Both the position numbers and the translations under genes were made by a program. Positions 1 to 64,000 of a DNA stretch of 64,000 nucleotides are shown here, piece by piece. Source of the DNA: Phellopilus nigrolimitatus (lineage: Eukaryota; Basidiomycota; Agaricomycetes; Hymenochaetales; Hymenochaetaceae); contig JAJOHG010000049.1 in NCBI GenBank assembly GCA_021029095.1, positions 124,001 through 188,000 of the forward strand. Direction: 5' to 3'. The number at the start of each line of letters is the position of its first letter. Position 1 is the stretch's first letter. The notes below the pieces were generated by a model. That model was not told the DNA's origin. It did no database searches and worked only from the letters and a program-made list of their open reading frames with translations.

Positions 1-733
1 TGAGTCCACGCTCAACCGACTAATCACATCGCCCTCTCCTTTCTCTACAAATTCAACTTCTTGCTGCAAAGCGCTAGCGTAAGTACGTTGCCGTAATTGG
101 GCAACAATGCGCTGGCCGGATAGGCGCATGAGGATCGACCGACCCGCATTCGCCGCGGCGCCGATGGTGAATGCGGACAAGAGAAGGGCAGATGCTTGTA
201 CAAGACTGAGTCCGAATGGTATTTGCTGCAAATCTCTTCAGCACATTTAATGTAAAAGGAAAAGCGCGATAACGAACTGGATTAGAGGATGCAAAAAAGT
301 CTATGAGTTTTCCAATAGTAAAGGGGATTGATAAAGATACAGAGGAGGAGACTAAAAGCAGCCCAATGGCCATTATAAGAGGCTTTCGCTCTGATTTTGC
401 GAGCGCGACTATTTTGCGAAAAGAGGAACCGCTGCCAGGTTGCGACCGGAAAGAAGCGGGGAGGAGTCGAGTGAGTATGCTCGATTTCTGTGGAGGCAAA
501 GGAGGCTTTGCAGCGGAAAACCGCAGGGACGAAGTGTGGAATCGACGTCGGCTGTCAACCTCAGAACGTGTACCGCAAGCTATTGCTGTTGGACGCAACG
601 CAGGATGCAATGCGCTTCTATGGCCATTGATAATGTCATGATACGGCCGACCAGAGATGAGCGCGCCTTGACATGGCGTACGACTGACTCTGGCACCGCT
701 CAGAGCCAAAGAAACCACGATCCTTGTGCTCAT
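1..733 (-). CDS. Mitochondrial ABC half-transporter, Mdl1/ABCB10 type (5' part, runs off left edge)
   Basis: Minus-strand gene with ATG at 733-731 and a probable intron at 277-226 (52 nt, GT-AG). The first ~95 residues are Arg/Ser-rich with RRFHTSSLRFSA, typical of a mitochondrial presequence. They are followed by ALAKSERKPLIMAIGLLLV and IPFTIGKLIDFF, the first membrane span of the Mdl1/ABCB10 family. After the intron the frame resumes as QIPFGLSLVQAS and continues with ILMRLSGQRIVAQLR, EVEFVEKGEGDVISRLSVDS, the classic intracellular-loop signature of type IV ABC exporters. The family exports peptides or related solutes across the inner mitochondrial membrane. The nucleotide-binding domain lies beyond the window. 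No disabling change was seen. It sits head-to-tail behind the clathrin light chain gene with about 450 bp between. ABCB10 versus Mdl1 versus Atm1 cannot be settled from this part; Atm1 is less likely. Confidence 0.85.
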
Positions 734-1183
734 GTCCTGCCTCGCGCAGACTCGCAGCGTGTTTCCCCCTGTTGCGGAGACAGTCTACCAGAAAGCCGAA
801 AGATATGCACCAGGATCAAGGCAGCCAGTCCAAAGCATGAGAGTAACTTGTAGCTAACGGCAGCGCGGCGTGTCCTTGCGGCACACGGCCAGCGCCCTCG
901 GTCACGTCATTTGTTTGTAAGACGAGTATCTTCCCTCTTTTTTCCGTTCTTTCTTTCGCTTTTATGAGACGATGCAGAAAGTGTATATACTTGACCATTA
1001 TGCTAATTGGCTAATTTGAAAAAATAAACTACGCGAGGCGAATAAATGATGCAGGACTTAGAGCAACACATGCATGATACACATGCAATGTTGCTGTAGA
1101 AAGACATAAACTCTGGACAAATGGCCGCGAGATGCAAGTGAACATGAGAAACAATAAGCTCACCCGCTGTCAAACAGAACCGT

Positions 1184-2185
1184 CTAATATCCTGCAGCGC
1201 CCGGCGCAGTATCACCCTCCCTCTTCAACCTCAGTAACACCTCCTTGAACCTGCCCAAATCCGTCGTGCCTGCCCCAGTGCGGCCCAGTGTCTTGCTTTG
1301 AGAATTCTGTAGGTCAATGTAGTCACAGATACGCGACCAAGTGGTTCCCGCAGAAAGTGAATCAGAAAACGAAGCGAGATATTCCGCCTCCTCTTGCCTG
1401 TGCAAAAGGAAAATTAGATTAAATAAACCACGTGTAAGAACGTGCAAACTCGGAGAACGGCAAGCCAGGAAATAAGCCCTACTTGTTTTCTTTAATGTTC
1501 CGTTCCTTCTTTGCATTGTACTCATCGTAGAACTGGTCGATAGAGTGCTCAGCCTTCGAGATAATTTCCTGCCGCCGGGCTTGCGAAGCCTCATCACGAG
1601 ATTTTATTTCCGCAGCCTGCTTTTCACGCCATACTCTAGGTGACGGAATAAGTGACCGTGTTTTGTTTTCAATTCAATACCCGATACTCACTTGATAACC
1701 TCCGGCTCATCCTCGTCAGGTAGAGGCTGCTGCAGAATCGGTGTCGAAGTGAAAGCCGAGGGCTGAGGACGAGGAGCAAACGGGGGCGGCGCTCCAAACG
1801 ATGGCTGCTGGGGCAGTTGAGGCACAGAAGGAGTTTGTGTCTGTCATCAGAAGTGAGATGCGTGAGGGACGATGCAAGGAACGATGCAACGCGTCAGAGA
1901 AACGTAGCTACGTACGGGACCGCCTATGTCGAGATCAGGGAATTGGTCCTCGAATCTCTCGATTTCGTCGTCTCCGGTGACCTTGACATCCCGCACAGGC
2001 TCGTCGAAGTCATCGAATGAGAACTCGCCTGACAGAGCCTGGGTTGAAACAGGTGCGGGAGTCGGGATATCGCCCGACCCGTCGAGGCCGATGTCCGGGA
2101 AAGCAGAGGCGGCACGGTCAAGGTCAATGTCGTCCGCGCCTGCACCAGATGGCAATGAGAATGAGCCGCCCAGTAAGTCGGACAT
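1184..2185 (-). CDS. CLC1: Clathrin light chain, complete, four exons
   Basis: Minus-strand gene, ATG at 2185-2183 and TAG at 1186-1184. Exons are 2185-1916, 1840-1692, 1635-1483 and 1397-1184; introns are 75, 56 and 85 nt with GT-AG ends. The exons total 786 nt, giving 261 residues with an unbroken frame. The N-terminus (MSDLLGGSF) is acidic with a FSFDDFDEP stretch, then a Pro/Gln-rich linker, then the heavy-chain-binding helix (EWREKQ-like, RDEASQARRQEIISKAE) and the highly conserved C-terminus (TWSRICDYIDLQNSQSK, TTDLGRFKEVLLRLKREG, ending APGAAGY). Light chains bind clathrin heavy chain and regulate coat assembly at the trans-Golgi and plasma membrane. An upstream in-frame ATG at 2431 was not chosen because the conserved protein starts at MSDLLGG. 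This is the one fully intact host gene in the window. Confidence 0.95.
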
Positions 2186-3020
2186 GGCTGCTGAAGATGG
2201 CGTGGTTGATGATGTCGAGTCCACCCGGGCGAGTGATTGGTCTCGCGACGTGACGCGCAAACGCAAGCGGGAGGCCTGGGAAACTAGCCCGATCTTCTTC
2301 CACCGACTACGACGTTCTTGAACTTGCTCGCCGTCGACGCTTGCGACTGCTGGTTTGAAACTGTTGCCGGAACTGTCAGCAGACTTTTTCCTAGACAACG
2401 AAAACCCGCGGAGGGGTATCTTCCTCATCATGATGTGTTGTCAATTCTTCTGCGCAGACTGCAGGATGATATAGCTATCATACTTGCAGCAACACGTTCC
2501 CTTGAAATCCACATTATCACACTCGTCAAGCCTCGCGAGAAACGCTCTGCGTACTGGCTCAGTCAACGTGTCTGTGCGTTGGGCTGTACATGATCAAATT
2601 GATGCATTGGGACGAGTTTAGACGCAGTAAATGGATTTTCTTGCTTACCCGTCTACTACAGTGTAGTTTGAGTCCTTTATACTCCCCGGTTCATTTACAC
2701 ACATTCTCGGTGGATTCTCCCTTGATCGCTCCACAGCAACACTCGGTATAAGTATAGTGGCTTTCATTTGTGATTCAATTTGGGAGTGAAGCTCCCTGTT
2801 TACGCGTGACAGGGAAGGGGATACTCTACACTCGTCGCTTCTACGTACAGCTAGCGCGACAACGTTAGTGCTCTGGCGACGACAAGACGTTGCTGATCAC
2901 TACCGCGACGATAGACCCATTCATCCACCCGAGCGCCATTGTCTGCGCCCTTTCACAAACACCAAACTAGAGTGTATCATTTTTTCCTGTCATAGACTGT
3001 AGTTTGGGCCACACCAGATG
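2186..3020. other. Intergenic region upstream of the clathrin light chain gene
   Basis: About 830 bp with no recognisable gene. It must hold the clathrin light chain promoter on the minus strand. Short ORFs here (for example 2318-2593) have no recognisable protein features. Confidence 0.5.
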
Positions 3021-3024
3021 GCTT

Positions 3025-3405
3025 CTGTTGTATAAACGTGACACTCATCGACACCGATCTCCCCACCTGCTCCTTCCAGCTCTTCTTGCAGTGTTATGGC
3101 GAGATCTACCAGTTTGTTTTCCCCGGCGGCCTCTATTGTGCACATCAACTCGCACGTACTCGTCCGCCAGGCCTGTGATGACACCCACTTCAAAAAGCTG
3201 CTGCATCGCACGAGATGGTCTCTTCACTGCCGACTTAGATGAGCCCAACTGGGGCCTCGCACACTGCACCGCAACCATGCGCACGATGTTCGGCGGCATG
3301 AAGGACATCTGCAGCCACATGCTGCTCAAGTGAGAGTGTTTCGGACCCGATCATGTCTTTGATCCAACTGAGGACTACAGAGCACTCACTGCTTGGAGTC
3401 ATCAC
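3025..3405 (+). pseudogene. CYP505-like cytochrome P450 (fatty-acid hydroxylase) N-terminal fragment
   Basis: Reading across several frames gives TDLPTCSFQLFLQCYGEIYQF, then a VRQACDDTHFKK block, then ARDGLFTADLDEPNWGLAH, MFGGMKDICSHMLLK and FGPDHVFDPTEDYRALT. This is the order found at the start of the haem domain of self-sufficient CYP505/P450-BM3-type enzymes, which hydroxylate fatty acids. At least three frame changes and in-frame stops are visible, and the text ends long before the haem-ligand Cys and the reductase half. It is a dead fragment of under 130 codons. No intact copy is in the window. Confidence 0.75.
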
Positions 3406-3627
3406 CACCAATAGGGGCATTACCCTGACCATCCCCTTGTTTGACTTCGTCAAGACAAAAACTATGATAATTTTATTTGTTCACTCAGCAACATTCTTGC
3501 AAATTTTCAAGATAATCCGTTGAAAAAAGAAAGAGAAATAAAAATGATTGATTCTGAGGCAGGAATTTGGTGCTCACCACTCTTTGAGACATTTGTTCTC
3601 ACGGTCAACTTAAATGTTTTTCCTAGC
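3406..3627. other. Gap between P450 fragment and LTR family C
   Basis: AT-rich sequence in which I see no gene or repeat structure. Confidence 0.4.
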
Positions 3628-3696
3628 TGTCAGGACCGAACCTGCAATCAAAGAACGGAGACGATTGGGAGTCACTTCGCAGTCGGTTCGACCAGC

Positions 3697-4074
3697 TAGG
3701 GCATACCGGGAATCGATCCGCGGGTTATAGCTATTTTGCTGATAGCGCAGCGAGTTGTGCTCCGATTTCCATGCTCTTATATTCGAAATGTGCGCATTAT
3801 TCGCGGCTACAATATGCAAAAACACTCATTCAATTTGGTGCAATATTGGTAGCATGAGAGGCAAACAGGTTATCAAAACCAAAAAGAGTCAATTTAGATG
3901 ATCCGTTTGCCTCTCATGCTACCAATATTGCACCAAATTGAATGAGTGTTTTTGCATATTGTAGCCGCGAATAATACGCACATTTCGAATATAAGAGCAT
4001 GGAAATCGGGGCACAGCTCGCTGCGTTATCAGCAAAATAGCTATAACCTGCGGATCGACTCCCGGTATGCCCTA
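3697..4074. mobile_element. Hairpin (fold-back) element with hAT-like ends
   Basis: Two arms of about 170 bp (3697-3866 and 3905-4074) are inverted copies of each other with only a few mismatches, around a 38-bp loop (3867-3904). The ends read TAGGGCATACCGGGA and its reverse complement, sharing TAGGGCATACC with the hAT-type MITE at 7225. The flanks cgaccagc and gagccgca do not match, so there is no 8-bp target duplication. Relative to LTR C copy 2 about 470 bp of target is missing. There is no coding content. Confidence 0.85.
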
Positions 4075-4370
4075 GAGCCGCATAGGTGAGCTGGGCGTGA
4101 GGTTCGGCGAATGCGGTCACATCTTCCATTCCTGACACTCTCGGCTGGATCTGAATTCGGCACATGCCTGCGGTGTGTTCTACTCATGTCCGGGTATGGG
4201 CCGAATCCGGCACTCAGTGCTTCTCTGAGCGCGAGCCCGGATGTCACGTGCTTCGTTCATGATCAGTTTGAGGCCTTTGGTCTGGCAATCCGTAGTCTGG
4301 AATTCGGAGCTGAGAGGATTGGTCTGGACGAAGGAGGATCAAGCCAAATGAAGAGGGTTTGGGCCGAACA

Positions 4371-4378
4371 GAGGGGAT
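4371..4378. repeat. Left 8-bp target duplication of gene-carrying hAT-type element
   Basis: GAGGGGAT directly precedes TAGGGCTCATCACGAGTCC and is repeated exactly at 6618-6625. The equivalent place in LTR C copy 2 (8705-8712, gaggagat) is a single uninterrupted site. Confidence 0.9.
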
Positions 4379-4568
4379 TAGGGCTCATCACGAGTCCACC
4401 CGTGGGTTGACCCGGACCCGTTGGCGGGTCACCCGTGACGAAAAATCCTCGACCTGGACCCGCCTTGACCTGGATCCGTTGGGACACGGATCCACGGGTC
4501 ACCCAATTCCCACGGTTCCGTGCCACGAAGGTCACGGGTTTGCTCACGGGTTGGCCGTCGACTGGAGC

Positions 4569-5094
4569 CATGGCCTACTGGGCTCTACAACGGCAGCGTG
4601 CACATCTACAACCACGAGACAGGCACGCTCATCAAGACGTTTGAGGTCGCAGAGGTCCCCGTGCGCCCCGTGCGCTTCATTCTGCGCAAGAACTGGTTCG
4701 TCGCTGGCTCGGACGACTTCCAGCTGCGCGTCTTCAACTACAACACGCACGAGAAGGCCGTCGCGTTCAAGGCACACCCGGACTACATCCGGTGCTCGCC
4801 GTCCATCCGACGCTGAGCATTGTCATCACCGGCTGCAATGACATGACGATCAAGGCCTGGGACTGGGACAAACAGTGGAAGTGCATCCGGGTACGTTGTC
4901 CCCCATCCTCGGGCTCTGTGCAGGCGTGCTGACGGCCTCCTAGATTTCTGAGGGACACACGCACTACATCATGAACCTCGCATTCAACCCGAAGGACACC
5001 AACACGTTCGCGTCGTCGTGTCTTGACCGCACGATCAAGATGTGGTCGCTCGGCGCGTCCGCGCCCAACTTCACGCTCGACACCCAGCGCCTCG
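4569..5094 (+). pseudogene. Coatomer subunit beta' (COPB2/Sec27) WD40 fragment 1, captured
   Basis: Reads GLYNGSVHIYNHETGTLIKT, FEVAEVPVRPVRFILRKNWF, VAGSDDFQLRVFNYNTHEKA and AHPDYIRC. After a one-base deletion near 4794 it continues VHPTLSIVITGCNDMTIKAW, an intron (4891-4943, 53 nt), then EGHTHYIMNLAFNPKDTNTF, SSCLDRTIKMWSLGASAPNF. This matches WD repeats 2-5 of the COPI beta' subunit, which forms the outer vesicle coat and binds KKxx cargo. It starts mid-gene and stops after NFTLDT, where unrelated sequence begins. It retains a spliceable intron, so it was copied from genomic DNA. The frameshift and truncation make a functional beta' impossible. Confidence 0.88.
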
Positions 5095-6200
5095 CCCTCG
5101 CCCTTCGAGCCCGACCGCGAACTCACCTCCCTCGCCATCACGCACCACTCCCAGTCCCAGCGGTGCATGTGCACCGGCACCGCGTCGCCCGCAGCCCAGA
5201 TCGGCTCCTTCAACGCCGTCGACCCCGCGCAGGCGGGCTCATCGCCGTCGCCCACCGCCGCCGCCGCTCCAGCATCTCGCTCGCCGTCCCCCAGCCGCCG
5301 TCCAACACGCAGCAGTCGCCCCTGCACGTGCATCTCCCGCACCTGCTCACGCAGCTCACCCGAGCTTCGCGGGCGCGCTCGTCGCGCGCCAGTGCGGGCC
5401 GCTCAAGTTCGAGAAGGACGCCATGTGCTCGAAGCTCAAGAACCTCAAGGCCGAGATCCAGGAGCACTAGCGCGTGGACGACCTCCTGCGCGTCCGCCGC
5501 GGGCAGCCTCGACCTGCTCGCGAGCGTCTCGGTCACCCGGCGCGCGCACGCCCTACCCGTGGAGCAGCCGCCCGGTGCCCCTCAAGCGCGGCACGAAGCG
5601 CGCGCTCGGGCATTGCGATGCGGATCAGTGGTGAGCGCGAGCACTGCGGGCAGTGGCGACGACGCGCGCCGCTCGCCGTCTAAGTGGGCATGCGCCGAGA
5701 CGGCCCGCACCCGCTAGCGCACGGCGAAGGACAAGCCGCCGTCTCCGCAGAAAACGAAGAAGGCGAAGACGGGCCCGAGCATCATCGACACCGACCTGCC
5801 CTCGCTCTCGAGCCTGTTGGACATGGACTACGAGCCCGAGGTGAAGAAGAAGCTCGCATGTGCCGGTGGTGTGCAGTTTCTCGTCTGCATCTCCTCGCGC
5901 GTGCCGCTCGATGTCGGCGCGGTGCCCGTCTCGCGCATGCACACGCACGTCCTTCCTCGTCCACCGTGGAGGCGCATGCGTGCCGTGTCACTTGTACTCT
6001 CGAAACCGCTCGCCATGCTGCGCCTCGCGCGCGCGCATGCCTCCGCGCCGGCTCGCGTCTCCCAGAGGACACAATAGATGAAGAATCCCGAGCAGATACA
6101 CCTGGCATGATGTCCAATGAGGTGCCGCAGATGTTCGACTGGGATAGGAACGGAATCAGCTGGGTGGCAGGTGGGCGCGCGCGGAGCTGAACCACTTCGT
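5095..6200 (+). pseudogene. Unidentified captured coding-like sequence inside Pack element 1
   Basis: GC-rich sequence with broken reading frames. Recognisable protein-like stretches are PSFAGALVARQCGPLKFEKD with KLKNLKAEIQEH (5365-5470, stop then continuing in another frame as a basic region), KPPSPQKTKKAKTGPSIIDT with SSLLDMDYEPEVKKKL (5740-5860), and VPQMFDWDRNGISWVAGGR with LNHFVVEFVAPMEYT (6120-6245). I do not recognise the parent gene or genes. The abrupt switch from COPB2 at 5094 suggests at least two parents. Confidence 0.45.
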
Positions 6201-6617
6201 CGTCGAGTTCGTTGCACCAATGGAATACACGGTTTCACTGTTTCCTCATAGTAGCTAACCATGCTGCTGTCTCAACCGGGACTCAAGTCACTCGATAGAA
6301 TTCCGAATAATGACAATAGAATGAAGATTGCGATCATCGCTTTTGACGTCGCTCTGTATTTCTTTATCCCACGGCGACACTGCCAATTTAAATCATACTA
6401 TACATTTACCATACATACTATGCATACATATAAATACTGCTGCCTTGAAAATTCGTGAATTACCCGCAGGTATTGAAAAAGTGCAAATCCTCGACCCGGA
6501 CCCGCGACAATCTGTTTCCCACGGATCACCCGTTAACGGGTGATCCGTGAATACGGATCAGCAGTCCGGGTTGAATCACGAGTCTCCACGGGTATCAAGG
6601 ACTCGTGATGAGCCCTA

Positions 6618-6625
6618 GAGGGGAT
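6618..6625. repeat. Right 8-bp target duplication of Pack element 1
   Basis: GAGGGGAT follows GGACTCGTGATGAGCCCTA exactly, repeating 4371-4378. After it LTR C sequence resumes (ccctgccaaacgaaggagg). Confidence 0.9.
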
Positions 6626-6693
6626 CCCTGCCAAACGAAGGAGGACTAAGCCGAACGGAGAGGGTTTGAGCCAACACTGCGGGCATCCACTTA

Positions 6694-7115
6694 CACTGCG
6701 GGCATCCACTTAGAATCCCCCCATGGCGAGTCAATTAGATGTTTTATTTAATTGTGGCTTTCTTCACACATCATAGTTTAACACTTTTGGACACTTTTAT
6801 CCAGATCACTTTTTAACTTTGTTATGCCTTTCCTTGAACAGTATATTTTAACTTTCTTTTTGCCTTTGTCCATACAAGAAAGGCTTAACAAAGGGGTGCT
6901 TTGACGAAAACATGCCTTTGTTAAGCCTTTCTTGTGTGGACAAAGGGGGAAAAAAAGTTAAAGTATATTATTTGGAGAAAGGCATATCAAGGTTAAAAAA
7001 CAATTTGGACAAAAGTGTCCAAAAGTGTTAAACTATAATGTGTGGAGAAAGCCACAATTAAATAAAACAACTAATTGACTCGCCATGGGGGGATTCTAAG
7101 TGGATGCCCACAGTG
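6694..7115. mobile_element. Hairpin element with CACTG...CAGTG ends
   Basis: The arms starting CACTGCGGGCATCCACTTAG and ending with its near-complement fold onto each other around a short loop near 6900. The arms contain TTAAGCCTTTCTTG / CAAGAAAGGCTTAA and a CCCCCCATGGCGAGTCAATT / complement pair. The first 19 bp (cactgcgggcatccactta) are present in direct duplicate at 6675-6693, just outside. No clear target duplication was found, so the superfamily is left open (CACTG ends suggest CMC/EnSpm-like). There is no coding content. Confidence 0.75.
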
Positions 7116-7216
7116 TTTAGCTAACTTGACGGTCAGGGATTGCCGCACTGGGGCTAATCCGCACCTGGGGAGTTAGCTCAATTCTGTCACATAATGTAAC
7201 AAGCCTCGTACCCTTG

Positions 7217-7224
7217 CACTAGGC
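7217..7224. repeat. Left 8-bp target duplication of hAT-type MITE
   Basis: CACTAGGC, repeated exactly at 7681-7688 on the other side of the element. Confidence 0.9.
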
Positions 7225-7680
7225 TAGGGCATACCACGAGTCCCTAGAACTTGTGGGTACCCATGACCCGACCTGGACTACAGATCCGTATTCATGGATC
7301 ACCCGTACACGGGTGAACCGTGGGAAACGGTTTTTTGCGGGTCTGGGTTGAGAATTCTTGATTTTTAATACCCATGGGTAGTTCACAGGTATATTTTTCA
7401 CTGGTTCATTCATTTGTACATATGCTGTATGTATCAACTTGCATACTTCTAACTTATTCATTCAACAACCTAATATAACTTTACATGATATGTGTAATCA
7501 GTTAACACCTGTGAACAAACCCGTGACCTCTGTGACCTGGAACCGTGGGAATTTGGTGACCCGTAGATTTGTGTCCCAACGGGTCCAGGTCAAGCCGGGT
7601 CCGGGTTGAGGATTTTGGGTCACGGGTAGATCCGCCAACAGGTCCGGGTCAAACCGGGGATCGACTCGTGGTATGCCCTA
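7225..7680. mobile_element. hAT-type MITE (456 bp), likely template for the Pack elements
   Basis: Ends TAGGGCATACCACGAGT and ACTCGTGGTATGCCCTA are perfect inverted repeats flanked by the 8-bp duplication CACTAGGC (7217-7224, 7681-7688). The subterminal ~150-180 bp on both sides are rich in ACCCGT / ACGGGT inverted motifs and match the ends of the elements at 4379 and 62666. The core (about 7375-7500) is AT-rich and non-coding. It is inserted just upstream of the ATG of the Harbinger transposase. Confidence 0.9.
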
Positions 7681-8639
7681 CACTAGGCCATCAAACACTT
7701 GCCATGGCTCGTACAGAGGGTAGCAAAGCAAAAGCTATCCGTGCAGCTGTAGAAGCCCGTCAACTACATCGTAGAAAAGCTGCCGCTCTCACTGCTGCCA
7801 TCTCTGGGGGGGCAGTAACAGATCTGTGAGGCGGAGTGGTCTCACAACAAACACAGACAGTGACCTGATGTCAGGACCGAACCTGCGATCAAAGAACGGA
7901 GATGATCGGGAGTCGCTTCGCAGTCGGTTCGACCAGCGAAGGACCAGGGAACGTGGGGAGAGCCCCGATCCGCGAAGGAAACGGAATCACAAGCTGCAGA
8001 TCGGCAGGGAAGGAGATGGGCGGCGAGCCCGAGTGCTGAGTGGCCGAAGTCCGGTAGGTTTGAAGTCGGTCCAAAGGTTCAGAACCGAACCAAGTCGTTC
8101 GACAAGTTCGAGGTTCGTTCGGATTGACGAGAGGTCGCAGGATCGGTCGACACGCAGAGAGAGTGCCGGATGACCCCCGAAGGGAAGGGAGGCCGTCAAG
8201 AAACTTCAGAAGCAAGAGACTTCAAGAAGAAGACTTCAATAATCAGGCTAAGGTACGAAGTACATGTCCAAGTCGTTTATATACAAAAGTCCGTCCTTTC
8301 CTTCCTATCACTAGGCGAGTTTGATGAGTCGTAGAAACTCGCTGTTCGACTGCAGAGTGGTGCGTTCTGCACAAGGGGTGGAGTCCGACGTGAACCGATC
8401 GGAGTGGCAAGTCGCGTAGGCGAGCCGGGCACGAGGTTCGGCGAACGCGGTCACATCTTCGATTCCCGACACTCTCGGCTGGATCTGAATTCGGCACATG
8501 CCTGCGGTGCGTTCTACTCGTGTCTGGGGTATGGGCCGAATCCGGCACCCGGTCCGTCTCTGATCGCGAGCCCAGATGTCACGTGGTTCGTTCATGGTCA
8601 GTCGAGGCCTTCGGACTGGCAACCCGTAGTCTGGAGTTT

Positions 8640-8957
8640 GGAGCCGAGAGGATTGGTCTGGACGAAGGAGGATCAAGCCAAATGAAGAGGGTTCAGGCCG
8701 AACAGAGGAGATCCCTGCCGAACGAAGGATGACCAAGCCGAACGAAGAGGGTTCGGGCCGAACAGAAAGGATCCCTGCCGAACGAAGGAGGGCTGAGCCG
8801 AACGGAGAGGATTTGGGCCGAAGGAAGGGGATCCCTGCCGAACAGAGGGGAGTGATGAAGGGGATCCAAGTCGTACGAGTCCAGAGGAACGAAGGACGAG
8901 AGGTTCGAACCGAACTGAGAGGAATCCCGCCGAACGAAGGGGATCCGAGTCCCATGA
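8640..8957 (+). repeat. Degenerate tandem repeats within LTR C
   Basis: Successive units contain GAAGGAGG, CAAGCCGAACGAAGAGGGTT, GGGCCGAACAGA and GGATCCCTGCCGAAC with point differences. The Pack element 1 target lies in the same unit in copy 1. Confidence 0.65.
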
Positions 8958-9363
8958 TGTTATGACACGTATTTTAATTTTCCCTTACCTTGTCTTGAAC
9001 TTGCGGCCTCTCAGTATTTAGAGTCACATGATTGCCTAGAGTGTTCTACACTGACATCATCATGACATCATAGTCTAGACCATGACATCATAGTGACATC
9101 ATCGACGGTGACATCATCTATGACATCATTAGCTCCACTCGCTCCACTAATGTAACTATATTAGGTAGTGTACTGCTTGGTCTGTGCGCACTAGGTTTTA
9201 GTATATAAAGAGGCAATAAACATCTGGGAGGCTCAATCGAGTTCTCTTAGAATTTCCACCACAAAGTGTGATCCCTTTCTAAGTCAGCTCAGCTTTCTCT
9301 CTCTCGTCGACTTGTGCTTTGGAGTTTGCGCCTCAGCCTTTTGGTTTGTGGTGTGCTCTAACA
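8958..9363 (+). mobile_element. Solo LTR family D (406 bp) nested in LTR C
   Basis: Ends TGTTATGACACG and GCTCTAACA (TGTTA/TAACA inverted) are flanked by CATGA at 8953-8957 and 9364-9368. A TATA-like box TATATAAAG lies at 9202-9210. Surrounding LTR C sequence reads through when the insertion is ignored. Confidence 0.88.
9052..9129 (+). promoter_or_regulatory. Six TGACATCAT motifs upstream of the LTR D TATA box
   Basis: TGACATCAT occurs six times in 78 bp, about 75-150 bp before TATATAAAG (9202). The motif is one base from the CRE/ATF site TGACGTCAT, so a bZIP-type activator is a reasonable inference for the LTR promoter. Confidence 0.55.
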
Positions 9364-10575
9364 CATGAGTCCAGAGGGACGAAGGACGAGCAGTTTGAAC
9401 CGAACGGAGAGGCTACGAGTCCGGATGAACGGAGGACGAGTGATTCGGACCGAATGGAGAGGATTCCCGCCAGACGAAGGGGATTCGAGCTGAAACTGCT
9501 GAACGAAGAGGGCTCAAGCTGAACGAAGTCCAGAGGAATGAAGGACAAGGGGTTTGAAGGCCGTTCGAGGTGTCCGGAGGTTTGGTTCGTGTCACAGGTT
9601 CGGTTAGCCGAGGAATGAGGGTGATCGGATCGTGACACCTGAGTCCAATGGATGAGTGCAAAAGATAATGTATTAGGGAAACTAAACATGCCTGAGTCCA
9701 ATGGATGAGTGCAAAAAATAGAGAGCACCATCCATGGACTCTGCCGCTTCAAGGGAAGCATTATGTAATACATCAACATGTCAGGTGACGCAGAACAACA
9801 AGTCAGGAGTTCAAGTCACTTGGTACGCAAAATAATAAAAGGAATGAAAGTGTCCAAGATCATACTATATCCAATAAGATCTGATGACTCCCCATCTGAT
9901 AAAAACACCTATGTACAACGACCCTACTCGCAATGGTGCCAACCTCATTGCAAAGCTTTTTGCTGGACATCCAGACCCTTTCTATGACAACTTTGGCATG
10001 TCCAAGCATACCTTCCAGAAGCTGGCTTCGGAGCTACACAACCATGCTGGGTTTGGAAGCTCAAAGCATATATCAATGGCAGAACAGCTGGCTATCTTCC
10101 TGCAGTTTGCTCAGAGTGGCGATGTATTCCAAAAAGTGCAGTTCGACTTCCAGCATAGCCCAGACACTATATCGAAGTGAGTTTTCATATATTCTTTTCA
10201 TACTAGATCTAATCTACTTGCTGTCAGGATTTTTCATCGAGTTTTGAATATGATCATCTCGAAACAATTCTACACACACTATGTCAAGCTTCCACCTGTG
10301 AATCAGACTCCCTCTGAAATTAGCGACAACCCCAAATTCTTTCCCTTTTTCAAAGACTGTCTTGGTGCAATCGACGGCACTCACATCAGTGCTTTTGTCC
10401 CTGATAGTGCCCATGCTCGATATTGTAACTGGAAGGGTGGGCTGACTCAAAATGTGTTAGCTGCATGCACTTTTGATTTGCGTTTTTGCTATGTGCTTGC
10501 TGGTTGGGAAGGTAGTGCAGCAGATGGTCGCCTTTTAGAAGATACTCGGTTCTGTGATTTTGCAATTGCTAGTGG

Positions 10576-10715
10576 GAAATTACGAGCCCTGACTTTAGGA
10601 AGGATTGTCCTACTAACTGGTCATTATCTTTGTACTTGCATATATTTGTTGCGGCTGTGTTGCATTACAAAAAGTGTACTTGGGTAGTGGCCACTGCTTC
10701 GCATGGCAGGTTACG
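10576..10715 (+). repeat. Truncated repeat E plus end of hairpin family F
   Basis: 10576-10675 is about 100 bp matching the start of repeat E at 12157 (ACTAACTGGTCATTATCTTT and following). It is followed by the family F terminal sequence GGGTAGTGGCCACTGC...GGTTACGATCC also seen at 21740. It truncates the transposase. Confidence 0.7.
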
Positions 10716-11018
10716 ATCCTGGTTGGTAGCCCATGTAAAGAGTGTTGTGATTTTCAAACAAAAGGATGAGACATATACGTAACCTATACTTCAAATTTGG
10801 TATAGGCTTTTGAACAGTTCGAGTCATTCCCATCAGGGTTTATAGTAATTTGCTGATAGAGAAGTGATCTCTGGTCCGATTGCAATGATATTACAATAAA
10901 AATGATCGTACAGTCCAGGGCTACACATTCCAACATTTGACAGGGTTTTCAAAATTGAATTCTGAGCTGAATACCAAACGGATGGGAAAGATAGATACAC
11001 CATCTGGAAGGCCTGAAG

Positions 11019-11296
11019 TATTGGATATAGTATGATCTTGGACACTTTTATTCCTTTTATTATTTTGCGTACCGGGTGACTTGAACTCCTGACTTGTTGT
11101 TCTGCGTCATCTGACATGTTGATGTATTATGTAATGCTTCCCTTGAAGCGGCAGAGTCCATGGATGGTGCTCTCTATCTTTTGCACTCATCCATTGGACT
11201 CAGGCATGTTTAGTTTCCATAATATATTATCTTTTGCACTCATCCATTGGACTCAGGTCACTGTCTGTGTTTGTTGTGAGACCACTCCGCCTCACA
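11019..11296 (+). mobile_element. Solo LTR of copia family A, complete (278 bp)
   Basis: Runs TATTGGATATAG...CCGCCTCACA with TGAAG duplicated at 11014-11018 and 11297-11301. It carries the LTR's two direct copies of a TTGCACTCATCCATTGGACT box. The uninterrupted site exists at about 22670-22685 (reverse). Confidence 0.92.
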
Positions 11297-11319
11297 TGAA
11301 GTAGACCTTTCAGACAGTA

Positions 11320-11970
11320 CAGTATAGTACGCCTCCTTTAGACACCCAATCATATTTTTGCCTGCTTCACCGTACAATGCTACTTTTCGTTGATTAAAAT
11401 TTATATAGCGATTGCTAACTATACTAAGAGTGCTATATGAAAATTTAACGAGATCCTGTGTTCAGGAAAAAATGAAAACAAATAATTCTCGAAAACAAGG
11501 ATTTTGTCACAAACATAGGTCCTTTAGACACCCTGTGACACCATCACAAACGTGCCAGATAACGTTGGAGAGGTGCGCATTGGCGGTTTGCAGGTGTCAC
11601 ACTCAGACAGCCAATGTACAGTACCCTGCCTACCATTAATGTTTTTGACCACCGATTTCCGAGCTTGAAAATTTCAAATGAAGCGTACATTGTACTACAT
11701 ATTATCATAAAGATAAATCAGTAATAGGAGGTTCCAAAAAATTAAGGACTGCAGATGTCGATTGCATCATTCCTGCTAAATGCAGATTTTGAGACATTTT
11801 TGACCCTCGAGGATCAGCAAATGCATTTCCTTTGCTCAGAATTTATACGCAGTTAGAACAGTCCTACTGCAATGGATATGTAAAATTTCAGGCCAAAATA
11901 CAAAGAAATGAAGGAGAAAATGTGGGGTGTCTAAAGGACCACCGGTGTCTAAAGGAGGCGTACTATACTG
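11320..11970. mobile_element. Non-autonomous TA-target element (Tc1/mariner-like)
   Basis: Perfect inverted ends CAGTATAGTACGCCTCCTTT and AAAGGAGGCGTACTATACTG, with the match continuing through GGTGTCT/AGACACC, are flanked by TA at 11318-11319 and 11971-11972. It is 651 bp with no ORF of note. The empty site (cagacagtaccatccgc) is present in reverse at about 22650. Confidence 0.85.
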
Positions 11971-12156
11971 TACCATCCGCACAGAAGTGTACCGGCTTGG
12001 ACTTTTCGGAATTTGGTGCTACAGCCTGCAAAGTCTGCAGGCTGGATAGGTTCAGGACAAATCGTCTCAGGGGTTATTTTTCAGCCCCAGAACCCATCTA
12101 CTATGTTACATAATCGTGTAGGTATTGTGAGGCGCTTGAGAACGCAAAAGAAATTA

Positions 12157-13385
12157 CGATCCCTGACGTAAGGAAGGATCGTCCTACTAACTGGTCATTA
12201 TCTTTGTGCTTGCATATGTTTGTTGCGGCTGTGTTGCAATACAAAAAGTGTACAAAAAGTGCGTTAAGCGAGTGTACTTTGGTATCGGCGCCCGTGCCAC
12301 ATCATTACAATTTGTGTCCTCGCTTCAAACTCATCTCCTTTTTGGGAAGATGAGGTTGCTCACCACCTTTCACTTTTGTATTTTCCCCATAACTTTTGTT
12401 CCGCTGCCCATCCATCAGAAGTCTTTTTTGCTATGGGTAGTGCTATGTAATGAGAATAGGAATATGTAAAAAAATTGAAGGTTTTACATGCATTTGTATT
12501 TTTATGGGTGGATGTTCACCGGCATCTTCATCCTTGCCACCTGAGGTCGGTCTTCACAACTTGAGTTCAATTCTGCATTCAGATTTCTTGCTCTGTAAAT
12601 TATATCAGTCAGAAGACCTTCTTACAAGCTACGATCTGGTGTTTTTACCTTGCATTTATGTTGGGTACTTGATTCTATACGTAGCTTTCAATAGCCTGTC
12701 AAATGGCTGTTTAGTTTGTTTTTTGCTATGATAAATATTCTATATTTTATTCTACTTTTTTTCCCAGTCGATAGAGCTCAATGAGACCTTTCTGAAGGTG
12801 TGCATTATATGTCTATACCATGTATTGTCACTGACTTATGCTGTATATAAGTTCGAGCAATTGGCCGGTCAGTGCAGATCTTACTTTCCCACGGTTGTTG
12901 TGCCGTCCTCCACACTCAGGACGACGCAATTTACATCAAAACCAGTTCAGTTTAGTAAATTACAGGTCAAAGTAGCAACCTGCATACTCAGGCCACTACA
13001 GTATTTACCTGTAGGCTACTTAAACATGCTTCAGGCTGTGAATAATTCAGTATATCAGAGGACTTGAAGGCAGAGACAATTGCTGTCATACAACGACAGC
13101 AAGGCTCTGAGAGGGAAATTCAAGATAGAAAGAAAACAGTCACTGGACCCCACCACGAGTCGGCTCCTAAGTGGTCACCATTGGACACACCGACATGAGG
13201 TCCAATAACAAGTAGAAAGTTGAAAACTAAATTAAAACTCTGCAGACAACAGCACAAGGCAAGCCATCTGACAGAGACATCCACCACGAGCCGGCTCCTA
13301 AGTGGTCACCATTGGGCACGCCGGTGGATGTTGCAAGAAGTGTAAAGTAAAATAAATAGCTACTATCATACCTGTGCGACAAGTG
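12157..13385 (+). repeat. Repeat E copy 1 (about 1.23 kb)
   Basis: Starts TTACGATCCCTGACGTAAGG and matches 53474-54720 almost base for base. AT-rich with only short ORFs that lack recognisable domains. Near its end the phrase CGGCTCCTAAGTGGTCACCA occurs twice as a direct repeat about 128 bp apart (around 13160 and 13290). The first 100 bp also occur at 10576 and in a hairpin loop at 22340. No terminal inverted repeat or coding capacity was identified. Confidence 0.8.
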
Positions 13386-14183
13386 TCCAACCATCGAAGA
13401 TGGCCCGTTACCAGGAGTACGGGTATCAGCGTGTGACGACCGCGAGGTTGACTTCCCACTCTGCGCAGAGACGTTCGACACCGCTGATACTCTCCGAGAG
13501 CATGCGGGGGACTCGCGCGCGCTCTTGAATACAGATGACACCTCGCTTTTGTTCGACATTGTTGCAGATGAAGTCGCAGACGTCGGACACACATCCGAAA
13601 GGGGGGGATGGAGCGTCGATTGACCTGCAACGCTGGCGCTGGCGTTCCGGCAAATTGTCGACGCATGCGAGCGTACGGGGGAGACCGATGCGGCGACAGA
13701 CTTGGGCCACTGCACAACGAGGACGGTCAGCTCGTAGACGGTCCGTAAGCTCGCAGAGTCGTTGTCTTTCGCAGGCGCACGCAGAGTGCGCGTGCCACCA
13801 ACACCGGGTCGGCGGGACGATGCAGTAGATGCCGCTCGCTGCGCAAGCGAAGTTGTCGATCTGTTTGTGCTTTGGTTGAGACTCGCGCTCAGGCTCAAAC
13901 TGGGGTTTCCCGCCTTGTTGGCATCAGCGTCAACGTCCATCGCAGACTGTGAGCTCGAGGAAGCCCTGTTGACGTTCGGGCTGACACAGCGTGCGGTGCT
14001 GGGAGCAAGCTTTGAGTCCGGGCGGGACTGTTTGCGCTCGCACTCAGTCGTGGTTGTGTTCGCCGTGAGGCGGGACAACGTGCGGCTCGCGGTCAATGGG
14101 GCGATACTGCGAGTGACAATCCGGACGGACGCGTCTGAGGAGGCGAAGGGGGGTGGGTTGCCACGGTCGCCGCCGCGCGCCAT
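13385..14183 (-). CDS. Hypothetical Ser/Thr-rich ORF
   Basis: An open frame starts with ATG at 14183 (MARGGDRGNPPPFASSDASV) and runs into repeat E, ending at 13227, so the last ~50 residues are repeat-encoded. The protein is Ser/Thr/Arg-rich with no domain I recognise. The GC-rich composition differs from repeat E. It is absent from the duplicate block at 53.5-57.7 kb. It may be the 5' exon of an unidentified gene or chance read-through in GC-rich DNA. Confidence 0.25.
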
Positions 14184-14362
14184 GTTTTTTTGCTGAGAAC
14201 GCTTGTGTGAAGCGAGAGCGCGCTGTTGCGTTCGGACACATCTTCGACCCTACTGAGCGTCGGGCGGAGACCGTTGCACGTCGGTGGGCCTCGCGTGGGT
14301 GCGGAGGCGGGACCGAGGAGGTCCTCAACGGGCTGGTCGATTTCTGTCAATACCAACGGTAA

Positions 14363-15115
14363 ATGGAGCTAACCATGGCTAATTTCCTTGACCGCCCAGC
14401 TTTTAAGTGCATCGAAGCCGCTTTCCTGACGGACATCCATCCAACGCCGGCGCAGCCAGCGAATAGTATCCATTTGCGCTTGCTCGACCTGCACGCGAAT
14501 GTGGGATGTGCTCGACAGAAGCGTCTCGTTTGGCTTCGTGGGGTGCGTTCGGAGTAAAATCAACGAAATGAGGGTCTATAAGGCACAATATATGAGTTTT
14601 GCGGAGAGATAAATAGAACGAGGTCCACACTCGCCTGGTAAAGCAAACCCGAGTTGGACTCCATCACGCTCCTCCGCATGGCATCCATAACCCACTCGAC
14701 GCGCTCGCCATCCTCGAACCGGCCTAGCCCGCCATTCTCCATAATATCCACCCAGTCTTGCTCAGCGGTGCACTTCTCCGCATCGTTGCATAGCACCCCA
14801 TCAATTGCCGTGCGCCGCCAAAACCATGTCGCGAACGGGCTGCGCCCACAAGTCGCGCAGCGCGCCCAGACGGTGCAGGGCCGCTTGCGCCGTGAACAGT
14901 AGGGAGAACACGTTCAGCCAAGTCGCGCGCTTCGCGAGGCCGCGCCTGAACCCGTCTTTCGTCTTCTGGGGCAGGGTCGAGAACTCCGCGGTGCACCAGC
15001 CTTCGCCGAAGAGGCCTACGAGCGCGCGGCGGGCGTGGCGCTCGAGGTACGCGTTCTGCACGTCCGGGCGGACGGAGAAGAGCATCACGCGCGAGGCGTG
15101 GCGGCTGGGTCAGGA
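14363..15115 (-). pseudogene. BTB/POZ protein, copy 1: C-terminal part with internal deletion
   Basis: Minus strand from 15115: LFSVRPDVQNAYLERHARRA, LVGLFGEGWCTAEF, RATWLNVFSLLFTAQAALH, then after a stop and frame change DWVDIMENGGLGRFEDGERV and EWVMDAMRRSVMESNSGLL. A second piece after a probable intron ends RWLRRRWMDVRQESGFDALK and SWAVKEISHG. Copy 2 (54791-56235) has the BTB domain but lacks this C-terminus. Here the BTB domain is deleted: sequence matching the copy 2 start region (15120-15200) follows directly. The shared 5' region is divergent with gene X. The fragment cannot make a complete protein. Confidence 0.6.
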
Positions 15116-15349
15116 CGGACACCATGGTTCACGGCAACAGACGAGATAGAAAGGAAAAAGAAAGAAAAAAGCAGAGAGAACCAGGGAGGGAAAGCAGATG
15201 ATCCAGTTCCGAGCAGAAATCAAAACACAGCAGCAGCGAAGTTATATTCTTCTACGCATGTTGCACGCGTCGTCGTCGTTTGTTGTTTGTGGTTGGCGTC
15301 AGCAGTGTGCACGCTGGCAGTGACAGATGCGTGACAGTCGCGTCCCGCG

Positions 15350-16837
15350 CGGCACGAGATCGACGAGATCGACAAGCTGTGACTGAAGACAACCCCACCC
15401 AAATCTGTCGACACTCTTTTCCGCAATCTCAACAATATCCAGCCGTCCGCTTCATCCGAGCCTGGCCCGACACCTCCCGTCGTCGCCAACATGACCAACC
15501 CATTCCGCACCCAGATACCCCCGCCGAGCACCAACAACTCTGCTCTCGCGAAAGCCATCTCCTCTCACCGCCGCCTCTCATACCTCGGCCGGGTCCGCCC
15601 AGGACCAACCACCCTCAGACCGCCAGAGCGCATTGCTGTCGCTGCTCGGCTCGACCGTCCTCGGGCGCGTCATCGAGTGCCACCTCTGCCGAGAACCAAC
15701 CGCTCATCCCCCCGAGTCTGCTCAGCATTGAGCAGCGTGAGCAACGTGCGCGGCTTATGCAGGCTGGAAACGAGGCCCAGGGGAAGATTTTGTTCGAGCA
15801 ATTGATGTCCGAGTAAGTTTTTTTCTTTCTTTCTTTTTCAACTCTTTTTTTTTTGTGTATGACGCGGCTTTCTGCGCGCTTCAATATATCCTCTGTGTCG
15901 TGATCCACCCTTTGAGTCGAAGATCGCTTTTCTTGTTGATTCCCTATGAAACCCGTGTCCGATCGACTAGCGAACACTTGTACTCATGAGGTCATACAGT
16001 AGTATCGGAAACTCTGGTTTCGGCGACACGTCTCAGGGTTCCTACCCCCAGTCCGCACCCCTGCCCTACCCGCCCCAGTCGTACGGCCCCTTCCCCGCAG
16101 ACGCTTACCAAGCACAGTATACCCAAGAGCCGCCACGCGACTTCCAGCCTCAGGCTCCGCAAGCGCAGCCGCAACCCCCTCCCAGTCGCAAGTCCATGCC
16201 CGCTCGGCCGTGTGGACGGCGCAAAGGCGCCTGTGTATCGCGCGACCTTCGGCGAGGGCTGACTCCGCAAGCAGGTGTGCACGCCGCTACGGAAGAGCAA
16301 GCGCGAGAAGTTCCTCGCGCACTTCGACACGCTCGAGGCGCCGCCGGATACGCGGGGACTCTGGGGGCGGCGACGTCCTGCACAGGATGAAGCTCGTGTT
16401 CGCGCTGCTCGAGACTTTCCGCCCGAACAGCAGGCAAGACGACGCGCCGGCGCTCGCACATGACGTCGCACTGGCGTTCATGACGTGGCACCCGCCGCTG
16501 CTCGAAGCGCACTTCAGCATCCTGAACTGCCTGCTGATGCTCGGCGAGTTCGCGGCGCTCGAGCAGCTTGCGGGCGGGTGGAAGTACGGCCGGCTGCCCA
16601 ACGCGCTCGTGTGTGCGGGGGCGCCGCGTTTTGCGGAGCCGAACGTACGGCGCACACTGTCGCCGCTGCCCGTCGCGGAGGAGGACCCGGCGGCCGCGTG
16701 CCCGTCCGCGAAGCCGTCGACGGCCTCGAGCGGCTCGAAGCCGGGCAACGCGGCGGGCGCCGATGGCGCAGTCGTGCGTGGTGAGCTCGAGCCCCTGCGC
16801 GCGGGCGCGGAGAATGCGCGTGCACCGCTGAACCTCA
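15350..16837 (+). pseudogene. Unidentified gene X, copy 1 (Pro/Gln-rich; frameshifted)
   Basis: Pieces in different frames: PKSVDTLF-like start and NLNN, FRTQIPPPSTNNSALAKAIS, RQSALLSLLGS-like segment, ENQPLIPPSLLSIEQREQRA, EAQGKILFEQLMSE. A probable intron follows (GTAAGT at 15813 to an AG before about 16010), then GSYPQSAPLPYPPQSYGPFP, RDFQPQAPQAQPQPPPSRKS, SKREKFLAHFDTLE, LHRMKLVFALLETFRPNSRQ, LLEAHFSILNCLLMLGEFAA, GWKYGRLPNALVCAGAPRFA and NARAPLNLTL. I do not recognise the family. A near copy lies at 56460-57702 with its tail at 59056-59415. It joins eIF4G sequence abruptly at about 16838. Several frame changes make it non-functional as written. Confidence 0.5.
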
Positions 16838-19525
16838 CGCTTCAAGACAGAGCTCGAGCGCAAGCGTAAAGAAGAGGAGGAAGAGCGTGCGCGAAAGGAG
16901 GAAGAGGAGAACGAGCGTCTGCGAAAGGAGGAGAATGAGCGGTTACGCAAGGAAGACGAGGAGCGTCAGCGGAAGGAGGAAGAGGAGAAGGAGCGTGCGC
17001 GGAAGGAGGAAGAAGAACTCAAAGCCAAGGCGAAGGAGGAAGAGAAGCCGAAGGTCAGCCTCGAAATCAAGTCAAAGAAGGAGAACGAGCTGTCCCCGAG
17101 TACTACCGATGTCCCTGTTTCCGTCTCTCCCGAGTCTCATAAGAAACGTCCTATCCCTGGCCCGCTTGACCTCTCCTCTACACACAGGCCTGGCCTTCCA
17201 CAACCCCTCCCCTCCGCTCTCGCTACCGCTCGTCACATCCAAGACCTCGATCAAGTCCAGTATCCCGAAGGCGTCAAAAGCCCCAAACCGGAGCTCAACA
17301 CGAACGCAAAGGATGGCAAATTTCGGTGTGTTTCATTACTTCCATGCGCTCAATGAAAATCGTTGTACTGATTGTTCTTCTTTGTTCAGTTACGACCGCG
17401 ACTTCCTCATGCAGTTCATGTCGGTCTGCAAGAAGAAACCAGACAACCTCCCTCTTCTTGAAACTATCGGACTTGAGCCCTCTGACCAAGCACATTCAAG
17501 TGGCTCTGGCCGACGAGGTGTGTCCGGCGGCATGGGCCCGCCCTCGTCGACTGCGGCGCGTCAAACATCAGTGGGTTTGGGAATCGGCTCCTTGAACAGC
17601 TTCGGGAAGCCAGCCTCAGGTTTCCCGACTATAGGCAACTTCTCCGCACCGGGCAAATTATCGAGCGAGCGCTTCATGCGCTCGACGTCGATGGGCGACC
17701 CACCGGGAGGACCTCCGTTCACGGGCGGTCGCTCGTCGCCTATGGTCCGCTCCTCCAGCCAAGGTGGTCCCAGCGCTATTGGCGCAGGACCGTTGGGCAG
17801 CAAGCGCGGAGAGGCGCGCAACGACGCGAATCGCATCAGCGCAGCACAGGCGCAGTTCTCGGCAGCACATGCCCGTCGCGCCGCTCGAGGCGACTGCGAA
17901 TCGCTGGGTCCCGGTCAGCGCAAGCAGAAAGCCGGTGGCGGCCGACATGGATGCTCCCGAGGTCGTCGACCGTAAGGTCCGCTCGCTTCTCAACAAGCAT
18001 ACGATGGAGAAGTTCGAGTCAATCTCGAACCAGATCATTCAATGGGCAAACAAGAGCGAGAAGGATGGGCGCACGCTCATCCAGGTGATTCGGTTCGTGT
18101 TTGAGAAAGCAACAGACGAGGCGACATGGAGCGAGATGTATGCCCGCTTGTGCCGTAAAATGATGGAGCAGATCAGTCCAGACGTCCAAGACGATGGCAT
18201 TCGCAACTCTGAGGGAAAGCCGGTCTCTTGTTTCGCAAATACCTCCTCAACCGTTGTCAGGAAGACTTCGAGCGTGGATGGAAGCAGAAGGAGTCCACTG
18301 CCGCTGCCGCCGCGGAAAAAGCGAACGAGGATCAGGCGCTTAAGGTTGAGAGCGAAAAGGAAGTGAACAAGGAGTCAGGCAAGACACCGCAGTTCTCGGA
18401 AGAGTACTATGCCACTCAGAAAGCGAAACGTCAAGGTCTCGGTCTTGTGAAATTCATTGGCGAGCTCTTTAAACTCCAGATGCTCACGGAGCGCATCATG
18501 CACGATTGCATCAAGAAACTCCTCAGCAATGTCAACAACCCCGAAGAGGAAGAGATCGAGAGCTTGTGCAAGCTCCTGAGCACCGTCGGTCAATCGCTAG
18601 ATACTTCAAAGGCTCATGGTCATATGAATGTGTACTTCAGTCGCATGAAGGAACTTGCGAAGAGCAGCAACGTCTCGTCTCGTATGCAGTTCATGTTACT
18701 GGTTTGTCATTTCGTTTTTATTCTGTCCCTTTCTATCTCACTTACATTCGTGGCAGGATACAATTGAGTTGCGAGAGCGTAAGTGGAACACTCGTATCGC
18801 CGTCACTGCTCCTACGACCATCGCACAAATTCACGAAGATGTATGTTGTGCTTCCTTGACCATTGAAACATAGTGCTTACTTTTATTATGTAGACTGCGA
18901 AGGAAAAGATTCAGCAGGAGAGGGATTCACTCGCTCGCTCGGCTGGCATGTCTCGTGGCGGTCCGCGTCGCGGCCATGATCGTGATAACTCGCAGGTTGG
19001 ACCCGATGGGTGGGCTGTCGCGCCTGGCACGTTGAGACCGGCCAACAAAGCTGGTGATTTGTCAGGCTTCGGAAAGATCGCGAAGAGCGGCGGTCCCAAG
19101 ACTTTTGGCCCGTCAAGTGTCTTCAGCGCGAAAAGCAAAGACGGAAAGCCACGCGAGAGCTCGCAGCCACCGAGGACAAGCTCGAACATGTTCTCGATGC
19201 TTGGCGCGGAGAGCACCGCTGAAGTTTCTGCTTCATTGCAGTCGTCCTGCCCAAGCCGTCCACCGAGACGCAACGCCAGTGTTGATTTGTCGCACGGTGC
19301 GCCTGTCGAGCCTACGCAGCGCCCATGGCTCAATCTTCTTCCACGCTCGAAACCCCTTGCCGAGAAAGAAGACGGGAGTCCTACTCCGCAGCCTGAGGAT
19401 AAGGAGGGTGAGGAAGGCGAGATCCGTGAGAAGGCCGAATCATCGATATCAAAGGAGCAGTCCGAGAAGAAAATCGATCAGGACAGAAAGGAATTCTTTG
19501 CCATACGCAATCTCGACGAGGCGGA
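16838..19525 (+). pseudogene. Translation initiation factor eIF4G, disrupted (central and C-terminal parts)
   Basis: Begins mid-gene with FKTELERKRKEEEEERARKE, a long E/K/R coiled region, then an intron 17326-17389 and YDRDFLMQFMSVCKKKPDNL (eIF4E-binding/RNA-binding region). The MIF4G domain follows (VRSLLNKHTMEKFESISNQI, GRTLIQVIRFVFEKATDEAT, FRKYLLNRCQEDFERGWKQK, LGLVKFIGELFKLQMLTERI, SRMQFMLLDTIELRERKWN). Further introns are 18702-18756 and 18841-18893. The tail contains NLDEAD at about 19518. The protein scaffolds eIF4E, eIF4A and PABP on mRNA caps. Two frameshifts (about 17850 and 18225), loss of the N-terminus and an interruption after 19525 argue that this is a pseudogene, though much of MIF4G is still readable. 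Confidence 0.85.
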
Positions 19526-20057
19526 CCTTCGCACTTGATACCTGAAGATGTAGAATCTGTGCCTCTTCTATACTGGAACGGTTTGAGAATGAGGACGGCA
19601 CTGGCATGTTCATATAAATTATTATAATCATGTGAACCTCAGCGACTCATTGTCGTGTCTCCAGAGATTATCTATCGCGTAGGTGAAGTCCCAGCACTTG
19701 CTACGCCCGATCCAGTCACCATGTCGCATGCGCAACGCACATCTGCGCACGGTTCTTACTTTGGCGACCTACCGAGATCTCCAGATCGCAGTCGACGTCC
19801 AGGATCGCATGACAACCGCGGACGCCATCCTTCCCGCACCAGTCTTGCGCCTCCCACATCATCTGCCGCCGACACACACGCGAGCTACATGACCTCTACG
19901 TCCAGCGCCTATCGCATCTCTCAACTTTCTGATTTTCCGGCTCCTCCCAGCCAGAACACTATAACACCTGGTGCCATCATCCAGTCCTACTTTGGCAACA
20001 CGCCTGAGGACCCTGATAGGGCGGACCCGCTAGCAGACCCTGAACCTACCGAGCGAC
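19526..20057 (+). other. Foreign segment interrupting eIF4G between tail and MA3 domain
   Basis: About 530 bp separate RNLDEAD from the next eIF4G residues. The segment contains an ATG at 19722 opening MSHAQRTSAHGSYFGDLPRS and YRISQLSDFPAPPSQNTITP, a Ser/Pro-rich N-terminus-like stretch I cannot identify. No clear terminal repeats were found. Confidence 0.4.
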
Positions 20058-20345
20058 AAGACACTTCACTGCGCTGCCGGCGGAAAATCGCCACTTGTCG
20101 AGAAGTTTGTTATGCTTATCATCGAGTCGAAGGAGGCAGATGCTCAACTCGTCGGCGATCTGTTCGAGCGCGCCATCTCACGGAGTTTGTGTTTGCCTGC
20201 TTCCTTCGAGGAGGGCCTCATACTGGCTGCAGAGCTCTTCGACGACATTACGATTGTCGCATTGAAGGAATTTGACCTCATGGTGAATGTGATGAAAGGT
20301 GCGAAGTTTGACGAAGAACGACGGACGCGTATAGCGAACAAGTGA
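20058..20345 (+). pseudogene. eIF4G MA3 domain fragment
   Basis: HFTALPAENRH, then after a one-base shift VEKFVMLIIESKEADAQLVG, DLFERAISRSLCLPASFEEG, AAELFDDITIVALKEFDLMV and GAKFDEERRTRI: the MA3-like C-terminal domain of fungal eIF4G. It continues the gene broken at 19525 and ends abruptly beside importin-beta sequence. Confidence 0.8.
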
Positions 20346-20364
20346 AAACAAGATATCCGACTTG

Positions 20365-21700
20365 TTTTCCTAGGCTACGGAGTACGGCGAAGCACTGGAG
20401 ACCGAATCCAAAAATTTCGCAAAAATTGCGCTATCTGAGATCATCCCTGTTCTGCTTGGCTTACTGACTCGGCAAGACGAGGATGCCGATGAGGATGAAT
20501 GGAACATGACCATGGCGGCAGCCACCTGTCTTGCGCTACTCACCCAGACTGTCGCAGACGCTATTGTGCCCTCCGTCATCCCATTCATCAAGGCGAACAT
20601 CAAGGCCGCCAACTGGTACCAACGCGAGGCGGCTGTGATGACGTTCGGCTCAAATTTTGATGGGCCGGACCCAGCGGAATTCACACCGCTCATCACTCAG
20701 GCGCTGCAGATCCTCGTCGACCTTACGAGGGACGAGAATTTGCTCATGAAGGACACCATCGCGTGGACGCTTTACCGTACCTGTGACTTGCTCGTCGTCG
20801 CACTCAAGCCCGATGAGCACCTCCATCCGCTCATTTTCGCACTTGTGAATGCGCTCGAAGACAAGCCGCGAATTGTCGTGAACTCTTGTTCAACGCTTAT
20901 GAACCTCAGTGATCAGCTTGGTTCGTTCTACGAGGAAGAAGACGCAATGTCGTGCGGCAGACCGCTCGCGTCGTATTACAAAGGCATCATGACTGCCTTA
21001 CTTCGTGTCACTGACGGGTAAGTGCAAAAGAGACTCAATCCCTCATATCAGTTAACTTAATTAATTGTAGGACTGACAACAAGTCTAACTTCCGTGCGTC
21101 TGCGTACGAGACGCTGGCCCTGAGTCAATCACCGTAGTCCAGAACACAGTCTTCGTTACTTTGTCACACGTGGAGTAGCTCCTCGGCATTCAGAACCAAC
21201 TCCTCAGCATCGTCGACTGCAACAAGTGGAACGAGCTGCAGAGCAACCTCTGCAGCGTCTTAATTGTGTGTTCATATTTCCAAATAATAGCTTGTTAAAA
21301 AGATGGTGTGGATGCTAATGCTAACATAATTGCTCTGCGATCCAGAGCATTGTCTGCATGCTTGACGATGGTATTGAGCCACTGGCGGACCAAATTATGA
21401 CCGTCTTGTTGTGTCTTATGTGTGCTTGAAGATGCTTTCCTCGTCGTGGACACCACGGCCGGCACCCTTGAGGTTAAGGTCTCGCCCAATATCCAGGCCT
21501 TCTTCGCATTCCTCTACCCGGCACTCAAGTGCACCAGGATGTGCCGCTATGCATGGTCGTGATCGGTGTCATCGGCAACATCTCGCGTGCACTTGGCGAG
21601 CAGAGCATGCAGTATACTGGTCCAATCATGTCGGTGCTACTCGAGAGCCTGTCAAGCGAGACGCTCAACTGTAATGTGAAGATCCAGTCAGCAGAAGGCA
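20365..21700 (+). pseudogene. Importin beta-1 (Kap95) fragment
   Basis: HEAT-repeat text of karyopherin beta-1: IIPVLLGLLTRQDEDADEDE, MTMAAATCLALLTQTVADAI, VPSVIPFIKANIKAANWYQR, EAAVMTFGSNFDGPDP, DTIAWTLYRTCDLLVVALKP. An intron follows (21018-21070), then NKSNFRASAYETLAL and, after a frame change, VVQNTVFVTLSHVE with an in-frame stop, LLGIQNQLLSIVDCNKWNEL, a second intron near 21265, EDAFLVVDTTAGTLEVKVSP, and VVIGVIGNISRALGEQSMQY. It covers roughly the middle third of the receptor that carries NLS cargo through nuclear pores. The missing ends, stops and frame changes make it a pseudogene. It abuts eIF4G MA3 directly, so the two were joined by rearrangement. Confidence 0.88.
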
Positions 21701-21739
21701 CTTATTGCAGCTCAAAATACGTAACTCACGTTGTCAGAA

Positions 21740-22170
21740 ACTTGGGTAGTGGCCACTGCTCCGCATGGCAGGTTACGATCCCACAGTGGCTGATGCAGAT
21801 ATAAATAAAAGTTTAGTAATAAGGGGAAAAAATGGTAGTGTGAAAAAGGTCCAGGACTTATTCTGTATTAGTAGTATGAAGAAAACTACTCAAATATTGA
21901 GTTAAAATAAGAATCAATATGTAATTTAAACCTACAACCTAGAACAACAACTTACATTTACCAGCTTATGCTGCCCTCCCATCATCAAATCCTCATCATA
22001 TCTGCCCATTTTCTTCACCTGCCCATTTTCTTCATAATACTAATACAGAATAAGTCCTGAACCTTTTTCACACTACCATTTTTTTCATTATTACTAAACT
22101 TTTATTTATATCTGCATCAGCCACTGTGGGATCGTAACCTGCCATGCGGAGCAGTGGCCACTACCCAAGT
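21740..22170. mobile_element. Hairpin element, family F
   Basis: Arms 21740-21893 and 22021-22170 are near-perfect inverted copies, starting ACTTGGGTAGTGGCCACTGC and running through GGTTACGATCC and ATAAATAAAAGTTTAGTAAT. The spacer is about 127 bp. The end sequence also occurs at 10677. No coding content. Confidence 0.85.
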
Positions 22171-22588
22171 CATGTCTTTACGTGCAGTAGAAGAATTACT
22201 ATGCTGAAAATACAAATGAGAATGGTGCTGAGCATGGGGGATTTTCCTAATTTAGTAACAAGTTCAAGTTTTGTAGTGCTTGTGGCACGGGCGCTGATAC
22301 CAAAGTAGTCTCGCTTAACACACTTTTTGTTACGATCCTGAAACGAAGTGAAAGATCGTACTACTAACTGGTCATTATCTTTGTGCTTGCATATATTTGG
22401 TCCCGGCTGGTGGCAATACAAAAAGTGTACAAAATTTGCGTTAAGCGAGTGTACTTTGGTATCGGCGCCCGTGCCACAACCACTACAAAACTCAAACTTG
22501 TTACCAAATTAGGAAAATCCCCCATGCTCAGCACCATTCTCATTTGTATTTTCAGCATAGTAATTCTTCTACTGCACATAAAAACATG
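22171..22588. mobile_element. Second hairpin element, directly abutting the first
   Basis: Arms about 22171-22313 and 22444-22588 are inverted copies (CATG...GCAGTAGAAGAATTACTATG / complement; GGGGGATTTTCCTAATTT / complement). The ~130-bp loop holds a piece of repeat E (ACTAACTGGTCATTATCTTT). Confidence 0.85.
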
Positions 22589-22700
22589 ATTTCTTTTGCG
22601 TTCTCAAGTGCCTCACAATACCTACATGATTATGTAACATACTTCTGTGCGGATGGTACTGTCTGAAAGGTCTACTTCAGGCCTTCTGGGTGGCTCTTTC
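22589..22700 (-). repeat. Repeat H copy 2, lacking the insertions of copy 1
   Basis: Reverse complement reads ggcctgaagtagacc, ctttcagacagtaccatccg and tgttacataatcatgtaggt continuously. In copy 1 these places are split by LTR A, the TA element and about 120 bp of further sequence. Confidence 0.8.
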
Positions 22701-22943
22701 TGTTGGATGCTGTGATTGCTGCAGCGTCCTAGTGTATTCTTTTTCACTTCTATCTATTGACACGGACACTTGCGGTCACTTGTAGTGGTGTCCATGGCTG
22801 AGTGCTCTTTAGACATTGCACTCATCCATTGGACACAGGTATGTACTTTGTACATTAATAAAGACATTGCACTTATCCATTGGACACAGTCTGATTGCCT
22901 GGTGTTGAAGCTTTTCACCCCTACCCGGTCATTGCGCTCAACA
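22701..22943 (+). mobile_element. 5' LTR of copia family G (243 bp)
   Basis: TGTTGGATGCTG...GCGCTCAACA is followed at once by a primer-binding site. It has two copies of a TTGCAC-TATCCATTGGACAC box like family A. No 3' LTR is in the window. Confidence 0.75.
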
Positions 22944-22960
22944 GGTTATGAGCCTTGCGC
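22944..22960 (+). promoter_or_regulatory. Primer-binding site, family G
   Basis: GGTTATGAGCCTTGCGC, complementary to the anticodon arm of initiator tRNA-Met (CAU loop), abuts the LTR end. The same 17 bases occur at 38972 and 46347. Confidence 0.8.
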
Positions 22961-23306
22961 TCTGAGCCTCACACCCTTCGTTTGGCATCGCTTCAAATAC
23001 CCCCTGGGTTCTTCTGTGTCCGGATTACTTGAGATTAGAGGTCTCTGTTGGTCCCTTGGTGCTCTGGTTGACTGGATTGGATCCCTGGTTCTCTGGTGTG
23101 TCACCTGTGTCGTTTTCGCACATTTGCCGCTGTTCCGCTTGTCGGATCGTGCTGTACTTCACACATCTCTTCGGCACACCCTGGTCTCCCATCGTACCAA
23201 TTGTCGAAGCCTCACCATCATTTCCGGTCCCTCTGCGACGTTTTTCGACGTTTTTCACCCCTTATCAACCATCTTTGCTGTCGTCTTCGATCCCCGCCGA
23301 TCGGCT
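22961..23306 (+). mobile_element. Leader of truncated copia family G element
   Basis: Non-coding 5' leader sequence that ends where a family A LTR begins (23307). No gag start was recognised. Confidence 0.55.
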
Positions 23307-23584
23307 TATTGGATATAGTATGATCTTGGACACTTTATTTCCTTTTATTATTTTGCGTACCAGGTGACTTGAACTCCTGACTTGTTGTTCTGCGTCACCT
23401 GACATGTTGATGTATTATGTAATGCTTCCCTTGAAGCGGCAGAGTCCATGGATGGTGCTCTCTATCTTTTGCACTCATCCATTGGACTCAGGCATGTTTA
23501 GTTTCCATAATATATTATCTTTTGCACTCATCCATTGGACTCAGGTCACTGTCTGTGTTTGTTGTGAGACCACTCCGCCTCACA
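23307..23584 (+). mobile_element. Copia A LTR (5' LTR of deletion derivative copy 1)
   Basis: Same 278-bp LTR, TATTGGATATAG to CCTCACA. Confidence 0.9.
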
Positions 23585-25349
23585 CCGTTCTCCCTCTGTG
23601 TCGCGTTTTGCGCGGTTTGCCAGCTCTGGTACCTGACAGTTCAGACCCATTTCATTCCATTTGGTTGTTGTTGGATCAGATAGTCTATTGGTTGTGAAGC
23701 TCGACTGCAGGGCCTTAGTTTGCCCTTTGTGACGCTCTTTTGAGTGTTTACTTAAGCCTAGAGCCTCTCTCAACCAGCGGTGCCTGCGGAGTCTTAACAG
23801 ACTGACAGACCAGCACTGTCTTGCGATGATTCTGTGTATACCTCGATCATTTTGGGTGTTTGGAATCTGTTTAACTTGTATTGACCTGATATCTGCAAAT
23901 CGCGTAATTCGGCTTGTACACGTTTTTGGCCATCACGCTCCAACCGCTTGTCCGTTTGATCCCCAACTTCGCACTCTCACTCGCACCACCATCGTCTACC
24001 ATCGCTCCCATCGCCATGTCCGCATCTACCACCTCCGACTCGCAATCGACATTTTCCTTCGCTAAGCTCAATGACAGCAACTATGCGACATGGAAACTCG
24101 AAATGCGAGCTGCTCTCCAAGCCAAGACTCTCTGGCGCATCGCTTCTGGCATTGCGACGAAACCATCAAAGGCAGAGGAGCAGGAGGCATGGGAGGAGAA
24201 ATCGGAGCAAGCAGCCGGTTTCATCTACGGAAAACTCGAGCATGGCATGCAGATCCTGGTTCAGGACGATTTGGGTAACCCAGTGGAGATGCTGAAGAAG
24301 CTGAAGGAGCTCAACCAGCAGGACAATGCGGCGTCGCGTTTTATTGCCTATGACGAGTTCTTCAGCATTGCCAAAGCTGAAGACGAGTCGCTCACTGCAC
24401 TCACTGCTCACGTTGAGGAGTCGTTGCACAAGCTCAGGAATGCGCGCAGCTCTAAGCTCACCCTTGAGAAGTTTGAGGATGAGCTTGCGTCCATATTGAG
24501 AGAGACCGCTCAATCCGATCCCTATCCCTATCTCAGCGCCAGTACATCACTGACTTACTTGAGCGCTTTGAAATGGCTGGATGCGGCGAGGTTTCCACTC
24601 CACTACCAGAAGGCCATCGTCTCAGCAAGTCCATGGGTCCCCTCACTCCAGAAGAGATCGCATTCATGAAGACTGTCCCCTACAGGCAGCTGATTGGTGC
24701 ACTCATGTATCTGGCTGTGGCAACGCGTCCTGACATCTCCTATGCGGTTGGACTTCTTGCGCGCTTCAGTTCTAATCCTGGTCCTGCTCACTGGAAGGCT
24801 GCTAAGCACTTGTGTCGTTACCTTCAAGGTACCAAAGACATGAAGTTGACTTATGCGCCTGACAAGAACTCGTCTGAATTGTTCACCACATTCACTGACG
24901 CGGACCATGGAGGGGATGAGGATGACAGGCGCTCTACAAGCGGCCTGGTGGTTAAGATGGGAACTGGTGCTATCAGCTGGGCTAGTCGTCTTCAGACTAT
25001 TGTGACACTCTCCACCACTGAAGCGGAATACATCTCTGCTGTCCAGGGTGGTCAGGAGATTATGTGGTTGCGCAACTTGTTCTCTGAATTTGGCTATGAG
25101 TTCAATGCGCCTTCCACACTCTATGTGGACAACCAATCTGCCCTTGCTGTTGCCAGGAACCCTGAACACCATGGACGGATGAAGCACCTGGACTTGCGGC
25201 ACTATTGGCTGCGCGATGTGGTTGAGTCGGGTCTTATTGACATTCGCTATCTCCCCACCAAGTCTATGCCGGCTGACATCATGACCAAGGCGCTTGGACG
25301 CGTGAAGGTGATTGAGATGCGTGGTATGCTGGGTCTTCTGTGATTGACT
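23585..25349 (+). mobile_element. Copia A deletion derivative, copy 1
   Basis: Begins CCGTTCTCCC directly after the LTR, so the primer-binding site and about 560 bp of leader are absent. A gag ORF (23914-24669; likely start 24016) runs into pol in the wrong frame because GAG is joined to the end of reverse transcriptase at GCGTCCAT (24487-24494). The RNase H frame (24573-25343) encodes AVATRPDISYAVGLLARFSS, TDADHGGDEDDRRSTSGLVV and LYVDNQSALAVARNPEHHGR. It ends after GTGATTGAC without the polypurine tract or 3' LTR. Integrase and most RT are missing, so it is non-autonomous. Gag could still be made. Confidence 0.9.
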
Positions 25350-25879
25350 TGTGGGAGAGGGCCATTGCTTTGCATGGCAGTATACGATTCCTGTTTTCCT
25401 GAATTTAAAGGCTCATACAAATCACTGCAAGCATTAGCTTATAATTCCTTTCTGGTGAAGAAGTCAGTTTATTTTGCAATGCCTTATCAATGCCTTTGTG
25501 ACAAGGAGAGCAAGAGGATGTAGACTCAAATTTCATGTTCAAGTCAAAACCACAATTCCTTATGTGACTAGTTCTTGATGTATTTGAGGTGCTGGTGCTC
25601 TGCAAGTTTTTTTGAGGCCATGGAACAGTGCAACACTGACATGTGATGAAGGGTGACCTGCGGGTCACATTTTGTTTTAATTTAATTACAATTTTTTGTT
25701 TAATAATATTGAGTAGAAAGTTGATTACTGTGTATACCTGCAAGAGCGGCGCCGAGGGAGGCTGCGGCCCCCTGCGGCCCTTGAAATCACCTACATTGAC
25801 TCGGACTGCATGAACAGACTCTGCGCGGACGTAGGGCCTGATGCACTATTCGTCGGGTTGGCCGCGAGCGGCTACGTGT
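25350..25879. other. AT-rich gap
   Basis: Starts with a diverged family F end (gagggccattgctttgcatggcag). Otherwise I see no gene or repeat structure. Confidence 0.4.
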
Positions 25880-26757
25880 TAGTGGTGCACAGTCATTTTT
25901 GGGAGCATGGCATAGATCTCGAGCTCAGACTGTCGGAGTGGCGGGCAGTTGCCAGAGATGATGACAAGTCTAGCTAATGCATTGAGACGACTCAGCGAGG
26001 GGACCTTTTCAGCCTCACCCTTCAGTCCCTGGAGACGAGTCAAGTGAAGACTCCCGAATAATAGGCGAAGAGAAAAAAGGATGCCTCTGACGCGCTCACG
26101 AGCCCCGACACTTCCGTGAGCTGCATGACATCCAGAAAGCGTGCCTACTCGCCCTGCCCAAAGCCCACTGACGCGCCCCACACTGCAACATCCTCGTCTC
26201 CGCCTCCCGCAATCGCCGACGGCGGGGGCGTCGGCAGGCCCGGCGCCACACCGCACGTGAACTCCGCGCCGCCGCTCGGCCTGCCGAAGTAGTCCATCAC
26301 CGCACCTGGCGAAACGAGCTCACTGAGCTGCGGCGCGGGAGTGAGCTGCGGCGCAGCGTGCGGTATCAGCTCCGCGCCGAGCCGCGCAGCGCGGGGAACG
26401 CGAGCTCACACTGCCCGCGCTGCTGCATGGCGAGGCGTGTGCGAGCGCGAGCCCGTGCTCGAGTCGTGATACGGGAACGCGAGGCTTTTCACGAGCGCGC
26501 GACGACCTGCATGCGGTGCGCTCCGCCGTTCTCCTCGGTGCACGGGCGGGACCCAGAACCAGAACCATAATCGGGGTTGTATAGCGGGCTGAGCGCGGCG
26601 AGCATGTCGCCCGCCTTATCCATGATGGGCACGCCGCGCGTGCGCACACAGACTTGTAGCCGAGCAAGTATTTGCCCGACTTCACGACGAGTACAAGACG
26701 AGAGGAGATGGACTCGGTGGACTTGGTAGACTTGGATTTCTTGAGGGGGCCATCTCG
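25880..26757 (-). pseudogene. 60S ribosomal protein L30 fragments
   Basis: Minus strand: near 26750 an ATG followed, after a one-base shift, by KKSKSTKSTESISSRLVLVV and KSGKYLLGYKSV. Much lower down (about 26000-25895) is [20 protein letters not shown] and [12 protein letters not shown]. Both blocks are diagnostic of eL30 (ribosome large subunit). The 600 bp between contains unrelated coding-like sequence (DKAGDMLAALSPLYNPDYGS, GGAHRMQVVARS) I cannot identify. The C-terminus after VHH is replaced. Confidence 0.75.
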
Positions 26758-26939
26758 ATTTTGTCAAGGGGACGTGTCGAACGTCGGGGTCGGCGTGCGT
26801 GTGCGTGTACCGCTGCTGCTGTTGATGATGCCGTTATTGCTGGTGCAAGGGTAGGGGCGGCCCCTACACGCACTACCTTACGCGACTCGTCGACGAACTC
26901 ACACGGGGTGAGGCCAGCTAGTGTCGCGCGCATTCGAGG

Positions 26940-27425
26940 AAACAGAGGCGGTTTCGTCGAGAGCGCCATTGCCCTAAATCGCGGAGCTGGAGACCATAGA
27001 CAAGACTGCGCGTCTTCGCGTCGAAGAGACGGAACCACGGCGTGCCGATCTCTTCTTGCCATCCGAGAAGTGCAAATTCTGGTCTTCAGGTTGCGTGCGC
27101 TCTACGGACGCGTGAATCGCGCCGATCGAGGCCTCGTCAGAGGGCGCACCGCCAATGATCTGGCCGGGAGGAGGCAAGCCAGGCGCAGACGGCGGGATCG
27201 AACGTGCGGAGCTCACGCCTGACTTGCGGGCTGACTTGATGCCAAGTGCAATGGGGACAATCTCGGCGATGTGAGTGTCCGGGCCGTACACCTTGATGGA
27301 AACACCGAGAGACTCGCTGAAGAGGCACATCGCCTTAAGACCTTCGTGTTAGTTCGGACAGCCGCGACGGACGAAGATCTTGACACTGTGCGCAATGAGG
27401 CCGGCCTTGTACTTTTTCAGAGCGC
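26940..27425 (-). pseudogene. ATP-citrate lyase fragment, copy 2
   Basis: Minus strand: FIRALKKYKAGLIAHSVKIF, VRRGCPN followed by a stop, SESLGVSIKVYGPDTHIAEI, VPIALGIKSARKSG, and DAKTRSLVYGLQ near 26985. This is the CoA-ligase part of ATP-citrate synthase, the cytosolic source of acetyl-CoA. It is joined at its 5' side directly to cyclin sequence (27440) and lacks both ends. Copy 1 at 57725 covers the upstream part. Confidence 0.82.
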
Positions 27426-27429
27426 GAAT

Positions 27430-28070
27430 GAAACCCTTGAAAGTTGAGGTCCTGCGAAGGAAAACGGCAGCAATCCTGGGGAGCAATACTACGGGGGCAC
27501 ACTCCGGAACGCCGACTCTTCTGGCAACGTGACTGCACGCGGGCGGCACCAGTGGCAGCACGGGCCCAATCTCTGGAATTGCGCTGGAATCCGACAGTGG
27601 CGGGCTCAGCATATTCAACGACGCATGCGCAGCAGGCGACGCCGACATTGAAATTGTACTCTCGCTCTTCATGCGCTTGATTGAACGCGAGCCTTCCTCG
27701 GGCACTGAAGCACCTTTACCGACCCACAGACGCACTCTAGCGCGTCTCCGAGAGTGTGTTCGCAGCGGCCGACCTCCCGTGGGGGAAGCCCGGAGAGTTT
27801 GGCCCACACGCGATTCGAGTAGCATCGGTCTTGCAAGAACATCGAAGCTAGAATGAGCGCCGTGAGAAACGCGCCCACGGGTGCGCCGGTGGACGTGATG
27901 GACATGACGGACCCGGCGTCATGGTACGCACAGATCCTGTCCTCGGGCGGCGGCGGGTTCGGCAGCGGCTAGTGGTACGGGCATGCGTTAGTTGTTGTTG
28001 GCGCGGCACCCGCGCGGGACGCTCGAGGCGCTTGCGGCATCGGGGTCGCCAAGATGTGTCCGCAGAGGGG
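27430..28070 (-). pseudogene. G1/PCL-type cyclin fragment, copy 2
   Basis: Minus strand: [65 protein letters not shown]: the middle of a fungal cyclin box. The frame then breaks (one base missing where W-R-L-W-V-G-K is expected), and the tail continues in another frame as WVGKGASVPEEGSRSIKRMK, ASLNMLSPPLSDSSA, LPRIAAVFLRR. The plus copy at 60980 carries the same missing base, so the defect predates the duplication. Confidence 0.75.
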
Positions 28071-28159
28071 GCGAATGGAATTGGTGTTGACTTTGCCGAC
28101 GTGTCCTGATAAAGCAAGAACAAGTTCATAACATTTTTTCCCGAGCAAACGATCAATCA

Positions 28160-28860
28160 ACTATATCAGTAGACTCACGGACGCGAACTTTCTTCCTCCC
28201 AGATCCAAATCCGCGATACCATCCTTTGGTACGTCCCAACCTGACGGCGTGTGTGTGCCATTCGTCCTCGGATTGTGCGCCTCGAGCTGCATGAGGTCGA
28301 GCTCGAGCCGCTCATTTAGTATGCGCTTATCCTCCAGATCAGCTTTAGTGAGACATAGTTCTTCCGATGTCTCAGCCATTCGCAACTCGAGATCACCGTG
28401 AGCAACCTAACAATCAATACGATTTTTCGGGAAAAAGAACAATGAGTTATGCTTTATTAGAAACAGCTCTGGAAAAAAGGCGGAAAAACATACTCTAAGC
28501 TTAGTGAGTTCCTCGACGATCCGCCTGTTCTTCGTCGCAAGCAGCGTCTCAAGAGAATTGCTCTGCTGCGAGCCCGTTTTTGCAGGATTGGGGTTCGGAA
28601 GGGACAAACCGAGTCTGTTGCCGTCCAGGATATAGCCACCTTCGGCAGTAAGCTCGTCCTCATCCATTTCGCCGAATTCAACGTACTGGAACGCACTGGA
28701 AAGACAAAAAGTACCTTGTAAATTATCTTATAAGGAAAGTCAAATGAACGTAGACATGCCTGCATCCCGCCCTTCGGCAAGGGCACGTACGTCTCCGATT
28801 CGAGGTCGTACGAGGACGCGTACGCGTTCGAGCGGTAAGCTACAAGCATCGAAAGGTAGC
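28160..28860 (-). pseudogene. CASP/Coy1-like Golgi coiled-coil protein fragment
   Basis: Minus strand: [20 protein letters not shown] (28860-28780, also in the plus copy), an intron, QYVEFGEMDEDELTAEGGYI, LSLPNPNPAKTGSQQSNSLE, TLLATKNRRIVEELTKLR, an intron (about 28495-28410), VAHGDLELRMAETSEELCLT, KADLEDKRILNERLELDLMQ. The YVEF, LPNPN and SLETLLATKNRRIVEELTK order is that of CASP/Coy1 homologues, tail-anchored Golgi golgins. N- and C-terminal parts are missing. The plus-strand copy of this region lacks the CASP section, going straight from VPLPKGG to cyclin. Confidence 0.6.
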
Positions 28861-28899
28861 ACTTAGTAAGAACGTACCTGAAAAACGAACAAAAAGAAA

Positions 28900-29345
28900 A
28901 CGCACCTATCGCCCGGCGGAACGTCTCCGACAGACGTCTTCTTCACCTCTGTGCTGTACACTTCCGAGCCCACTATGGGGCAGAAAGTGACCTACACGCC
29001 GAGTTCGAGTGAGATGGTGAGCGCGAGGGCAGTTTTCCCTGTGCCGGGAGCGCCAGCAAGTCAAAGCGCACACCCAGAGAACCTGCACGTCTTGATGAGG
29101 TCCGCTACAATGCCTAGCCAAGTCAGTAGATTATTCAAAAGAGTAAATAAGAAATTGTGTTGCGCACCTCCCAAGTGTTCGTCTGTCCAATGAAGCCCGC
29201 TGCATCGGCTGCAGCCAGGTCCTCCAGCGAAAGTCGGAGGCCTTTGATGTGTGAGTGCGAGGCTATCCGCGACGCACGCGTCGTTGACGAAAAAGACGGG
29301 GGCGGAAGTGCATTGTGAGGGACTGGGGCCGAGGACGACGGTGTG
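28900..29345 (-). pseudogene. RVB1 (Pontin, RuvB-like AAA+ helicase) fragment, copy 2
   Basis: Minus strand: SHSHIKGLR-like start, LAAADAAGFIGQTN, an intron, GIVADLIKTCRFSGCAL, stop TGA, LAGAPGTGKTALAL (Walker A GAPGTGKT intact), then after another stop [21 protein letters not shown]1/RVB2 hexamers serve INO80/SWR1 and TIP60-type complexes. The fragment holds only the first fifth of the protein. The TGA in AL*LAG is shared with the copy at 60400. Confidence 0.82.
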
Positions 29346-29396
29346 GATGTTGTCGTGTTGTGAAATAAAGGAATTTCAGATCGGCAACTCGGCCGC

Positions 29397-31895
29397 GTGA
29401 TCGGCGCGGGGTCAGGAGATACACACTCGCCGATATCTGCTCATCCGTATGAACCGCTTTTACACCCGCCGTCGGCGGTCTCTGAGTCCCGTCCCATCCC
29501 AAACAACCCGAACAACCCCGCCCTCGTCCAACGCCAGCCCATGACGCCACAGCAGGCCGCAGCACAGCACAAGGTCCGCCAGGCCAACTTTCTTCAGGGC
29601 CTCGCAAAAATAATGGCCACTCGGCACATGCCCCTTCCCTCTTCCATTTCTGGCATCGAGGCAGGTTATGATCCTGTGTCCTCGCCCTCGAACCCACCCC
29701 CGAATTCGGCGGAATTAGACTAGCCAGAAAGGACGTCGATCTCTACAAGCTTTGGCAGATTATCTTCACTGCAGGCGGTGCCGGCGAAATACAGCAGCAG
29801 AACGCGTGGCCTAATGTCCTTCACCATTTCAATCTTCCCGAATATCTCCCACACCCCCAGGAGAATGGCAATGTATCAACCGCAGTCGCTATCGCTCAGC
29901 TTTATTCCATCCTCCTCGGTCCTTTCAAAGAGATCTATTATAAAAACATACCAGACTCGCAGAAGCAGGCATTAATGCAACAAGGGAGACTTCCCATCGC
30001 CGCGTCTGCTGGGCCTGCTTCCTTTCACAGACATAATATGTCTCCACTTGGTACTGTAGGAAGCATGGCACAATCTCAGCCCCCAATCGGCGCGGAAGCC
30101 CTCGGCCATTCCTTCTCTGCAAGCAGCTCTGACTTTGATGTCGACAGTGAAGCTCGCAATAAACGAAAGTTAGACGAATATGAGGAGGGAAACGGCAAGC
30201 GGTCACGAAGGAAAACTGGTGTGTTTCAGCTTTGTCTTTCGGTACTCGGCTATTCTATACGTGTACTCATTGTAAATGACTTATACAGATTCCGAATCAC
30301 CTAACGCATCCGTAAGTCTCGGTCTTCCTGGTCTTATAGATATAAACATGACCATCATGTCGCATCTGTACAGCGTGGCGGCTCCGAAGCTGTTCCCAAC
30401 TCTCACGCGCCTACTTCTGCAATGGCTGCTACCCGAGTCAAACCATCGCGAAGAAAGATAGAATACGTCCCTCTTGCTCGAAAGGTCGAGACAGCAGGTG
30501 GTCGAGATGTCAATCACATTCAAAACGAGTTGACGCGGTTGTCCCGTGGACTGCCTGTGCGCGAAATAAACGAGTGGGGCAAAGTCTACGTCGACGCTCT
30601 GACCATGTCCCTCCGTTCGCATATTTTTGTTATTGGGCAATGCGAGGAGTTGCTGGACGAAGTCCTGGACTTGCTCGAGGAGCTTGCTTTTCCGTGCGAC
30701 TTGGACATTAACCCCCCCCCCCCCCCCCCCCCCCTGCTGCCTTTGCTACCCCTGCGCATGATGCAGAGCTTGTGACCAATCGCCAACTCGTGAGTCTCGC
30801 CCATGACGAGATTTCATATCCATTTGCGTCGGAGGGGAAGAATCAGGGCGACTTCGACGCGAGAGTCGCCGGCCCAATGCAGCGACGGGCAGATATCATC
30901 CGGTTGGCTCTTAACATTCTTCGTAATCTGAGCGCTGCATCCGATAATCAAGCGTTCATGGCCCGACACCCTATTCTTATCGACCTGTTGTTAAGCATCA
31001 CGTGTTTGCATTCGCCAGAGGGCCAGACCCCACGAGCGGCGTCTACTACTTTTTCTCTTCCAGACCTCATCGCGGTCCAGAAGGAGGTCCTCAGCATCTT
31101 TGTCAACTTGTCAGGTTCCGTCAACTTTCCCTCCGCATCGCCATCTCTGTCGTCCGAATGTGTAGAACAAAGAGCACGGCGCATAGTTGAATTGATTTCC
31201 TCTTACTTGGTCGATCCAGCTGAAACCCTTAATCCGTTTGCGTGGATAATGCAGTCCGGTCTTCCCTTACCTCCGCATCCGCGAGCGCCGTTGATGCAGC
31301 ATTGGAGGTGTTCACGCGCATCAGCCAGCCGGACTCGAACCGCAAGATCATTTCTAGCTCAGTGTCGCAGCAATGGCTGTGGCGCCTGTTCGAAGCGCTG
31401 GTCCATCGCCTGCCGTCGACCGACCACGACTACAAGCTCGTGATCCGCGAGGAGTCGTGGATGAGCTACCTCGAGAAGCTCGTCCTGGACCTTTACTCGC
31501 TCGCGTTCCTCATGCCGCCGGAGATGAAGCAGCGTGTCAAAGAAGACCGCTCGCTGAGCTTCGCGAAGGTCATGCTGCGTTTCGTGAAGCGCATCATGAG
31601 CGGCGGGCCCGCGCAGGCGGAGCTGCGCATGCACTTCGCGTCGTGCGCGCGGTGCGCGATCGAGACCATGAAGGTGATTGACGACGGGGACGACTCGTTT
31701 GACGCGTCGCAGCCGAACGTGCCGACGCTCTCGTTCGGTGTGGGCTACAGCGAGGTCGGAGACAAGAAGGTGGAAAAGTTATCACGGCAGCACTCCGTGA
31801 GTGAGCGCTCGCCTTTGTCGGTCCCGCTGGTGCGACAGGACCGGGCCAGCACTGGACTGCGAGTGGCCCATATGGAGAGCATCTTGCGGCCTTGA
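29397..31895 (+). pseudogene. SWI/SNF subunit SWI1 (ARID-domain) gene, frameshifted
   Basis: Order: AAAQHKVRQANFLQGLAKIM; after a frame change at about 29700 the ARID domain RKDVDLYKLWQIIFTAGGAG, NAWPNVLHHFNLPEYLP, VAIAQLYSILLGPFKEIYYK; nuclear-type KRKLDEYEEGNGKRSRRK; an intron 30219-30288; RRKIEYVPLARKVETAGGRD, INEWGKVYVDALTMSLRSH; a 23-nt C tract (30712-30734) at which the frame changes; FASEGKNQGDFDARVAGPMQ, RADIIRLALNILRNLSAASD; then another frame with YLEKLVLDLYSLAFLMPPEM to 31895. ARID/SWI1 proteins target chromatin remodelling. At least four frame changes suggest decay, but coverage is long, so this is the best-preserved of the mosaic genes. Confidence 0.72.
30712..30734 (+). repeat. 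Poly(C) tract, 23 nt
   Basis: An uninterrupted run of 23 C encodes prolines and lies exactly where the SWI1-like frame changes. Its true length may be uncertain. Confidence 0.9.
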
Positions 31896-32560
31896 GCCTG
31901 CACTTTCGGCAGATTCACCGCCACCGATGGATTCGCCTCCACTGGCACATGCGGCCCACCCGCGTGCACAAGCGCAAGCTCAGACGACGGCGTCTAGTCG
32001 TCGTTATGATCCACGGTTTGACGAGAGCCCGCACGGAGCAAGGGCGGAGCGAATAGATTGGGACAGGTTACGCATGGGCGCGAGTACTCGCGCAGGCTGA
32101 AGCTTAAGAGAGAGCAGCTTGAGGGCCAGACGTGTGGACCGGCTGAGTTGAGCAGAAGCGCGTCCGAATCGGGGAGAAGCGCGCTGCCTCCACCGTCGCC
32201 ACCGGCGAATTCGACGCGGTCGAACTCAGACTATCCGACTCAGTACCCACCGCCCGGTGCTCCTGAGGCGGCGGACAAGCGTCGTGGGCGGAAGCCGAAG
32301 GATGCGGACAGCATGAACATGCAAGGGCCGCCGACTCCCGTACCAAAGTCCGTCGTCCATGTCCCAGGCCGGCGAGAAGCGCAAGCGACGTGCTGGCGGC
32401 GGGCGGAAGCCGAAAGAGCCGCGGTCTTCGGCGAGCGCGACGCTGGTTGAGCACGTGAGCTCGCCGGGCTGCACGTGTGGTATGGAAATGGATGACGTAG
32501 TGCGTACAGCGCGCTGTACACACTACGTCATCCATGTCGAGACCTGCATCACGTGAAGTC
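31896..32560 (+). pseudogene. Unidentified coding-like remnant with AT-hook motifs
   Basis: Broken frames include KRRGRKPKDADSMNMQGPPT (about 32275-32335) and EKRKRRAGGGRKPKEPRSSA (about 32370-32430), two AT-hook-like R-G-R-K-P / G-R-K-P motifs expected of DNA-binding chromatin proteins. It could be the SWI1 3' end or another gene. Frames are interrupted repeatedly. Confidence 0.4.
32488..32533. repeat. 46-bp near-perfect palindrome
   Basis: Two 23-bp arms (TGGATGACGTAGTGCGTACAGCG and its complement with one mismatch) meet without a spacer. The arms contain GACGTA/TACGTC. It lies between the AT-hook remnant and the aldehyde dehydrogenase fragment. Confidence 0.85.
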
Positions 32561-32589
32561 CACTAAGGTTTTTAGGCACGTGGGCGAAG

Positions 32590-33250
32590 ACAGCGACATC
32601 CCGGGTGCGATCTAATGCGCTCACTGCGCTGCGCATGGCGCCGCTGATCGCGGAGGCTGGCTTCCCCCCGGGAGTCGTGAGCATCGTCAACGGATATGGA
32701 TACGACGCGGGCGCGGCGATTGCGGCGCACCCCCACATCGAGAAGGTCGCGTACACCGGGAGCACGCTCGTTGGGCGGTGGATCGCGGAGATTGCGTCGC
32801 AGACGAACCTGAAGAACGTGACGCTTGAGCTCGGCAGGAAGAGCCCGAATATCATTTTCGACAACGCGGATATCACGCAGGCCGTCAACTGGGCGGCGCA
32901 CGGCGTCTTGTACGTACTTGCCGATTATATTCTTGCATTTGCTGACCTTGGACAGCTGGAACCATGGCTACATCGTCTCGGGCCTCCCGGAGGGCGCGAC
33001 GCTGCAAAACGGCGGCGAGCGGCACGGCGAAAAGGGCTACTTCATCCAGCCGACGATCTTCACGGACACTCACCTGGAGATAAAGATCGTGCGCGAGATC
33101 TTTGGGCAGGTGGGCGTCGAGATCAAATTCTCGAGCGAGGAGGACGTGATCCGGCAGGCGAACGACTCGCAGTACGGGCTCGAAAAACATCAACCGGGCG
33201 CTGCGCGTCGCGCACAAGCTGCACGCGGGCGCGGCATGGGTGAAAGAAAA
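32590..33250 (+). pseudogene. Aldehyde dehydrogenase fragment lacking the catalytic cysteine
   Basis: [70 protein letters not shown], a probable intron to about 32955, then [57 protein letters not shown] and [17 protein letters not shown]. The order is that of NAD(P)-dependent ALDH. The general-base Glu (LELG) is present, but the segment that should hold the catalytic Cys is deleted between the two blocks, and GG of LELGGKSP is GR. It is a dead fragment. Confidence 0.85.
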
Positions 33251-33299
33251 GGTAAGTCTGTGTACATTTAAAAAAGCCCCAAACACTTATGCATAAACG

Positions 33300-33900
33300 G
33301 ACAGCGTGTGAAATGTGGGGATGGACCACGACGATCAATACGATCCGATGGACGACGCCTAGGATGAGCTCGAGCCTGTCCAGCAGCAGACACAACAGTG
33401 GACGGAGTGGGATGCGGCGGAATGGCAGAACGAGCTGCAGCAGCAAAGCGAGGCAGACCCGTACGTGTATCCGGAACCGGAGCCCGAGCCGGAGACATCG
33501 CACCACCTCGCGTGTGAGATGGTGTGCTACCTCTGGTTCTCTTCGTCGCTCAGGCCCAGAGCCGCAACCGCCTCCTGTCACCGTCGAGAATGCGAGCACG
33601 GGAGCGTCAGCGCGCCGCGTCTGCTGCCCGTCCAAATGCAAATGGGAACGGGAACTCAAACTCGGCCCCGACCTCCGTTTGCAGCTTGTCCGTGAAGCAA
33701 GTACGCCCAGCCGCTCGAGCAGCAACACCCGCAGCAATATCAACAACTACACACTCGGCCAAATGCATTTGTATCCCAGGAGGATGTGCAAACTCTGATT
33801 GGGCTCGACGCAAAGTTGGGTCCTGCACTGGGAGGTTATGAGGATGTCACTGCGACAGCGACTGGTATATCAGCTTCCGGGATGACAAATTAAGCAGATG
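33300..33900 (+). pseudogene. Unidentified Gln/Glu-rich remnant
   Basis: One frame reads MDHDDQYDPMDDA then stop, then VQQQTQQWTEWDAAEWQNEL and YPEPEPEPETSHH. A later frame reads FVSQEDVQTLIGLDAKLGPA and ends with TAA near 33892. It looks like a low-complexity nuclear protein remnant. The family is not recognised. Confidence 0.35.
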
Positions 33901-34568
33901 TCTATCGGGGCCAGACTGCCGTGGAAGCGCAGGTGCATTACAAAGCTGGTCCAGGAATGACGGCAGAGGCGAGATACTACTGTACGCAAATGTATACACA
34001 CTTGACAATGCAAGCCAGTATGCATTACGACCATTTAGCATGGGTGCTGCTTTGTCTACCTCTTCTCCCTGTGAAATATATGTAATATTAAATGAAATAA
34101 AATGCAACAATATGTATGAAACCCTTCCGCCAAATTCTGTGTTTTAGCAGAAGTTCGACTGTCCTGCCAGTGTGTGTTCCTTAGAGAAATAAATAGTTAA
34201 GAAAATAGAAGTAGTATGTAAACAACAAGTGATGTAGTAAAATTGCTTCATATTAATTGATACAACACCCCTTAACTCAAAAAAATTTGACATTAAGACA
34301 GAAACACTATATCCCTACCCATACCAGCAAAGAATTTGGATGGATGCATTACGGAAAGAAAGTCATGGGTGAAATTCAAAAGTGAGCATCGCTGAGGACC
34401 ATCACCGGAAAAAGCCGAGTGGTGGCTGTGAAGGAGTGTACAATCTTACTTCGGAACGCGCTCAATTTTGTACACTTTTTGTAATGAACACTGCCACATT
34501 TGCACAGCCACTGCTGGTGAAAACGCTCAGTTACAAAAAACGATTCTTCGTAAACTCAGTAATCGTAA
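33901..34568. other. AT-rich non-coding stretch
   Basis: I see no gene or repeat structure here until the copia A 3' end begins at about 34569. Confidence 0.4.
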
Positions 34569-34592
34569 CAGGCGTGTCAGATCAGGGGGGAG
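34569..34592 (+). mobile_element. Copia A 3' end remnant with polypurine tract
   Basis: ACAGGCGTGTCAGATCAG followed by GGGGGAG matches the last internal bases of the full element (44483-44506). Confidence 0.8.
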
Positions 34593-34870
34593 TATTGGAT
34601 ATAGTATGATCTTGGACACTTTTATTCCTTTTATTATTTTGCGTACCGGGTGACTTGAACTCCTGACTTGTTGTTCTGCGTCACCTGACATGTTGATGTA
34701 TTATGTAATGCTTCCCTTGAAGCGGCAGAGTCCATGGATGGTGCTCTCTATCTTTTGCACTCATCCATTGGACTCAGGCATGTTTAGTTTCCATAATATA
34801 TAATCTTTTGCACTCATCCATTGGACTCAGGTCACTGTCTGTGTTTGTTGTGAGACCACTCCGCCTCACA
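34593..34870 (+). mobile_element. Copia A LTR (left of inverted pol segment 1)
   Basis: Same 278-bp LTR in forward orientation, joined at 34871 to reverse-oriented pol sequence. Confidence 0.9.
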
Positions 34871-37170
34871 GAATGATGATGCGCACATCGTCGCGTCAGT
34901 AGACCCAAATGCTGTTGTCGCAGCGAACCAAGGAGAAGCCCATGCCCTTCAACACAGAGTCGAGTTTCTTGTGCCATTGGCGCCCAGCCTGCTTCAAGCC
35001 ATAGATTGCCTTAGCAAGCTTAAGCACAAAGCCGGCGCCATAGTACTCCTCAAACCCTTCTGGCTGATCCATGTAGACGTCATGATCCAAGTCACCATTG
35101 AGGAACGCAGTGGAGATGTCAATGCTGAACAACTCCAGGTCCTCAACTGCAGCCAAGGCCAGTATAGCGCGAAGTGCAGCCCACTTGGCAGTAGGAGCAA
35201 ACACCTGTGCAAACTCTAAGCCAGGGCGCTGTGAGTAACCCTTTGCCACTAATCGCGCCTTATGCCTGTCCACTGAGCCATCTGCCTTGCGCTTGAGTTT
35301 GAACACCCACCGACAGCCAATGGTCTTACGACCAGAAGGAAGTCTGACTGGGGTGAAGGTGCCATTCTCAACAAGACTGATAAACTCGTCCATTGCAGCC
35401 TGTTCCCAGAGGGAAGCGTCAGGACGTCCCTTGATGTCTCTCCAGTGTACTGGCTCAGGACCATACTGGGTGCGCACCTCCGCAGAGAAGACATGCTCAA
35501 AGCAGTTTGTAGACTTCAACACATGATTGTGTGCATCCTCAAAACTGATGTAGCAGTCCTCAAGTGCCGCATTTGCCCCAAAGTCCATAAGCCCAGCAAA
35601 CATAAGCGCCTCAGCCTGCATCTCATCCTCAGACATGATGTCTAACTCGTCACTGCGCTCAATCACAGGCTCAGGTGTAGGTGCTGCTGCTGGTGCTGGT
35701 GCAGCTGGAGCCCTAGGAATGCGACGACCTGGATAATCTGCAAGTGGATTAATCACTGCATCTCTGTACCCATGCAAGGGACGCGGCTGAGGGCGCCAGG
35801 ACGTTGAAGGCCAAGAAGGCACTTCAGGTGCAGGTGTAGACTCAGGTGCAGAGGTAGGAGCAGGTGGTTCCTTGGGTCGTTTCGCAGGTGGAGGGTGAGC
35901 AGAAGGAGAAGACACAGGAGGGTCAGGAGGGACATCAGATGGAGCTCGCTCGCGCTTTACAGCAGGCCGAGTTGGAGTCACCGGAGGTGGTGCAGGACGA
36001 AAAGGAGGAGTGACTGGAGCTGGTGGGGGACGAGGAGGAGGAGTGGCAGGACGAGGAGGAGGAGCTGATGGATTAGCAGGGAGAAGAAGTGGCGGAACAT
36101 CATCCACATCGCCATCTCCCCCTTGTTCCGGCACAGCTGTAGCCTCTGGAGGAGTTGGAACCCTTAAATCAACAGGAGACCTGGTATTTCCAGGGAACAC
36201 GCGCTCATCAAACTGAGCAGAGTCACTAATGACCTCTTTGCGCGTTATGGAGTTCCAGAATATCCAGCCTTTGTAGTTCTCAGGGTAACCAATGAAGGAG
36301 CATTTCTGCGTGTGTGACTGGAGCTGTTTGCGCATATCTTTCTTGACATGCACATAGGAGGTGCAGCCAAATACTCGAAAATGCGACACATCCGGCTTGG
36401 AATTGTGCCACAGCTCATAGGGCGTCTTGCCCTGGACAGCAGAAGTTGGAGAGCAATTGTGTACATGAACAAAAGCATTGACCGCATCCCACCAGAAACT
36501 GGCAGGTAGGTGTGCTTCGTTCAGCATAGTAGTAATGCCCTCAGCCAAAGTGCGATTTGCGCGCTCAGCTACTCCATTCTGGTGGGGTTCATCACGAACA
36601 GTGTGTTGCCGGTGAATCCCTTCAGAAATGCAGAATTGCTCCCATGCCTTGGGCATGTACTCTCCTCCCTTGTCATCGCACGTCGCTTTGATCTTCAGGT
36701 TGAGCTGGTTCTCTGCATGTGCTTTGTAGCGCTTGAAAGCGTCAAATGCATCGCTTTTCTTCTTAAGGGGTATGACTCCCCAGCGCCGACTGTAATCATC
36801 AATGAATGTGATCCAGTAACGATAACCATGCCGAGTTTGAACTGGCAGAGGGCCATGCACATCAGAGTGGACCAGATGCAACAGACCAGTAGAACGATGG
36901 GATGCAAGTCTTGAGACATTCGACCTATGCTGCTTGCCTGCAATGCAAGGCTCGCAGATTGGGTCAGGCGACTCCATAGACTTCACAATAATCCCCTTAA
37001 CCATGTCATGATCGATCAGTCTCTTGACATCCCCATGATTCAAATGCGCAAAACGACGATGCCAGAGCGTTAAGTCGAGTGGACAGGTGCTAACCATGCC
37101 AGAGAATTGGGTCATGGGCACAACTTGTCCATTGAGGAACGCGGCGTAGTTGGTGTTGATTGCAGCAGTG
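34871..37170 (-). mobile_element. Inverted copia A pol segment 1 between two forward LTRs
   Basis: The 2300-bp reverse-oriented segment has one open frame (37121-34896, 741 codons) covering GAG-pre-integrase (LTLWHRRFAHLNHGDVKRLI), integrase core (HSDVHG, DDKGGEY, GVAERAN) and the first part of reverse transcriptase up to SIWVY, before the YVDD motif. It lacks gag, protease, RNase H, primer-binding site and polypurine tract. Transcription from the flanking forward LTRs would yield antisense pol RNA. The same left junction (CTCACA then GAATGATG) recurs at 51896/51897. Confidence 0.9.
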
Positions 37171-37448
37171 TATTGGATATAGTATGATCTTGGACACTTT
37201 TATTCCTTTTATAATTTTGCGTACCAGGTGACTTGAACTCCTGACTTGTTGTTCTGCGTCACCTGACATGTTGATGTATTATGTAATGCTTCCCTTGAAG
37301 CGGCAGAGTCCATGGATGGTGCTCTCTATCTTTTGCACTCATCCATTGGACTCAGGCATGTTTAGTTTCCATAATATATTATCTTTTGCACTCATCCATT
37401 GGACTCAGGTCACTGTCTGTGTTTGTTGTGAGACCACTCCGCCTCACA
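37171..37448 (+). mobile_element. Copia A LTR (5' LTR of deletion derivative copy 2)
   Basis: Forward 278-bp LTR between the inverted pol segment and derivative copy 2. Confidence 0.9.
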
Positions 37449-38693
37449 CCGTTCTCCCTCTGTGTCGCGTTTTGCGCGGTTTGCCAGCTCTGGTACCTGA
37501 CAGTTCAGACCCATTTCATTCCATTTGGTTGTTGTTGGATCAGATAGTCTATTGGTTGTGAAGCTCGACTGCAGGGCCTTAGTTTGCCCTTTGTGACGCT
37601 CTTTTGAGTGTTTACTTAAGCCTAGAGCCTCTCTCAACCAGCGGTGCCTGCGGAGTCTTAACAGACTGACAGACCAGCACTGTCTTGCGATGATTCTGTG
37701 TATACCTCGATCATTTTGGGTGTTTGGAATCTGTTTAACTTGTATTGACCTGATATCTGCAAATCGCGTAATTCGGCTTGTACACGTTTTTGGCCATCAC
37801 GCTCCAACCGCTTGTCCGTTTGATCCCCAACTTCGCACTCTCACTCGCACCACCATCGTCTACCATCGCTCCCATCGCCATGTCCGCATCTACCACCTCC
37901 GACTCGCAATCGACATTTTCCTTCGCTAAGCTCAATGACAGCAACTATGCGACATGGAAACTCGAAATGCGAGCTGCTCTCCAAGCCAAGACTCTCTGGC
38001 GCATCGCTTCTGGCATTGCGACGAAACCATCAAAGGCAGAGGAGCAGGAGGCATGGGAGGAGAAATCGGAGCAAGCAGCCGGTTTCATCTACGGAAAACT
38101 CGAGCATGGCATGCAGATCCTGGTTCAGGACGATTTGGGTAACCCAGTGGAGATGCTGAAGAAGCTGAAGGAGCTCAACCAGCAGGACAATGCGGCGTCG
38201 CGTTTTATTGCCTATGACGAGTTCTTCAGCATTGCCAAAGCTGAAGACGAGTCGCTCACTGCACTCACTGCTCACGTTGAGGAGTCGTTGCACAAGCTCA
38301 GGAATGCACGCAGCTCTAAGCTCACCCTTGAGAAGTTTGAGGATGAGCTTGCGTCCATATTGAGAGAGACCGCTCAATCCGATCCCTATCCCTATCTCAG
38401 CGCCAGTACATCACTGACTTACTTGAGCGCTTTGAAATGGCTGGATGCGGCGAGGTTTCCACTCCACTACCAGAAGGCCATCGTCTCAGCAAGTCCATGG
38501 GTCCCCTCACTCCAGAAGAGATCGCATTCATGAAGACTGTCCCCTACAGGCAGCTGATTGGTGCACTCATGTATCTGGCTGTGGCAACGCGTCCTGACAT
38601 CTCCTATGCGGTTGGACTTCTTGCGCGCTTCAGTTCTAATCCTGGTCCTGCTCACTGGAAGGCTGCTAAGCACTTGTGTCGTTACCTTCAAGG
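37449..38693 (+). mobile_element. Copia A deletion derivative, copy 2 (3'-truncated)
   Basis: Nearly the same sequence as copy 1: no primer-binding site, gag ORF 37778-38533 and the same GCGTCCAT junction. It stops at TACCTTCAAGG where the 5' LTR of the full-length element begins. RNase H is missing. Confidence 0.9.
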
Positions 38694-38971
38694 TATTGGA
38701 TATAGTATGATCTTGGACACTTTTATTCCTTTTATTATTTTGCATACCGGGTGACTTGAACTCCTGACTTGTTGTTCTGCGTCACCTGACATGTTGATGT
38801 ATTACATAATGCTTCCCTTGAAGCGGCAGAGTCCATGGATGGTGCTCTCTATCTTTTGCACTCATCCATTGGACTCAGGCATGTTTAGTTTCCATAATAT
38901 ATTATCTTTTGCACTCATCCATTGGACTCAGGTCACTGTCTGTGTTTGTTGTGAGACCACTCCGCCTCACA
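38694..38971 (+). mobile_element. 5' LTR of full-length copia A
   Basis: 278 bp. Differs from the 3' LTR (44507) at about three positions (gcata/gcgta; acataa/atgtaa). Confidence 0.93.
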
Positions 38972-38988
38972 GGTTATGAGCCTTGCGC
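38972..38988 (+). promoter_or_regulatory. Primer-binding site of copia A
   Basis: GGTTATGAGCCTTGCGC directly follows the LTR. It is complementary to the initiator tRNA-Met anticodon arm, implying priming by a cleaved half-tRNA as in Drosophila copia. Confidence 0.8.
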
Positions 38989-39870
38989 TGTAACTTCACA
39001 ACAACGTTCAGTACACCGTCGACAACATCCTCCTTGATTTTCGTTCAAATCGGAGTTGATCTGGTCCCTCTGGAAGAGTTTTTGGCAACTGCAAAGTTCT
39101 GGCTGTTCGGATTGGGCTGTAATCGCAGGGTTGGGTTCTGTGGTGTGTCCGTCGTCTTTGTGTCGATTTTCGTGCCGCCATTCGCACTTCCTGGCACTCT
39201 ACACCCCTCTGCATCCACATCCATCCTTATCATCCTCTCATCTGCACTCTCTGCTTTTCGTCTCATCGCTCGAAATCGGCTGGACGGATCGTGCTGAAAC
39301 TTCGCACGTCGTCTTGTACCTCTGGTCCCACTCATTGTACCGACTTGTGGCCGATTCGACTTCGTTTTGAGGGTGCTGCATCAATTTCGACTTTTGCAGT
39401 CTCTATCTGTCTGTTTGTCTGCTCCCTGCATCGTTTCTGCATAGCGGACTCAGTTCTTGCTCGATCGCTCTGCGATTTCACACACGTGCTCGTGTTCACG
39501 TCGTCTCGGTGTGTGTTGATTTGCGTCTCAATCGCTCCACCCGTTCCCTCTCTGTGTCGCGTTTTTGCGCGGTTTGCCAGCTCTGGTACCTGACAGTTCA
39601 GACCCATTCCATTTGATTTGGTTGTTGTTGGATCAGATAGTCTATTGGTTGTGAAGCTCGACTGCAGGGCCTTAGTTTGCCCTTTGTGACGCTCTTTTGA
39701 GTGTTTACTTAAGCCTAGAGCCTCTCTCATCCAGCGGTGCCTGCGGAGTCTTAACAGACTGACAGACCAGCACTGTCTTGCGACGATTCTGTGTATACAT
39801 TGATCATTTTGGGTGTTTGGAATCTGTTTGGCTTGTATTGACCTGATATCTGCAAATCGCGTAATTCGGC

Positions 39871-42800
39871 TTGTACACGTTTTCGGCCATCACGCCCCAA
39901 CCGCTTGTTCGTTTGATCCCCAACTTCGCACTCTCACTCGCACCCCCATCGTCTACCATCGCTCGCATCGTCATGTCCGCATCTACCACCTCCGACTCGC
40001 AATCAACGTTTTCCTTCGCTAAGCTCAATGACAGCAACTATGCGACATGGAAACTCGAAATGCGAGCTGCTCTCCAAGCCAAGACTCTCTGGCGCATCGC
40101 TTCTGGCATTGCGACGAAACCATCAAAGGCAGAGGAGCAGGAGGCATGGGAGGAGAAATCGGAGCAAGCAGCCGGTTTCATCTACGGAAAACTCGAGCAT
40201 GGCATGCAGATCCTGGTTCAGGACGACTTGGATAACCCAGTGGAGATGCTGAAGAAGCTGAAGGAGCTCAACCAGCAGGACAATGCGGCGTCGCGTTTCA
40301 TTGCCTATGACGAGTTCTTCAGCATTGCCAAAGCCGAGGACGAGTCGCTTACTGCTCTCACTGCTCGCGTTGAAGAGTCGTTGCACAAGCTCAGGAATGC
40401 GCGCAGCTCTAAGCTCACCCTTGTCCAATTTGAGGACGAGCTTGCGTCCATGTGTCTTATTCGCGCTCTCCCAGACGAGTACAAAGCTTTTCGATCTGCC
40501 CTCCTTCTCATGCCTACCTTCACCCTCGAGACGGTCAAGAAGGCGTTCTTGCAGGAGCAGAAAGCCAGTGGCCCTCGTGCTGCAGACTCTGCACTCGCTC
40601 TCAAGGCCTCTGCTCCACCCTCCAAATCGACTTCATCGTCCTCCTCCTCGTCTCAGCCTCTTGTCTGCGATTTCTGCGGCATGAAGAACCACCTTGAAGC
40701 AACTTGCTACAAGCGTCGTGATGCGATGAAGGAGTTGAAGGACAAGAAGAAGAGGGGAGGCAAGGCAAAGGCCAATGCGGCGCAGGAGGATACAGAGTCG
40801 ACTCAGTCTGCTGAGTTTGCTGGCAATGCAAGTACCCATGACTTCACCAATCCCAACTCGCCCCTCCTCTCTGATGCAGGATCTGACTGGATTGTTGATA
40901 CAGGCGCCACTTGCCACATGACACCTCATCGTCATTGGTTCAACCAGTATACCCCCAATCGCACACCCATCCGCCTCGCCAACAACGACGTTATTTACTC
41001 AGTTGGAATGGGGACTGTCCGCTTTCAACCAGTGGTCAATGGAAAGAAGGGTCGTCTGCTAGAGTTTGAGCGCGTTCTTCATGTACCAGATCTCAGAAAC
41101 AATCTCCTCTCAGTCCTGTATTTAACTCGTATCAAATCCTACATTGTCACTATCAAGTCTGATCAGATTCTCTTTCGTCGCAACGGCACTCTCCTCTTCA
41201 CTGCTGCAATCAACACCAACTACGCCGCGTTCCTCAATGGACAAGTTGTGCCCATGACCCAATTCTCTGGCATGGTTAGCACCTGTCCACTCGACTTAAC
41301 GCTTTGGCATCGTCGTTTTGCGCACTTGAATCATGGGGATGTCAAAAGACTGATTGATCATGACATGGTTAAGGGGATTACTGTGAAGTCTATGGAGTCG
41401 CCTGACCCAATCTGCGAGCCTTGCATTGCAGGCAAGCAGCATAGGTCGAATGTCTCAAGACTTGCATCCCATCGCTCTACTGGTCTGTTGCAGCTGGTCC
41501 ACTCTGATGTGCATGGCCCTCTGCCAGTTCAAACTCGGCATGGTTATCGTTACTGGATCACATTCATTGATGATTACAGTCGGCGCTGGGGAGTCATACC
41601 TCTTAAGAAGAAAAGCGATGCATTTGACGCTTTCAAGCGCTACAAAGCACATGCAGAGAACCAGCTCAACCTGAAGATCAAAGCGACGCGCGATGACAAG
41701 GGAGGAGAATACATGCCCAAGGCATGGGAGCAATTCTGCATTTCTGAAGGGATTCACCGGCAACACACTGTTCGTGATGAACCCCACCAGAATGGAGTAG
41801 CTGAGCGCGCTAATCGCACTTTGGCTGAGGGGATTACCACTATGCTGAACGAAGCACACCTACCTGCCAGTTTCTGGTGGGATGCGGTCAATGCTTTTGT
41901 TCATGTGCACAATCGCTCTCCTACTTCTGCTGTTCAGGGCAAGACGCCCTATGAGCTGTGGCACAATTCCAAGCCGGATGTGTCGCATTTTCGAGTATTT
42001 GGCTGCACCTCCTATGTGCATGTCAAGAAAGATATGCGCAAACAGCTCCAGTCACACACGCAGAAATGCTCCTTCATTGGTTACCCTGAGAACTACAAAG
42101 GCTGGATATTCTGGAACTCCATAACGCGCAAAGAGGTCATTAGTGACTCTGCTCAGTTTGATGAGCGCGTGTTCCCTGGAAATACCAGGTCTCCTGTTGA
42201 CTTAAGGGTTCCAACTCCTCCAGAGGCTACAGCTGTGCCGGAACAAGGGGGAGATGGCGATGTGGATGATGTTCCGCCACTTCCTTTGCCTGCTAATCCA
42301 CCAGCTCCTCCTCCTCCTCGTCCTGACACTCCTCCTCCTCGTCCTCCACCAGCTCCAGTCACTCCTCCCTTTCGTCCTGCACCACCTCCGGTGACTCCAA
42401 CTCGGCCTGCTGTAAAGCGCGAGCGAGCACCATCTGATGTCCCTCCTGACCCTCCTGTATCCTCTCCCTCTGCTCACCCTCCTCCTGCGAAACGACCTAA
42501 GGAACCTCCTACTCCCACTCCTGCACCTGAGTCTACTCCTGCACCTGAAGCGCCTTCCTGGCCTTCAACATCCTGGCGCCCTCAGCCGCGTCCTTTGCAT
42601 GGGTACAGAGATGCAGTGACTAATCCACTTGCAGATTATCCAGGTCGTCGCATTCCTAGGGCTCCAGCTGCACCAGCACCAGCAGCAGCACCTACACCTG
42701 AGCCTGTGATTGAGCGCAGTGACGAGTTAGACATCATGTCTGAGGATGAGATGCAGGCTGAGGCACTTATGTTTGCTGGGCTTATGGACTTTGGGGCAAA

Positions 42801-44478
42801 TGCGGCACTTGAGGACTGCTACATCAGTTTTGAGGACGCACACAATCATGTGTTGAAGTCTACAAACTGCTTTGAGCATGTCTTCTCTGCGGAGGTGCGC
42901 ACCCAGTATGGTCCTGAGCCGGTACACTGGAGAGACATCAAAGGACGTCCTGACGCTTCCCTTTGGGAACAGGCTGCAATGGACGAGTTTATCAGTCTTG
43001 TTGAGAATGGCACCTTCACCCCAGTCAGACTTCCTACTGGTCGTAAGACCATTGGCTGTCGGTGGGTGTTCAAACTCAAGCGCAAGGCAGATGGCTCAGT
43101 GGACAGGCATAAGGCACGATTGGTGGCAAAGGGCTACTCACAGCGTCCTGGCTTAGAGTTTGCACAGGTGTTTGCTCCTACTGCCAAGTGGGCTGCACTT
43201 CGCGCTATACTGGCCTTGGCTGCAATTGAGGACCTGGAGTTGTTCAGCATTGACATCTCCACTGCGTTCCTCAATGGTGACTTGGATCATGACGTCTACA
43301 TGGATCAGCCAGAAGGGTTTGAAGAGTACTATGGCGCCGGTTTTGTGCTTAAGCTCGCTAAGGCGATCTATGGTCTTAAGCAAGCTGGGCGCCAATGGCA
43401 CAAGAAACTCGACTCTGTGTTGAAGGGCATGGGCTTCTCTTTGGTTCGCTGCGACAACAGCATTTGGGTCTACAGACGCGACGATGTGCGCATCATCATT
43501 CCAGTCTATGTGGATGACATGACTATTGCTGCAAAGTCGAAGGAGCAATTCTTGTTTGTCAAGCGCGAACTTGAAAAGCACTTCAAACTGCGCGACCTCG
43601 GCCCTACCTCCTTCCTGCTTGGCGTCCATATTGAGAGAGACCGCTCAATCCGATCCCTATCCCTGTCTCAGCGCCAGTACATCACTGACTTACTTGAGCG
43701 CTTTGAAATGGCTGGATGCGGCGAGGTTTCTACTCCATTGCCAGAAGGCCATCGTCTCAGCAAGTCCATGGGTCCCCTCACTCCAGAAGAGATCGCATTC
43801 ATGAAGACTGTCCCCTACAGGCAGCTGATTGGTGCACTCATGTATCTGGCTGTGGCAACGCGTCCTGACATCTCCTATGCGGTTGGACTTCTTGCGCGCT
43901 TCAGTTCTAATCCTGGTCCTGCTCACTGGAAGGCTGCAAAGCACTTGTGTCGTTACCTTCAGGGTACCAAAGACATGAAGTTGACTTATGCGCCTGACAA
44001 GAACTCGTCTGAATTGTTCACCACATTCACTGACGCGGACCATGGAGGGGATGAGGATGACAGGCGCTCTACAAGCGGCCTGGTGGTTAAGATGGGAACT
44101 GGTGCTATCAGCTGGGCTAGTCGTCTTCAGACTATTGTGACACTCTCCACCACTGAAGCGGAATACATCTCTGCTGTCCAGGGTGGTCAGGAGATTATGT
44201 GGTTGCGCAACTTGTTCTCTGAATTTGGCTATGAGTTCAATGCGCCTTCCACACTCTATGTGGACAACCAATCTGCCCTTGCTGTTGCCAGGAACCCTGA
44301 ACACCATGGACGGATGAAGCACCTGGACTTGCGGCACTATTGGCTGCGCGATGTGGTTGAGTCGGGTCTTATTGACATTCGCTATCTCCCCACCAAGTCT
44401 ATGCCGGCTGACATCATGACCAAGGCGCTTGGACGCGTGAAGGTGATTGAGATGCGTGGTATGCTGGGTCTTCTGTGA
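39871..44478 (+). CDS. Copia A Gag-Pol polyprotein, intact (1535 codons; start probably at 39973)
   Basis: One uninterrupted frame. The first 34 codons lie in leader-like sequence; MSASTTSDSQSTFSFAKLND at 39973 is the likelier start. Gag (UBN2-like) has the zinc knuckle C266-x2-C269-x4-H274-x4-C279. Protease DTG is at 343-345, then the HHCC GAG-pre-integrase region (WHRRFAHLNHG ... CEPCIAGKQH). Integrase acidic triad is D546, D609, E645 (D-x35-E), followed by a Pro-rich linker (about 790-930). RT has YVDD at 1213-1216, and RNase H follows (TDADHGG, STTEAEYISA, YVDNQSA). Gene order PR-INT-RT-RH is Ty1/copia. All catalytic residues are present, so it may be active and could supply proteins to the derivatives. 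Confidence 0.96.
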   Translation: MYTFSAITPQPLVRLIPNFALSLAPPSSTIARIVMSASTTSDSQSTFSFAKLNDSNYATWKLEMRAALQAKTLWRIASGIATKPSKAEEQEAWEEKSEQAAGFIYGKLEHGMQILVQDDLDNPVEMLKKLKELNQQDNAASRFIAYDEFFSIAKAEDESLTALTARVEESLHKLRNARSSKLTLVQFEDELASMCLIRALPDEYKAFRSALLLMPTFTLETVKKAFLQEQKASGPRAADSALALKASAPPSKSTSSSSSSSQPLVCDFCGMKNHLEATCYKRRDAMKELKDKKKRGGKAKANAAQEDTESTQSAEFAGNASTHDFTNPNSPLLSDAGSDWIVDTGATCHMTPHRHWFNQYTPNRTPIRLANNDVIYSVGMGTVRFQPVVNGKKGRLLEFERVLHVPDLRNNLLSVLYLTRIKSYIVTIKSDQILFRRNGTLLFTAAINTNYAAFLNGQVVPMTQFSGMVSTCPLDLTLWHRRFAHLNHGDVKRLIDHDMVKGITVKSMESPDPICEPCIAGKQHRSNVSRLASHRSTGLLQLVHSDVHGPLPVQTRHGYRYWITFIDDYSRRWGVIPLKKKSDAFDAFKRYKAHAENQLNLKIKATRDDKGGEYMPKAWEQFCISEGIHRQHTVRDEPHQNGVAERANRTLAEGITTMLNEAHLPASFWWDAVNAFVHVHNRSPTSAVQGKTPYELWHNSKPDVSHFRVFGCTSYVHVKKDMRKQLQSHTQKCSFIGYPENYKGWIFWNSITRKEVISDSAQFDERVFPGNTRSPVDLRVPTPPEATAVPEQGGDGDVDDVPPLPLPANPPAPPPPRPDTPPPRPPPAPVTPPFRPAPPPVTPTRPAVKRERAPSDVPPDPPVSSPSAHPPPAKRPKEPPTPTPAPESTPAPEAPSWPSTSWRPQPRPLHGYRDAVTNPLADYPGRRIPRAPAAPAPAAAPTPEPVIERSDELDIMSEDEMQAEALMFAGLMDFGANAALEDCYISFEDAHNHVLKSTNCFEHVFSAEVRTQYGPEPVHWRDIKGRPDASLWEQAAMDEFISLVENGTFTPVRLPTGRKTIGCRWVFKLKRKADGSVDRHKARLVAKGYSQRPGLEFAQVFAPTAKWAALRAILALAAIEDLELFSIDISTAFLNGDLDHDVYMDQPEGFEEYYGAGFVLKLAKAIYGLKQAGRQWHKKLDSVLKGMGFSLVRCDNSIWVYRRDDVRIIIPVYVDDMTIAAKSKEQFLFVKRELEKHFKLRDLGPTSFLLGVHIERDRSIRSLSLSQRQYITDLLERFEMAGCGEVSTPLPEGHRLSKSMGPLTPEEIAFMKTVPYRQLIGALMYLAVATRPDISYAVGLLARFSSNPGPAHWKAAKHLCRYLQGTKDMKLTYAPDKNSSELFTTFTDADHGGDEDDRRSTSGLVVKMGTGAISWASRLQTIVTLSTTEAEYISAVQGGQEIMWLRNLFSEFGYEFNAPSTLYVDNQSALAVARNPEHHGRMKHLDLRHYWLRDVVESGLIDIRYLPTKSMPADIMTKALGRVKVIEMRGMLGLL

Positions 44479-44506
44479 TTGACAGGCGTGTCAGATCAGG
44501 GGGGAG

Positions 44507-44784
44507 TATTGGATATAGTATGATCTTGGACACTTTTATTCCTTTTATTATTTTGCGTACCGGGTGACTTGAACTCCTGACTTGTTGTTCTGCGTCACCT
44601 GACATGTTGATGTATTATGTAATGCTTCCCTTGAAGCGGCAGAGTCCATGGATGGTGCTCTCTATCTTTTGCACTCATCCATTGGACTCAGGCATGTTTA
44701 GTTTCCATAATATATTATCTTTTGCACTCATCCATTGGACTCAGGTCACTGTCTGTGTTTGTTGTGAGACCACTCCGCCTCACA
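44507..44784 (+). mobile_element. Copia A LTR shared by full-length element (3') and derivative copy 3 (5')
   Basis: Preceded by the polypurine tract AGGGGGGAG (44498-44506) and followed directly by derivative sequence CCGTTCTCCC. No target duplication surrounds the full-length element, so the head-to-tail array arose by recombination between LTRs. Confidence 0.92.
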
Positions 44785-46031
44785 CCGTTCTCCCTCTGTG
44801 TCGCGTTTTGCGCGGTTTGCCAGCTCTGGTACCTGACAGTTCAGACCCATTTCATTCCATTTGGTTGTTGTTGGATCAGATAGTCTATTGGTTGTGAAGC
44901 TCGACTGCAGGGCCTTAGTTTGCCCTTTGTGACGCTCTTTTGAGTGTTTACTTAAGCCTAGAGCCTCTCTCAACCAGCGGTGCCTGCGGAGTCTTAACAG
45001 ACTGACAGACCAGCACTGTCTTGCGATGATTCTGTGTATACCTCGATCATTTTGGGTGTTTGGAATCTGTTTAACTTGTATTGACCTGATATCTGCAAAT
45101 CGCGTAATTCGGCTTGTACACGTTTTTGGCCATCACGCTCCAACCGCTTGTCCGTTTGATCCCCAACTTCGCACTCTCACTCGCACCACCATCGTCTACC
45201 ATCGCTCCCATCGCCATGTCCGCATCTACCACCTCCGACTCGCAATCGACATTTTCCTTCGCTAAGCTCAATGACAGCAACTATGCGACATGGAAACTCG
45301 AAATGCGAGCTGCTCTCCAAGCCAAGACTCTCTGGCGCATCGCTTCTGGCATTGCGACGAAACCATCAAAGGCAGAGGAGCAGGAGGCATGGGAGGAGAA
45401 ATCGGAGCAAGCAGCCGGTTTCATCTACGGAAAACTCGAGCATGGCATGCAGATCCTGGTTCAGGACGATTTGGGTAACCCAGTGGAGATGCTGAAGAAG
45501 CTGAAGGAGCTCAACCAGCAGGACAATGCGGCGTCGCGTTTTATTGCCTATGACGAGTTCTTCAGCATTGCCAAAGCTGAAGACGAGTCGCTCACTGCAC
45601 TCACTGCTCACGTTGAGGAGTCGTTGCACAAGCTCAGGAATGCGCGCAGCTCTAAGCTCACCCTTGAGAAGTTTGAGGATGAGCTTGCGTCCATATTGAG
45701 AGAGACCGCTCAATCCGATCCCTATCCCTATCTCAGCGCCAGTACATCACTGACTTACTTGAGCGCTTTGAAATGGCTGGATGCGGCGAGGTTTCCACTC
45801 CACTACCAGAAGGCCATCGTCTCAGCAAGTCCATGGGTCCCCTCACTCCAGAAGAGATCGCATTCATGAAGACTGTCCCCTACAGGCAGCTGATTGGTGC
45901 ACTCATGTATCTGGCTGTGGCAACGCGTCCTGACATCTCCTATGCGGTTGGACTTCTTGCGCGCTTCAGTTCTAATCCTGGTCCTGCTCACTGGAAGGCT
46001 GCTAAGCACTTGTGTCGTTACCTTCAAGGTA

Positions 46032-46036
46032 CCAAA
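46032..46036. repeat. Target duplication of copia B (left)
   Basis: CCAAA, repeated at 51079-51083. The uninterrupted site (TACCAAAGACATG) is seen in derivative copy 1 and in the full-length element. Confidence 0.9.
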
Positions 46037-46346
46037 TGTTGAAGATAGAGTACGGCACGCGTGACAAAGCAGCTCGCGTGTCGGTGGCAACAATTTTGTT
46101 TATTTGTTTATTTGTTTCCTTTTTCGTAAAATAGCCGAGCGGCTGACTACAAGTAAATTTTACTGACTATATGCGCACCTCAGTCTTGTACCGTCTAGAC
46201 TGAGGTGAGCGCTCCGTTGTATCTCGATTAGATTTCACTTCATTTCTGACTACCTGTAATTAGCCGGACTTCTTTGCAGGTAGTTATCTAAATAAAGAGT
46301 CTTGTACCGTCTAGACTGAGCCGGACTTCTTTGCAGTTTTTCATTA
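46037..46346 (+). mobile_element. 5' LTR of copia B (310 bp)
   Basis: TGTTGAAGATAG...TTTTTCATTA. Contains the inverted pair CTCAGTCT...AGACTGAG around a TGTACCGTC spacer. Reads identical to the 3' LTR by eye. Confidence 0.93.
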
Positions 46347-46363
46347 GGTTATGAGCCTTGCGC
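46347..46363 (+). promoter_or_regulatory. Primer-binding site of copia B
   Basis: GGTTATGAGCCTTGCGC abuts the LTR, the same half initiator-tRNA site as families A and G. Confidence 0.8.
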
Positions 46364-46410
46364 CCTGAACCACTGCGAAGGATACTACGGAGTTACGGTA
46401 CTAAAAGTGT

Positions 46411-49400
46411 ATGCACACTAGACTCACTAGAGGACAACGAGCGACCCTAGGTTTACGGGTTGAAGACGATCCAGGCTATATCGAGTATATCGAGGGATCG
46501 GTACCGAAGAAAGCTCGCGAAACCGCAGTACCTGAGTCAGAGTACGAGAGCGCGGAAGACGGAGACGTCGAGAGTGAATTAGAAGGTCAGGGTCACATCG
46601 TAGAGAAGAGTGCACCTTTCCCACCAGGTTACGGTCCAGAAACAGCTAAGCCCCCTAGCTCCATCATTTCCAAACCACCTTTAGTCGCTATGTCGGGTCA
46701 GGATCAGGGAACGTCTATTCAGACCCTGTCCGATGACAGCAAACTCAAAGCCAACGGAGAGAATTTCTTTCCGTGGAAGGCCGTGATCGAGATGATTCTC
46801 GAGTCAAAAAGCCTATTTGGTTACGTAGATGGCACGATTCCCGAACCCAAGACGTCCGATTCTGATTTCAGCACCGCACATCCGATATGGAAGAACAAAA
46901 ATAGTCGGGCGCTTGCGCATATCGGGCTCAATATAGACATGACCCTCGTTGCCGAGCATCCGACTAAGCAGGCAAAGGACCTTTGGAATGCCCTAGACGG
47001 CCGCTTCGGAAAACAAAATGTGATGGCAAAGTCGCTAGCCAATGCCAACCTACGATCAAAACGGATCGGGCCGTCAGAAAGGATGGACGCGCACATCCAA
47101 GAGCTCAGGAAGCGCCGTGCCACGCTTATTAATGCCGGCGGAACACTCGCAAACGAGGAATGGCTAATGGTGATTCTCGGATCTCTCGCCGGAGATTGGG
47201 ATTCGTTCTCAATGCTAGGTCACACAATGACGGACCCTGAAGCCATGATCAAGATATTAGAAGTCCACCAAGTTAAGCTTGATATGGACAAGGGGCAACG
47301 CAAAGCGTCTTCGTTGGAGACGGCAATGCGGACCAATACTCAGGGCAGGCCCCAGGGACGCGGTCGGACGGGCATAATCTGTTGGAATTGTAACGAGCGC
47401 GGTCACGTTCAAGCCGTATGCACCAAGCCAAAAAAGGATGCTACGGCGGCTGGGAGTGGAAAGGAGGCCGCTAACGTAGCGACTCCCGCGGAGAAAACGT
47501 CGGAGAAACCAGATTCACAATCGGAGAGCGCGAATCTTGCGGCCGCCGCTCCCCAGAAGACTTTTGCGCTCCAAACGGGTCTACCCGCACTCAGGGACGA
47601 CGCTTGGCTAATGGACTCGGGAGCTTCGTCTCATATGGCGAAACACCGCTTTGAATTCACAGACTACCAAGTGATCGAGCCGTTTGTCATCAGCACGGCA
47701 CAGAAGGGCGGATCTCTCCAGGCGATCGGGCGGGGAACCATCGTTGCTAAGTTCATACACAAGGGAGTAGTGACCGAAGTGGCAATTTCCGGAGTCCTTC
47801 ACACGCCTGACATCGAGATGAGCCTCATGTCCGTTTCTAAGCTTACTGCATCCGGAGTGAACGTCAATTTCACAAACGGCCGATGCTACCTTAATCGAGA
47901 TGGGATGACATTTGGTTTCGGAAATCAGATTCAAAACCTATACCATTTACGGATGGCTGTCAATCACGAATCGGCTCGCTTAGTGACTTCGGAGAAGGAA
48001 AAGCGGCAATCGCTTCAAATCTGGCACGAACGTTTCGCCCATGCCGGTATGGACAAACTTCTGTCAATGGCGGAAACCGGAGCGGTGTCGGGATTGGAAA
48101 TCGTCCACCGGAAAGACCATCACGCTTCATGTGAAGGGTGTACCCTTGGGAAGCTTCCTGCCGTTAGCGCGCCCTCCCGTCCTGATCAGTCACGCAAACC
48201 CGGTGATGTAATTCACGCGGACATTGAGTACATGATTGATCGCTCCTTCGGCGGCGCGATCTACTCGCTAAAATTCACCGATGCCGCTAGCGGCTACCTT
48301 TTTCAGTTCGCGTTGAAGGATAAATCGGGTCAGACCATCTTAGAAAAGTGGCGAGAAGTCGTGGCGTTCATTAAAACTCAATTTGACGTGACAGTGCGCG
48401 CGCTTCATACCGACAACGGGACCGAATTTGTCAATGCCGACATGAATACTTACAATGTCGAACGCGGCATAGCTCATCGTCTTACGGCGCCGCATCGGCA
48501 TGAGCAAAACGGTCTAGCCGAACGAATGAATCGGACAGGGGCTGATGCCGTTCGTTCCATGCTTCAAACGGCTAACCTGCCGCGCGCTTACTGGGCCGAA
48601 GCCTACGCTTACTTCACGTACTGTCACAACCGCCTTCACTCCGCTTCTCTGGACCCTGGCAAAACTCCCTACGAAATCCTGTATAAGATGAAGCCGGACG
48701 TCGGCCATCTCCGTATCTTTGGATGTGTCGCTTACGTGCGGGTTGTCCCTGAACTCCGCAAGAAGCTTGATCCAAAGTCACTGCGCGGCATCTTTGTCGG
48801 AGTTCGTGAAGATGCAGCATGGAAGATTATGAATCCTGTCACTCGTGAAATTACGTTTTCTCGTGACGTCGTATTTGATGAACAGGGTCTCTTCATTCAG
48901 CGGAGGAACTCGCCAGCGGATTATATCGCCAATGATGAATCTGAGTCCGATCAATTGCCATTCCCTGTAGAGACGGAAGTCGATGAACCCGGATCAAATG
49001 TCGATCACATGCAGGTTAATCCTCGTCGATCCGGACGTTCCACTCGCCCTACCGAGCGTCGTGCAGCCGGTGATGAGCAGGAGTCCACGCTCTCTCACTT
49101 AGACCGTCCGCCCAGTGAAAATGAACGCGCAAATGCGTCCGTTGCACGGCGCGTAGTAGCTGGTATTTACATTCCTCGCTCCGCACACGAAGCTCTTTCC
49201 TCCCCGCAACGCGAGGAGTGGAAGAAACAAATGCAATACGAGCTTAGTAAGCTCGTGGGCATGGACGTGTGGACAATCATTCCTCGTCCCGAGGACGTTC
49301 ACGTGATTAAAGGCATGTGGGTTTACAATATCAAAGAGAATGCCGATGGAACTCTAGATTATCGCGCACGATGGGTCGCACGTGGCGATTCTCAGGTCCC

Positions 49401-50748
49401 GGGCCTCGAATTTGACGAGACTTTCGCTGCATCTGGTGATTATGTTGCAGCCAAAATTGTCATGGCGCTAAGCGCGGAAAACACGTCTGATCTCGTCACG
49501 ATCGACATCAACTCGGCTTACTTGCATAGCCCACTTGACGAGAAGAACCTCATCGTAGAATTTCCCACAGGCCTAATTGAATACGCTCCGACCGGCATCC
49601 AAGATCCTGTCTGTCATCTCGATCGCGCCTTATATGGACTACGTCAAGGAGCACGAGCCTGGGCCGACCATCTGTCAGGTCGTCTTGATGCCCACGGCTA
49701 TCGTAGATTGACGTGTGCTCCTAGCGTCTATCACCGCTCAGACGCCGAGGGGGAGACTATTGTGGCAACACATGTAGATGATTGCACTGCCGCATGTAGT
49801 TCGGCGTCTGCGGGGATTGAAGCCGACAGATTCAAAAGGGACATAGGGTCCGATTTTCAATTCAAGGAAAAATTTACGTCGCAACGGGCAATTCAATTGG
49901 GCTTGACAGTCGAAAAGAACACTAAAGAAGGTTGGGTCAAGATTTCAGCGCCGATCAAAATTAAACGCGCTCTAGAGAAGTATGGCCTAATCGACGCCAA
50001 TACAGTGAAAACTCCTATGGCACGTAATGCACTAACGATTTTCGAACGTGACGATTCGGAGGGTTTCGATTTCCCGCCTTGGCCGTTCTCGAGCCTCATT
50101 GGTGAACTGCTATTTCTGGCTACGGTTCTTAGGATTGACATCGCGCTAGCAGTAAACATACTAGCGCGATACCTACAGAAGCCTAAAGAGATTCATTGGA
50201 ATGCAGGAAAGCGCGTATTACGGTACCTAAAAGGGACTATTGAATTGGGAATCGTCTATCGAGGGGGAGCTACTTTGGTTAAACCGATCGGGTATTCTGA
50301 CTCCGACTGGGCCGGGGACCTCGGAGACAGGAAATCAATTGGTGGTTACGTGTTTATGCTCAATGGAGGTCCGATCAGTTGGAAGGCGAAGAAGCAGAAC
50401 GTGGTGGCAACGTCAACAGCGGAAGCGGAATATTTGGCCGCGTCTAATGCCACGCGTGAAGGGTTATGGTTGCGTAATTTCTTTGAAGAGATCGGACGCG
50501 GATTTGGCAAACACCCTATCAAAATTCACGTGGACAATCAGGCGGCCCTTCAGATGGCAGCTAACCCTGTTTTTCATTCTCGCACTAAACATATTGACAT
50601 TCCAGTTCATCACATCCGTGACGAAGTCAAAAAACACCGAATCGAGCTTATTCACGTCCGCGGCGATCAAAATCCCGCAGATCTGCTGACCAAGCCCCTT
50701 CCGCCGGGAGCCCATTGGGACTGTGTGGGGCTAATGGGAATGGCTTGA
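46411..50748 (+). CDS. Copia B Gag-Pol polyprotein, intact (1445 codons)
   Basis: Start MHTRLTRGQRATLGLRVEDD, 65 bp after the LTR. Gag (UBN2-like; FFPWKAVIEMILESKSLFGY) ends in the zinc knuckle C324-x2-C327-x4-H332-x4-C337. Protease DSG is at 402-404, then the HHCC region (WHERFAHAGMDKLLSM ... CEGCTLGKLP). Integrase triad is D604, D668, E704 (D-x35-E). The RT catalytic box is HVDD at 1121-1124 rather than YVDD, and RNase H is complete (YSDSDWAGDLGDRKSIGGYV, TAEAEYLAAS, HVDNQAA). No stops or frame changes. With identical LTRs and a clean target duplication it is the youngest insertion here and plausibly active. Its codon usage and sequence are distinct from copia A. Confidence 0.96.
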   Translation: MHTRLTRGQRATLGLRVEDDPGYIEYIEGSVPKKARETAVPESEYESAEDGDVESELEGQGHIVEKSAPFPPGYGPETAKPPSSIISKPPLVAMSGQDQGTSIQTLSDDSKLKANGENFFPWKAVIEMILESKSLFGYVDGTIPEPKTSDSDFSTAHPIWKNKNSRALAHIGLNIDMTLVAEHPTKQAKDLWNALDGRFGKQNVMAKSLANANLRSKRIGPSERMDAHIQELRKRRATLINAGGTLANEEWLMVILGSLAGDWDSFSMLGHTMTDPEAMIKILEVHQVKLDMDKGQRKASSLETAMRTNTQGRPQGRGRTGIICWNCNERGHVQAVCTKPKKDATAAGSGKEAANVATPAEKTSEKPDSQSESANLAAAAPQKTFALQTGLPALRDDAWLMDSGASSHMAKHRFEFTDYQVIEPFVISTAQKGGSLQAIGRGTIVAKFIHKGVVTEVAISGVLHTPDIEMSLMSVSKLTASGVNVNFTNGRCYLNRDGMTFGFGNQIQNLYHLRMAVNHESARLVTSEKEKRQSLQIWHERFAHAGMDKLLSMAETGAVSGLEIVHRKDHHASCEGCTLGKLPAVSAPSRPDQSRKPGDVIHADIEYMIDRSFGGAIYSLKFTDAASGYLFQFALKDKSGQTILEKWREVVAFIKTQFDVTVRALHTDNGTEFVNADMNTYNVERGIAHRLTAPHRHEQNGLAERMNRTGADAVRSMLQTANLPRAYWAEAYAYFTYCHNRLHSASLDPGKTPYEILYKMKPDVGHLRIFGCVAYVRVVPELRKKLDPKSLRGIFVGVREDAAWKIMNPVTREITFSRDVVFDEQGLFIQRRNSPADYIANDESESDQLPFPVETEVDEPGSNVDHMQVNPRRSGRSTRPTERRAAGDEQESTLSHLDRPPSENERANASVARRVVAGIYIPRSAHEALSSPQREEWKKQMQYELSKLVGMDVWTIIPRPEDVHVIKGMWVYNIKENADGTLDYRARWVARGDSQVPGLEFDETFAASGDYVAAKIVMALSAENTSDLVTIDINSAYLHSPLDEKNLIVEFPTGLIEYAPTGIQDPVCHLDRALYGLRQGARAWADHLSGRLDAHGYRRLTCAPSVYHRSDAEGETIVATHVDDCTAACSSASAGIEADRFKRDIGSDFQFKEKFTSQRAIQLGLTVEKNTKEGWVKISAPIKIKRALEKYGLIDANTVKTPMARNALTIFERDDSEGFDFPPWPFSSLIGELLFLATVLRIDIALAVNILARYLQKPKEIHWNAGKRVLRYLKGTIELGIVYRGGATLVKPIGYSDSDWAGDLGDRKSIGGYVFMLNGGPISWKAKKQNVVATSTAEAEYLAASNATREGLWLRNFFEEIGRGFGKHPIKIHVDNQAALQMAANPVFHSRTKHIDIPVHHIRDEVKKHRIELIHVRGDQNPADLLTKPLPPGAHWDCVGLMGMA

Positions 50749-50757
50749 CGTCGCGAG

Positions 50758-50768
50758 CTGAGGGGGAG
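50758..50768 (+). promoter_or_regulatory. Polypurine tract of copia B
   Basis: CTGAGGGGGAG immediately before the 3' LTR, the expected plus-strand primer. Confidence 0.8.
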
Positions 50769-51078
50769 TGTTGAAGATAGAGTACGGCACGCGTGACAAA
50801 GCAGCTCGCGTGTCGGTGGCAACAATTTTGTTTATTTGTTTATTTGTTTCCTTTTTCGTAAAATAGCCGAGCGGCTGACTACAAGTAAATTTTACTGACT
50901 ATATGCGCACCTCAGTCTTGTACCGTCTAGACTGAGGTGAGCGCTCCGTTGTATCTCGATTAGATTTCACTTCATTTCTGACTACCTGTAATTAGCCGGA
51001 CTTCTTTGCAGGTAGTTATCTAAATAAAGAGTCTTGTACCGTCTAGACTGAGCCGGACTTCTTTGCAGTTTTTCATTA
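50769..51078 (+). mobile_element. 3' LTR of copia B
   Basis: 310 bp, identical by eye to 46037-46346, followed by the CCAAA duplication. Confidence 0.93.
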
Positions 51079-51618
51079 CCAAAGACATGAAGTTGACTTA
51101 TGCGCCTGACAAGAACTCGTCTGAATTGTTCACCACATTCACTGACGCGGACCATGGAGGGGATGAGGATGACAGGCGCTCTACAAGCGGCCTGGTGGTT
51201 AAGATGGGAACTGGTGCTATCAGCTGGGCTAGTCGTCTTCAGACTATTGTGACACTCTCCACCACTGAAGCGGAATACATCTCTGCTGTCCAGGGTGGTC
51301 AGGAGATTATGTGGTTGCGCAACTTGTTCTCTGAATTTGGCTATGAGTTCAATGCGCCTTCCACACTCTATGTGGACAACCAATCTGCCCTTGCTGTTGC
51401 CAGGAACCCTGAACACCATGGACGGATGAAGCACCTGGACTTGCGGCACTATTGGCTGCGCGATGTGGTTGAGTCGGGTCTTATTGACATTCGCTATCTC
51501 CCCACCAAGTCTATGCCGGCTGACATCATGACCAAGGCGCTTGGACGCGTGAAGGTGATTGAGATGCGTGGTATGCTGGGTCTTCTGTGATTGACAGGCG
51601 TGTCAGATCAGGGGGGAG

Positions 51619-51896
51619 TATTGGATATAGTATGATCTTGGACACTTTTATTCCTTTTATTATTTTGCGTACCGGGTGACTTGAACTCCTGACTTGTTGT
51701 TCTGCGTCACCTGACATGTTGATGTATTATGTAATGCTTCCCTTGAAGCGGCAGAGTCCATGGATGGTGCTCTCTATCTTTTGCACTCATCCATTGGACT
51801 CAGGCATGTTTAGTTTCCATAATATATAATCTTTTGCACTCATCCATTGGACTCAGGTCACTGTCTGTGTTTGTTGTGAGACCACTCCGCCTCACA
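51619..51896 (+). mobile_element. Copia A LTR (3' of derivative copy 3; left of inverted pol segment 2)
   Basis: Same 278-bp LTR, preceded by the polypurine tract and followed by reverse-oriented pol. Confidence 0.92.
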
Positions 51897-53473
51897 GAAT
51901 GATGATGCGCACATCGTCGCGTCAGTAGACCCAAATGCTGTTGTCGCAGCGAACCAAGGAGAAGCCCATGCCCTTCAACACAGAGTCGAGTTTCTTGTGC
52001 CATTGGCGCCCAGCCTGCTTCAAGCCATAGATTGCCTTAGCAAGCTTAAGCACAAAGCCGGCGCCATAGTACTCCTCAAACCCTTCTGGCTGATCCATGT
52101 AGACGTCATGATCCAAGTCACCATTGAGGAACGCAGTGGAGATGTCAATGCTGAACAACTCCAGGTCCTCAATTGCAGCCAAGGCCAGTATAGCGCGAAG
52201 TGCAGCCCACTTGGCAGTAGGAGCAAACACCTGTGCAAACTCTAAGCCAGGGCGCTGTGAGTAACCCTTTGCCACTAATCGCGCCTTATGCCTGTCCACT
52301 GAGCCATCTGCCTTGCGCTTGAGTTTGAACACCCACCGACAGCCAATGGTCTTACGACCAGAAGGAAGTCTGACTGGGGTGAAGGTGCCATTCTCAACAA
52401 GACTGATAAACTCGTCCATTGCAGCCTGTTCCCAGAGGGAAGCGTCAGGACGTCCCTTGATGTCTCTCCAGTGTACTGGCTCAGGACCATACTGGGTGCG
52501 CACCTCCGCAGAGAAGACATGCTCAAAGCAGTTTGTAGACTTCAACACATGATTGTGTGCATCCTCAAAACTGATGTAGCAGTCCTCAAGTGCCGCATTT
52601 GCCCCAAAGTCCATAAGCCCAGCAAACATAAGCGCCTCAGCCTGCATCTCATCCTCAGACATGATGTCTAACTCGTCACTGCGCTCAATCACAGGCTCAG
52701 GTGTAGGTGCTGCTGCTGGTGCTGGTGCAGCTGGAGCCCTAGGAATGCGACGACCTGGATAATCTGCAAGTGGATTAATCACTGCATCTCTGTACCCATG
52801 CAAGGGACGCGGCTGAGGGCGCCAGGACGTTGAAGGCCAAGAAGGCACTTCAGGTGCAGGTGTAGACTCAGGTGCAGAGGTAGGAGCAGGTGGTTCCTTG
52901 GGTCGTTTCGCAGGTGGAGGGTGAGCAGAAGGAGAAGACACAGGAGGGTCAGGAGGGACATCAGATGGAGCTCGCTCGCGCTTTACAGCAGGCCGAGTTG
53001 GAGTCACCGGAGGTGGTGCAGGACGAAAGGGAGGAGTAACTGGAGCTGGTGGGGGACGAGGAGGAGGAGTGGCAGGACGAGGAGGAGGAGGAGCTGGTGG
53101 ATTAGCAGGAGAAGAAGTGGCGGAACATCATCCACATCGCCATCTCCCCTTGTTCCGGCACAGCTGTAGCCTCTGGAGGAGTTGGAACCCTTAAGTCAAC
53201 AGGAGACCTGGTATTTCCAGGGAACACGCGCTCATCAAACTGAGCAGAGTCACTAATGACCTCTTTGCGCGTTATGGAGTTCCAGAATATCCAGCCTTTG
53301 TAGTTCTCAGGGTAACCAATGAAGGAGCATTTCTGCGTGTGTGACTGGAGCTGTTTGCGCATATCTTTCTTGACATGCACATAGGAGGTGCAGCCAAATA
53401 CTCGAAAATGCGACACATCCGGCTTGGAATTGTGCCACAGCTCATAGGGCGTCTTGCCCTGTACAGCAGAAGT
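51897..53473 (-). mobile_element. Inverted copia A pol segment 2 (truncated)
   Basis: Same left junction and sequence as segment 1. The open frame 53007-51922 (361 codons: Pro-rich linker plus RT up to SIWVY) is broken upstream by a one-base deletion near 53110 and continues as integrase C-terminal sequence to 53473, where repeat E starts after GCAGAAG. The right LTR is absent. Confidence 0.9.
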
Positions 53474-54720
53474 TACGATCCCTGACGTAAGGAAGGATCG
53501 TCCTACTAACTGGTCATTATCTTTGTGCTTGCATATGTTTGTTGCGGCTGTGCTGCAATACAAAAAGTGTACAAAAAGTGCGTTAAGCGAGTGTACTTTG
53601 GTATCGGCGCCCGTGCCACATCATTACAATTTGTGTCCTCACTTCAAACTTGTCTCCTTTTTGGGAAGACGAGGTTGCTCACCACCTTTCACTTTCGTAT
53701 TTTTGCCATAACTTTTGTTTCACTGCCCATCCATCAGAAATTCTTTTTGCTGTGGGTAGTGCCATGTAATTAGAACAGGAATATGTAAAAAAATTGAGTG
53801 TTTTACGTGCATTTGTATTTTTATGGGTGGATGTTCACCGGCATCTTCATCCTTGCCACCTGAGGTCGGTCTTCACGACTTGAGTTCAATTCTGCATTCA
53901 GATTTCTTGCTCTGTAAATTATATCAGTCAGAAGACCTTCTTACAAGCTATGATCTGGTGCTTTTACCTTGCATTTATGTTGGGTACTTGATTCTGTACG
54001 TAGCTTTCAATAGCCTGTCAAATGGCTGTTTAGTTCGTTTTTTGTTAGGTTGAATATTTAATATTTAATTCTACTTTTTTTCCCAGTCGATAGAGCTCAA
54101 TGAGACCTTCCTGAAGGTGTGCTTTATATCTCCATACCATGTATTGTCATTTATTTATGCTGTATATAAGTTCGAGCAATTGGCCGGTCAGTGCAGATCT
54201 TACTTTCCCACGGTTGTTGTGCTGTCCTCCACACTCAGGACGACACAATTTACATCAAAACCAGTTCACTTGTCAGTTTAGTAAATTACAGATCAAAGTA
54301 GCAACCTGCATACTGAGGCCACTACAGTATTTACCTATTTACCTGTAGGCTACTTAAATGTGCTTCAGGCTGTGAATAATTCAGTATATCAAGGGACTTG
54401 AAGGCAGAGACAATTGTTGTCATACAACGACAGCAAGGCTCTGAGAGGAAAATTTAAGATAGAAAAAGAAACAGTCAGCGGACCCCACCGCGAGTCGGCT
54501 CCTAAGTGGTCACCATTGGACACGCCGACATGAGGTCCAATAACAAGTAGAAAGTTGAAAACTAAATTAAAACTCTGCAGACAACAGCACAAGGCAAGCC
54601 ATCTGACAGAGACATCCACCACGAGCCGGCTCCTAAGTGGTCACCATTGGGCACGCCGGTGGATGTTGCAAGAAGTGTAAAGTAAAATAAATAGCTACTA
54701 TCATACCTGTGTGACAAGTG
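53474..54720 (+). repeat. Repeat E copy 2
   Basis: Matches 12157-13385 nearly throughout, with small indels. It begins TTACGATCCCTGACGTAAGG inside the copia pol segment, giving a junction between copia and repeat E. Non-coding. Confidence 0.82.
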
Positions 54721-54790
54721 TCTTCTTCCGGTCTGCAGTCGTTGTCGGACACTCACAGCGTCGTTCTCTGCATTGTTACATAGTACCCCA

Positions 54791-56257
54791 TCAATCGCCA
54801 CGCGTGCGCCGCCTGGACCATATTGCGAACGGCACCGCCCACACGTCGCGCAGGGCCGCTTGCGCCGCGAAGAGTAGGGAGAACACGTTCAGCGGGGTCG
54901 TGTGCTTCGCGAGGCTGCACACGAGCCTGTCTTTCGTCTTCTGGGACAGCATCGACAACTCCGCAGTGCACCAGCCTTCGCCGAAGAGGCCTACGAGCGT
55001 GCGGCGGGCACCACACTCGAGGTAGGCGTTCTGCACATTCGGACGGACGGAGAAGAGTAGCACGCGCGGGGCGCGGCGGGCGGACGGGCGGCAGCGGCAG
55101 CTGCTGGAGCCCCAGCGGCCGCCAGTAATACACTTGTACTCCGCGAATTCAAGGAAGGCATGGAAAAGCCCATCCAGCATCTCCTGAACGAGGCGCGCCT
55201 GGACCTCGTCGTGAAGGGACTGGAGCTGGAGGTAGTTTGCGGAGCAGAGGATTGCAAAGGCGGCGTCGAGGTCATATGACCGGTTCGAGAAGTTGACAGT
55301 GCCCGAGTAGAGGTAGCCGAGAGTAAAGTGCATTGCGGGCGGGGTGAATGGCGGGGATGGTAGTCGGACTCTTGCTGGCTCCCCGAGAGCAGGTGTGTTT
55401 TTGAGGCCGTAGGTGATGAGTTGGTCATAGAAATAAGGCGAGCACGTCACGAGAATGAAACGGTGTGACCAGAAAATAGCAGCAGTCTCTTCTTCAGACG
55501 AGCCGGACGCAGACTGGACTTCTCCGGTAAGCTCGATCTCAACGTCGGAGTAAAGACGCGACCTCCACATAAAGACGAGGTCTTTGCGCAGTTTATCAAT
55601 GCGCGTCTCGTCCGCGTCCGCGTCACCCTCTGCAGCCTGCTCATTTGCGTCGAAGAGGAAGGCGAAGGCCTCACCGAGGCCTTTGCCAGTGTAGAGATAG
55701 TCAAGCTTATTGGCGAGGAGCGCGGGCTTGTGCGCGAGGGGGATGTGGGTGAGGGAGCCGATAACGGAGGGTGCAGGAGACGCGGAGCGGAAGTGGGAGG
55801 GCGAGCCGGAGCAGAGGGAGGCGGGGTAGGGGAAGTCGACGCCGAGGTTGAGGGACAGTGCGGAGGTGGTGGGCATGGGGAGAGATGGCGTCGGGGAAGC
55901 GGCGAAGAGTAGCGGGGACGCGACGGGAGCGGAACGGAAGGTGAAGTAGCGAGCCTGGAAGCTCGGCGGTGCGCGCGCGTACACAATAGCTAATAGTTGA
56001 CAGTCAGCGGGCCAAAGATGGCTAGACACTAGTGGATGCGCGCTCACCTTTATGACCTCAGACCTCCTCACTTCATCAACGAGATCCCAGACAACGCCGG
56101 GAAAGCGGTCTTTCGAGTGATGAAAGAGGGCTTGGAGGTCGTCCTGCCATACGGAAGTCGAGTTCTTTGTAACCTTGAGCAGGGTGGGCGGGCGCATAGG
56201 CAGATGGAGACCTTGATTCACGGCAAACAGACATGATAGAAGAGAAAGAAAGAACAA
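54791..56257 (-). CDS. BTB/POZ domain protein, copy 2 (488 codons, C-terminus lost)
   Basis: Open minus-strand frame from ATG 56257 (MFFLSLLSCLFAVNQGLHLP); a start further in, near MRPPTLLKVTKNSTSVWQDD, is also possible. The N-terminal half is Ser/Pro-rich. The BTB fold is visible as SRLYSDVEIELTGEVQSASG, IFWSHRFILVTCSPYFYDQL, FTLGYLYSGTVNFSNRSYDL and ILCSANYLQLQSLHDEVQAR, followed by conserved C-terminal blocks also found in copy 1 (LVGLFGEGWCTAEL, NVFSLLFAAQAAL). BTB proteins dimerise and often recruit Cullin-3. The last ~130 codons retained in copy 1 are missing because repeat E joins here. It is transcribed divergently from gene X. It is open but 3'-truncated, so probably a pseudogene. 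Confidence 0.6.
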   Translation of the reverse strand: MFFLSLLSCLFAVNQGLHLPMRPPTLLKVTKNSTSVWQDDLQALFHHSKDRFPGVVWDLVDEVRRSEVIKVSAHPLVSSHLWPADCQLLAIVYARAPPSFQARYFTFRSAPVASPLLFAASPTPSLPMPTTSALSLNLGVDFPYPASLCSGSPSHFRSASPAPSVIGSLTHIPLAHKPALLANKLDYLYTGKGLGEAFAFLFDANEQAAEGDADADETRIDKLRKDLVFMWRSRLYSDVEIELTGEVQSASGSSEEETAAIFWSHRFILVTCSPYFYDQLITYGLKNTPALGEPARVRLPSPPFTPPAMHFTLGYLYSGTVNFSNRSYDLDAAFAILCSANYLQLQSLHDEVQARLVQEMLDGLFHAFLEFAEYKCITGGRWGSSSCRCRPSARRAPRVLLFSVRPNVQNAYLECGARRTLVGLFGEGWCTAELSMLSQKTKDRLVCSLAKHTTPLNVFSLLFAAQAALRDVWAVPFAIWSRRRTRGD

Positions 56258-56459
56258 AGCAGAGAAAATCCAGGGGAAAAAGCAGATGATCTAGTTCCGA
56301 GCAGGAAGCAGAACACAGCAGCAGCGAGAGCATAATCTCCTATGCGCGTGGCATGCGTCGTCGTCGTTCGTCGTTTGTCGTTTGTTGTTCGTGGTTGGCG
56401 TCGGCAGTGTGCACGCTGGCAGTGACAGACGTGTGACAGTCGCGTCCCGCGCGGCACGG

Positions 56460-57702
56460 AGATCGACGAGATCGACAAGCTGTGAGCAGCAAGTCGACAA
56501 CACTGAAGAGTGCACCGTCGTGCAGCTCAACCCAAACATATCTCGAGCCACCCCACGTCCCCGCCCAAATCTGTCGACTCTCTTTTCCGCAATCTCAACA
56601 ACACCCAGCCGTCCGCTGCATCCGAGCCTGGCCCGACACCTCCCGCTGTCGCCAACATGAAAACCTGTTCCGCACCCAGGTCCCCCCGCCGAACAACAAC
56701 AACTCTGCTCCCGTGAAAGCCGTCTCCTCAATCACCACTGCATCTCACTCCTCGGCCGGGTCTGCCCAGATCCAGCCACCTGCAGACCGCCAGAGCGCGT
56801 TGCTGTCGCTGCTCGGCTCGACCGTTGCTCCCTCGTGCGCGTCATCGAGCGCCACCTTTGCCGGGAATCAACCACTCATCCCCCCGAGTCCGCCCAGCAT
56901 CAAGCAGCGTGAGCGGCGCGCGGGGATTGTGCAGTCTGGAAACGAGGCCCAGGGGAAGCTTTTGCTCGAACAATTGATGTCCAGGTAAGTTTTTTATTTC
57001 TCGACTCTTTGTGTATGGCTTCCGTGCGCTTCGATGTACTCTCTGTGTTGCAATCCTCCCTTTGAGACGAAGATCTTTTTTCTTATTGACTCCCTTTAAA
57101 CCCCGTGTCCGATCGACTAGCGAACGATTGTACTCATAAACTCATACAGTAATATCGGAAACTCTGGTTTCGGCGACCCGTGTCAGGGTTCCTACCCCCA
57201 GTTCGCACCCCTGCCTTACCCGCCCCAGTCGTACGGCCCCTTCCCCGCAGACGATAATCAAGCACAGTATATTCAAGAGCCGCCGCGCGACTTCCAGCCT
57301 CAGGCTCCGCAAGCGCAGCCGCAACCCCCCTCTCCCAGTCGCAAGTCCATTCCCGCTCGGCCATGCAGACGGCGCAAAGGTGCGTGCGTATCGCGCGACC
57401 TTTGGCGACGGCAGACTCCGCGAGCAGGTGTGCACGCTGCTAGGAAGAGCAAGCGCGAGAAATTTCTCGCGCACTTCGACACGCTCGAGCTCGAGGCGCC
57501 GGACGCGGGACTCTTGGGGACTCTGGGGACGGCGACGTCCTGCACAGGATGGAGCGCGCGTTCGCGCTGCTCGAGACTTTCCGCCCGAACAGCAGGCAAG
57601 ACGACGCGTCGGCGCTCGCACATGACGTCGCGCCGCCGCTGCTCGAGGCGCACTTCAGCATCCTGAACTGCCTGCTGATGCTCGGCAAGTTCGCGGCGCT
57701 CA
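56460..57702 (+). pseudogene. Unidentified gene X, copy 2 (interrupted by ATP-citrate lyase)
   Basis: Same gene as 15350-16837: PKSVDSLFRNLNNTQPSAAS, ITTASHSSAGSAQIQPPADR, QSALLSLLGSTVAPSCASSS, NEAQGKLLLEQLMS, a probable intron (56984 to about 57148), APLPYPPQSYGPFPADDNQA, SKREKFLAHFDTLELEAPDA, FALLETFRPNSRQ, HFSILNCLLMLGKFAAL. It stops at 57702, exactly where copy 1 continues with about 18 bp and then WKYGRLPNAL. That continuation is found at 59056. Frame changes are present in both copies. Confidence 0.5.
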
Positions 57703-57724
57703 CGCGCACGTTCGGCCGCGCGTA

Positions 57725-59055
57725 GTGCGTCGTCGCGGGACTCGAGGGCTTCATCTCACTTTCACCAACTTTATTGTCGAGCCGTTCCTCCCCCATCCGT
57801 CCCACACTGAATTCTACATCTGTATCACTTCAGCGCATGAGGGCGACACCATTCTCTTCACCCATGAGGGCAGTATAGACTTCGGCGATGTCGATGCGAA
57901 GGCCCTCAAGCTCGACGTTTCTGTCGGCGCGCCCTTTTCCACTCGCAAAGTTGTCGCATCCTCACTCCTCACCCACGTCCCCCATCAATTTCATCACCCG
58001 CAACTACGCCGTCTACGCCGACCTTCACTTCGCCTATCTCGAGATCAATCCCCTCATCGTCCTCGATGGCGAGAACGGTGCTGAGCCGATCGTTCAGTTC
58101 CTCGACATGGCCGCGAAGCTCGACCAGACTGCCGAGAGCATCTGTTGCCCTAAGTGGGCTATTGCTCGCGACATGAGTATCACCGCCCCGACTCAAAATT
58201 CGTCTACGACCAAATCAGTGCCGACCGAGGCCCGCCGATGGTCTGGCCCGCTCCCTTCGGTAGACAGCTGACCAAAGAGGAGGCCTACATTCAGAAGCTC
58301 GATGGATCGACTGGAGCTTCTCTTAATTTGACTATCTTCAACCCGGAGGACCGTGTTTGGATCATAATTGCTAGTTAGTTTCGCGATCAAATATCTAACG
58401 AGGTCTAAAGTGTCTAATTCAAACTTCAGGTGGTGGTGCCTCCGTTGTCTACTCCGATGCCATTGCTGCACACGGCTTTTCACACGAGCTCGCTAACTAC
58501 GACGAGTACTCTGGTGCTCCGACCGAGGGCCAGACGTACGAGTAGGCGAAGACGATTATTGACCTTATCACTCGCGACTCGCCCAAGCCCGATGGCAAGA
58601 TCCTTATCATTGGTGGTGGTATTGCCAACTTTACGAATGTTGCCTCAACTTCGAAGAGTATCATTCGCGCTTTGAAAGAGTACAAGGCCGGCCTCATTGC
58701 ACACGGTGTCAAGGTCTTCGTCCATCGCAGCGGTCCGAACTACCAGGAAGGTCTTAATGCGATGCACCTCCTCGGCGAGTCTCTCGGTGTGCTCATCAAG
58801 GTGTACAGCCCGGACACTCACATCACCGAGATTGTCCCCATTGCACTTGGCATCAAGTCAACCCGCAAGTCAGGTGTGAGCTCCGTACGTTCGATCACGC
58901 CTTCTGCGCCAGGCTCACCTCCCGGCAAGGTCATCGGCGGTGCACTCTGTGACGAGGACTCGATTGGCGCGATTCACGCGTCCGGAGAGCGCACGCAAAC
59001 TGGAGACCAGATTGTGCACTTCCCCGTGGTTCCGTCCCTTCGACGCGAAGGCGCG
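57725..59055 (+). pseudogene. ATP-citrate lyase fragment, copy 1
   Basis: FTNFIVEPFLPHPSHTEFYI, EGDTILFTHEGSIDFGDVDA, LHFAYLEINPLIVLDGENGA, VQFLDMAAKLDQTAESICCP, FVYDQISADRGPPMVWPAPF, EEAYIQKLDGSTGASLNLTI, an intron near 58375-58430, [22 protein letters not shown] with a stop, TIIDLITRDSPKPDGKILII, ALKEYKAGLIAHGVKVFVHR, LGESLGVLIKVYSPDTHITE, IVPIALGIKSTRKSG, WFRPFDAKARSLV. It covers the ATP-grasp and first CoA-binding part of the cytosolic enzyme. Frameshifts and the TAG in TYE*AK disable it. It is embedded in gene X. Confidence 0.88.
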
Positions 59056-59415
59056 CAGTCTTGTGGAAGTACAGCCGGCTGCCCAATGCGCTCGTGCGTG
59101 CGGGGGTGCCGCGCTTCGCGGAGCCGGACGTGCGGCGCACGCCGTCGCTGCTGCCCGTCGCGGAGGAGGATGATCCGGCAGCCGCGTGCCCGTCTGCGGG
59201 GCCGCCGACGGCCCCGAGCAGCTCCAAGACGCTCGAAGACTCCCTCGGCGTCCGGGCGTGGGTCGCCCGTGAGCGACGCGGCGGACGCCGATGGCGCGGA
59301 TGTGCGCGGCGCGCTCGGGCGCCTGCACGCACTGCTGCACGCGAAGGTGGAGCGGGAGCGCGCAGGTGCGGAGAATGCACGCGCGCCGCTGAACCTCACG
59401 CTGCACGGTGGCCAT
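59056..59415 (+). pseudogene. Gene X tail
   Basis: WKYSRLPNALVRAGVPRFAE, PDVRRTPSLLPVAEEDDPAA and ENARAPLNLTL match 16578-16837. It then ends in unrelated sequence instead of eIF4G. Confidence 0.6.
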
Positions 59416-59479
59416 AGTGCGTAAGCAGGTGTAGATTTACTAATGAGGAGAAAAATGCCTCTAACTGTCGCTTTGTTAT

Positions 59480-60115
<636 letters not shown>

Positions 60116-60399
60116 TACCCAAGCATCAGATCATCGCGGAGCAAGACCGGTTCATCGACGCACGAGTCGAGCAGAGCATCCGCGAGCTGTCCGCCATGCC
60201 GGCGACACTTAGCGAAGGAGGATTCGACCCGGCCTCTATATTCCCTCCATGGGCGACGCGGACAGGGAGAACGACGAGGTACAGCAGCCTTTGTCCGATA
60301 TCACCTTGGATTCCATTATTTCGTCAATAACAACATAATTTGCCCCGAATGCCCACGGCAAGCTGCGAGCGGTAATCGAACTCATGGCACTCCGAGTCC

Positions 60400-60400
<1 letters not shown>
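60116..60400 (+). pseudogene. SNF2/STH1 chromatin-remodelling ATPase, N-terminal (QLQ/HSA-proximal) fragment
   Basis: KHQIIAEQDRFIDARVEQSI, RELSAMPATLSEGGFDPASI, after a frame change MGDADRENDEVQQPLSDITL, a stop, then NAHGKLRAVIELMALRVHS. The RIxELxxMPATxGEGG block followed by LRAxIELKALRV is the segment just before the HSA domain of SWI/SNF ATPases. It is cut off before the HSA and ATPase domains and joined to RVB1 sequence. Confidence 0.65.
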
Positions 60401-61620
<1,220 letters not shown>

Positions 61621-61689
61621 CGGTCATCGCTGTGCGTCAGAGCGCCGCTCAAAGCGGCCAGCTGTCAATCCCACCCGCTTCGCAGATGT

Positions 61690-62640
61690 GTCGAACTCGT
61701 TCCCGTCCGACATGAACTTCATCGCACTAGACGAGGCGACACTGCGCCTCCCTTACTCGCCCATGTCCCTCGTCGAGCTCAACCTCGACAACCCGAACAC
61801 GATCTTCCGCGCCTCATCCGTGTCTCACCTTCCTCCGCGTGATATTCGCAAGGTGACGGCTGGTATCGGCAAGTATGTGGACTTCGTGGCAAAGGAGCGC
61901 GAACGTGAAAGGGAACATATCAAAAAGGAGAGGGAGGCCGCTGTTCTCGGACAAGGAGCGAAAATGACAGATAGATTATTCGTTTCGGAAGTCGAGCTTT
62001 CTGGCGTAGATTCTGGTGTATCGAGTTCCGCGCACTCAGTTGCAGAGCACACTTTCATGACTGAAATGCAGCCTACAACGCAAACATTACCATCGATCAC
62101 TGTGAATACCCAACCCCTCATAGTTCCTTCCTCGATACAAACACCACATCCATTGCCCCTCCTGTCCAACCAGTATTCCCATCGCCTCCGGATGATTTGG
62201 TCAAACCAGATGAAGACATGCCTGACCTCGAAGTGTTCGCCTCACAGATCGGAATGGATGGAATAGAGCAAGTATCTGCCGCGCCGACGGAGGCTTTTGA
62301 ACCATTTGCCAACATGGATGAATTTATGATGGATCTCGGCATGGACTTCAGCTTGAATATTCCGCCCTCGACTGCTCACCAAGGCGGTCTGTTGTCCGAA
62401 GGTATTAAAGTGGACCTGGATTCATTGGGTGTGTTCACAGATGATGACTTCAGCTTTTTCGACGATCCCGTCCGCACTACTTCTGCAAGTTATGCCACAG
62501 GGGTTCCACGAGTAGATGAGATTGCGATACAGCCACCCTGCACGCTCAGTAGTGAGGCAGCACTCACTTCGCTTGGAATCTCACCGCTATTCGGAGATAG
62601 CTTCTTTGCATCTATCCCTGGCACATCTGGACTGTGTTGA
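61690..62640 (+). pseudogene. Mediator subunit 13 (MED13) fragment
   Basis: FADVSNSFPSDMNFIALDEA, YSPMSLVELNLDNPNTIFRA, HLPPRDIRKVTAGIGKYVDF, an E/R/K-rich stretch, a frame change at about 62180, DEDMPDLEVFASQIGMDGIE, NMDEFMMDLGMDFSLNIPPS, then GVFTDDDFSFFDDPVRTT at about 62430-62475 and a TGA at 62638. The T-D/E-D-D-F-x-F-F-D motif is characteristic of MED13, part of the Mediator kinase module. The preceding junction with cyclin sequence and the frame change mark a fragment. Confidence 0.6.
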
Positions 62641-62822
62641 CATCTAGTGTCGCTTCCTCTTGGCCTAGGGCATACCACGAGTCCTTGATACCCGTGGGTA
62701 CCCGTGACCCGACCCGGACTGCAGATCCGTATTCACGGATCACCCGTTGACGGGTGATCCGTGGGAAACGGATTGTTGCGGGTCCAGGTCGGGGATTTGC
62801 AAATTTTCAATACCCGCGGGTA

Positions 62823-63115
62823 TTTTCCATGTCGCGGTCTTCCACTTGGACCTGCCATTGCTCGTCAGCGGCAGCGAGGACGGCACTGTCAAGCTCTGGA
62901 ACAGCGGCACGTACTGCCTCGAGAACACACTCAGTTACGCGCTCGAGCGCACCTGGTGCGTCGCCGTGCACCCGCACGCGAACAACATCGCATTCGGCTT
63001 CGACGAGGGTCGTCAAGCTCGGCCGCGACGAGCCCGCGCTCAGCATGGACCCTGCCGGCAAGCTCGTCTACACGCAGGCCGCCATGGACGTCGAGATGCG
63101 TAAGGGCCAGTGCAT
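62823..63115 (+). pseudogene. Coatomer subunit beta' (COPB2) WD40 fragment 2, captured
   Basis: VAVFHLDLPLLVSGSEDGTV, KLWNSGTYCLENTLSYALER, TWCVAVHPHANNIAFGFDEG, then after a short deletion VVKLGRDEPALSMDPAGKLV, MDVEMRKG. This is the WD repeat 6-7 region and start of the second propeller of beta' COP, lying about 50-60 residues after the end of fragment 1 at 5094. The frame breaks at about 63008. Confidence 0.85.
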
Positions 63116-63395
63116 CCGTGCGCGAGCATCTCGCCTCAGGCGGCCTCGACACGTCGCTCGTGCTCACGCCGTGCACGCCTGCCTCCGCCTCCACGCAGCG
63201 CGCTCAACCCGCTCGTGACGAGCGCGGTGGCAACGTTCGAGGACGCGTACCACCACCGCCTCATGTACCTAACCGGCGACGCAGCAGGGACGGGGACGGG
63301 CCTGCACCCGTGGCGCGTGAAAATGCTCATGGCCGCCCCCACGCTGCACGCGCCGCGCGTGGCGCCCCCAGAGGGCGCGAGAAAGAGATAAAAGG
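63116..63395 (+). pseudogene. Unidentified coding-like sequence
   Basis: GC-rich; one frame reads ALNPLVTSAVATFEDAYHHR and LMYLTGDAAG. No family recognised. Confidence 0.3.
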
Positions 63396-63404
63396 CACTC
63401 AAAC

Positions 63405-63803
63405 ACACCAAGGTGTCGCTGGGCTGTACGACTACGGTCCGCCAGGGTCGGCTCTGCAAGCGAACATCATCGCGGAATGCGCCGCCATTTCATTATCGAC
63501 GAGCACATGCTTGAGCTCGACACGACGATCATGACACTTGCTCCTGTCTTCGAGACGTCCGGACACGTAGGGCGCTTTGCGGACTGGATGGTCAAGGACA
63601 CAAAGACCGGCGATGTCCTTCGAGCGGATCACCTTGTCAAGGGTGTTCTCGAGGCGCGGCTCGCAGGGGACAAGGAGGCGCGCGGCGTGAGTGCTGTTCT
63701 TGTAAAGGAGGACGATAAAAAGAGGAAGAAGAAGGTGAAGACGACGGCGGTCAAGCTCGAGGACGAGACTGTGGGTGAATATGAAAGCATTCTTGCACAG
63801 GTG
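63405..63803 (+). pseudogene. Glycyl-tRNA synthetase fragment
   Basis: GVAGLYDYGPPGSALQANII, AE, then a one-base deletion at about 63479 where WRRHF is expected, RRHFIIDEHMLELDTTIMTL, APVFETSGHVGRFADWMVKD, GDVLRADHLVKGVLEARLAG, KRKKKVKTTAVKLEDETVGE. This is the class II catalytic core start (motif 1 region) of eukaryotic GlyRS. A splice donor (CAG/GTGAGC) follows at 63799. The gene may continue past the edge, but the frameshift disables it as written. Confidence 0.85.
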
Positions 63804-64000
63804 AGCGTCTAGACTGTTTGTCGTTGACCCCCTTTTTCTTCTTTGGTGGGACGAGGAGGCTTCGTCAAAACCCAGACGAGTAGGTCACTGAACAGTATTT
63901 TATCTGCGGCTATTATGAGGCATATTCGGAAGAAAAGCAGGCAAGTGATAATCAGTCGTCCGTCCAGTTTGCAGTAATGCTAATGTAAAATGACTTTAGA
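63804..64000. other. Possible intron / downstream sequence to window edge
   Basis: Starts with a plausible donor GTGAGCGTC. I see no further coding signal. Confidence 0.35.

What the first reader, a model, noticed from the sequence alone, without database searches (positions are those of the whole stretch)
4371..6625. Gene-carrying hAT-type (Pack-type) element with perfect ends and 8-bp target duplication
Seen directly: a perfect 19-bp inverted repeat (TAGGGCTCATCACGAGTCC) encloses 2239 bp and is flanked by GAGGGGAT on both sides. The outer parts match the ends of the 456-bp MITE at 7225, while the core is a piece of coatomer beta' with its intron plus unidentified coding-like sequence. The second copy of the target LTR (8697-8726) shows the site uninterrupted. 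Known: TAGGG ends and 8-bp duplications are hAT hallmarks, and gene capture by TIR elements is well known as Pack-MULEs/Pack-TYPE elements in plants. Inference: this fungus has a Pack-hAT family that shuffles exons.
Basis: partly seen in the sequence, partly recalled or inferred. Interest (0 to 1): 0.88.

Follow-up and report, generated by a model that had tools for sequence, protein, structure and literature searches.

The report
Gene-fragment-carrying hAT transposon family in fungus
In a wood-decay fungus, a cut-and-paste transposon has swallowed pieces of several unrelated host genes, and sister elements with the same ends carry other gene combinations, so this is a real gene-shuffling transposon family of a kind best known from plants.

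Summary
Window 4379-6617 is a 2239-bp element with perfect 19-bp terminal inverted repeats and an 8-bp target duplication, in a repeat whose second window copy is uninterrupted. A second copy on contig C605 (99.4% identical) has another 8-bp duplication, so the whole mosaic has moved. The core is four host-gene fragments in series: coatomer beta' (intron kept), HMG-box factor, Rua1-like regulator, Sec24; their parent genes lie on other contigs. Of 40 scored right ends, 31 have a facing partner end, 28 of them 1.5-3.8 kb away; 17 of 18 elements with both flanks held have perfect 8-bp duplications. Other cores carry Hsp70 + NAD kinase + Sec24, septin, a USP7-like protease, or carbamoyl-phosphate synthetase + a WD40 gene. 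hAT transposase genes sit beside the same left end; one 6.6-kb locus has both ends. So this is a Pack-type hAT family. Single-gene capture by fungal hAT elements (histone H3; TET/JBP) and Pack-hAT in plants and animals are published; my searches listed no combinatorial basidiomycete family. Expression and benefit are unproven; one deposited gene model runs through an element.

The parts
4371..4378 (.). Left copy of the 8-bp target-site duplication GAGGGGAT
4379..4551 (+). Left (L) terminal and subterminal sequence beginning with the 19-bp TIR; shared with the sister elements and with hAT-transposase loci
4559..5080 (+). Captured coatomer beta' (COPB2) WD40 fragment, 91% to host gene C23:52745-53265 (allele C612); one 1-bp frameshift deletion
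4891..4943 (+). COPB2 intron kept inside the captured piece (DNA-level capture)
5076..5297 (+). Captured fragment of an HMG-box transcription factor gene, 88.8% to host C312:155690-155921; 5-bp CTCGA overlap with the COPB2 end
5308..5857 (+). Captured fragment of a Rua1-like regulator gene (PF14616), 80.5% to host C179:158297-158899 (allele C626)
5858..6104 (.). Core stretch without a located source; no match listed in the genome apart from the sister copy on C605
6105..6366 (+). Captured Sec24 fragment, 89.2% and 91.8% to host C57:410944-411252
6372..6445 (+). Right subterminal segment shared with the C13-, C68- and C335-type elements
6458..6617 (+). Right (R) terminal sequence ending with the inverted copy of the 19-bp TIR
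6618..6625 (.). Right copy of the 8-bp target-site duplication GAGGGGAT
7225..7680 (.). 456-bp MITE of the same family, 8-bp duplication CACTAGGC
8410..8764 (+). Paralogous copy of the target repeat without the insertion (empty site)

Best explanation
The feature is a non-autonomous, gene-fragment-carrying (Pack-type) hAT transposon. Host DNA was copied into the element as genomic DNA and joined end to end between two hAT ends. The finished mosaic then moved as one unit by cut-and-paste, leaving an 8-bp duplication at each new site. SHOWN: ends, duplications, the empty site, two insertions of the same mosaic at unrelated sites, different cores between the same ends, intron retention, parent genes on other contigs, and hAT transposase genes next to the same left end (one 6.6-kb locus has both ends). 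INFERRED: that this transposase moves the gene-carrying copies in trans, and that capture happens when a gap inside an element is filled by template switching to host genes. In favour of that capture route are intron retention, direct fragment-to-fragment joints, a 5-bp overlap at the COPB2/HMG joint, one captured gene lying inside another (C290), and no leftover internal TIR in the focal core.
For: Second copy C605:4492-14351: same mosaic, 99.4% identical over 2067 bp, own duplication TAAAGTAG, split by a ~7.6-kb insertion with a 5-bp duplication. Perfect 8-bp duplications in 17 of 18 elements with both flanks held; among the 8 paired by end homology before any flank was compared (C36, C278, C25, C55 twice, C69, C20, C423), 7 of 8 are perfect. 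31 of 40 scored R ends have a facing partner end. Different cores: HSP70 PF00012 7e-54, septin PF00735 7.8e-41, UCH PF00443 3.4e-11; NAD kinase PF01513 8.8e-12; Sec24 1e-15; USP7 1.5e-13; CPSase_L_D3 3.7e-20 and WD40 9e-7. The septin element has three copies with three different duplications. Transposase: the C4 L end is followed by a gene whose dimerisation domain matches PF05699 at 23.2 bits, cut-off 21.4; its 228-aa main frame has relatives labelled hAT. With flank in the query, homology starts at the element's terminal base (within 1 base) at C622, C423 (two) and C603, all of which encode the relative; C423 has R ends too. Parents read: COPB2, HMG, Rua1-like, Sec24. The 17 duplications lean to the recalled hAT target pattern nTnnnnAn, 16 of 34 positions against 25% expected, p 0.005.
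Against: The only transposase-bearing locus with both ends held (C423) has an imperfect duplication, 6 of 8. The C4 copy runs off its contig before an R end. Nothing shows trans-mobilisation directly. Nine of 40 R ends found no partner, and many ends in the partly held loci found no partner carrying their duplication. Part of the core (5858-6104) has no known source. One joint was examined base by base, without a chance control, so the gap-filling route is weaker than the rest.
Confidence: 0.94

Rival explanations
1. The ends belong to the KDZ (Kyakuja/Dileera/Zisupton) superfamily, also abundant in this genome and, as I recall, also making about 8-bp duplications; the gene-carrying elements would be KDZ derivatives.
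For: 73 KDZ (PF18758) match rows in the genome. On C146 an unpaired R end (67346-67502) faces a KDZ domain 6.3 kb away (60232-61053); on C35 a KDZ fragment ends 22 bp outside a family end.
Against: None of the 12 KDZ loci held (1.5 kb either side, less at a contig end) shows these ends at E 1e-5, though full KDZ elements may be longer than that. Five places that do carry the L end encode a hAT transposase or its close relative.
Confidence: 0.03
2. Capture works by fusion of two elements inserted close together in or near a gene, with remobilisation of the outer ends (the route proposed for plant Pack-TYPE elements, PMC8903248), not by gap filling.
For: Nesting of family members occurs here: C619:80808-81182 lies inside an Hsp70 + NAD kinase + Sec24 element, and several loci have two ends 43-49 bp apart. 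The published model covers hAT (passages read).
Against: No internal TIR remnant with up to 5 mismatches inside the focal core. Sources lie on different contigs and are joined directly. The NAD kinase fragment of C290 lies between two Sec24 pieces that are 6 bases apart in the host gene (476-770 and 777-1441 in piece coordinates). The COPB2/HMG joint shares 5 bp.
Confidence: 0.2
3. The captured pieces are kept because they make useful chimeric proteins or regulatory RNAs.
For: Deposited protein P0039 of this species is a PF20151 protein followed by what reads as translated L-end sequence, then HMG and Rua1-like fragments; residues 666-857 are 100% identical to the C335 element. P0029 joins an EF-Tu-type GTPase part to a Rua1-like fragment. 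24 of 32 COPB2 exon differences from the host fall on third codon positions.
Against: Focal frames are broken: a 1-bp deletion in COPB2 and many stops. Between the two host alleles all 15 differences in the same exon parts are third-position changes, so much of that bias can come from the host lineage. Gene models are predictions, not transcripts.
Confidence: 0.1
4. Ordinary segmental duplication or assembly artefact rather than transposition.
For: The assembly contains mirror-image duplications (C423, C131) and allelic contigs (C23/C612, C179/C626).
Against: Same element, different duplications: C434/C605, C290/C346, C608/C611/C625; empty site present.
Confidence: 0.01

Closest known systems
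Pack-TYPE / Pack-hAT elements of plants (Gisby and Catoni 2022, PMC8903248; passages read)
   Same: Non-autonomous TIR elements with TIR + 8-bp duplication (hAT) that carry and combine host coding DNA.
   Different: Here a basidiomycete fungus; the focal joints look like direct gene-to-gene switches without end remnants.
Pack-TIRs of animals, mostly hAT (PMC8277862; passages read)
   Same: hAT ends around host DNA; gap filling with microhomology proposed; chimeras with neighbouring genes.
   Different: That survey found four multicopy Pack-TIRs in its reference genomes; here several gene-carrying elements are multicopy with distinct duplications, with several genes per element.
hAT transduplication of histone H3 in Dothideomycetes (Manning 2013 PMC3538342; PMC6710886; passages read)
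   Same: Fungal hAT elements, host gene between the TIRs, amplified; 8-bp duplications in the second paper. The Pyrenophora paper calls its case the first in fungi; it also reports a second, Tc1/Mariner case.
   Different: One identified host gene (plus an ORF of unknown function in Pyrenophora), an intronless copy in P. fijiensis; here ten host genes, an intron kept, combinations differing between sisters, another phylum.
DNA transposons with a captured TET/JBP gene, including hAT7 of rust fungi (PMC12730594; passages read)
   Same: Basidiomycete hAT elements that carry a captured gene.
   Different: One complete gene beside a transposase, 7-bp duplications; here non-autonomous mosaics of fragments, 8-bp duplications.
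Gene-capturing Helitrons of Pleurotus (PMC4289320; listing only)
   Same: Capture and spread of host gene pieces in a basidiomycete.
   Different: Rolling-circle elements, without TIR and duplication (recalled); here cut-and-paste hAT hallmarks.

Membership tests
hAT superfamily | 8-bp target-site duplication | tested here: met
   17 of 18 perfect; C423 6 of 8
hAT superfamily | TIR starting with C/T-A-G/A-N-G (consensus recalled) | tested here: met
   TAGGG or TAGAG at both ends of all 12 elements whose two ends are held in full; in the 6 one end is held in full and fits
hAT superfamily | Related elements encode a hAT transposase with the C-terminal dimerisation domain | tested here: met
   C4: PF05699 23.2 bits, cut-off 21.4; L end beside the transposase or its relative at C4, C622, C423 (two), C603, 5 of 12 places in a capped list; both ends at C423. 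The seven PF05699 hits show no such ends in the flanks held
hAT superfamily | Target preference nTnnnnAn (recalled) | tested here: inconclusive
   Leans that way: 16 of 34 positions, p 0.005 against 25%; few sites
Pack-TYPE elements | Non-autonomous: no transposase between the TIRs | tested here: met
   No transposase domain in the 14 of 29 listed focal ORFs that I scanned; core assigned to host genes except 247 bp and short joints
Pack-TYPE elements | Carries host gene fragments with an identifiable parent | tested here: met
   COPB2, HMG, Rua1-like, Sec24 parents read
Pack-TYPE elements | Same ends, different cores in the genome | tested here: met
Pack-TYPE elements | Moved together with the cargo | tested here: met
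   C605 copy with its own duplication
Pack-TYPE elements | Captured sequence expressed or contributing to genes | not testable with these tools
   Only gene models seen
KDZ superfamily | KDZ transposase between these ends | tested here: inconclusive
   0 of 12 held KDZ loci show these ends within the 1.5 kb held; longer distances not held; one unpaired R end on C146 faces a KDZ domain 6.3 kb away

The most novel reading that the evidence does not exclude
A mushroom-forming fungus runs a young, combinatorial exon-shuffling system: a hAT family that keeps adding fragments of housekeeping and transcription-factor genes to the same ends, whose transposase-bearing copies may themselves carry a host fragment (Sec24 in C4), and whose insertions into genes yield expressed chimeric genes such as the model behind P0039.
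Probability: 0.25. Interest if true: 0.82.

Novelty: new variant of a known kind. Interest (0 to 1): 0.62.

Why it matters
Gene capture by cut-and-paste transposons is studied mainly in plants, and the fungal hAT cases that I found in print concern single genes (histone H3, TET/JBP). A family with many cores, traceable parent genes, nearly identical copies and a transposase-bearing relative in one compact genome makes the open question of how such elements acquire genes directly testable, because order and joints of captures can be read. It also warns that deposited fungal gene models can be transposon mosaics.

Tried and rejected
Strict end-pairing by TIR (up to 3 mismatches) and duplication in the held pieces found only 5 elements; pairing by end homology was needed. 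The PF05699 search found 7 loci, none with these ends in the held flanks, and did not list C4; the right transposase came from reading the inside of the C4 end. KDZ was considered as the source of the ends and set aside, see the rival. A strict rule that the outermost fragment is youngest was considered and dropped: identities in the focal element fit it (COPB2 91%, HMG 89%, Rua1-like 80%), but NAD kinase sits inside Sec24 in C290 and gene rates differ. Dating by the 91% COPB2 identity was dropped because host alleles already differ at 15 of 147 third positions; the 8 changes at 296 first and second positions suggest a younger capture. No source was found for 5858-6104. The USP7 parent was not searched. 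Passages of PMC10853768, PMC12878558, PMC8647823 and PMC10410303 gave no further precedent; the other titles were seen in listings only, and several lists were cut (for example 10 of 62, 20 of 30).

Full report
OBSERVATION. Joining the two flanks with one copy of the duplication gives a stretch that aligns at 89% over 356 bp to window 8410-8764, the second copy of the target repeat without the element.

WHERE IT LIES. The tool holds the genome of the window (56.4 Mb, 635 contigs; the window is C434:124001-188000). Contig C335 is 292,216 bases long, and a deposited Phellopilus nigrolimitatus protein (P0039) is listed from a 292,216-base contig and is 100% identical to C335 over 192 residues. 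A published table gives 56.7 Mb for that species (passage). So the fungus is P. nigrolimitatus (Hymenochaetales). Allelic contigs exist (C23/C612 97% over 3.5 kb; C179/C626 96%), so copy counts may include alleles.

THE MOSAIC. Searching the core against the genome gave one full-length second copy, on C605. It is 99.4% identical over 2067 bp, has its own perfect duplication TAAAGTAG in unrelated flanks, and is split by a ~7.6-kb insertion with a 5-bp duplication and TGTTA/TAACA edges, as in an LTR element. The complete mosaic has therefore transposed. Its parts, against parent genes that I read: COPB2 4559-5080 at 91.1% (C23), HMG-box factor 5076-5297 at 88.8% (C312), Rua1-like regulator 5308-5857 at 80.5% (C179), Sec24 6105-6366 at 89.2 and 91.8% (C57). 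A stretch of 247 bp, 5858-6104, has no source. COPB2 identity rests, and its intron 4891-4943 is kept, so DNA and not a transcript was captured. The COPB2/HMG joint shares CTCGA in both parents. A COPB2 frameshift (1-bp deletion) and 8 differences at 296 first and second codon positions, against 0 between the alleles in the same exon parts, show relaxed constraint. 24 of 32 differences are third-position ones; the alleles themselves differ at 15 of 147 third positions, so the capture is probably younger than 91% identity suggests.

THE FAMILY. The TIR with at most one mismatch occurs 70 times, the reversed control 0. The left and right ends gave 166 and 146 first-look candidates, of which 40 each were scored. 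Of the 40 R ends, 31 have within 12 kb a facing partner end (left-end homology, the TIR pattern, or the C13 end): 28 span 1.5-3.8 kb, two are the 6.6-kb C423 loci, one is the interrupted C605 copy; 9 have none. Two of the 31 are mirror images on C423 and two on C131, so independent insertions are fewer. Both flanks were held for 18 elements (counting the C608/C611/C625 set, the C13 element and the window MITE): 17 perfect duplications, all different, and one 6 of 8. Some of these were first found by requiring the duplication; the 8 paired by end homology before the flanks were compared (C36, C278, C25, C55 twice, C69, C20, C423) gave 7 of 8.

OTHER CORES. C290 (3059 bp) and C346 (3794 bp): HSP70, NAD kinase, Sec24; the best matches outside known element copies are C555:615984 at 93% and C177:11783 at 94%. 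In C290, NAD kinase lies between two Sec24 pieces that are 6 bases apart in the host gene. C608, C611 and C625: septin, Rua1-like, Sec24, with three different duplications; likely septin parent C90:366170-367111 at 90%. C1: USP7-like protease, COPB2, HMG, Rua1-like. C20 and C631: carbamoyl-phosphate synthetase and a WD40 protein (ARPC1-like by recall), best other matches C2:447508 at 95% and C555:987309 at 84%. C13 and C335: HMG and Rua1-like. That makes ten host genes. Parents were read for four; for septin, HSP70, NAD kinase, CPSase and WD40 only the best-matching places are known; the USP7 parent was not sought. The HMG-box fragment in C1 is weak on its own (best structure match E 0.03) and rests on its 83% match to the C312 gene.

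THE TRANSPOSASE. The C4 end (90% to the focal L end over 113 bp) runs into a hAT transposase gene on the other strand, whose dimerisation domain passes the Pfam cut-off; the 228-aa main frame has no Pfam match itself but has relatives labelled hAT in other basidiomycetes. With 200 bases of flank in the query, homology stopped at the terminal base (within 1 base) at C622, C423 (two) and C603, which also encode the relative. That is 5 of the 12 transposase-related places; one search scored 40 of 166 candidates, so the other 7 are undecided. At C423 both ends are present, 6592 bp apart, duplication 6 of 8. The C4 copy runs off its contig at 97,095; a Sec24 fragment at 82% lies at its far side, so a transposase-bearing copy may carry cargo, unless an unseen end lies between.

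KDZ CHECK. KDZ transposases are abundant (73 match rows). The 12 loci held show no such ends within 1.5 kb, which is not decisive for long elements; one unpaired R end on C146 faces a KDZ domain 6.3 kb away, and on C35 a KDZ fragment lies just outside a family end. The hAT evidence is direct, so KDZ is kept only as a remote rival.

HOW IT WORKS. Shown: hAT hallmarks, cargo moved with the element, combinatorial cores, DNA-level capture. Inferred: transposase in trans; capture by gap filling with template switching. Element fusion after tandem insertion (PMC8903248) remains a rival. The focal core has no internal TIR remnant with up to 5 mismatches and no transposase domain in the 14 of 29 listed ORFs scanned.

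EFFECT ON GENES. P0039 is a deposited model that begins with a PF20151 protein, runs through what reads as translated L-end sequence (compare the C69 frame) and continues in HMG and Rua1-like cargo; that stretch of C335 was held only in part. P0029 joins an EF-Tu-type GTPase part to a Rua1-like piece. These are predictions; expression is unknown.

LITERATURE. hAT capture of histone H3 in Dothideomycetes, TET/JBP genes in several DNA transposons including hAT7 of rust fungi, Pack-hAT in plants and Pack-TIRs in animals are in print; I read passages of these. Ten searches of open-licence papers listed no Pack-hAT family in a basidiomycete; lists were cut in some, and subscription papers were not searched. 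'Pack-hAT' itself occurs in two papers, one on plants and one on animals.

VERDICT. Real, well supported, and a new variant of a known kind: a Pack-type hAT family, here combining many host genes in a basidiomycete.

Noticed in passing
window 62666-62825: Another right-type end of the same family; the element extends to the right towards or past the window's edge and no partner was found.
   Followed up: partly
window 3697-4074: A near-palindromic MITE with TAGGGCATACC ends; its two 8-bp flanks differ (CGACCAGC, GAGCCGCA), while a similar 387-bp copy at C35:14434-14820 has a perfect duplication CGAGCTAA. The corresponding stretch of the second repeat copy (about 7943-8409) is missing here.
   Followed up: partly
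window 6693-7116: A 210-bp inverted repeat with 4 nt between the arms (88% complementary), a foldback element between the focal element and the MITE.
   Followed up: no
C335:141184-143793 (L015 in part): Deposited protein P0039 runs from a PF20151 gene through what reads as the L end of an element into HMG and Rua1-like cargo: a candidate chimeric gene, model only.
   Followed up: partly
P0029: Deposited P. nigrolimitatus protein that joins an EF-Tu-type GTPase part to a Rua1-like fragment, possibly another gene-carrying element.
   Followed up: partly
C423:5721-19284: Two transposase-bearing copies lie in mirror image about position 12502.5: a real palindrome or an assembly artefact.
   Followed up: no
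C35:527819-529124 (L013): A broken COPB2 copy (86-89%) besides the intact host gene pair; origin unknown, no family ends in the 3.5 kb held.
   Followed up: no
C605, C567, C38, C518, C533, C13, C335: HSP70 sequence (about 84-85%) starts at the base next to a TAGAGCTC-type end at several loci whose ends share the same outer 8-mers: perhaps a larger duplicated unit with nested ends.
   Followed up: no
C4:91842-92041, C390:257655-257854, C36:12363-12562: The 200 bases outside the C4 transposase element occur 100% identical at two other places without the element: repeat copies or empty sites.
   Followed up: no
C13:416801-418555 (L090): Long retrotransposon-like open frame (reverse transcriptase/RNase H type, by recall of motifs) next to a gene-carrying element.
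   Followed up: no
genome: 73 KDZ transposase match rows, an abundant second DNA-transposon family.
   Followed up: no
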